Assembly (NCBI GenBank): GCA_016188785.1
Contig: JACPHD010000009.1
Location: 1-36,584, forward strand
DNA: 36,584 nt
From: Parcubacteria group bacterium
GTDB lineage: Bacteria; Patescibacteriota; Patescibacteriia; Patescibacteriales; GWC2-42-12
Direction: 5' to 3'
In this document: in pieces, positions 1 through 36,584 of the stretch
Layout: each line of letters begins with the position of its first letter
How positions within the stretch are numbered: position 1 is the stretch's first letter
Translations under genes and position numbers: made by a program
The notes under the pieces: model-generated
Databases searched by the model: none
Seen by the model: only the letters and a program-made list of their open reading frames with translations
What the model was told of the DNA's origin: nothing

Positions 1-23
1 CGGCCGGTGATTTAAGATTATCC

Positions 24-99
24 ACCCCGTTAGAAATTTTCATGTTATTGTTATAATTAAATCCCCGGCAGAAAACCTAGTCTGAATTTCTAACGGGGT
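24..99. repeat. Palindromic element, family D (ACCCCGTTAGAAATT...AATTTCTAACGGGGT), intergenic copy
   Basis: 15-nt perfect inverted arms at 24-38 and 85-99; same arms recur at 3725-3773 and 21206-21305. Confidence 0.85.
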
Positions 100-213
100 C
101 CATAAAAGTATATTATCACAGCTTAGTTAGTTTTGACAAATCCTTGAAAAAATAACCAACTTAAGCTATGATATAGTCATAAATATTATTTCATTGAGGA
201 ACAAATTCCTTTC

Positions 214-312
214 GTCATTCCTGCGCAGGCAGGAATCCAGAAAAACCACGTTGGTAAATATTACCATCGTCCTGGATTCCGGCTATCCGCCAGTCGGCGG
301 AGCCGGAATGAC
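214..312. repeat. GC-rich dispersed palindromic element, family C (GTCATTCC...GGAATCCAG...CTGGATTCCGG...CCGGAATGAC)
   Basis: GTCATTCC/GGAATGAC ends and internal GGAATCCAG/CTGGATTCC; related copies at 22107, 25032, 26975, 31708. Confidence 0.8.
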
Positions 313-350
313 GAAGAAAGGCAGTCGCTCGCAATGACAAAATTTTTTTT

Positions 351-1546
351 ATGTCTAAATTCATAATTACCGGCGGTAAATCTTTATCCGGCCAGATAGA
401 AGTTAAAGGCGCGAAAAATTCGGCTCTTAAAATTTTGCCGGCCGCGCTTTTGACCGAAGAAGTAGTATCAATTTCCAACTTACCGGATATTGAAGACGTG
501 CGCCGCTCAATTGAACTACTTGCTGGGTTAGGCGCGCAAGTTAACCAAACCAGTCCGAACTCTTGCCTGATAAAAGCCAAAAATATTAAAAAATTTGAGC
601 TTAAGGAAGAGCTGGCTCCCATCCGGGCGGCTGTATTATCGGCGTGGGTGAACGGCCGATTGATCTGTTTATGGAAGGCTTCGCTGCCTTAGGCGCGGAG
701 ATTAAAGTTGACGGCCGCTTTTATCATCTTAAAGCGCGGCGGCTGAAAGGAGCGGAATATTTTTTTACTACCGTGACCGTCACCGGCACCGAGGCCATGA
801 TCATGGCGGCCTGTTTGGCTCAAGGTAAAACGGTTTTAAAAAACTGCGCCCTGGAACCGGAAATCTCCGCTTTAGCCGATTATCTCAACGGTTGCGGCGC
901 CAAAATAAAAGGCGCTAATTCGCCGACCATTATTATTGAAGGCGTGAGTAAATTAAGCGGCGGCCAATTCACTATCATGCCGGACCGCATTGAAACCGGC
1001 ACTTTCGCCATCTTGGCCGCGGCCGCGCGCGCCCCCCTAACCATTACCAAGTGCCAACCGGCCCACATTGAATCTCTCTTGGCTATCTTTAAAAAGATTG
1101 GCATTAGCTACGAAACCGGACCGGATTGGCTAAAAATAAAACCAGCCAACAAATTTAAAAGCTATAACATTAAAACTCACGAATACCCGGGCTTTCCGAC
1201 CGACTTACAGGCGTCTTTCGCCGTCTTGATGACCCAGGCCAACGGCACTTCTATGATTCACGAAACCATTTATGATCGGCGCTTGCTCTACGCCGATATG
1301 CTAACCCAAATGAACGCTAACATCATCATGTGCGATCCGCACCGCCTGGTGGTTTCCGGACCAACCGGTTTATGCGGCAAAAAACTAACCAGTCCTGATT
1401 TGCGCGCCGGCATCGCCATGATTATCGCGGCACTCGTTGCCCGGGGCGAGACGGAAATTGACAATATTTATCAAATTGACCGCGGCTATGAAAATATCTG
1501 CGAACGGTTAAATAAACTCGGCGCTGACATCCAGAGAGTTGATTAA
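351..1546 (+). pseudogene. murA: UDP-N-acetylglucosamine 1-carboxyvinyltransferase (MurA), disrupted by internal deletion/frameshift near 610-620
   Basis: N-terminal ORF (MSKFIITGGKSLSGQIEVKGAKNSALKILPAALL) and C-terminal ORF (GERPIDLF...) in different frames; frame 2 across the junction reads SHPGGCIIGVGERPIDLF, the MurA active-site Cys region. Confidence 0.8.
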
Positions 1547-1550
1547 AGCT

Positions 1551-1643
1551 ATACAAATTACGAATCTGTTACAAATTTACGAATAATAAATAAACATTTA
1601 TTGTTTATTTGTAAATTCGTATAAAATTTGTAATTCGTATTAT
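1551..1643. repeat. AT-rich palindromic intergenic spacer, family B (ACAAATTACGAAT...ATTCGTAATTTGT type)
   Basis: tacaaattacgaatc...gtaaattcgtataaaatttgtaattcgta inverted structure; similar at 7161-7322 and 19640-19722. Confidence 0.7.
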
Positions 1644-1645
1644 TT

Positions 1646-2974
1646 ATGACTCTAAAAGTGAGAAGAATATTAAGTTTAATATTTATTATTTTATTTTTAA
1701 CCATAACCCCAGCCATTATGCTTTACGCGGCCGGCTACCGGCTGGCTAAAAACGGCTTGAATATCCAAAAAACCGGCATGTTTATTATTGACTCCAGGCC
1801 CAAAGGAGCTAAAATATTTATCGACGGCCGGCCCGCAGCCGCCTGGTCCAACCTACTTTTTAACAAAAAAAACTTTGTGACCACGCCGGCCAAAATAAAA
1901 AACTTATTGCCCGGAGAATATAATTTAAAACTTGAGCATGACGGTTATTTTAGCTGGCAAAAAAAATTAGCCGTTTATCCCGGGGCTTCAACTTTTGCCG
2001 AGAACATTTATTTATTTAAAAACGACCTGCCGGCGCAGATCGCGCCGGCCGATATTAAATCAATTCGCTTATCGCCGGGAAAAAATCAAGCCGTAATTTT
2101 ATCCGCTGATCTGATAACTTTTTTTAATTTAGCCGACGAATCGGAAAAATCAATTAAGAGAAATAGCCTGGCTGGAAAAAATATTTTTTGGTCAGAAGAT
2201 CAGACTAGAATAATAATTGATAATCAGCTGTATAATTCGGCTGATTTCAGCTCGGCCAAGGATCTAAAAAAACTGACCGCGAATTCAGCTAATTATAAAT
2301 GGAACGGCAACGTTTTATATTATCAGGATAAGAACTCAATTTACCGGCTGGCCGATTCGGGCTTACCTGAAAAAATTATTAGCAATAAAATTTTTAATGA
2401 TTATTTAGTTAAAGGCGGCTATTTATACTTGCTAGTTAAGTCCGGATCGGCGGTTAATCTTGAAGTTATAAACGCGGCCACCGGCCAGAGCCTGAAAAAT
2501 ATAAACTTGCCGGCCGCTCAATATCTTTTTATTAACGCGGAACAAAATTTGCTTAATCTTTACGATCGCGGCCATAAAATCCTTTACTTGATTGATCCTT
2601 TAGCCGCTTATGAGCCGCTCCGGGAAATAATTAATAATGTAAAAACCGCTTACTGGGCCAATGCCAGCGATTTACTCTATACTAATGACTTTGAAATCTG
2701 GCTCTATAATTTAGAGACAAAAAATAAAATCCTCTTAACCAGGATTTCTGATGTTATTAACCAGGCTATTTTGCACCCCAGCAAGGACTATATTATTTAT
2801 TCAACCAACCAAACCATTAACGCCATTGAACTTGATGAAAGGGAAAAAAGAAATATCACTGAACTGATAAAATTTGATTCTATCGGCCAGTTTATTTTAA
2901 CCAGCGATGATATTGTTTACTTTCCGGGAAAAATCGGCAACGCGGCCGGACTGTATAAATTTTTAATACAATAG
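1646..2974 (+). CDS. PEGA-domain membrane-anchored protein with beta-propeller-like C-terminal region
   Basis: N-terminal TM; DSRPKGAKIFIDGRPA...LLPGEYNLKLEHDGYFSWQKKLAVYPG matches PEGA pattern. Confidence 0.75.
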   Translation: MTLKVRRILSLIFIILFLTITPAIMLYAAGYRLAKNGLNIQKTGMFIIDSRPKGAKIFIDGRPAAAWSNLLFNKKNFVTTPAKIKNLLPGEYNLKLEHDGYFSWQKKLAVYPGASTFAENIYLFKNDLPAQIAPADIKSIRLSPGKNQAVILSADLITFFNLADESEKSIKRNSLAGKNIFWSEDQTRIIIDNQLYNSADFSSAKDLKKLTANSANYKWNGNVLYYQDKNSIYRLADSGLPEKIISNKIFNDYLVKGGYLYLLVKSGSAVNLEVINAATGQSLKNINLPAAQYLFINAEQNLLNLYDRGHKILYLIDPLAAYEPLREIINNVKTAYWANASDLLYTNDFEIWLYNLETKNKILLTRISDVINQAILHPSKDYIIYSTNQTINAIELDEREKRNITELIKFDSIGQFILTSDDIVYFPGKIGNAAGLYKFLIQ

Positions 2975-2976
2975 CC

Positions 2977-3936
2977 TTACTTTAATTGCGAAATATTTTT
3001 GTCTAATTCGTCTCTTTGGCTCTTAGCAATAAGATAAATATTATCGCTGTCGCCTTTCTTGGCGTAATACAAGCCGTCTTTGGCCGAGCCAACCATTAAA
3101 ACATTATCCACGCCCTCGCCCGTAGCCTGTATAATTATAAGATGCTGATCTAAACCAGTGCCGGCGAAAACTTGCGCCGGAATTTCCGCGGCTTTTAAAT
3201 TTGACATAACCTCTAAAACCGGCTGAATTTTTTCCGGCTTGACCACGAATTTATCCGGTAAAATACCACTCCAGCGGCCATTCTTAAGCTCAACCGTAAA
3301 TTCCCGATTCGGATATTGAAATCTTATTTTATTGATTTTCTCTTTAGGCGCGGAAAAAATAGTAAAGTCGCGCCAATCCGCCAGACTAAAAGCGCCGGCT
3401 AAATCGGCTTTAACCGCGTAAGTGGCGGCCGACTCGGGCGAAGAAATATAAGAACTAACATAATCGCCGGCCTGACTACCGATAATAAAATCCACGGCTA
3501 GTTTATCGGCCTGATAAAGTTTTATTTCCTGGCCGGAACTGTCAGTTTTAAATTGGCTTTTTCTTTCCCGATTATTACTAACTAATTCAAGCTCAGACAA
3601 AGCGGCTGTTTTTAATTCACTAAAGACGCGCTCCATAACGGCCGGATCCGCGTAGAAATCTTTACTATTATCATATTGCCATTTTTGATTTTGCTTAGTC
3701 AGAGTTAAAGTTTTCCCCTCTTCTACCCCATTAGAAATATTACGCTGCGAGCCCTCGCTATTTCTAACGGGGTAAATAATTTCAATTTTATCAACCGCCT
3801 CAAGTTTAATCTTGGCTAAAATATTTTTCGGCTTGCCTAAATTGTTTTGCCAGTTTTTTAAAGGACCCTGATAAACGTAGGCCAAAGCAATTAAAATAAC
3901 TAAAGCAATTGCCAGTATTAAAGTTTTTTTAGGCAT
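2977..3936 (-). CDS. DUF4340-type protein of the Gld-like ABC cassette; carries an in-frame palindromic element
   Basis: VDKIEI...GKTLTLTKQNQKWQ, periplasmic DUF4340-like repeats; adjacent to GldG-like ORF. Confidence 0.65.
   Translation of the reverse strand: MPKKTLILAIALVILIALAYVYQGPLKNWQNNLGKPKNILAKIKLEAVDKIEIIYPVRNSEGSQRNISNGVEEGKTLTLTKQNQKWQYDNSKDFYADPAVMERVFSELKTAALSELELVSNNRERKSQFKTDSSGQEIKLYQADKLAVDFIIGSQAGDYVSSYISSPESAATYAVKADLAGAFSLADWRDFTIFSAPKEKINKIRFQYPNREFTVELKNGRWSGILPDKFVVKPEKIQPVLEVMSNLKAAEIPAQVFAGTGLDQHLIIIQATGEGVDNVLMVGSAKDGLYYAKKGDSDNIYLIAKSQRDELDKNISQLK
3725..3773. repeat. Palindromic element, family D, inside a CDS (encodes YPVRNSEGSQRNISNGV on minus strand)
   Basis: Arms taccccattagaaat (3724-3738) and atttctaacggggta (3760-3774), one mismatch; reading frame stays open. 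Confidence 0.85.
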
Positions 3937-3994
3937 AATTTAAACTATAAAATTTCTAAATTTCAACGACTAAATTTTTAATTGAAAATTATTT

Positions 3995-5506
3995 TTATAT
4001 CTGATCTTCAAATTTTATTTTTCTTCTTAAAAAATATCTAACTAAGCCGAACAGCAAAACTATAACCGTTAACCCAAAAATATTGCTGTACCTAATGGCT
4101 GTTTTGACCGCTTCACTTATTTCCTTAAGCGGCCGCTCGGTTACTCCTTTAGCGCGAATGGAAATCAAATCATTGCCTAAACTTAAGCCATCAATAATGT
4201 TTTGAAAAAACACCAGGTTGTCAGGATAATTTCTTAAAAAATTATCCCTGATAAAATCACTGTCGCCGACCAAGATTAAATGACCGGGCTTAGAACTAAC
4301 CTGATTAAACGGACTGGTAAATTTACCGGTTAAAGCCATGGCTAAATTAAATTTTCCTCTGGTTCCGCCATTGATTGGCGCCTGTGGCTCTAATTTAAAA
4401 TTATCAGCCAGGACCAGGGCCTGACCCGAAGTTACGGCTAAATAAGAAACTGCCAGACTTTTAACTTTACTAGAATCTACGTCAATAGTAGACGCCCAAG
4501 GTAAAATCAGACCTTCTAATCTGGCTACGGCCGGATTATTTTGATCAAAACCTGGCTTAATAACTTTAGGCCAATACGGATAATTCGTGGTAAAGCTAAC
4601 AAAACCCTGATTGAATGACGCTAGACCATTATTTACGTCTAAGGCCAAATTTTCATTCAGTTTAAGACCATAAGACTGTAAAATTTTATTTAAGCCAAGA
4701 TCATTTTTATTAGCCAATAAGCCCTGTTCAACCCTTACGCCATCAGCTAAAATAACTAATGAACCGCCGCTCATTAAGAAACCGTCCAGGGCTTTAAGCT
4801 CATTATCATTAAATTTTTCTTTGGGACCGATAATTATTAAAGTATCCAGGTCACTAGTAATTTTTTTATCTTTGACATAATTAACCAAAGCAACATTATA
4901 AATCTCGCCTAATTTTTTATAGGCCGCGCCGGTTTCTTCGGCCGTGCTCGCCGCGCCATTGCCTTGCCAAAAACCGATATTAGGAATTTTAGAACTGGTT
5001 AATTTTTTAATGGCCGAAGTAATCTGGTATTCCAGGTCTTTAGTCTGCTGAATTACCGGAATGGCCTGGGATTTTTCTCCGTATTTAATCAGCATGCCTA
5101 AATAGCCGTTGACAACCTGATATTTATCTTTTTCCAAAGCATTAAACTGCAACTGGGGTATGCCGGCCAGATATAACTCTCGCTGGCTAGCCTCGTCATT
5201 TTTAGGGTTAATAAACTCTGCTTTAATCTTGCCACCGGAATAAGCCGCGTATTCATCCAAAATGTCGCCCACTTCCTGGCGTAAATTCAAAAATTGCGCC
5301 GGCAAATCAGCGGAAAAATAAGCTTTAACGGTTACAATATCTTTTAAACCGGCCGCCGCCTCTTTACTGGCTTTAGCCAGGGAATAATCTTTATTTTGCG
5401 TTAAATCAAACCGGTAAAAAATATTATAAGAAAAAAAATTAAGCACGGCAATAATTCCTATTACAATTATAATGGTTAAACTTAAATTTGAAGTATTTAT
5501 TTTCAT
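3995..5506 (-). CDS. GldG-like ABC-type transport auxiliary protein
   Basis: N-terminal TM, YFSADLPAQFLNLRQEVGDILDEYAAYSGGKIKAEFINP (GldG/ABC_transp_aux pattern), C-terminal TM. Confidence 0.75.
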   Translation of the reverse strand: MKINTSNLSLTIIIVIGIIAVLNFFSYNIFYRFDLTQNKDYSLAKASKEAAAGLKDIVTVKAYFSADLPAQFLNLRQEVGDILDEYAAYSGGKIKAEFINPKNDEASQRELYLAGIPQLQFNALEKDKYQVVNGYLGMLIKYGEKSQAIPVIQQTKDLEYQITSAIKKLTSSKIPNIGFWQGNGAASTAEETGAAYKKLGEIYNVALVNYVKDKKITSDLDTLIIIGPKEKFNDNELKALDGFLMSGGSLVILADGVRVEQGLLANKNDLGLNKILQSYGLKLNENLALDVNNGLASFNQGFVSFTTNYPYWPKVIKPGFDQNNPAVARLEGLILPWASTIDVDSSKVKSLAVSYLAVTSGQALVLADNFKLEPQAPINGGTRGKFNLAMALTGKFTSPFNQVSSKPGHLILVGDSDFIRDNFLRNYPDNLVFFQNIIDGLSLGNDLISIRAKGVTERPLKEISEAVKTAIRYSNIFGLTVIVLLFGLVRYFLRRKIKFEDQI

Positions 5507-5510
5507 AATT

Positions 5511-5598
5511 AATTTTCAATTTTCAAATCTCAATTTTCAAACAATTTTCAATGTTTTAATTTTCAATTGAAAATTGGTAATTGAAAATTGAAAATTTT
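5511..5598. repeat. AT-rich palindromic intergenic spacer, family A (caattttcaa...ttgaaaattg)
   Basis: Repeated ATTTTCAA on the left mirrored by TTGAAAAT on the right; central ttttcaattgaaaa. Confidence 0.75.
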
Positions 5599-6328
5599 AT
5601 TTCCACCCTCTTCTCTCTACCACCCTGACATTCAACCAGAGAAATAAAAATATAAACGATAAATAATAAACTATGTCTTTAGTATCAATCACGCCTCGGG
5701 CAATATTATTAAAATGGTTGCCCAAGCCGATAAACTTCATAAGCGGAATTAAGTCCTGGGGCGAGCCGGCTAAAACAAAATCCGCGCCGATAATAAAAGC
5801 GGCGAAGCAGGCGGCCAGGCCTAAAATAAAAGCAATAATTTGATTTTTGGTCAGGCTGGAAATAAATAAGCCTAAAGCTAAATAAGAACCGCCTAAAAAC
5901 AGCGCGCCTAAATAACCGCCGAAGACCGGCCCTAAATCTAAGTTGCCTAAAAAAGCCAGGCTCACCGGTATGGTTAAAGAAAAGAGCAGGCTGATAGACA
6001 AAAAGGCTAAAGCGCTAAAAAATTTAGCTAAAATTACCTGCCAATCAGTTAGCGGCAAAGTTAAAAGCAACTCAATCGTACCACTTTTCTTTTCTTCGGC
6101 CCACAGGCGCATAGTAATGGCCGGCGATAAAAATAAAAAAATCCAGGGCAGAAAAGCGAAATAATTTCTCATGGAAGCCTGGGCCGCCAGAAAAAATGTA
6201 TTAAAAAACAGCCAGTTGCCAACCACTAAAAAAACACCGATAAAAACATAAGCAATCGGGGAATTAAAGTAAGACATTAACTCCTTCTTAAATAGAATAA
6301 ATATAATTTTTAAATAATCTTTCTTCAT
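5597..6328 (-). CDS. ABC-2 type permease (GldF-like)
   Basis: ELMSYFNSPIAYVFIGVFLVVGNWLFF, 6 predicted TM, WAEEKKSGTIELLLTLPLTDWQVILAK. Confidence 0.8.
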   Translation of the reverse strand: MKKDYLKIIFILFKKELMSYFNSPIAYVFIGVFLVVGNWLFFNTFFLAAQASMRNYFAFLPWIFLFLSPAITMRLWAEEKKSGTIELLLTLPLTDWQVILAKFFSALAFLSISLLFSLTIPVSLAFLGNLDLGPVFGGYLGALFLGGSYLALGLFISSLTKNQIIAFILGLAACFAAFIIGADFVLAGSPQDLIPLMKFIGLGNHFNNIARGVIDTKDIVYYLSFIFLFLWLNVRVVERRGWK

Positions 6329-6339
6329 AAAAAGATTTA

Positions 6340-6452
6340 ATTTTCAATTATCAATTCTCAATTTTCAAACAATTTTCAATGCTATAATTTTCAATTGAAA
6401 ATTTAATAATTTAATCATTCATTGAAAATTGGTCATTGAAAATTGAGAATTT
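6340..6452. repeat. AT-rich palindromic intergenic spacer, family A
   Basis: ttttcaattatcaattctcaattttcaaac...ttttcaattgaaaattt...cattgaaaattggtcattgaaaattgag. Confidence 0.75.
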
Positions 6453-7156
6453 CATTTTGTCAGTTCCCTAAACGCCTGCTCAAGACCGCCATATTTTTCT
6501 ATCAGCTCGGCTGGCACGCCCTGCCCCACGATCTTGCCGTTGTTAATGATAATGACCCGATCGCAAGTAGCGCTTACCTCGCTTAAAATATGCGTGGAAA
6601 AAATAACCGTTTTTTCCCGGCCGATGGTTTTTATCAAGTCGCGGATTTCCACTATTTGATTCGGGTCCAGTCCGGTAGTGGGCTCATCCAATATCAATAT
6701 ATCCGGCTCGTGCATTATGGCCTGAGCCAGCCCGACGCGCTGGCGATAACCTTTTGACAATTCTTCAATCGGCTGGCGCAAGACTTTCTTTAAACCGCAA
6801 ATTAAAATAACTTGCTTAATTCGGTCTTTAATTTCTTGCTTATTTAAACCGCGTATCTCGGCGATAAATTTTAAATACTCAAAAACTCTCATCTCCTCGT
6901 AAAGCGGCACGGTTTCCGGCAAATAACCGATAACTTTTCTGGTGGCGAGCGAATTTTCGTCCGCGTCCAGACCGCCGACCAATACCTGGCCGGAAGTCGG
7001 CGTCCAAAAAGAAGTAATAATTTTCATGGTCGTAGTTTTACCGGCGCCGTTCGGGCCTAAAAAACCTAAAATTTCCCCTTTAGCCACGGAAAAACTAATA
7101 TTATCTAAAACTAAAACTTGACCGAATTTTTTGGTTAGATTTTTTATTTCTATCAT
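6452..7156 (-). CDS. ABC transporter ATP-binding protein (GldA-like)
   Basis: Walker A GPNGAGKTTT, signature LSKGYRQRVGLAQA, Walker B ILILDEPTTGLD. Confidence 0.9.
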   Translation of the reverse strand: MIEIKNLTKKFGQVLVLDNISFSVAKGEILGFLGPNGAGKTTTMKIITSFWTPTSGQVLVGGLDADENSLATRKVIGYLPETVPLYEEMRVFEYLKFIAEIRGLNKQEIKDRIKQVILICGLKKVLRQPIEELSKGYRQRVGLAQAIMHEPDILILDEPTTGLDPNQIVEIRDLIKTIGREKTVIFSTHILSEVSATCDRVIIINNGKIVGQGVPAELIEKYGGLEQAFRELTK

Positions 7157-7160
7157 AAAA

Positions 7161-7322
7161 AGTAATACAAATTACAAATCCAATACGAATTTACAAATTA
7201 TTAAAATAAAATATTTAATATCGGCAACAATATTAGAATTATATTTATTCGTAAATTTGTAACAGATTTGTAATTAGTATCCTTATTATTCGTAAATTTG
7301 TAAAGGATTCGTAATTCGTATT
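7161..7322. repeat. AT-rich palindromic intergenic spacer, family B
   Basis: aatacaaattacaaatccaatacgaatttacaaatt...ttcgtaaatttgtaacagatttgtaatt...attcgtaattcgtatt. Confidence 0.7.
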
Positions 7323-8465
7323 CTATCTAAACTCATCCAAAGTAGCGGTTAAAATTAAAAATTTATTGCCGCGAAAAACCTTTAAGCCTATTTTATCGCC
7401 AGGCTTGTATTTTTGCACCACTGACAGCAAAGTGGTCCGCTCTTGCAATTTAATAGCGTTAATTTCCGTGATAATATCGCCTGGTTTAAGTCCGGCTTTA
7501 GCGGCCGGTGAATCCGGCAATACGGTTGGTATGCCGTCAGCGCTAGGCATTATCCAGGCGCCGGAATTTCTAGGCAATTTATTTTCCGCGGCGGTTTGCG
7601 CCGTCAGCATGACATATCTGATGCCCAGCCTGACGCGGACAATCCGGCCGATTTCGCGCGCGCTTTTTATCACCGGCTTGGCATCGTTAACCGGAATGGC
7701 AAAACCAATGGACGAGCCGGCCTGATCAATTGCCACGTTAATCCCGATAATATTGCCGTTTAAATCTACCAGCGGTCCGCCCGAATTACCCGGGTTTATT
7801 TCCGCGTCAGTCTGAATCACATTATCTAAAACCTCGGCATTAGCTCCGCTCTGGTCCGAGGCTTCAAGACTGCGCCCCAGGCCGCTGACTATGCCTTTGG
7901 TGGCGCTATTCTGGTAACGGCCTAAAGTATTGCCGATTGCTACGACCGTGGAGCCGATTGGCAATTTATCGCTATCGCCCAATTCTACGAAAGGCAAATT
8001 TTTGTCAAAAATTTTCAGCACGGCTAAATCATTAAGCGGATCTTTGCCGATTAGCTGAGCGTAATACTGCTTGCCAGTAGGCAAAATAATTTTAAATTCA
8101 GCGGTCTTTTCATTGCCGGCGCTTACCACATGCCGGTTGGTTAAAATTAAGCCGTCAGCCGAAATTAAGAACCCCGTGCCCGAGCCTTTTTTAACCGTCT
8201 CGGTTTTTTCCGTTTGTTCGCCCGTATCTAAATTTATAATAGTAGTAGTTTGCTTGTCCATGACAATAATATTAACCACGGCCGGCATGACTTTTTTAAT
8301 GGCCCGAACAGTCGCTTCCTGATCGTCCAGGCGCAAATTATCTGCGATAACTTTAGCAATATTAGATTTATAATTATCAGCCCATAAGGCCACGCTAACG
8401 CCGGTTAAAAATATGAAAATTATTATAAAATATTTTTTCATTCTCATAAATAAATTATAGCACAA
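7323..8465 (-). CDS. HtrA/DegP-like trypsin-type serine protease with PDZ domain
   Basis: Catalytic motifs TNRHVV, DPLNDLAVLKI, GNSGGPLV; C-terminal PDZ (DSPAAKAGLKPGDIITEINAI). Confidence 0.9.
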   Translation of the reverse strand: MCYNLFMRMKKYFIIIFIFLTGVSVALWADNYKSNIAKVIADNLRLDDQEATVRAIKKVMPAVVNIIVMDKQTTTIINLDTGEQTEKTETVKKGSGTGFLISADGLILTNRHVVSAGNEKTAEFKIILPTGKQYYAQLIGKDPLNDLAVLKIFDKNLPFVELGDSDKLPIGSTVVAIGNTLGRYQNSATKGIVSGLGRSLEASDQSGANAEVLDNVIQTDAEINPGNSGGPLVDLNGNIIGINVAIDQAGSSIGFAIPVNDAKPVIKSAREIGRIVRVRLGIRYVMLTAQTAAENKLPRNSGAWIMPSADGIPTVLPDSPAAKAGLKPGDIITEINAIKLQERTTLLSVVQKYKPGDKIGLKVFRGNKFLILTATLDEFR

Positions 8466-8503
8466 AAAAAATTCATGGCAACTGCCGGCTTTTTCCCAAA
8501 ATT

Positions 8504-8535
8504 AAAAGCCTCTGACGGCGCCGTTAGAGGCTTTT
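8504..8535. terminator. Near-perfect palindromic (bidirectional) intrinsic terminator
   Basis: aaaagcctctgacggcgccgttagaggctttt. Confidence 0.8.
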
Positions 8536-8597
8536 AAATAATTTTTCAAAAAACAAGAATTAATCCGCCTGCCTGTCATCTTTTTCTTCATTTGACT

Positions 8598-8780
8598 TAA
8601 TCAGCCATTAAAGTTTGCAAAGTGTCATCGGCTAATTTTATGTTGCGCGCTTCTTCCAACCGTTTTGTTTCTATGCTAATGGCCTGGCGCAGCTGGCTTA
8701 GCTTTTCACTTTCGCTGATCAGCTTATCACGCAGATTATTCAGCGCCTTCCAAAATATCTACCAACTCTGCCGCGGACAT
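8598..8780 (-). pseudogene. Small coiled-coil ORF/remnant interrupted by one apparent frameshift
   Basis: Minus strand reads MSAAELVDILEG(E*) then in a shifted frame ALNNLRDKLISESEKLSQLRQAISIETKRLEEARNIKLADDTLQTLMAD*; removing one G from ggaagg restores one ORF. Confidence 0.45.
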
Positions 8781-8822
8781 AAAAGGTGCTGGATAAATTA
8801 TCTGTTAAAACTGCCCTAAATC

Positions 8823-9164
8823 CTATAGCGCGCTTAATTTCTGTTTATGCTTTTTTCTGTCTATCTTTTTCTCTTTATACTTTTTTATCACCACTTCCAG
8901 ATGGTCTTTGACTTTATCAATGGCTTTGAATAAGCTTTTTTCAGTCTTTTCTACCCGTAAAAAATCACCGGGTAAATCCAGATTGACTTCCGCGCAGTAA
9001 ATTTCGCCTTTTAGGTGATGATTGGTGGTTTTACTGATTTCTAAGTGGGCGTTAATAACCTTGAGCTTGCCCAAATATTTATCCAGCATATCCATTTTCT
9101 GCTGCGCGTAAGCGCGCAAGTTGTCCGTCAGTTCTAAATTAGTGGCTTTAATGTTTAGTTGCAT
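8823..9164 (-). CDS. hpf: Ribosome hibernation promoting factor / sigma-54 modulation-like protein (HPF/YfiA family)
   Basis: MQLNIKATNLELTDNLRAYAQQKMDMLDKYLGK...HLKGEIYCAEVNLDLPGDFLRVEKTEKSLFKAIDKVKDHLEVVIKKYKEK. Confidence 0.85.
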   Translation of the reverse strand: MQLNIKATNLELTDNLRAYAQQKMDMLDKYLGKLKVINAHLEISKTTNHHLKGEIYCAEVNLDLPGDFLRVEKTEKSLFKAIDKVKDHLEVVIKKYKEKKIDRKKHKQKLSAL

Positions 9165-9207
9165 AATAATAAAATCGATTCACAAGCGGAACAGCAAAAC
9201 CGCCCGC

Positions 9208-12200
9208 CTAGCCTAAAATATTATTTATGGCTTCAATTAAAAATTTATTATAGTCAACTTTAAAATCGGTCTCCACCAGACTAACTTTGGCGCCGGTTAA
9301 TAATTTAAAAAATACCTTTTGGCCGCCGCTATTGGTTAACAGCGCTTGTTTTAATTTGTCCAGAGCTAAAGCGCTGGCGTTGCCGTTTAAATTTATGTAC
9401 AAATTGCCGTCTTTAAAAATTAAATGTTTTGACACGAGCGGAGAATCTTTTGGCGATGGATAACCAAAAAATCTTCCTGGCTCACGGTTATTTTTGCCAT
9501 TGCCCGAAGCCGTAAATTTTTTTATTACCTCGCCGGCGGTTTCAAGGTTCAACTCAACCGCTTTATTACCAAGCAGCTTAAGCTCCTGATCTTTGTCAGA
9601 TAACTTGCCCTGGCATAATACCGCTTTGCCTTCCTGCCACAACAAATCATTATCTTTGAGCAAACTGGGAAAAACCAATATTTCCAAACCGCCGCTCGTA
9701 TCTTCAATTTTAACAAACAACATAGGTTCATTAGAACGGGTTATAATTTTTTTAATTTTAGTAATAACACCGCCGACATAAATCTGCTGGTCGGATTTAT
9801 GTTCGGCTAAACGCGCCACCGGTAAAACCGCCTGATTTAAAAATTTCTTAAACTCGGAAAAAGGATGTTCGCTGATATAGAGACCTAAAAGTTCTTTCTC
9901 CCAGGCTAATTTCTCGCGAGGCAAAGCGGCCGGCGCGGCTAGCAGTTTAAGCTTATGGCTGAAGTTTAAGCCTGGCGCATCGGCAAATAAACTAACCTGG
10001 CCGTTGGTTTTTGTTTTGGCGGTTTCGCGGTTAAATTCTAAAATATTATCCATACTGCCCAGCAGCTCTCCGCGTTCGCCGAATTTATCCAGCGCGCCTG
10101 ATTTAATTAAGCTTTCCAGAGATTTTTTATTCAAATCTTTATCGCAGACACGGACGAGTAAATCAGTAATATCCTCGTAAGGGCCGTTCTTTTTGCGCTC
10201 TTTTATTATTTCTTCGGCAATATGGCCGCCGATATTTTTTACGGCTTTAAGGCCGAAACGGATGGTAGCTGGCGCCTCGCCGGTCCGAACCGCCAGATTT
10301 TTTTCCGTGCCCGAGGTCACCACGGTAAAAGATTCAAATGATTCGTTGATATCCGGCGCCATAACTTTTAGGCCCATATGCCGGCACTCGTCAATTTCAA
10401 TGGCAATACGGTCGGTATTTTGCTGATCCGCGGTTAACAGCGCGGCCATGAATTCGGTCGGCCAATGCGCTTTTAAATAAGCGGTTTGATAACCGATCAG
10501 GGCGTAGCAGGCGGCGTGAGAGCGATTAAAGCCATAACCGGCGAACGGTTCAATAAAAGAAAAAATCTTCTCGGCCAGCTGGCTCGCGATGCTGTTTTTA
10601 ACGCAGCCGTCAATAAACTTTTCTTTTTGTTCAGCCAAGAGTTTTACGATTTTCTTACCCATGGCTTTTCTTAAAACATCGGCTTCGGCCATAGTAAAAC
10701 CGGCTAAATCGCGGGCGATTTGCATGACCTGCTCCTGATAAATCGCCACGCCATGAGTTTTTTCTAAAATCGGTTTTAATTTTGGCTGCAAATAATTCGG
10801 TTTCTTCTTGCCATGTTTGCCGTTAATGTAATCCGGAATCCATTCCATGGGGCCGGGGCGGTATAAAGCCACCATGGCGATAATGTCTTCAAATTCAGTC
10901 GGCTTAAGCTCGCGCAAATATCTTTTCATGCCGCTGGATTCAAATTGAAACACGCCAGTAGTTTCCCCATCCTGAAATAATTTAAATGTCAAATCGTCAT
11001 CTAAAGGAATTTTATCAATGTCCATAAGCAGTCCCCGGGTATTTTTTATAATTTTAATGGCTGATTCAATAATAGTTAAATTTTTTAAGCCTAAAAAATC
11101 AATTTTTAATAAACCAAGATCCTCTACCGGGTGCATGGAAAACTGCGAGACAATTGTGCGATCCGATGAGGAAGCGTATTGCAAAGGCACATATTCGGTC
11201 AAAGTGTCTTTAGTAATAATAACGGCACAGGCATGGGTTGAAGCATGGCGCGCCACGCCTTCCAGCCTTTTGGCATAATCAATTATCCGCCGGGCGCTAG
11301 CATCATTTTTATACAGCTCTTTTAATTCGCTTACCTCTTCTACTGCCTGCTTAATTTTAGAAAACATAGGGATCATTTTGGCCAATCTATCGCATAATTC
11401 ATAAGCATAACCAAGCACCCGGCCGACATCGCGAATCGCGGCTCGGGCCGCCATAGTGCCAAAAGTAATAATCTGCGAAACATGATCTTTGCCGTATTTT
11501 TCTTCAACATAGTTTAAAACTTCATCCCGCCTAATATCGGCAAAATCCAAATCAATATCAGGCATGGAAATCCGGTCCGGATTTAAAAAACGTTCAAACA
11601 GCAAATCGTATTTAAGCGGATCAATGTTAGTAATATTTAATAAATAGGAAACTAAAGATCCTGGAGCCGAACCGCGGCCCGGCCCGACCACGATTTTATT
11701 ATCTTTGGCCCAATTAACAAAATCAGCCACAATTAAAAAATATGAAGGCCAGCCCATTTTTTTAATAACCGACAGCTCATAGTCCATTCGGTCTTTTATG
11801 GCCGGTTCAATTTTTTCATAGCTTAAGCCATAGCGCTTAATCAGGCCCTGGCGGCATAAATTATCAAGGTAATCATCAACCTGCTGACCTATGGGCACGT
11901 TGAAATGCGGCAACTGGATTTTCCCCAGTTCAATTTCCAGGTTGCAAGCCGCGGCGATTTTTTCCGTATTAACGATCGCCTCGGGTACTTCTTTAAATGC
12001 CTCAACCATTTCTTTGGCGCCGCGAAAAGAATAATCGCCGCCTAACATTATCAGCCGGTCCCGGTCTTCTTTTTTTTTCTTGGTCTGAAGACAAAGCAGA
12101 ACATCCTGCGCTTCATCGTCTTCTTTGTTCAAATAATGAACGTCATTAGTCGCCACCACCGGCAGATTCAGTTCGCGCGAAAAGTTGAGCAAAGCTCGGT

Positions 12201-12756
12201 TGGCTTTTCCCTGGTTGGGCAAATCCGGGTGGCTTTGCAGTTCTAAATAAAAATTATCCGGGCCGAAAAGTTCCGCGTATTCTAAAATTCTTTTTCGCGC
12301 CTTGTCTAATTTATCGGCCACCGCCAGCCGGGGAATCTCGCCGACCAGACAAGAAGTCAGGGCAATCAAGCCGTCTTTATGCTTAACTAAAATTTCCCAG
12401 TCAATCCGTGGTTTATAGTAAAAACCTTCTAAGTGCGCCAAAGAAGTTAATTTAATTAAATTGCCATAACCGGTTTTATCTTTGGCTAACAGCACTAAAT
12501 GATAATTTTTTTCCTCTTTGCCGTTTTTATCAAAGCGAGAACCAGGCGCAATATAGGCTTCCAGACCGATAATCGGCTTTAAGCCGGCCTTTTTGCATTT
12601 TTGATAAAATTCTATGGTCCCATACATCACGCCATGATCGGTTAAGGCCAGGCTGGTACAGCCTTCATCACTGGCTTTCTGGATTAACTCGTCAATTTTA
12701 GTTAGTCCGTCCAGCAAAGAGTAGTGGCTATGGACATGGAGATGAGTAAATTTCAT
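9208..12756 (-). CDS. dnaE: DNA polymerase III subunit alpha (DnaE)
   Basis: PHP domain HLHVHSHYSLLDGL; polymerase motif PDIDLDFADIRRDEV; GRGSAPGSLVSYLL; C-terminal OB-fold region. Confidence 0.97.
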   Translation of the reverse strand: MKFTHLHVHSHYSLLDGLTKIDELIQKASDEGCTSLALTDHGVMYGTIEFYQKCKKAGLKPIIGLEAYIAPGSRFDKNGKEEKNYHLVLLAKDKTGYGNLIKLTSLAHLEGFYYKPRIDWEILVKHKDGLIALTSCLVGEIPRLAVADKLDKARKRILEYAELFGPDNFYLELQSHPDLPNQGKANRALLNFSRELNLPVVATNDVHYLNKEDDEAQDVLLCLQTKKKKEDRDRLIMLGGDYSFRGAKEMVEAFKEVPEAIVNTEKIAAACNLEIELGKIQLPHFNVPIGQQVDDYLDNLCRQGLIKRYGLSYEKIEPAIKDRMDYELSVIKKMGWPSYFLIVADFVNWAKDNKIVVGPGRGSAPGSLVSYLLNITNIDPLKYDLLFERFLNPDRISMPDIDLDFADIRRDEVLNYVEEKYGKDHVSQIITFGTMAARAAIRDVGRVLGYAYELCDRLAKMIPMFSKIKQAVEEVSELKELYKNDASARRIIDYAKRLEGVARHASTHACAVIITKDTLTEYVPLQYASSSDRTIVSQFSMHPVEDLGLLKIDFLGLKNLTIIESAIKIIKNTRGLLMDIDKIPLDDDLTFKLFQDGETTGVFQFESSGMKRYLRELKPTEFEDIIAMVALYRPGPMEWIPDYINGKHGKKKPNYLQPKLKPILEKTHGVAIYQEQVMQIARDLAGFTMAEADVLRKAMGKKIVKLLAEQKEKFIDGCVKNSIASQLAEKIFSFIEPFAGYGFNRSHAACYALIGYQTAYLKAHWPTEFMAALLTADQQNTDRIAIEIDECRHMGLKVMAPDINESFESFTVVTSGTEKNLAVRTGEAPATIRFGLKAVKNIGGHIAEEIIKERKKNGPYEDITDLLVRVCDKDLNKKSLESLIKSGALDKFGERGELLGSMDNILEFNRETAKTKTNGQVSLFADAPGLNFSHKLKLLAAPAALPREKLAWEKELLGLYISEHPFSEFKKFLNQAVLPVARLAEHKSDQQIYVGGVITKIKKIITRSNEPMLFVKIEDTSGGLEILVFPSLLKDNDLLWQEGKAVLCQGKLSDKDQELKLLGNKAVELNLETAGEVIKKFTASGNGKNNREPGRFFGYPSPKDSPLVSKHLIFKDGNLYINLNGNASALALDKLKQALLTNSGGQKVFFKLLTGAKVSLVETDFKVDYNKFLIEAINNILG

Positions 12757-12832
12757 ATTTTCAATATAGCATTTTATAAAAAAAATGCCAACAAAAAAAC
12801 AGGCGTTATTTTTCCTGTTCTTTTGTTTATCA

Positions 12833-13087
12833 CTAGACTGTTTTCACTTCTAACTTCTCTAACTTCTTGATTATTATTTCATGGTTAGCCGCGGTTTTTT
12901 GCATTCTGTCATGCGCGCCCTGGTTAGAAGCCATTTCAGTTTGAAAATCCTTATGTTTAGTCGCGATGCCGTCAACGACAGTAAGAATCTGATCTATTTT
13001 ACCATCCATCTTTTTAAAATCTTTCTTTAATTCATTAAATTCTTCTTTGGTAACCAATTTATTAAATTGTTCAGGGGTTAATGGCAT
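12833..13087 (-). CDS. Small coiled-coil hypothetical protein (probable start at MPLTPEQFNKL, 13087)
   Basis: MPLTPEQFNKLVTKEEFNELKKDFKKMDGKIDQILTVVDGIATKHKDFQTEMASNQGAHDRMQKTAANHEIIIKKLEKLEV. Confidence 0.55.
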   Translation of the reverse strand: MPLTPEQFNKLVTKEEFNELKKDFKKMDGKIDQILTVVDGIATKHKDFQTEMASNQGAHDRMQKTAANHEIIIKKLEKLEVKTV

Positions 13088-13153
13088 AAATTTATTTATG
13101 TATAGTAGACATATAATTGATAATAACATAACCGCCAGACACTGGCAACGGCC

Positions 13154-14047
13154 TTAATTCTTAATTTTATTAACCATTTCTCCTAATTCCTCGTCGCTAA
13201 AAAAATAAATAATAACTTGTCCGCCCCGTCCCTTGCGCTTGACTTCGGCTTTAGTACCGAAAAACTGCCGGAAAGCGAATTCCTTATCTTTGTCCGCGTA
13301 ATTTATCTTAATTCTGGCCTGTTTGGTGCCGCCCATAACTCTGGTTTCTTTCAAGGAATCGTTAACCGTCATTTTATTTAAAAGCACTTTTTTATATAGC
13401 GCCATTTGCTGGGCTTCAGTTTCCAAACCAACAATTATTTTAGCATGGCCTTCGGTTATTTTGCCTTGAATCAAAGCTCGCTGAATTTCTTCCGGCAGAT
13501 TTAATAACCTTAAAGTATTGGTTATAACCGGCCGCGACCGGCTCACTTTAGCCGCTAATTGGTCCTGGCTTAAATTAAATTCGTCAATCAATTTGCGATA
13601 AGCCAGGGCCGTTTCTATAGAGTTTAAATCTTCTCTTTGCAAATTTTCCACTAAAGCCAGCTCCAGCTTTTGCTGTTCATCGGCTTCTCTGACTATGGCC
13701 GGCACCACGGCTAATCCTAAAATTTTAGCCGCCCTTAGACGTCTTTCGCCGGCAATCAGCTCAAACTTGCCTGCGTCGGCCGGCGGATTTTGCGTAACAA
13801 TCAGCGGCTGGATCATGCCATACTGCTTGATTGACTCAACTAATTCATTTAGCTGATGCTCATTAAAATTTTTGCGCGGCTGCATGGGATTAAAAGCAAT
13901 CTGTTCTGGTTTCAATTGCAAGACTCTGCTCTTATCAGCAACGCTGGCCACCTCAATCACGGCCTCGCCAGCCAAAGTGGCGGCGGCTTTATTAACTTTC
14001 TGCGGAATCAGCGAGGATAATCCTCGGCCAAGACTGTTGTTAGACAT
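13154..14047 (-). CDS. parB: ParB-family chromosome partitioning protein (probable start MSNNSLGRGLSSLIP)
   Basis: LGRGLSSLIP, ELIAGERRLRAAKILGL, VENLQREDLNSIETALAYRKL, HTH. Confidence 0.93.
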   Translation of the reverse strand: MSNNSLGRGLSSLIPQKVNKAAATLAGEAVIEVASVADKSRVLQLKPEQIAFNPMQPRKNFNEHQLNELVESIKQYGMIQPLIVTQNPPADAGKFELIAGERRLRAAKILGLAVVPAIVREADEQQKLELALVENLQREDLNSIETALAYRKLIDEFNLSQDQLAAKVSRSRPVITNTLRLLNLPEEIQRALIQGKITEGHAKIIVGLETEAQQMALYKKVLLNKMTVNDSLKETRVMGGTKQARIKINYADKDKEFAFRQFFGTKAEVKRKGRGGQVIIYFFSDEELGEMVNKIKN

Positions 14048-14104
14048 ATTATTATAAATTACTTTATTTAGTTTATTAAAAGTTATTTTACAAAAATTTT
14101 CAAG

Positions 14105-14217
14105 CATCAATTTTCAATTTTCAATGAATTTTCAATGAGTAAATTTTCAATTTTAATTGTTTGAAAATTTATTCATTGGAGCTTGATTGAAAATTGGTCA
14201 TTGAAAATTGAAAATTA
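14105..14217. repeat. AT-rich palindromic intergenic spacer, family A
   Basis: caattttcaattttcaatgaattttcaatgag...gaaaattggtcattgaaaattgaaaatt between parA and parB. Confidence 0.75.
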
Positions 14218-14988
14218 CTAATACCGCCGCTCTAAGTCAATCACTTCCCTGGCCAATTTTTCATAAGCCCGACCGCCTTTAGAGGCCGGATCATAATACA
14301 AAATAGAACGGCCGAAACTGGGCGCTTCGGCTAATTTAACGCTGCGCGGAATAATGCTTCTAAAAACCCGATTGGGAAAATATTGGTAAAGCTCGTTCAT
14401 AACCGAACCGGATAAGCGATTACGCTTGTCAAACATGGTAATGACCGCGCCTATAATACCCAATTCCGGCTTTAAATTATTCTGCACTAAACTGATAGTT
14501 TCCAATAACTGACTTAAGCCCTCCAAGGCGAAATATTCGCTTTGAATTGGAATTAAAACTTCGTCAGCCGCGGCCAAACTATTAACGGTTAAAAGTCCGA
14601 GCGAGGGCGGCCCGTCTATAATAATATAATCATATTCGTCTTTTACTAAATTCAAAATTCGCGACAGCCTGAATTCCCGGTCTTCCATATTAACTAACTC
14701 AATGCCGGCGCCGGCTAAAGCAATCGTGGCCGGAGCGATTTTATAGCCGTCTTGCAAAGTATATTTTATAATTTCAAAAATCGGCTTTTGCCCGATTAGA
14801 GCCTCATAAATCCCATGTTCCAGGCTTTTATGGTCAACGCCTAATCCCGAGGTGGCGTTGGCCTGCGGATCAATATCCACGAGCAAAACCTGCTTGCCTA
14901 AATAGGCTAAATAAGCGCCCAAATTTAAAGCCGTAGTGGTCTTGCCCACCCCGCCTTTTTGATTGACTATGGAAATAATTTTACCCAT
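14218..14988 (-). CDS. parA: ParA/Soj-family ATPase
   Basis: MGKIISIVNQKGGVGKTTTALNLGAYLA deviant Walker A; DIDPQANATSGLG; IIIDGPPSLGLLTVN. Confidence 0.95.
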   Translation of the reverse strand: MGKIISIVNQKGGVGKTTTALNLGAYLAYLGKQVLLVDIDPQANATSGLGVDHKSLEHGIYEALIGQKPIFEIIKYTLQDGYKIAPATIALAGAGIELVNMEDREFRLSRILNLVKDEYDYIIIDGPPSLGLLTVNSLAAADEVLIPIQSEYFALEGLSQLLETISLVQNNLKPELGIIGAVITMFDKRNRLSGSVMNELYQYFPNRVFRSIIPRSVKLAEAPSFGRSILYYDPASKGGRAYEKLAREVIDLERRY

Positions 14989-15194
14989 TGTAAAAATATA
15001 ATGACCAATGACAAATATCCAATGACAAATGTCATTGGAAATTTGACATTAAAAACAATTTTACATTTTTAACTATTATTTTAATTTTTGAGTTTAACAT
15101 TCTATATTATACCCCAATTAAATTGTTTTGACAATTTACTCAAGTTAATTTATAATAAAATCGCTGGCGATTTAAGCTGGCCTTATTTTTTAAG

Positions 15195-15281
15195 GCCTCG
15201 GTGGCGGAACTGGCAGACGCGCACGACTCAAACTCGTGTGAAAGCAATTTCATGAGAGTTCGATTCTCTCCCGAGGCACCA
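15195..15281 (+). tRNA. tRNA-Leu (anticodon CAA), CCA end encoded
   Basis: Acceptor stem gcctcgg/ccgaggc, anticodon arm CACGA-CTCAAAC-TCGTG, long variable arm GAAAGCAATTTC, T arm gagagTTCGATTctctc, 3' ACCA. Confidence 0.93.
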
Positions 15282-15285
15282 AAAA

Positions 15286-15305
15286 AACCGCGCTGGCGCG
15301 GTTTT
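15286..15305 (+). terminator. Intrinsic terminator of tRNA-Leu
   Basis: aaaccgcgctggcgcggtttt directly after CCA end. Confidence 0.75.
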
Positions 15306-15335
15306 ACTTCATTATCAGATTAACCATCAACAATC

Positions 15336-16040
15336 ATGATTATCCAACCAATAAAAACCCGCATTTTCCAAGAGGGCGAGGATTTATTTACTTTTATCAC
15401 GGATTATTTTAAGAAAATTCCAGAAAAATCCGTAATGGTGGTTACTTCTAAAATCGTTGCTCTGGCCGAAGGACGAACGGCTATAGCCGAGAATGTTCAG
15501 GCCAAAGAAAAGCTGATTCGCGCGGAAAGCCAGTTTGCCATGCCCACCAAATATACTTGGCTAACAATTAAAAACGGTCTGGTTATGCCGGCGGCCGGAA
15601 TTGACGAGTCCAATGCTAACGGCAAGCTCATACTTTTACCAAAAGACAGTTTCAAAACCGCTCGCCTTTTGCGTAATAAATTACGGCAAAAATATGACGT
15701 GAAACATCTCGGCGTACTAATCACCGACAGCCGCACCATACCGCTTCGCGCCGGCGTAACCGGCGTGGCTTTAGGCTATGCTGGTTTTCGCGGCATAAAA
15801 GATTACCGCGGCCAGCCGGATATTTTCGGCAGAAAATTTAAAGTTTCCCGCACTGATATTGCCGACAGTTTAGCCGCGGCCGCGGTTTTGGTTATGGGCG
15901 AAGGCAACGAACAACAACCTTTGGCCATTATTAAAAAAGCGCCACTTAAATTTTGCGATAAAATTCATAGCCAGGAATTACGGATTGACATTCAGGATGA
16001 TATGTATCGGCCGCTGTTTTTAAAGTTGCCGAGATTTTGA
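15336..16040 (+). CDS. Coenzyme F420-0:L-glutamate ligase-like (CofE family) protein
   Basis: KSVMVVTSKIVALAEGRT...ITDSRTIPLRAGVTGVALGYAGFRGIKDYRGQPDIFGRKFKVSRTDIADSLAAAAVLVMGEGNEQQPLAII. Confidence 0.8.
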   Translation: MIIQPIKTRIFQEGEDLFTFITDYFKKIPEKSVMVVTSKIVALAEGRTAIAENVQAKEKLIRAESQFAMPTKYTWLTIKNGLVMPAAGIDESNANGKLILLPKDSFKTARLLRNKLRQKYDVKHLGVLITDSRTIPLRAGVTGVALGYAGFRGIKDYRGQPDIFGRKFKVSRTDIADSLAAAAVLVMGEGNEQQPLAIIKKAPLKFCDKIHSQELRIDIQDDMYRPLFLKLPRF

Positions 16041-16149
16041 CGCCTTGCTTTTTTCTTAATTTGTTTTAATATTAAAGCAACTATAGGGGGTCAAGTCTTT
16101 AAGAACTTGGCTTTTTGTTCGTTTCATAAAACAAAGAGGAGACAAAAAG

Positions 16150-17484
16150 ATGAGTATGAACGTATTATTAGTCGGCAATGGAGCCAGGGAACATGTCATA
16201 GCCGAAGCTTTGGCCAGATCAAGGCCAACGCCAAATATTTTTGCCTGGATGAAAAAGACGCGCAACCCGGGCATCGCGGCTTTAGTGGACAGAATCACGG
16301 TTAGCAACAACTATAACCCTCTGGGTATTTTAGATTTTGCCAAAAAATCTAGCGTTAACCTGGCCATTATCGGCCCGGAAGAACCGCTTTTTCATGGCGT
16401 AGCCGATGCCATGGAAGATGCAGGTATTCGCACGGTCGGACCAAGGCAAAAACCGGCCCAGCTAGAAACCTCCAAGTCTTTTACCAGGGAACTGATGAAA
16501 AAATACCACATTCCCGGCAGTCCAAAATTTAAAATATTTAAAACCATGAACGGCCTAGAAAAATATCTTAACGAAAATATGCCGGTGGTTTTAAAACCTG
16601 ATGGATTGACCGGCGGCAAAGGCGTTATGGTTCAAGGCGAGCATTTTGACACCATTGCCGAGGCCTTGAAAATCTGTCGAGAAATTCTCAAAGAGCACCG
16701 GGCCGTGGTTGTAGAAAAAAAACTCCTGGGCGAGGAATTTTCCTTGCAGTGCTTTGTCAGTGGCATGGACGTTAAAACTATGCCTCCGGTACAAGATCAT
16801 AAGCGCCGTTTCATGTACGATCAAGGGCCAAATACCGGCGGCATGGGTTCTTATTCTTGCGCCAATCATTTACTGCCTTTTCTGACGCCAAATGGGTTGG
16901 CACAGGCTACCGAGATTATGCGGCTAACCGTAAAAGCCCTAACTTTAGAAACCGGCCAAAGATATAAAGGCGTAATCTACGGCAATTTCATGGTTACAGC
17001 TGATGGCATCAAACTGATTGAATTTAACGCCCGTTTCGCTGATCCAGAGGCCATGAACGTTTTACCAATCATGGAAACGGATTTCCTGACCGTTTGTCAG
17101 GCGATTGTTGATGACCAGCTTGATCAATTAGACGTCAAATTCAAGTCTTTGGCCACGGTAGTGAAATACGTGGTGCCGGTCAACTACGGCTTACCAGAGG
17201 ATCAGCATCATGCCGTAAAGTCAGACATCATCAGAATCGACGACATCGGCCAAGCTAAACTCTACTATGCTGGAGTCTATAGTGATAAGACCGGACTTCA
17301 CCTTACCTCTTCCCGCGCTCTGGCCGTTCTGGGAGTATCGCCTGACTTATACGAGGCAGAAATAATCGCTGATCGAGCGGCCGATAATATTACCGGCGCG
17401 GTTGACTACCGAACAGACATCGGCAAAATCGCCGCGCTGATGGAAAAAATAGAGAAACAATGCGGCGACATCTGGAAAAATTAA
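16150..17484 (+). CDS. purD: Phosphoribosylamine--glycine ligase (GAR synthetase)
   Basis: LLVGNGAREHVIAEAL, VNLAIIGPEEPLFHGVADAMEDAGIRTVGP, VLKPDGLTGGKGVMV, GPNTGGMGSYS, LIEFNARFADPEAMNVLP. Confidence 0.93.
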   Translation: MSMNVLLVGNGAREHVIAEALARSRPTPNIFAWMKKTRNPGIAALVDRITVSNNYNPLGILDFAKKSSVNLAIIGPEEPLFHGVADAMEDAGIRTVGPRQKPAQLETSKSFTRELMKKYHIPGSPKFKIFKTMNGLEKYLNENMPVVLKPDGLTGGKGVMVQGEHFDTIAEALKICREILKEHRAVVVEKKLLGEEFSLQCFVSGMDVKTMPPVQDHKRRFMYDQGPNTGGMGSYSCANHLLPFLTPNGLAQATEIMRLTVKALTLETGQRYKGVIYGNFMVTADGIKLIEFNARFADPEAMNVLPIMETDFLTVCQAIVDDQLDQLDVKFKSLATVVKYVVPVNYGLPEDQHHAVKSDIIRIDDIGQAKLYYAGVYSDKTGLHLTSSRALAVLGVSPDLYEAEIIADRAADNITGAVDYRTDIGKIAALMEKIEKQCGDIWKN

Positions 17485-17519
17485 GGAGTATAAAATAATC
17501 ATCCCAATCCGGGACTTAC

Positions 17520-17553
17520 CAAGGGTTTCGCTTTCTCAAGCCGAAACCCTTTT
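17520..17553 (+). terminator. Intrinsic terminator after purD
   Basis: aagggtttcgctttctcaagccgaaaccctttttta. Confidence 0.85.
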
Positions 17554-17562
17554 TTATTTATT

Positions 17563-17598
17563 CCCTCTCCTTACCAAGGAGAGGGTTAGGGTGAGGTC
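17563..17598. repeat. Small palindromic repeat-like element CCCTCTCCTTACCAAGGAGAGGGTTAGGGTGAGG
   Basis: ccctctccttaccaaggagaggg inverted repeat with ttagggtgagg tail. Confidence 0.55.
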
Positions 17599-17709
17599 TC
17601 CATCCTTGCAATTTTGCCAAATTTAAGGTAATTTATGGCTATTAACAGGAGGCTAACGCTATTTAACAATCCTGCTTAGGCGGGAAAAATAAATTCAAAA
17701 GGAGGAGTT

Positions 17710-19032
17710 ATGATTGACAGATACACCAGACCGCTTATGAAAAATCTGTGGCATGATTTAAAGAAAAAAACTTTATGGCATCAAGTGGAAAAAAGTATCC
17801 TGTTCGCCCGTTCAAAACATGGAGACATACCTTTGACCGCCTATAAAAATGCCGAGGATATTATTATTACCGAAGAAATCCTTGGACGAGCGGATGAATT
17901 GGAAGTTTTGGGCGACCACGATCTAATCGCTTTCGTGCTGGCAGTATCTGAATTACTGGACGATCGGACCAAGATTTATTACCACACTGGCGTAACTTCA
18001 TTTGATATTGAAGACACGGCTCTGGCCCTGCTCCTGGTGGAAGCCATAGACATCTTAATTGAAGGAATTAAATGTCTTCGGATAACGATATTTAATCGAG
18101 CTATTGAACACAAAAAAACGGTTATGGTTGGCCGGACGCACTTCATTCATGCCGAACCGATTACCTTCGGCTTAAAATTACTCAACTGGGTGGATGTGCT
18201 TGACCGCCACCTTATTAGGATGAAAACGGCCAGAGAAAACGTTCGCGTGGGAAAAATTTCCGGCGCCGTGGGCAAATATTCCTTGCCGCCGCAAATAGAA
18301 AAAACAGCTTGCGAAGTATTAGGGCTTAAACCGGCAAAAATTTCCAATCAAATCTTGAGCCGCGACCTGCTGGTAGAATATACCAGCTGTCTGGTCGGCG
18401 TCGCTGATTCCCTGGAAAGATTTGCCACCGAAATTCGCCATCTGGCCGGGACAGACTTGGGCGAGGTAGCTGAATTTAAAAAACCTGCCGACAAAGGCTC
18501 GTCAGCCATGCCGGGCAAAAGCTTTTTGCGCAATCCGATTAAAAGTGAAAATATCTGTAGCCTGACTAAGGCTATGCGCGGCTATCTGATTATGGCCCAT
18601 GAAAACGAAAACCTCTGGGGCGAACGATCGCTGGATAATTCTGCTTTAGAGCGGATTTTTCTGCCTGATGCCACTACTCTGCTAGACTTTATGCTGAACC
18701 GCTTCAACCAGATTATGGAAAAACTGGAGGTTTATCCGAAACAAATGAATAGAAATCTCTGGAAAACTGGCGGCATAGTTTTTGCCCAGCAAATTATGAT
18801 CGCCCTTACCGAAAAAGGCATGGCGCGCGATACGGCTTACGATTTGCTGGAAGCATTGGCCAAGTCGCTGGAAAGAGATTTATTCGTCAACGCCCAAGGT
18901 CAAACCTTTAGAGCGCTGGTCCATGCTGATCCAGAAATTATCAATCTGCTTTCGGCTTCGGAGATTGAAAATTGCTTTAATCCGGAATTGAGCCTTAAGT
19001 ATGTGGATGAAATTTTTGACAGATTCAATTAA
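17710..19032 (+). CDS. purB: Adenylosuccinate lyase
   Basis: VMVGRTHFIHAEPITFGLKLLNW, GKISGAVGKYS, signature KPADKGSSAMPGKSFLRNPIKSENI; strong SD ggaggag. Confidence 0.9.
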   Translation: MIDRYTRPLMKNLWHDLKKKTLWHQVEKSILFARSKHGDIPLTAYKNAEDIIITEEILGRADELEVLGDHDLIAFVLAVSELLDDRTKIYYHTGVTSFDIEDTALALLLVEAIDILIEGIKCLRITIFNRAIEHKKTVMVGRTHFIHAEPITFGLKLLNWVDVLDRHLIRMKTARENVRVGKISGAVGKYSLPPQIEKTACEVLGLKPAKISNQILSRDLLVEYTSCLVGVADSLERFATEIRHLAGTDLGEVAEFKKPADKGSSAMPGKSFLRNPIKSENICSLTKAMRGYLIMAHENENLWGERSLDNSALERIFLPDATTLLDFMLNRFNQIMEKLEVYPKQMNRNLWKTGGIVFAQQIMIALTEKGMARDTAYDLLEALAKSLERDLFVNAQGQTFRALVHADPEIINLLSASEIENCFNPELSLKYVDEIFDRFN

Positions 19033-19096
19033 CCTCTAACCAAATTGGAGGCCTATATGAGGTTGTTAAATCCGTGAAACGATAGATAAACCAAAA

Positions 19097-19135
19097 GGAC
19101 ATAGCTTCCGCCTGAAGCTATGTCCTCTTTTTTAT
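19097..19135 (+). terminator. Strong intrinsic terminator after purB
   Basis: aggacatagcttccgcctgaagctatgtcctcttttttatt. Confidence 0.88.
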
Positions 19136-19144
19136 TAACAAAAA

Positions 19145-19624
19145 TTATTTCTTCATTTCATACGCCCTAATCGCTTCCACCACTTTAGAGTCAGCTTTTA
19201 AATTTTCCGTGAACAGTACCTGGCTTAAATTGATAGACATTTTATCTTCCGGCCCGTGCAGCTCGCCGCCTAATTTAACTAAAGAAAAATTATCCGCGGC
19301 CGGAGTGGCGCTTGAATTTTTAACGTCAGCCGTCTGCAAATCGCCGGCCGAGCGCAAATAATAAATATTTTCTAAAATTAAAGTCTGCGGATTAGCGTCA
19401 GTTACCTGGCCGAAATAAACCTGGCCGTTGGCTAAAAATACGGCCTGATATTTAGCCAAATCAGCCCAAGCCGATAAGCGGCCGAAGTTTTTCCCGTTGC
19501 CGCCAAAAAGCCCGTTAAAAACCGTTAAAATCAATAAACCAGAAACTAAAATAACCACTGCCCAAAGTATGGTTTTTCTTTTTTCTTGACTGCCCAAACA
19601 CCAATCCATTATTTTTTTAAACAT
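19145..19624 (-). CDS. Hypothetical membrane-anchored protein
   Basis: Single TM followed by soluble domain (YQAVFLANGQVYFGQVTDANPQTLILENIYYLR). Confidence 0.65.
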   Translation of the reverse strand: MFKKIMDWCLGSQEKRKTILWAVVILVSGLLILTVFNGLFGGNGKNFGRLSAWADLAKYQAVFLANGQVYFGQVTDANPQTLILENIYYLRSAGDLQTADVKNSSATPAADNFSLVKLGGELHGPEDKMSINLSQVLFTENLKADSKVVEAIRAYEMKK

Positions 19625-19639
19625 AAGATTACTCCCAGA

Positions 19640-19722
19640 TTACTCCCACAAATCTACAAATCCGCTACGAATAATACAAATATTATTCGTTGTATTTGTA
19701 GCCGATTTGTAGATTTGTGGGG
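19640..19722. repeat. AT-rich palindromic intergenic spacer, family B
   Basis: cccacaaatctacaaatccgctacgaataatacaaatattattcgttgtatttgtagccgatttgtagatttgtggg, near-perfect inverted repeat. Confidence 0.8.
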
Positions 19723-19725
19723 ATA

Positions 19726-22098
19726 TTATTGTTTTAATGTTTTAATTTTTGTAATTATCTCACTATTCCCCGGATTTAATTCTAACACTTGCTGATAATA
19801 TTTCAAAGCCTGTTTAATATCGCCTTTAGCTTCATAAACTATGCCTAAGCTATAGAGGCTATTAGAATGTTTGGGCGAAAGGCTTAAGGCCAGCTTAAAT
19901 CTGTTTAAAGCTTTATCAATTTCACCATGATTATAATAAAATCGGCCCAGTTCATAAAAAATTTCCTGATCCATAACTTTCGTTGCCAGATCATTTAATA
20001 GCTTAAGCGCCAAATTGTCTTTTTTATTTTTTAAATAAGCTTTAGCTAAGCCGAATTCAGCTTCATAATAATCAGACTTCAGCTCTAAAGCTCTGATAAA
20101 ATACTTTTCCGCGTCAGCCGTATCATTATTATTTAGATAAGCCTTAGCCAATTCCGCGGCTAAAACCGGATTAGTCGGTTCAAGATCAATGGCCTGCTTG
20201 AAAAATTGCTCGGCCCAAATTTCCGAGCCGACTGTCAACTGATGTATATCTCTATAAATCATGCCTAAAGTTTCCTGAGCCTTAACCCAAGCCGGCGCCA
20301 CGGCCACGGCCAGCCGGCCGGCCTGAATTGACCGGGAAATATTTGACTGAATAAAATTATTATCCTGTTTGTCCGCCGGCTTGGCCGCCTCCAGCCGCGC
20401 CCGGTTTAAATAAAATTTAGCTAAACTGATATTGTAATCGGCCCGATTAGGATTAAGTTTAACCGCCATCAGCAGGCCGGCTTCGCGATTTGAGCTAGCC
20501 GCCGCGGCCAGTTCAGCCGCGAAAAATTTTATTTCAAAAGCCGCGAGCGTTAGTCCGGCAGCGGCTAAAAAAAATAAACTTAAGAGCCAAACCCTAAAAA
20601 ATAAAACAGTTTTATTTAGATTTATTATTTTGGCTTTAAATAAGGCTTGATTATGATTTTGCCAAAAAGCCACGGCCAGCGTGGCGAAAAACCAAAAAGA
20701 AAAATTTAAAACCGTATTAAAGGAAAAAAACAGCTGAACGAAAAATAATAATATAAACTCGGTAAAAATAACCGCGATCAGACTGTAAGTCTGGCTAGCT
20801 AAAAACGGCTCACGATTTTTTAAATGTTTAATCAGCAAAATAATATTTATATAAATAACCAAACTGATAATCAAAAAATAGCTTAGTCCGGCCGGCAGAC
20901 CTAAAGTAGCCAGCATTTCTAAAAATTGCGAAAAACTTTTATCAAACCTAATCTGCCAATAAGCATTTTGATTAAACTCGGCCGGGCGGTATAGGGAAAA
21001 ATCATGAGAAAAAGTCGCCGGACCGCTGCCGAAAATCGGCCTGGCTAAAATCGCCTGCCTAGTTATTAGAACCGAAGTTTTATAATCAAGCAAAGCTTCT
21101 TTAGGTAAGGTTCGGCCCAAAATTATTTTAGCCGGATTCACCGGCAGGGCCAGCATTAAACTAGCGGCCAGCATAACCGCGACCGGAATTAACAAATAAT
21201 AATTTACCCCGTTAGAAAAAAATTCCTTGGCTAAATCGCCTCCCCTGCTGCCTGCGCCAGTTTGCCTAGGCAAAAAAGCAGATAATTTTGCCTTTCTAAC
21301 GGGGTTTAATATTTTTTTAAAATTAAAACCGGCTTGTGAAAAGCGCAAAATAATCAATAAACTAGCGCCAACAATCAGTATTAGCCAGCTTAAATAAAAA
21401 TTTATCAGAACTAAAACTAACAAAAATAAAATTAAACCGGCGCTAAAAATAAAGCGGTCAAACTTTTTAAGCGCTCCAGCGAATAAAAAACCCACGGCCG
21501 CGGCCGACAGCGCGGCTAAAAAAACAGCTAAGCTTAAAAGCGACCCGCCGGCCTGATTAAAGGAGGGCGAGGCTAAAATATTAAACCAATCAGCCATTAA
21601 CGGCTGAAAGGCGCCGAACATGGCCAAAAGCGAAATAACCGCCGCGGCTAAAGCGGCGTAAAAGAATAGTTTTAATAAAATAAAAATTTTTTCCGCGCTA
21701 TCGGCCAGACCGGTATTAATTAGTAAAAAATAAAAAATAGCCAGGCTTAATAAGCCGAGCCAACCGTCGGAAAAACGGCCGTAAGAGCCGAAGAAAGAAG
21801 AAAAAATATCCAAACTAAAAAAAGCGGCCAGGCCGGTTAGCGCCAAAAAAATTATTATCGGCCAATTTAACGGGTTAATTTTAATTTTTATTTCGCCCGC
21901 TCTGGCCTGCTTGATAAGCCATAAAAATAAAGCCAAGCCAGCAGCCAGCCAAAGCAAAAATTGCTTATTAAACTCAAAATATTCTCCGGTCCAAGGCAAA
22001 AAAAACAAAGGCATGAGAAAAATGGTGCCTTTAATCAAAACAGAAATCATTTTATCCAATTTAACAGAAATGCTGTCTGGCATATGCCTAATTTTCAA
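19726..22098 (-). CDS. O-antigen ligase/polymerase-like membrane protein with C-terminal TPR repeats; carries an in-frame palindromic element
   Basis: Multiple TM, FGSGPATFSHDFSLYRP (Wzy_C-like), TPR repeats LEPTNPVLAAELAKAYLNNNDTADAEKYFIRALELKSDYYEA. Confidence 0.8.
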   Translation of the reverse strand: MKIRHMPDSISVKLDKMISVLIKGTIFLMPLFFLPWTGEYFEFNKQFLLWLAAGLALFLWLIKQARAGEIKIKINPLNWPIIIFLALTGLAAFFSLDIFSSFFGSYGRFSDGWLGLLSLAIFYFLLINTGLADSAEKIFILLKLFFYAALAAAVISLLAMFGAFQPLMADWFNILASPSFNQAGGSLLSLAVFLAALSAAAVGFLFAGALKKFDRFIFSAGLILFLLVLVLINFYLSWLILIVGASLLIILRFSQAGFNFKKILNPVRKAKLSAFLPRQTGAGSRGGDLAKEFFSNGVNYYLLIPVAVMLAASLMLALPVNPAKIILGRTLPKEALLDYKTSVLITRQAILARPIFGSGPATFSHDFSLYRPAEFNQNAYWQIRFDKSFSQFLEMLATLGLPAGLSYFLIISLVIYINIILLIKHLKNREPFLASQTYSLIAVIFTEFILLFFVQLFFSFNTVLNFSFWFFATLAVAFWQNHNQALFKAKIINLNKTVLFFRVWLLSLFFLAAAGLTLAAFEIKFFAAELAAAASSNREAGLLMAVKLNPNRADYNISLAKFYLNRARLEAAKPADKQDNNFIQSNISRSIQAGRLAVAVAPAWVKAQETLGMIYRDIHQLTVGSEIWAEQFFKQAIDLEPTNPVLAAELAKAYLNNNDTADAEKYFIRALELKSDYYEAEFGLAKAYLKNKKDNLALKLLNDLATKVMDQEIFYELGRFYYNHGEIDKALNRFKLALSLSPKHSNSLYSLGIVYEAKGDIKQALKYYQQVLELNPGNSEIITKIKTLKQ
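21206..21305. repeat. Palindromic element, family D, inside a CDS (encodes NPVRKAKLSAFLPRQTGAGSRGGDLAKEFFSNGV on minus strand)
   Basis: Perfect 13-nt arms accccgttagaaa / tttctaacggggt; same frame use as the 3725-3773 copy. Confidence 0.87.
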
Positions 22099-22106
22099 TT
22101 TTACTT

Positions 22107-22170
22107 GTCATTGCGGGCTCCGACCCGCAATCCACCCCGCATTTGCGGGACGGCTCAAGGCCGGAATGAC
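22107..22170. repeat. GC-rich dispersed palindromic element, family C
   Basis: gtcattgcgggctccgacccgcaatccaccccgcatttgcgggacggctcaaggccggaatgac. Confidence 0.8.
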
Positions 22171-22183
22171 AACGAGGTAGTAT

Positions 22184-23239
22184 TTAATTTTCTTCCGCTA
22201 CTTCTCTCTTCTCTTCGCGTCTATTAAAAATATCTTTAATAAACACGGACAAAGCCGTGGTCGCGGGTATGGACAGCAGAGCGCCGATCAGGCCGGCCAA
22301 TTTAAACCCGGCTAAGATGGCTAAAATGCTGATAATCGGATTTAGGCCAACGGCTTTTTGCATAATCTTCGGCTGCAGAAAATTGCCTTCAATAAAATGA
22401 ACTATGTAAAATAGCGCGACGGTTAAAACCGCGAGTATTGGCGACCGGGTAAAAGCGATAAAAACCGCCGGTATGGCGCCTAAAATCGCTCCCATATAAG
22501 GTATGAAAGAAAAAAAACCGACTAACAGCGCCAGCACTAAAGCATAATTAACGCCTAGTATGGCCAGACCGGCATAAGCTAAAATCACTAAAGACAAAGC
22601 TATAATTAGCTGGCCTCTTAGCCAGTAGCCCATCTTTAACTGTATGCGATTGATTAAGTGCATGATATAAGCTTGATGTCTTTTTGGAGCTAGCGACCAA
22701 ACTAATTTTTTTATGGCGCTTTCTTCAACCACCATATAAAAAGTTAAAACTAAAATTAAAACAAAAGAAAAAAGCCCGCCGAAAATATTAAATAAAGTAG
22801 AAAAAACTCCGGCCGCCGTATTTTGCAAATAGCCGGTAATATTGAAGGGACTTTTATTATTATCTAATAGGCCATATTTTAAAGAATAATTTTTTAGCAG
22901 ACTGAACTTAGAAAAAATAGCTTCGGAATAACTGGGAAGATTATTTACCAGGCTGTTTATTTCATTAATAATCGGCGGAGTTATTAAATATAAAGTCGCG
23001 CCTAAAACGGTAAAAAATACAAAATACAAAAATAAAACGCTTACTGAACGGGGAATTTTCTTTTTCTTAAGCTGATCCACCCAAGGGTCTAAGGCGCTGG
23101 AAAATACCAGGGAAACAAAAAAAACAATTAAAATATCACTAATCAGATATAAAAAATAAAATAAAATTAAAATAGCGATAATTTTAATAACTGTAACGCT
23201 GGTAATATTTATTCTGACTGGCTGTTGTTTAAACTCCAT
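22184..23239 (-). CDS. AI-2E family transporter (PF01594-like permease); likely start MEFKQQPV at 23239
   Basis: VFFVSLVFSSALDPWVDQLKKKKIPRSVSVLFLYFVFF; VGFFSFIPYMGAILGAIPAVFIAF; HFIEGNFLQPKIMQKAVGLNPIISILAILAGFKLAGLIGALLSIP. Confidence 0.88.
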   Translation of the reverse strand: MEFKQQPVRINITSVTVIKIIAILILFYFLYLISDILIVFFVSLVFSSALDPWVDQLKKKKIPRSVSVLFLYFVFFTVLGATLYLITPPIINEINSLVNNLPSYSEAIFSKFSLLKNYSLKYGLLDNNKSPFNITGYLQNTAAGVFSTLFNIFGGLFSFVLILVLTFYMVVEESAIKKLVWSLAPKRHQAYIMHLINRIQLKMGYWLRGQLIIALSLVILAYAGLAILGVNYALVLALLVGFFSFIPYMGAILGAIPAVFIAFTRSPILAVLTVALFYIVHFIEGNFLQPKIMQKAVGLNPIISILAILAGFKLAGLIGALLSIPATTALSVFIKDIFNRREEKREVAEEN

Positions 23240-23282
23240 ATAATTATTATAAACTATCGCTGAAATTAGAGCAAACAAAAAA

Positions 23283-23315
23283 GACGCTCGGTGCCCCCAA
23301 TGGACACCGAGTGTC
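23283..23315 (-). terminator. Intrinsic terminator of the groESL operon
   Basis: Minus strand gacactcggtgtccattgggggcaccgagcgtc followed by tttttt. Confidence 0.75.
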
Positions 23316-23351
23316 AAAAATCGTAATTCGTAATTTTTAATTCTTAATTAA

Positions 23352-25070
<1,719 letters not shown>

Positions 25071-25073
25071 TTA

Positions 25074-25364
25074 TTATTCCAATATTCCTAATATATCTCC
25101 CTCGCTGATGATTAAATATTCCACGCCGTCAACTTTTATTTCATCCGGCGAATATTTTTTAAACATAACTTTGTCCCCCACTTTAACGCCTAGAGGCGAT
25201 CTCTGGCCATTATCCAATAGCTTGCCCTCGCCCACGGCAATAACTTCGCCTTTTTCCGGCTTTTCTTTATCTATGGTATCAGGCAAAACTATGCCTGACT
25301 TAGTCATCTCATTTTCAGTTATTGGCTTGACAATAACATGATCATGCAAAGGTTTTAGTTTCAT
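25074..25364 (-). CDS. groS: Co-chaperonin GroES
   Basis: MKLKPLHDHVIVKPITENEMTKSGIVLPDTIDKEKPEKGEVIAVGEGKLLDNGQRSPLGVKVGDKVMFKKYSPDEIKVDG. Confidence 0.97.
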   Translation of the reverse strand: MKLKPLHDHVIVKPITENEMTKSGIVLPDTIDKEKPEKGEVIAVGEGKLLDNGQRSPLGVKVGDKVMFKKYSPDEIKVDGVEYLIISEGDILGILE

Positions 25365-25389
25365 ATTAGTTTGTTAATTATTAAAATAT

Positions 25390-25416
25390 TTAGCACTTGA
25401 ATAGCTAGAGTGCTAA
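25390..25416 (-). promoter_or_regulatory. CIRCE operator (HrcA binding site) upstream of groES
   Basis: TTAGCACTT-N9-GAGTGCTAA, one mismatch to TTAGCACTC-N9-GAGTGCTAA. Confidence 0.9.
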
Positions 25417-25427
25417 TCTGTTATTGT

Positions 25428-25456
25428 ATTTTAGCCGTAGAATTAACCATTGTCAA
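25428..25456 (-). promoter_or_regulatory. Sigma70-type promoter of groESL
   Basis: Minus strand TTGACA (25456-25451), 17-nt spacer, TAAAAT (25433-25428), immediately upstream of CIRCE. Confidence 0.85.
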
Positions 25457-25538
25457 GTAGTTAAAATTTGGCTAAAATTAAAAAAATTTCTGGTGTTTTT
25501 CTGCGTAAAAGTACTTAACCACATTAAAAAATAAAAAA

Positions 25539-25570
25539 GAAGCAAAGTTTTTAGGCTTTGCTTCAATAAA
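25539..25570 (-). terminator. Intrinsic terminator downstream of the 25576-26413 gene pair
   Basis: gaagcaaagtttttaggctttgcttc with flanking A/T runs. Confidence 0.8.
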
Positions 25571-25575
25571 ACTTA

Positions 25576-25857
25576 TCAGTGAAGGAACCAAAGAAATCCA
25601 CCATATTTAGACATAGAATAAAACCAGTCCCATGCCAAAATGGTTAGAATATTTAAAACCATCATTACGATTGAGGCTGGTTTGGAAATTTTCCAAAGTT
25701 CATAAATCGCCACTGTCAGACAAATTAAAAATGATCCTATGGCTCCTGGCAACCAAGCCATAGCAGTTAACAATGTAGTACCGCCTAGACCAGCACTTAT
25801 TGCGTTAAACCATACATCAAATCCATCATATTCTTGTCCATCATATTCTTGATTCAT
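25576..25857 (-). CDS. Small hypothetical membrane protein
   Basis: 93 aa, hydrophobic segments; upstream gaagaaggggtaaattgaaATG; N-terminal EYDGQEYDG duplication. Confidence 0.65.
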   Translation of the reverse strand: MNQEYDGQEYDGFDVWFNAISAGLGGTTLLTAMAWLPGAIGSFLICLTVAIYELWKISKPASIVMMVLNILTILAWDWFYSMSKYGGFLWFLH

Positions 25858-25900
25858 TTCAATTTACCCCTTCTTTCTCAGTTTTCTGGTTAGGTAAACC

Positions 25901-26413
25901 TTACACCTGCAACAAATAAACATTTTGCTCCATAATTCCTCCTTTATTTATCCTTTTAACATGAAAGAGCGTGAAAACTCTGAAAAAAAAATTATCACTG
26001 GTGAAACTGCCATTAACGCTTCGCGCTAAATCCAAAATTTCCGGAATTTCGTGATTGAAAGCCGTGGCCAGGCCGCAAGGTGCGTGGAAATAAAGATAAA
26101 GAGTGCGGGTTTTTTTAACTTCCATACCCTGCTTTACGTTCTCAATCATCTTTCGTGCGAAACCCTCGTCGTATCCGCCAAAGTTTGGCGAGAATAGCAA
26201 AGGACCGCCGAAAATTCTTATAGCATGCGGACGATGGCTAATGCGCCGATGAAACAATTCGGCATCAATATCCCCGTCAGCGCAAATTACCGCCACCCCG
26301 CCGTTTTTGGCCAGGCCTTGCATTTCTTCTTCCGGATTAAATTTTTTCAAGGTACCATTCTTTTTGAAATTGCTGATCAACTCGTTTTCTTTGCGGGAAA
26401 TTATTCCGCTCAT
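25901..26413 (-). CDS. Divergent beta-carbonic-anhydrase-like protein
   Basis: VAVICADGDIDAELF...FHAPCGLA (C-x-D and H-x-x-C arrangement); strong SD cgaggaggaagagagATG. Confidence 0.5.
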   Translation of the reverse strand: MSGIISRKENELISNFKKNGTLKKFNPEEEMQGLAKNGGVAVICADGDIDAELFHRRISHRPHAIRIFGGPLLFSPNFGGYDEGFARKMIENVKQGMEVKKTRTLYLYFHAPCGLATAFNHEIPEILDLARSVNGSFTSDNFFFRVFTLFHVKRINKGGIMEQNVYLLQV

Positions 26414-26475
26414 CTCTCTTCCTCCTCGTTAATTTTAATCATCACTTAACTGCAAATTTCCCAAAGAGCCAAAAT

Positions 26476-26505
26476 AAAAAGCCCGCGTTGTGGCGAGCTT
26501 TTTAT
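26476..26505 (-). terminator. Intrinsic terminator downstream of the carbonic-anhydrase-like gene
   Basis: aaaaagcccgcgttgtggcgagcttttt. Confidence 0.7.
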
Positions 26506-26516
26506 ACTAATATATT

Positions 26517-26963
26517 TTAGTTAATTTCTAAAAACTCAATATTTTCGCCGTTATCTGCTAACTTAACATATACCAAAATAATCTGCAAGTCAGGATACTT
26601 GGCTAAAATTTTTGTCTTGGCCTTTTTTAATTCCTCTTCATGAAATTTCTGCTCGGCTTCACTGTCGCCGTTAAAAACTTGGCTGCCGCCGTAAGCGCCG
26701 CAGTCCTGGTGATTAACGAGGACTAATTTTTTTGCCTGATGCAAGTCGCGCGGCACGCTAATACATTTCATGGCAATCTCCTGGTCGCTTTTACAATCAT
26801 TAAGCGCTTTAGCCGCGCCGGGCAGAGAAGGAAAATCAAAATTTTTTATACCCAGTTCTTTTTCCGCATATTCCAGAGTTTCGCGCCAAAACCTAAAATC
26901 AATGCAAGTTAAAACCACGGCTTCGCAATGATGAATGTTTTTAAATTTGAATGGTAGTTTCAT
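26517..26963 (-). CDS. Beta-carbonic-anhydrase-like protein
   Basis: VVLTCIDFRF (C-x-D-x-R) and VLVNHQDCGAYGG (H-x-x-C-G) zinc-ligand motifs. Confidence 0.7.
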   Translation of the reverse strand: MKLPFKFKNIHHCEAVVLTCIDFRFWRETLEYAEKELGIKNFDFPSLPGAAKALNDCKSDQEIAMKCISVPRDLHQAKKLVLVNHQDCGAYGGSQVFNGDSEAEQKFHEEELKKAKTKILAKYPDLQIILVYVKLADNGENIEFLEIN

Positions 26964-26974
26964 AAATTTAATCT

Positions 26975-27088
26975 GTCATTGCGGGCTCCCGCCCGTTTCG
27001 CAAGCGAAGCGTTGCGGGCGGGTGACCCGCAATCCAGAAACTCGGCTTTAGTGCTGAACTCTGGATTCCGGCTCAAGGCCGGAATGAC
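26975..27088. repeat. GC-rich dispersed palindromic element, family C (expanded copy)
   Basis: gtcattgcgggctcccgcccgtttcgcaagcgaagcgttgcgggcgggtgacccgcaatccag...ctggattccggctcaaggccggaatgac. Confidence 0.85.
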
Positions 27089-27094
27089 AGTAGA

Positions 27095-27532
27095 TTATTC
27101 CAGATTTTTAATTTTCCGCCACCTTTTAATAGCCTTAGTTCGGGCCAGCTCGCGCTCAATCGCCGCGTTGACTTCGGTAAAATCAATATTTTCACCGCGG
27201 CGCGCCTTTTCTTTAAGCTCGGCCGCTCGCCTATGCGCCTCTTCCACTTTAGCTAAATCAAGTTCCTCGGCCCGCTCGGCCGTGTCCGCCAGAATCACCA
27301 CCTTATCTTTTAAAACTTCTAAAAAACCGCCGGAGATTGACATAATTTCGTCTTGCCCGTTTTTCTTTTTAGCGTGAATCACGCCCGGTAATAAACTGGA
27401 CACTAAAGGAATATGGTTAGGCAAAACCGTAATCTCGCCCATCTTAGTCGGAACCGTAATTTGGGAGATCTCTTCCTTAAGCACAACACGCTCGGGAGTA
27501 ACAATCTCAAATTTTATATAATTATCGCTCAT
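27095..27532 (-). CDS. atpC: ATP synthase F1 subunit epsilon
   Basis: IKFEIVTPERVVLKEEISQITVPTKMGEITVLPNHIPLVSSLLPGVI; delta-epsilon C-terminal helix. Confidence 0.93.
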   Translation of the reverse strand: MSDNYIKFEIVTPERVVLKEEISQITVPTKMGEITVLPNHIPLVSSLLPGVIHAKKKNGQDEIMSISGGFLEVLKDKVVILADTAERAEELDLAKVEEAHRRAAELKEKARRGENIDFTEVNAAIERELARTKAIKRWRKIKNLE

Positions 27533-27534
27533 AA

Positions 27535-27645
27535 TTTTCAATTATCAATTTTCAATTTACAATGAATGATCAATGAATTAATTTTCAATTGAAAATTTTA
27601 AAATTGAAAATTCATTGAAAATTGGTCATTGGGATTTGAAAATTT
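27535..27645. repeat. AT-rich palindromic intergenic spacer, family A
   Basis: ttttcaattatcaattttcaatttacaatgaatg...ttttcaattgaaaatttt...attgaaaattggtcattgggatttgaaaa. Confidence 0.75.
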
Positions 27646-27649
27646 TATT

Positions 27650-29044
<1,395 letters not shown>

Positions 29045-29066
29045 TTATTATTAAATGACAAATAAG

Positions 29067-30035
29067 CTACAACAGCGCGTTCGCTCCGGCCGAAATTTCC
29101 GCAATTTCCGCCGTAATGCCGGCCTGTCTGGCTTTATTAAAGGACAAAGTCAGCTCGCCGACCATATCTCCGGCCGCTTGCGTGGCCTGATGCATAGCGG
29201 CCAGGCGCGCCGAATGCTCGGAGGCGTTAGATTCAAGCAATGCCTGATACAGCTGAATTTCAATTAAACGCGGCAGTAGCTCATTTAAAACTTCGGCCGG
29301 ACTGGGTTCAAAAACATATTCATAATTAAATTTTCCGCTAGGCAAATGTTTTTCTTCTTTATCTTGAATAAATTCTTTGTCTATGCCCAGCCGGCTATCC
29401 TGGCCCACAATGCCTAAATATTCATCAGCTTGCTCAATTTCTATGGGTAAAATTTGCTTGACTCTGGGGATTTGCTTGGCCGAGCTGATAAAATCCGTGT
29501 AAGCCACCAGGACTTTATCATATTGGCCGTTTAAATACTCGTGGATAACTAAATTAGCCACTGGCACAACCTCTTTTACCTCGCTGGCTAAATCCAGCTT
29601 AGGAAAATCCGCCATGATTTTATGCCCGCGCTGATGGATAGCCACGCCCTTTTTACCGATTAAAACGAATTCAGCTTCTATGACCGCTTGCTCGCCCATT
29701 GACTGATATTTTTTAATTGACTCATAAACTTTATTGATAATGGCCGTATTAAAACCGCCACACAAGCCGCGATTGGAAGTAATTAGAATAATGCCAACTT
29801 TCTTGATTTCTTTTCTAGGAGTCAAAAGCCGATGTAAAATCTGGTGATTGCCATTGCCGGCCCGAGACAAATTCAAAACCGTCAGCCAGCTTAAATTGGC
29901 GTAAGTTCTGGTTTTCAACGCCGCCGCCACCGCTTTGCGCATTTTCACGGCCGCCACCATTTCCATAGCGCGGGTAATTTTTTTGGTGTTGCCGATGGAC
30001 TTGATTCTGTTTTTTATATCTCTTGAAGATGCCAT
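29067..30035 (-). CDS. atpG: ATP synthase F1 subunit gamma
   Basis: DIKNRIKSIGNTKKITRAMEMVAAVKMRKA; SNRGLCGGFN; C-terminal LTLSFNKARQAGITAEIAEISAGANAL. Confidence 0.97.
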   Translation of the reverse strand: MASSRDIKNRIKSIGNTKKITRAMEMVAAVKMRKAVAAALKTRTYANLSWLTVLNLSRAGNGNHQILHRLLTPRKEIKKVGIILITSNRGLCGGFNTAIINKVYESIKKYQSMGEQAVIEAEFVLIGKKGVAIHQRGHKIMADFPKLDLASEVKEVVPVANLVIHEYLNGQYDKVLVAYTDFISSAKQIPRVKQILPIEIEQADEYLGIVGQDSRLGIDKEFIQDKEEKHLPSGKFNYEYVFEPSPAEVLNELLPRLIEIQLYQALLESNASEHSARLAAMHQATQAAGDMVGELTLSFNKARQAGITAEIAEISAGANALL

Positions 30036-30078
30036 ATCTTAATCTCACTATTTTAGTTTCAATTAAAATAAAAGTTCT

Positions 30079-30176
30079 CTAATTTTCAATTTACAATTTA
30101 CAATGCTCTAATTTTCAATTGAAAATTTAATAATTTAATCATTCATTGAAAATTGGTCATTGTAAATTGAAAATTA
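30079..30176. repeat. AT-rich palindromic intergenic spacer, family A
   Basis: attttcaatttacaatttacaatgctctaattttcaattgaaaattt...cattgaaaattggtcattgtaaattgaaaatt. Confidence 0.75.
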
Positions 30177-31697
30177 TTTTATCAAATATTCTAAACCGTT
30201 CTTATAGTCATTTATTAGCCCCTTCATCTCCGTTTCCAACTTTTCGCTTAGATCTTTCTTCTCCGCGATTTCTTTTAAAATCTTGGCGCCGGAGGCGGAC
30301 GCGTATTTATATAAGCCTAATTCAAAATCAGAAATTCTATCAACCGGCACATCGTCAGCCAAACCGTTAATTAAAGAAAAAAAGATTAAAATTTGGTTAG
30401 CTACCGGCACCGGCGAATACTGGCCCTGCTTAAATATTTCTTGTAATCTGCGGCCGCGTTCCAGCTTAGCTTTAGTGTCTTTATCTAACTCTGAACCGAA
30501 CTGGGCAAAAGCGGCTAATTCTCTAAATTGGGCCGCTTCCAGCTTCATTTTGCCGGCCACTTTTTTCATGGCCTTGATCTGCGCGCTGGAACCAACGCGG
30601 GAAACCGACAAGCCAGCGTCCACGGCCGGCCGGCTGCCCTGATAAAACAGTTCTGGCATTAAATAGATTTGGCCGTCAGTAATGGAAATAACATTGGTGG
30701 GAATATAGGCGCTCATGTCGCCGGCCTGGGTTTCAATAATGGGTAAAGCCGTAATTGAACCGCCGCCGTATTCGGCGCTTAATTTGCAGGCTCTTTCCAA
30801 TAATCGGGAATGCAAATAAAAAACATCGCCCGGATAAGCTTCCCGCCCGGGCGGGCGGCGGAGTAGTAAAGAAATTTCGCGGTAAGCCGCGGCATGTTTT
30901 GATAAATCATCATAAACGATTAAAACGTCTTGGCCTTTATCTAAAAAGTACTCGGCCAGGGCCGTGCCGGCGTAAGGCGCGATATAAAGCAAAGAAGCCG
31001 GATCAGAGGCGCCGGCCAAAACCACGGTTGTATAGTCCAGCGCGCCGGCTTGTTCAAGCTTAGCTACTAGTCCAGCCACTTTAGATTCTTTCTGCCCGAT
31101 GGCCACATAAATACACTTCATATTCTGCCCCTTTTGGTTGATAATCGTATCAATGGCAATAGCGCTTTTACCGATCTGGCGGTCGCCGATAATCAATTCT
31201 CTTTGGCCGCGGCCGATCGGGATAATCGCGTCAATCACTTTAATGCCGGTCTGCACCGGCTGTTTGACCGATTCGCGAGCGATCACGCCGGGCGCGATTT
31301 TTTCCACTGGATAATATTTAGCCGCCGCAATTTCGCCTTTGCCATCAAGCGGCTCGCCTAACGGATTAACCACGCGGCCGATTATCCCGTCTCCGGCCGG
31401 GACTTGTAAAATTTTGTTTAAACACTTAACTTCATCGCCTTGCTTGATGCCAAGATAATCGCCTAAAATAATCGCGCCCACGCGATCCTCTTCCAGGTTA
31501 AGCGCCACGCCGAAAATCGCACCTTTAGCGGTTTTAAATTCCAGCATTTCCGACATCATCACCTGATCAAGGCCTTCAATGCGGGCGATGCCGTCGCCGA
31601 TCTCAATCACCCGGCCGACGGTTTCCTGCTTAGCCGACATTTTAAAATCAGCGATCTGCTCTTTAAGCTGTTCAATAATAAAATCTTTAGTAGACAT
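30174..31697 (-). CDS. atpA: ATP synthase F1 subunit alpha (likely start [10 protein letters not shown] at 31697)
   Basis: [60 protein letters not shown]. Confidence 0.98.
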
Positions 31698-31707
31698 AAT
31701 ATAAATT

Positions 31708-31787
31708 GTCATTGCGGGCTCCGACCCGCAATCCAGAAACGAATTATTACCGCTTTAACCTGGATTCCGGCTCAAGGCCGGAATGAC
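31708..31787. repeat. GC-rich dispersed palindromic element, family C, between atpH and atpA
   Basis: gtcattgcgggctccgacccgcaatccag...ctggattccggctcaaggccggaatgac. Confidence 0.85.
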
Positions 31788-31802
31788 AAAAAACAATTTT
31801 AA

Positions 31803-32204
31803 TTATTTAACCATTTTCTCTTTTAACTCCTCTAATTGCGTCTTTAGGCTGGCGTCTAGAATTTTATCGCCATACCTTATCACCACTCCGCCTAAAATAT
31901 TTTTATCAATTTTTTCATTCAAAGAAACTGTTTTGGCGCCGGCTAACTTAATAATATAATTTTCCAGCAGTTTAATATTAGCCTGGCTTAGTCCGTTAGC
32001 GCTTATAGCTTCCGCTTCCACCAAGCCTTGTTTTTCATGCCAAATTTTCACGAATTGAACGATAATTTTATCAGACGCGCCCAACATGTTATCTCTCGCC
32101 AGAAGTTCAACAAATTTTTTAATGACGGCCTTAATTTGGCCGGCTGATTTTTCCTCCAAGGCTTCATATAAACTTAAAGCTGATTGTTTCGGAGTGATTT
32201 TCAT
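31803..32204 (-). CDS. atpH: ATP synthase F1 subunit delta
   Basis: Position upstream of atpA; C-terminal NILGGVVIRYGDKILDASLKTQLEELKEKM typical of OSCP/delta. Confidence 0.85.
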   Translation of the reverse strand: MKITPKQSALSLYEALEEKSAGQIKAVIKKFVELLARDNMLGASDKIIVQFVKIWHEKQGLVEAEAISANGLSQANIKLLENYIIKLAGAKTVSLNEKIDKNILGGVVIRYGDKILDASLKTQLEELKEKMVK

Positions 32205-32207
32205 ATT

Positions 32208-32978
32208 TTAGACATTAAAAATTTTAACTGACCCGGTAAAATAATTGGTTTCTAATTGCGCTATTTCTGGCCATTTAATAAAATCGTCGCTGTATTTATT
32301 GGTTTTTTTGATCAGAAAAAAAATAGAGAATGAAAAACTCGGAAAAAAACGTGAAAGTAAACGAGCCATATATTTTGGAAACGGATAAAATTGCGATCCC
32401 CAAAAGCCCTTGAATTCACAAAAATCACTGCCTATGCTTTTATAAAAATTAAAAACATCTTTTTTGGAAAAAGGCCGTACATGCGCTGAAATTAGCTTGT
32501 ATTGAGTGGGGTGATAGCCAAACATCATTAATATTCTATTATGCAAAGACAAAATATTCGGTACGGCAAAAAATAAATAACCCCCGACTTTTAAAGTTCT
32601 GAAAATTTCATGGTTGATCCAAAAAATTTCTTTGGCATGCTCAAGAACTTGGTTAGCTATAATAAAATCCATTGAATTATCTTTAAAAGGCAGGGGTTCA
32701 TTTTCAATATTAACTAAAAACGGCGTAATATTATTTTCTCTTAACCTGGCAAAATTCCCTGCTCCATAATCAATGCCAAACAGTTTGCATTCAGGCTGTA
32801 ATCTTGAAACAATAGATAAATCAGCTCCTTGGCCGCAGCCAATATCAAGGCAATTTTCTAATTTTTTATCTTTTACGATTTTTTCTAAAATATGCCGGCC
32901 GTATGATTCATCGTGGTCAACAATAGCCAGTCGGCTGGTTGAACCTGGGATTACTTTTCTAAAAATAATATTTTTCAT
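32208..32978 (-). CDS. Class I SAM-dependent methyltransferase
   Basis: LDIGCGQGADLSIVSRLQ; MDFIIANQVLEHAKEIFWINHEIFRTLKVGGYLFFAVPN. Confidence 0.88.
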   Translation of the reverse strand: MKNIIFRKVIPGSTSRLAIVDHDESYGRHILEKIVKDKKLENCLDIGCGQGADLSIVSRLQPECKLFGIDYGAGNFARLRENNITPFLVNIENEPLPFKDNSMDFIIANQVLEHAKEIFWINHEIFRTLKVGGYLFFAVPNILSLHNRILMMFGYHPTQYKLISAHVRPFSKKDVFNFYKSIGSDFCEFKGFWGSQFYPFPKYMARLLSRFFPSFSFSIFFLIKKTNKYSDDFIKWPEIAQLETNYFTGSVKIFNV

Positions 32979-32986
32979 ACCGTATT

Positions 32987-33361
32987 TTACCTCGCCTGTT
33001 TATTTAATTTTCTATAAACTAGCAATCCGCCTTGGGCTAAAAGCCAGCCGGCGATCGCTATCCCTAAATTAATTATTAATCCTTCCCAAGCACCCAAAAA
33101 TAAATCAACTGCTAATAATATACCCAATGATATTAACAAAATTTTATATTTTTTTATTCCACCAAAAAGGGTTATAATTAAAGATACGAAAAACATATAA
33201 CTTACAAAAAATCCCTCAAAATATTCCGGATGAGCGGGGCATAAAAAGCTAGTACATGCTGGACCAAAAAATTTTTCATACATACCGCCAAATATTGGAG
33301 TAAAAATAATAATTAATATAATTATCAATACACATAATAATATTTTGTTTTGTTTTGTCAT
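32987..33361 (-). CDS. Hypothetical multi-TM membrane protein
   Basis: About 4 hydrophobic segments, 124 aa, tight spacing with neighbours. Confidence 0.65.
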   Translation of the reverse strand: MTKQNKILLCVLIIILIIIFTPIFGGMYEKFFGPACTSFLCPAHPEYFEGFFVSYMFFVSLIITLFGGIKKYKILLISLGILLAVDLFLGAWEGLIINLGIAIAGWLLAQGGLLVYRKLNKQAR

Positions 33362-33365
33362 AATT

Positions 33366-34335
33366 TTACAGATTAATTTTTAAATAATCAACATCCCCTA
33401 ATATTATATCATAACCAGCCTGATTGATCAGATTTTTATCTTTAGCCCTATTTAATAGCTTAATTATTAAGTCCAAGTTTTTATTTATGGCTTTAGCTCG
33501 CCTTTGTTTTAATTCAGCCAATTCTCTATTATATTGTTCAAGCAATTTTTGCTTTTGTTTATCAGTTAACTTACTGTCTTCTCCAGTCTTCTTAATCAAT
33601 CTTTCAATTAGCTCCCGCTCTTTGTCAAAATATTTAGCTTCTACTTTTACTAATTTAAATGCGTCTTTCAATAATTCATGATAAACCTGGTCTTTAAGCC
33701 AACCGCGATCATAAATTTCTTTTATATCGCTGATCGTACTGTCAATATTAGCAATAATTTCAAAATTAACTTGCTGTTGCGCCTGATTACCGGCTTTATC
33801 AATGGCCGTGATAGTTAAATTATGCGTTCCCAATGAATAATCAAATAAATCAATCGTAGTGGTAGTAATTGCCTGGCCGTCAATAGTTATAGTGGTAGTG
33901 GCCAGACCGGAAAAATCATCGGTCGCAGTGTAATCTATTGCCAAACTATCGCTATGCAGATATTGTTCACTTTCTGCCGGTTTAGTGATTACCACAACCG
34001 GCGGCGCAGTATCAATCGGCGTTAAATCGCTTAGTGGATTTTCAGCTTGAGCCGAATAATTTATAGTAAAATCTCTTGACTGGGCTGGCGCGATTTGGCC
34101 GGTAAATTCTTGATCAATTTGCTTATCATCATCAATCAAAATCGCTATAAATTAAATTGCCATTTAAATAAACATAAATATCATCATCCACGCAAAAATT
34201 GTCCGTGGGCTTAGGGCCGCCGGACAGAATGAAATTTCCCGCCGCGGCTCGCGCCGCGACGCCGAAAACAAAAAACCAGGCCAATAGCAAGAGCGGCATG
34301 ATAAATTTACCCCAGGAAATAACGCTCGACTTCAT
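33366..34335 (-). pseudogene. Exported Ig-like surface protein with C-terminal helical (FIMAH-like) domain, split by apparent 1-nt frameshift near 34139
   Basis: ORF 34132-34335 gives signal peptide and ...YLNGNLIYSDFD*; ORF 33366-34139 continues DDDKQIDQEFTGQIAPAQSRDF...DTAPPVVVITKPAESEQY...; deleting one T of tttt joins them. Confidence 0.6.
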
Positions 34336-34352
34336 AAATTCAAAATAAATAA

Positions 34353-34841
34353 TTATTTTATCATCTTCTTAATCATTTCTCTATCTTTTTTTTCGTCAAT
34401 TTTTTCTCCCAAAACTTTTTCTACGGCCATAATAATCAGATCGGCCAATTCCGTTTTTATCTCTTTCAAAGTCGCGGCTTTATCCGCCTGCATTTTCTGT
34501 TTTTCCTGATTGATAATCTGGCCGATTTCTTCTTTGGCGCGCGCGATCATTTCTTGCTTACGCGCGTCAGCGTCGCGCGCGGCCTTTTCTAATATCGCGT
34601 TAGCTTGTTTTTTAGCCAGAGCCAAAGCTTTATCAAATTCCGCTTGCGTCTGGCTTAATTTTTCTTCAACTTTTTTCGCGTCATCTAGGCCTTTCTCTAT
34701 TTTAGCGGTTCTCTCGGCCATAACGCGAGCCAAAGGCTTAAAAGCCAGCCAATATAAAACCGCGAAGACAATTGCGAAATTAAAAATCTGCGCGATCAAC
34801 AAGCGCCAATCAATATGAAATGTTTCTATCAAATTCTCCAC
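34353..34841 (-). CDS. atpF: ATP synthase F0 subunit b
   Basis: IDWRLLIAQIFNFAIVFAVLYWLAFKPLARVMAERTAKIEKGLDDAKKVEEKL. Confidence 0.93.
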   Translation of the reverse strand: MENLIETFHIDWRLLIAQIFNFAIVFAVLYWLAFKPLARVMAERTAKIEKGLDDAKKVEEKLSQTQAEFDKALALAKKQANAILEKAARDADARKQEMIARAKEEIGQIINQEKQKMQADKAATLKEIKTELADLIIMAVEKVLGEKIDEKKDREMIKKMIK

Positions 34842-34894
34842 AAAATTATAATTTCCAATTTATAATTTCTAAACAATTCGCCAGCTGGCGAACC

Positions 34895-34970
34895 AATGAC
34901 TAAATTTTTAATTAAAAATTAGAACATTAAATCATTGTTTGAAAATTGAAAATTGAAAATTGAAAATTAA
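34895..34970. repeat. AT-rich palindromic intergenic spacer, family A (partial)
   Basis: gactaaatttttaattaaaaattagaac...gaaaattgaaaattgaaaattgaaaatt. Confidence 0.5.
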
Positions 34971-34976
34971 TTTTAA

Positions 34977-35023
34977 CAGTCTTGCCGCTGCCCCGAATTA
35001 TTCCGGGGCAATCCGTAAGACTA
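34977..35023 (-). promoter_or_regulatory. Intercistronic stem-loop immediately downstream of atpE
   Basis: agtcttgccgcTGCCCCGaattattCCGGGGCAatccgtaagact nested inverted repeat. Confidence 0.65.
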
Positions 35024-35263
<240 letters not shown>

Positions 35264-36085
35264 TTATTCATGCTCTGCGGCCGTATTCATGGTTACGTAG
35301 GCTAAAATTAAAATCGCAAAAATAAACGCTTGCACTAGACCAACAATTATTTCTAAAAACATAAACGGGATGGGCAGCCCGAAAGCCAGTAAAGCCGACA
35401 TGGAAGCGAGCAAAACTTCGCCGGCGAAAATATTGCCAAATAAACGAAACGACAAACTGGCGACTTTGGCGAATTCTCCTACTACTTCAATTAAGCCCAC
35501 AAAAACTTTAATCGGATTAACCACGATAATGGCCGGGTCTTTTAAGATTTTTTTTGGTATGTCTAATAGCGCCTTAATATTTATAAACTTATTCAAATAT
35601 TGCCAAAAGCCTATGGCCAGAACGGAAAAAATATGGCTAAAGACCACGCCCACGATAGCCAACGCCAAAGTTGTATTTAAGTCAGCCGTGCCGCCGCGAA
35701 AAAACGGAATAAAAATATTCTCGCCATGTTCAGATACTACCTGGCCGATTGAACCAACGCCGGGTAGTAACCCTAGCCAGTTATTCAGTAAAATAAAGAC
35801 TAGGAAACTAACAACAAACGGGAAATATTTTAAAGTTTTGGCGCGCGAACCGGTAACCGAGTCAAACACGTCCAGGAGCATTTCCACGGCCGCTTCTAGC
35901 GCATTCTGCGCTCCGCGCGGCACTAATTTAATTTTTGACCTAAAAAACAAGCCGAAAATCAAAACTATAAAAACCACCAGCCAGGTATTAAGCAAAGAAT
36001 TGGTAATGGGAAACCCGGCTGCCTTAAAAACCGGCTCGGAAAATAAAGTATTTTCGGTTTTTATTTCTGTTAACATGTTGGTCAA
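35264..36085 (-). CDS. atpB: ATP synthase F0 subunit a
   Basis: VEVVGEFAKVASLSFRLFGNIFAGEVLLASM; C-terminal LVQAFIFAILILAYVTMNTAAEHE. Confidence 0.96.
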   Translation of the reverse strand: MTNMLTEIKTENTLFSEPVFKAAGFPITNSLLNTWLVVFIVLIFGLFFRSKIKLVPRGAQNALEAAVEMLLDVFDSVTGSRAKTLKYFPFVVSFLVFILLNNWLGLLPGVGSIGQVVSEHGENIFIPFFRGGTADLNTTLALAIVGVVFSHIFSVLAIGFWQYLNKFINIKALLDIPKKILKDPAIIVVNPIKVFVGLIEVVGEFAKVASLSFRLFGNIFAGEVLLASMSALLAFGLPIPFMFLEIIVGLVQAFIFAILILAYVTMNTAAEHE

Positions 36086-36367
36086 TTATTTTTTCTTGTC
36101 TAACTTATTGTCCTTGCTAAGTTTGTCAATTTTTTTGTATTCGCTGATCGTCTCTCTAATTAAGCCGGCCATTGATAAGATAAAGGCCAGTCCGATACAG
36201 GCTAATAACAGCCAGGGCGCGCTATTATACTTTTTATCCAGCCATTTACCTAAAAACAAAGCGATAATTATGGGCAGGCCGATCCAGCCGGATAGCTTAA
36301 TAAACACGGTTAAAGCCGGTTGCCACCAGGCAGTCTGGCTGTCGTCTTTTAAATCCTTATCCGCCAT
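36086..36367 (-). CDS. AtpZ/AtpI-like F0 assembly-associated membrane protein
   Basis: Two TM, GWIGLPIIIALFLGKWLDKKYNSAPWLLLACIGLAFILSMAGLIR at the head of the atp operon. Confidence 0.8.
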   Translation of the reverse strand: MADKDLKDDSQTAWWQPALTVFIKLSGWIGLPIIIALFLGKWLDKKYNSAPWLLLACIGLAFILSMAGLIRETISEYKKIDKLSKDNKLDKKK

Positions 36368-36406
36368 ATTTTTTTAAAAAAATAATAGGCGCAGTTGCCT
36401 ACTTCT

Positions 36407-36435
36407 TTTATACAGCAAAAAATTACAAAAGTCAA
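36407..36435 (-). promoter_or_regulatory. Sigma70-type promoter of the atp operon
   Basis: Minus strand TTGACT (36435-36430), 17-nt spacer, TATAAA (36412-36407), about 40 nt upstream of first start codon. Confidence 0.75.
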
Positions 36436-36443
36436 CAATTTGC

Positions 36444-36584
36444 GGCTCTACACTAAATAGTGTGGTGGAAAACTAAAAAGCAGTGGTAAAATTAGCTTGA
36501 AACCGGAGTTTTTCAACTCTGAGCTAAAAATTAACACTGCTTCTATGCAAAAATGTATCAATAAAATGCTAAATCTGCAAGGCG
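36444..36584 (+). mobile_element. Left end of an ISL3-like insertion sequence, truncated by window edge; transposase start at 36545
   Basis: Terminal-repeat-like ggctctacactaaatagtgtggtggaaa, then ATG... MQKCINKMLNLQG resembling the N-terminus of ISL3-family transposases. Confidence 0.6.

Follow-up and report, generated by a model that had tools for sequence, protein, structure and literature searches.

A palindrome read in frame in a parcubacterial DUF4340 gene is very probably one copy of a mobile element family with members in at least nine phyla

When a palindrome lies inside a protein gene, is it a sequence that has been inserted and kept open, or a part of the protein that happens to be palindromic? 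This question is raised by a 36,584-nt stretch of DNA (the window) from a Parcubacteria group bacterium, which is contig 21 of a host genome (G000) of 1.007 Mb in 45 contigs. A sequence-only reading had placed a palindrome inside a DUF4340 gene and had likened it to the Rickettsia palindromic elements (RPEs), reportedly described by Ogata et al. in 2000 and 2002. Its position and its reading within the gene were found to be correct, and the ORF matches PF14238 (Table 1). The arms of the copy, ACCCCATTAGAAAT and ATTTCTAACGGGGT, contain one A-C mismatch, which is a G-U pair on the opposite strand. Read on the minus strand, the copy continues the frame of the host ORF as KIEII-YPVRNSEGSQRNISNGV-EEGKTL, with EEGKTLTL downstream, and the neighbours of the gene are GldG-like and ABC-2 transporter genes.

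Table 1. Copies of the element in the window, their junctions and their host genes.
Feature	Positions	Strand	Details
76-nt start-type copy	24..99	-	old start context tATGG; internal ATG giving MKISNGVD..; ORF continues on contig C2
Host gene, DUF4340 protein, 319 aa	2977..3936	-	PF14238 at 1.4e-23
Junction tetramer TNNA, one side	3722..3725	-	TAGA on gene strand; relatives G001 and G002 have TAAA here
49-nt palindromic element, coding copy	3725..3773	-	14-nt arms, 21-nt loop, encodes YPVRNSEGSQRNISNGV
Junction tetramer TNNA, other side	3773..3776	-	TTTA on gene strand; TNNA consensus
Host gene of the 21206 copy, 790-aa ORF	19726..22098	-	C-terminal TPR repeats
100-nt copy, in frame (NPVRKAKLSAFLPRQTGAGSRGGDLAKEFFSNGV)	21206..21305	-	flanks TTTA/TTTA, TAAA on gene strand; G002 has an empty site with a single TAAA

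A protein search recovered the DUF4340 protein from 40 of 61 genomes. None of the 19 aligned orthologues, which include three from the same genus at 73-74% identity, has the 17-residue stretch; the alignment shows a clean gap there, and no orthologue without the insert carries an equally long homologous segment. The comparison thus agrees with an RPE-like palindrome inserted in frame. It has next to no probability that DUF4340 simply has a variable loop here which is palindromic by accident: the site is variable, and the alignment shows different small insertions slightly downstream of it in other orthologues, but none of these contains the peptide, the genome holds 46 copies of the element and encodes a penicillin-binding protein with nearly the same peptide, which also turns up in a HAD-like protein from another Parcubacterium. 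Translation is predicted to give a DUF4340 protein with the 17 extra residues, which a single-sequence AlphaFold model with a mean pLDDT of only 39 places between strands 50-56 and 74-82; this model is too poor to judge whether the loop is the surface beta-hairpin that had been suggested. The residues would be a neutral or near-neutral passenger and not something that evolved to serve DUF4340.

In the host genome, the 14-nt arm gave 37 exact matches, and 91 matches with up to two mismatches versus 8 for a reversed control pattern; in the phylum of the window, the exact 14-mer was present, with a patchy spread, in 27 of 288 genomes versus 2 control matches. These differences indicate that the arm matches are not due to chance. 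Pairing of the arms yielded about 46 copies in the host genome. The family has the form ACCCCGTTAGAAAT / ATTTCTAACGGGGT with 14-nt arms around a variable loop, the whole element measuring approximately 28-114 nt and mostly 28-84; each arm position pairs in 93-100% of cases, and the inner arm positions covary. Since the three same-genus genomes hold zero to two arms (none in G001, which is 98% complete, and one or two in G002 and G003), the expansion in the host genome looks recent.

Copies are also present far outside this lineage. Among the matches listed in a contig scan, paired copies with the same arms and TNNA flanks were found in metagenome-assembled genomes (MAGs) of Omnitrophota, Deltaproteobacteria/Thermodesulfobacteriota, Planctomycetota and Elusimicrobia, and likewise, among the matches listed, in MAGs titled as Nitrospirae, Nitrospinota, Zixibacteria, Clostridia, NPL-UPA2 and many Patescibacteria. 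Although the taxon label of a single MAG may be wrong, the matches stem from many independent studies. The family occurs with identical arms in at least nine phyla, and the idea of an independent family of this lineage had to be abandoned. In a class of 42 nt, loop and arms are nearly identical in Deltaproteobacteria, Nitrospirae, Nitrospinota and Zixibacteria. Such near identity across phyla suggests horizontal spread between them; a blastn search with the 42-nt class against plasmids and phages returned no match.

The junctions have the form TNN-(ACCCC...GGGGT)-NNA, and the empty sites of same-genus relatives, found with protein queries spanning the insertion points, reveal a 4-bp TNNA target duplication. 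The copy at 21206, the third in the window and absent from the earlier reading, lies in aatatTAAA(CCCC..GGGG)TAAAttattat, the empty site being aatatTAAAttattat. In hrcA, the filled site taTGGA(..)TGGAtaaacg corresponds to empty taTGGAcaaaag with a single TGGA, and in proS, aTGAA(..)TGAAatactc corresponds to empty aTGAAatactc. In 148 copies from other genomes, T was found at -3 in 142, A at +3 in 136 and identical NN in 109; the respective figures for the 46 copies of the own genome were 40, 43 and 28. Shuffling of partners in an earlier subset (10,000 shuffles) gave identical NN in at most 44 of 100 copies versus the 75 of 100 observed. In genome G347, the two flanks match each other in 37 of the 38 complete pairs listed, which had been picked by a pattern that demanded the final A but not NN identity. 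Base counts extend the target consensus to RTNNAY. Junction statistics and empty sites together define CCCC..GGGG as the element proper and TNNA as the duplication. Copies are precise insertions at TNNA sites, with duplication of the target. The tetramers flanking the DUF4340 copy are now mismatched (TTTA/TAGA) and have presumably drifted from a TAAA target.

The duplication bears on the question of what moves the element. We regard it as highly improbable that a REP-type palindrome is moved here as single-stranded DNA by a RAYT, a Y1 transposase of IS200/IS605-like kind. The copies are short dispersed palindromes and a divergent Y1_Tnp gene is present in the same genome, but Y1 insertion makes no target duplication, whereas TNNA is duplicated here; moreover, Y1_Tnp is absent from the element-rich, near-complete genomes G308, G135, G082 and G201, and arms lie within 1.5 kb of none of 20 Y1 genes. 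No mobilising enzyme was found among the Y1_Tnp, DDE_Tnp_1 and DDE_Tnp_1_4 matches. There were no arms near the transposases at 34 Y1/DDE_Tnp_1 matches or at 5 DDE_Tnp_1_4 matches, no autonomous full-length relative with the same ends was seen near any of the three kinds, and several near-complete element-rich genomes lack both Y1_Tnp and DDE_Tnp_1. Y1/RAYT, DDE_Tnp_1 and IS1380-type (DDE_Tnp_1_4) enzymes were set aside as mobilisers, as they showed no association with the element. The ends of piggyBac-type elements resemble CCC..TAGAAA and their target is TTAA; the piggyBac-type profile PF13843 gave zero matches anywhere, controls included, and is therefore uninformative about such enzymes.

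The net gain per insertion, counted from ACCCC to GGGGT, is the length plus 2, and therefore copies with a length of 1 mod 3 add whole codons. Two phases of the arms are open, N/Y/H/D-PVRN..ISNGV and F-TPLEI..FLTG-F, and the third holds stop codons. We called a copy deep intragenic when it lay at least 30 codons inside an open frame of at least 200 codons. Each of the 43 such copies, 6 own and 37 foreign, has a length of 1 mod 3, versus 62 of 151 elsewhere, a rule that is partly circular within ORFs because out-of-frame insertions would end the ORF; as a partial control, 42-nt copies were in frames in 0 of 23 cases versus 24 of 47 for 55-nt copies (p=6.5e-6). A bias towards the PVRN..SNGV frame, which had been proposed from the window, is evident in the deep intragenic copies, with 34 in the PVRN..ISNGV phase, 9 in TPLEI..FLTG and none in the phase containing stops. 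The presence of hairpins in conserved and even essential genes also calls to mind the byps, mobile bypassing elements of Magnusiomyces mitochondria, but skipping by the ribosome or splicing out requires neither a kept frame nor the lack of stops found in all 43 copies, and we consider it extremely improbable that the intragenic copies are removed in such a way. The copies within genes, even essential ones, are readable as roughly 10-35 extra amino acids, which are presumably translated. Among the hosts recognised with Pfam are IF-2, ETF, DNA polymerase I, MurJ, class II tRNA synthetase (D/K/N), sulfatase, PurH (AICARFT/IMPCHase), PBP transpeptidase, response regulator, Mur ligases, DapF, topoisomerase I, GH57, GH94 and PGA_cap.

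Some copies were found at unusual places. Three from Planctomycetota, located at the prepilin site G/FTLIEL (L133:2510-2564, L168:2902-2956 and L131:1732-1786), recreate G-FTL and yield GFTPLEI..FLTG/FTLxELLVVI exactly at the cleavage motif; two tandem prepilin-like sites could be recognised in such proteins. Nested insertions, with one element within the right arm of another and the frame open (MTNLISNPVRNKFLNGANGVK, MANQISNPVRNKFLNGANGVN), were seen at L051:2653-2766 and L061:2439-2535.

In MurJ of one Omnitrophota order (L280-L309), 4 of the 31 aligned proteins, a set obtained by protein search, have an insert at one common codon. Three of these genes, picked by exact-arm matching, have identical arms at a DNA identity of 67-71%. 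Arm conservation as proof of selection at the DNA level was dropped: the fourth copy has decayed arms, the nearest neighbour of one insert-bearing MurJ (94% protein identity) has no insert, and the site is explained equally well by repeated insertion, as in a hot spot, or by precise loss of copies.

Gene ends hold many of the copies. Start codons contain 16 of the 46 copies of the host genome (34.8%) versus 1.8% for TNNA sites taken at random from these loci, and stop codons 6 of 46 (13.0%) versus 0.5% in the control. Both ends would be natural targets, since TNNA covers the TGNA of ATG-NA as well as TAAA at the stop, and selection would keep harmless outcomes there. In all 20 start-type copies (63-84 nt), an internal ATG opens the frame of (I)SNGV and of the downstream gene, giving N-termini of the types MANQISNGVK, MQTSNGVN and MKISNGVD. 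In several of them TATAAT is found about 10 nt ahead of this ATG, and such copies may also carry a promoter, with TATAAT as the -10 box for a near-leaderless message. An internal AACGGGGC-TATAAT-ATG stretch is common to the start-type copies L054:2537-2611, L056:2503-2579, L057:5570-5649 and L061; there, AACGGGGC could take the place of the right arm in pairing with the left one, forming a possible switch. On insertion at a stop codon, TAA would be kept and the hairpin may serve as a terminator. We nevertheless think it very unlikely that the hairpin is mainly a functional RNA or terminator, selected at gene ends and starts, with incidental coding copies and no transposition. While perfect 31-nt hairpins, the stop-codon copies, the covariation within the arms and the 42-nt class, which is near-invariant across phyla and never in an ORF, would fit such a role, it is at odds with clean empty sites and their TNNA duplication, with some 46 copies versus zero in a same-genus genome, and with copies deep in essential ORFs. 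Termination may be a secondary effect of the element.

The copy at 24-99 is of this start-codon kind. It had been taken for the same element in an intergenic position; the arms are indeed shared, but it has 76 nt and another loop, and it is not plainly intergenic, as it begins an ORF of 427 codons on the minus strand. Contig C2 begins with 141 nt whose reverse complement is positions 1-141 of the window, and because of this overlap the two contigs are probably neighbours. Between this copy and murA, at 215-322, there is another palindromic repeat that is not related to the element (cgtcattcctgcgcaggcaggaatccag .. ctggattccgg..gccggaatgacg), by its look a separate REP-like family. The murA-like gene (351-1546) falls into two ORFs in different frames, 351-692 and 644-1546, and the frameshift near 640 is either a sequencing error or the mark of a broken gene. 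Rfam matched only one tRNA in the window.

We hold it to be very probable that the palindrome at 3725-3773 is one copy of a mobile, non-autonomous, MITE-like element, RPE-like in its working and moved in trans. A trans-acting enzyme, for which a DDE-type transposase is the simplest candidate, would recognise the arms and insert the element with a 4-nt stagger, and the element would spread horizontally between phyla. Insertions that break genes would be purged, the survivors being in-frame insertions at tolerated loops, start-codon insertions where the element supplies its own in-frame ATG, and stop-codon insertions that leave TAA in place.

RPEs measure 105-146 bp and are limited to Rickettsiales, and their target duplication is listed as unknown (PMC2229807). 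Reviews treat palindromes that colonise protein genes in quantity as a peculiarity of Rickettsia and Wolbachia, with target duplication and mobiliser not known (PMC2229807, PMC10969869). As with RPEs and the Wolbachia palindromic elements, small dispersed palindromes were found here in intergenic positions and in frame in unrelated conserved genes, whose reading frame runs on through the palindrome (PMC2229807, PMC10969869). The RPE size class and a Rickettsiales host were not found; instead, the element has 28-114 nt, a TNNA duplication, a start-codon form and a range of at least nine phyla, and its arms are probably unrelated to those of RPEs. Correia/NEMIS (107 bp), ERIC and YPAL are bacterial MITEs with open frames (PMC2229807). 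The element shares terminal inverted repeats, target duplication, in-frame gene fusions and an RNA hairpin with them, and it displays the MITE features of short length with 14-nt inverted arms, TNNA duplication, high copy number and recent spread. However, most of those MITEs have TA termini and longer bodies, whereas the present element consists mostly of its inverted repeats, duplicates TNNA and has no known parental insertion sequence. REP/BIME are dispersed palindromes of 20-40 bp with RAYT transposases and a possible terminator role (PMC3733652); the element resembles them as a dispersed short palindrome with a possible terminator role, but differs by its target duplication, its copies within genes and the lack of a linked Y1 gene, so that neither a repeat-flanked Y1 transposase nor insertion without duplication was found. 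The palindromic amphipathic repeat coding sequences (PARCELs) are described as tandem repeats within genes (PMC2996958); they too are palindromes that code for protein and have spread horizontally among remote microbes, but the insertions seen here are dispersed over many unrelated, often essential genes. Literature searches gave nothing relevant on the arms, on the peptides that they encode or on palindromic elements of Patescibacteria.

More tentatively, and with some doubt on our part, a single trans-phylum family may be adapted to do no harm in coding DNA, by two stop-free arm phases, whole-codon lengths, a subfamily with its own start and preserved stops, and may be moved by a TNNA-duplicating enzyme of no recognised transposase family, so that essential proteins in uncultivated bacteria acquire peptide insertions. 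The RPE-like phenomenon is met here in at least nine phyla, with a clear TNNA signature, a sharp rule of length, and sister species of which some have copies and others lack them. How such elements move and cross phyla, and how often essential proteins accept 10-35 extra residues, can now be tested. For annotators, PVRN..ISNGV and TPLEI..FLTG peptides and N-termini of the MANQISNGVK type in these genomes are to be read as derived from the element and not as domain features.
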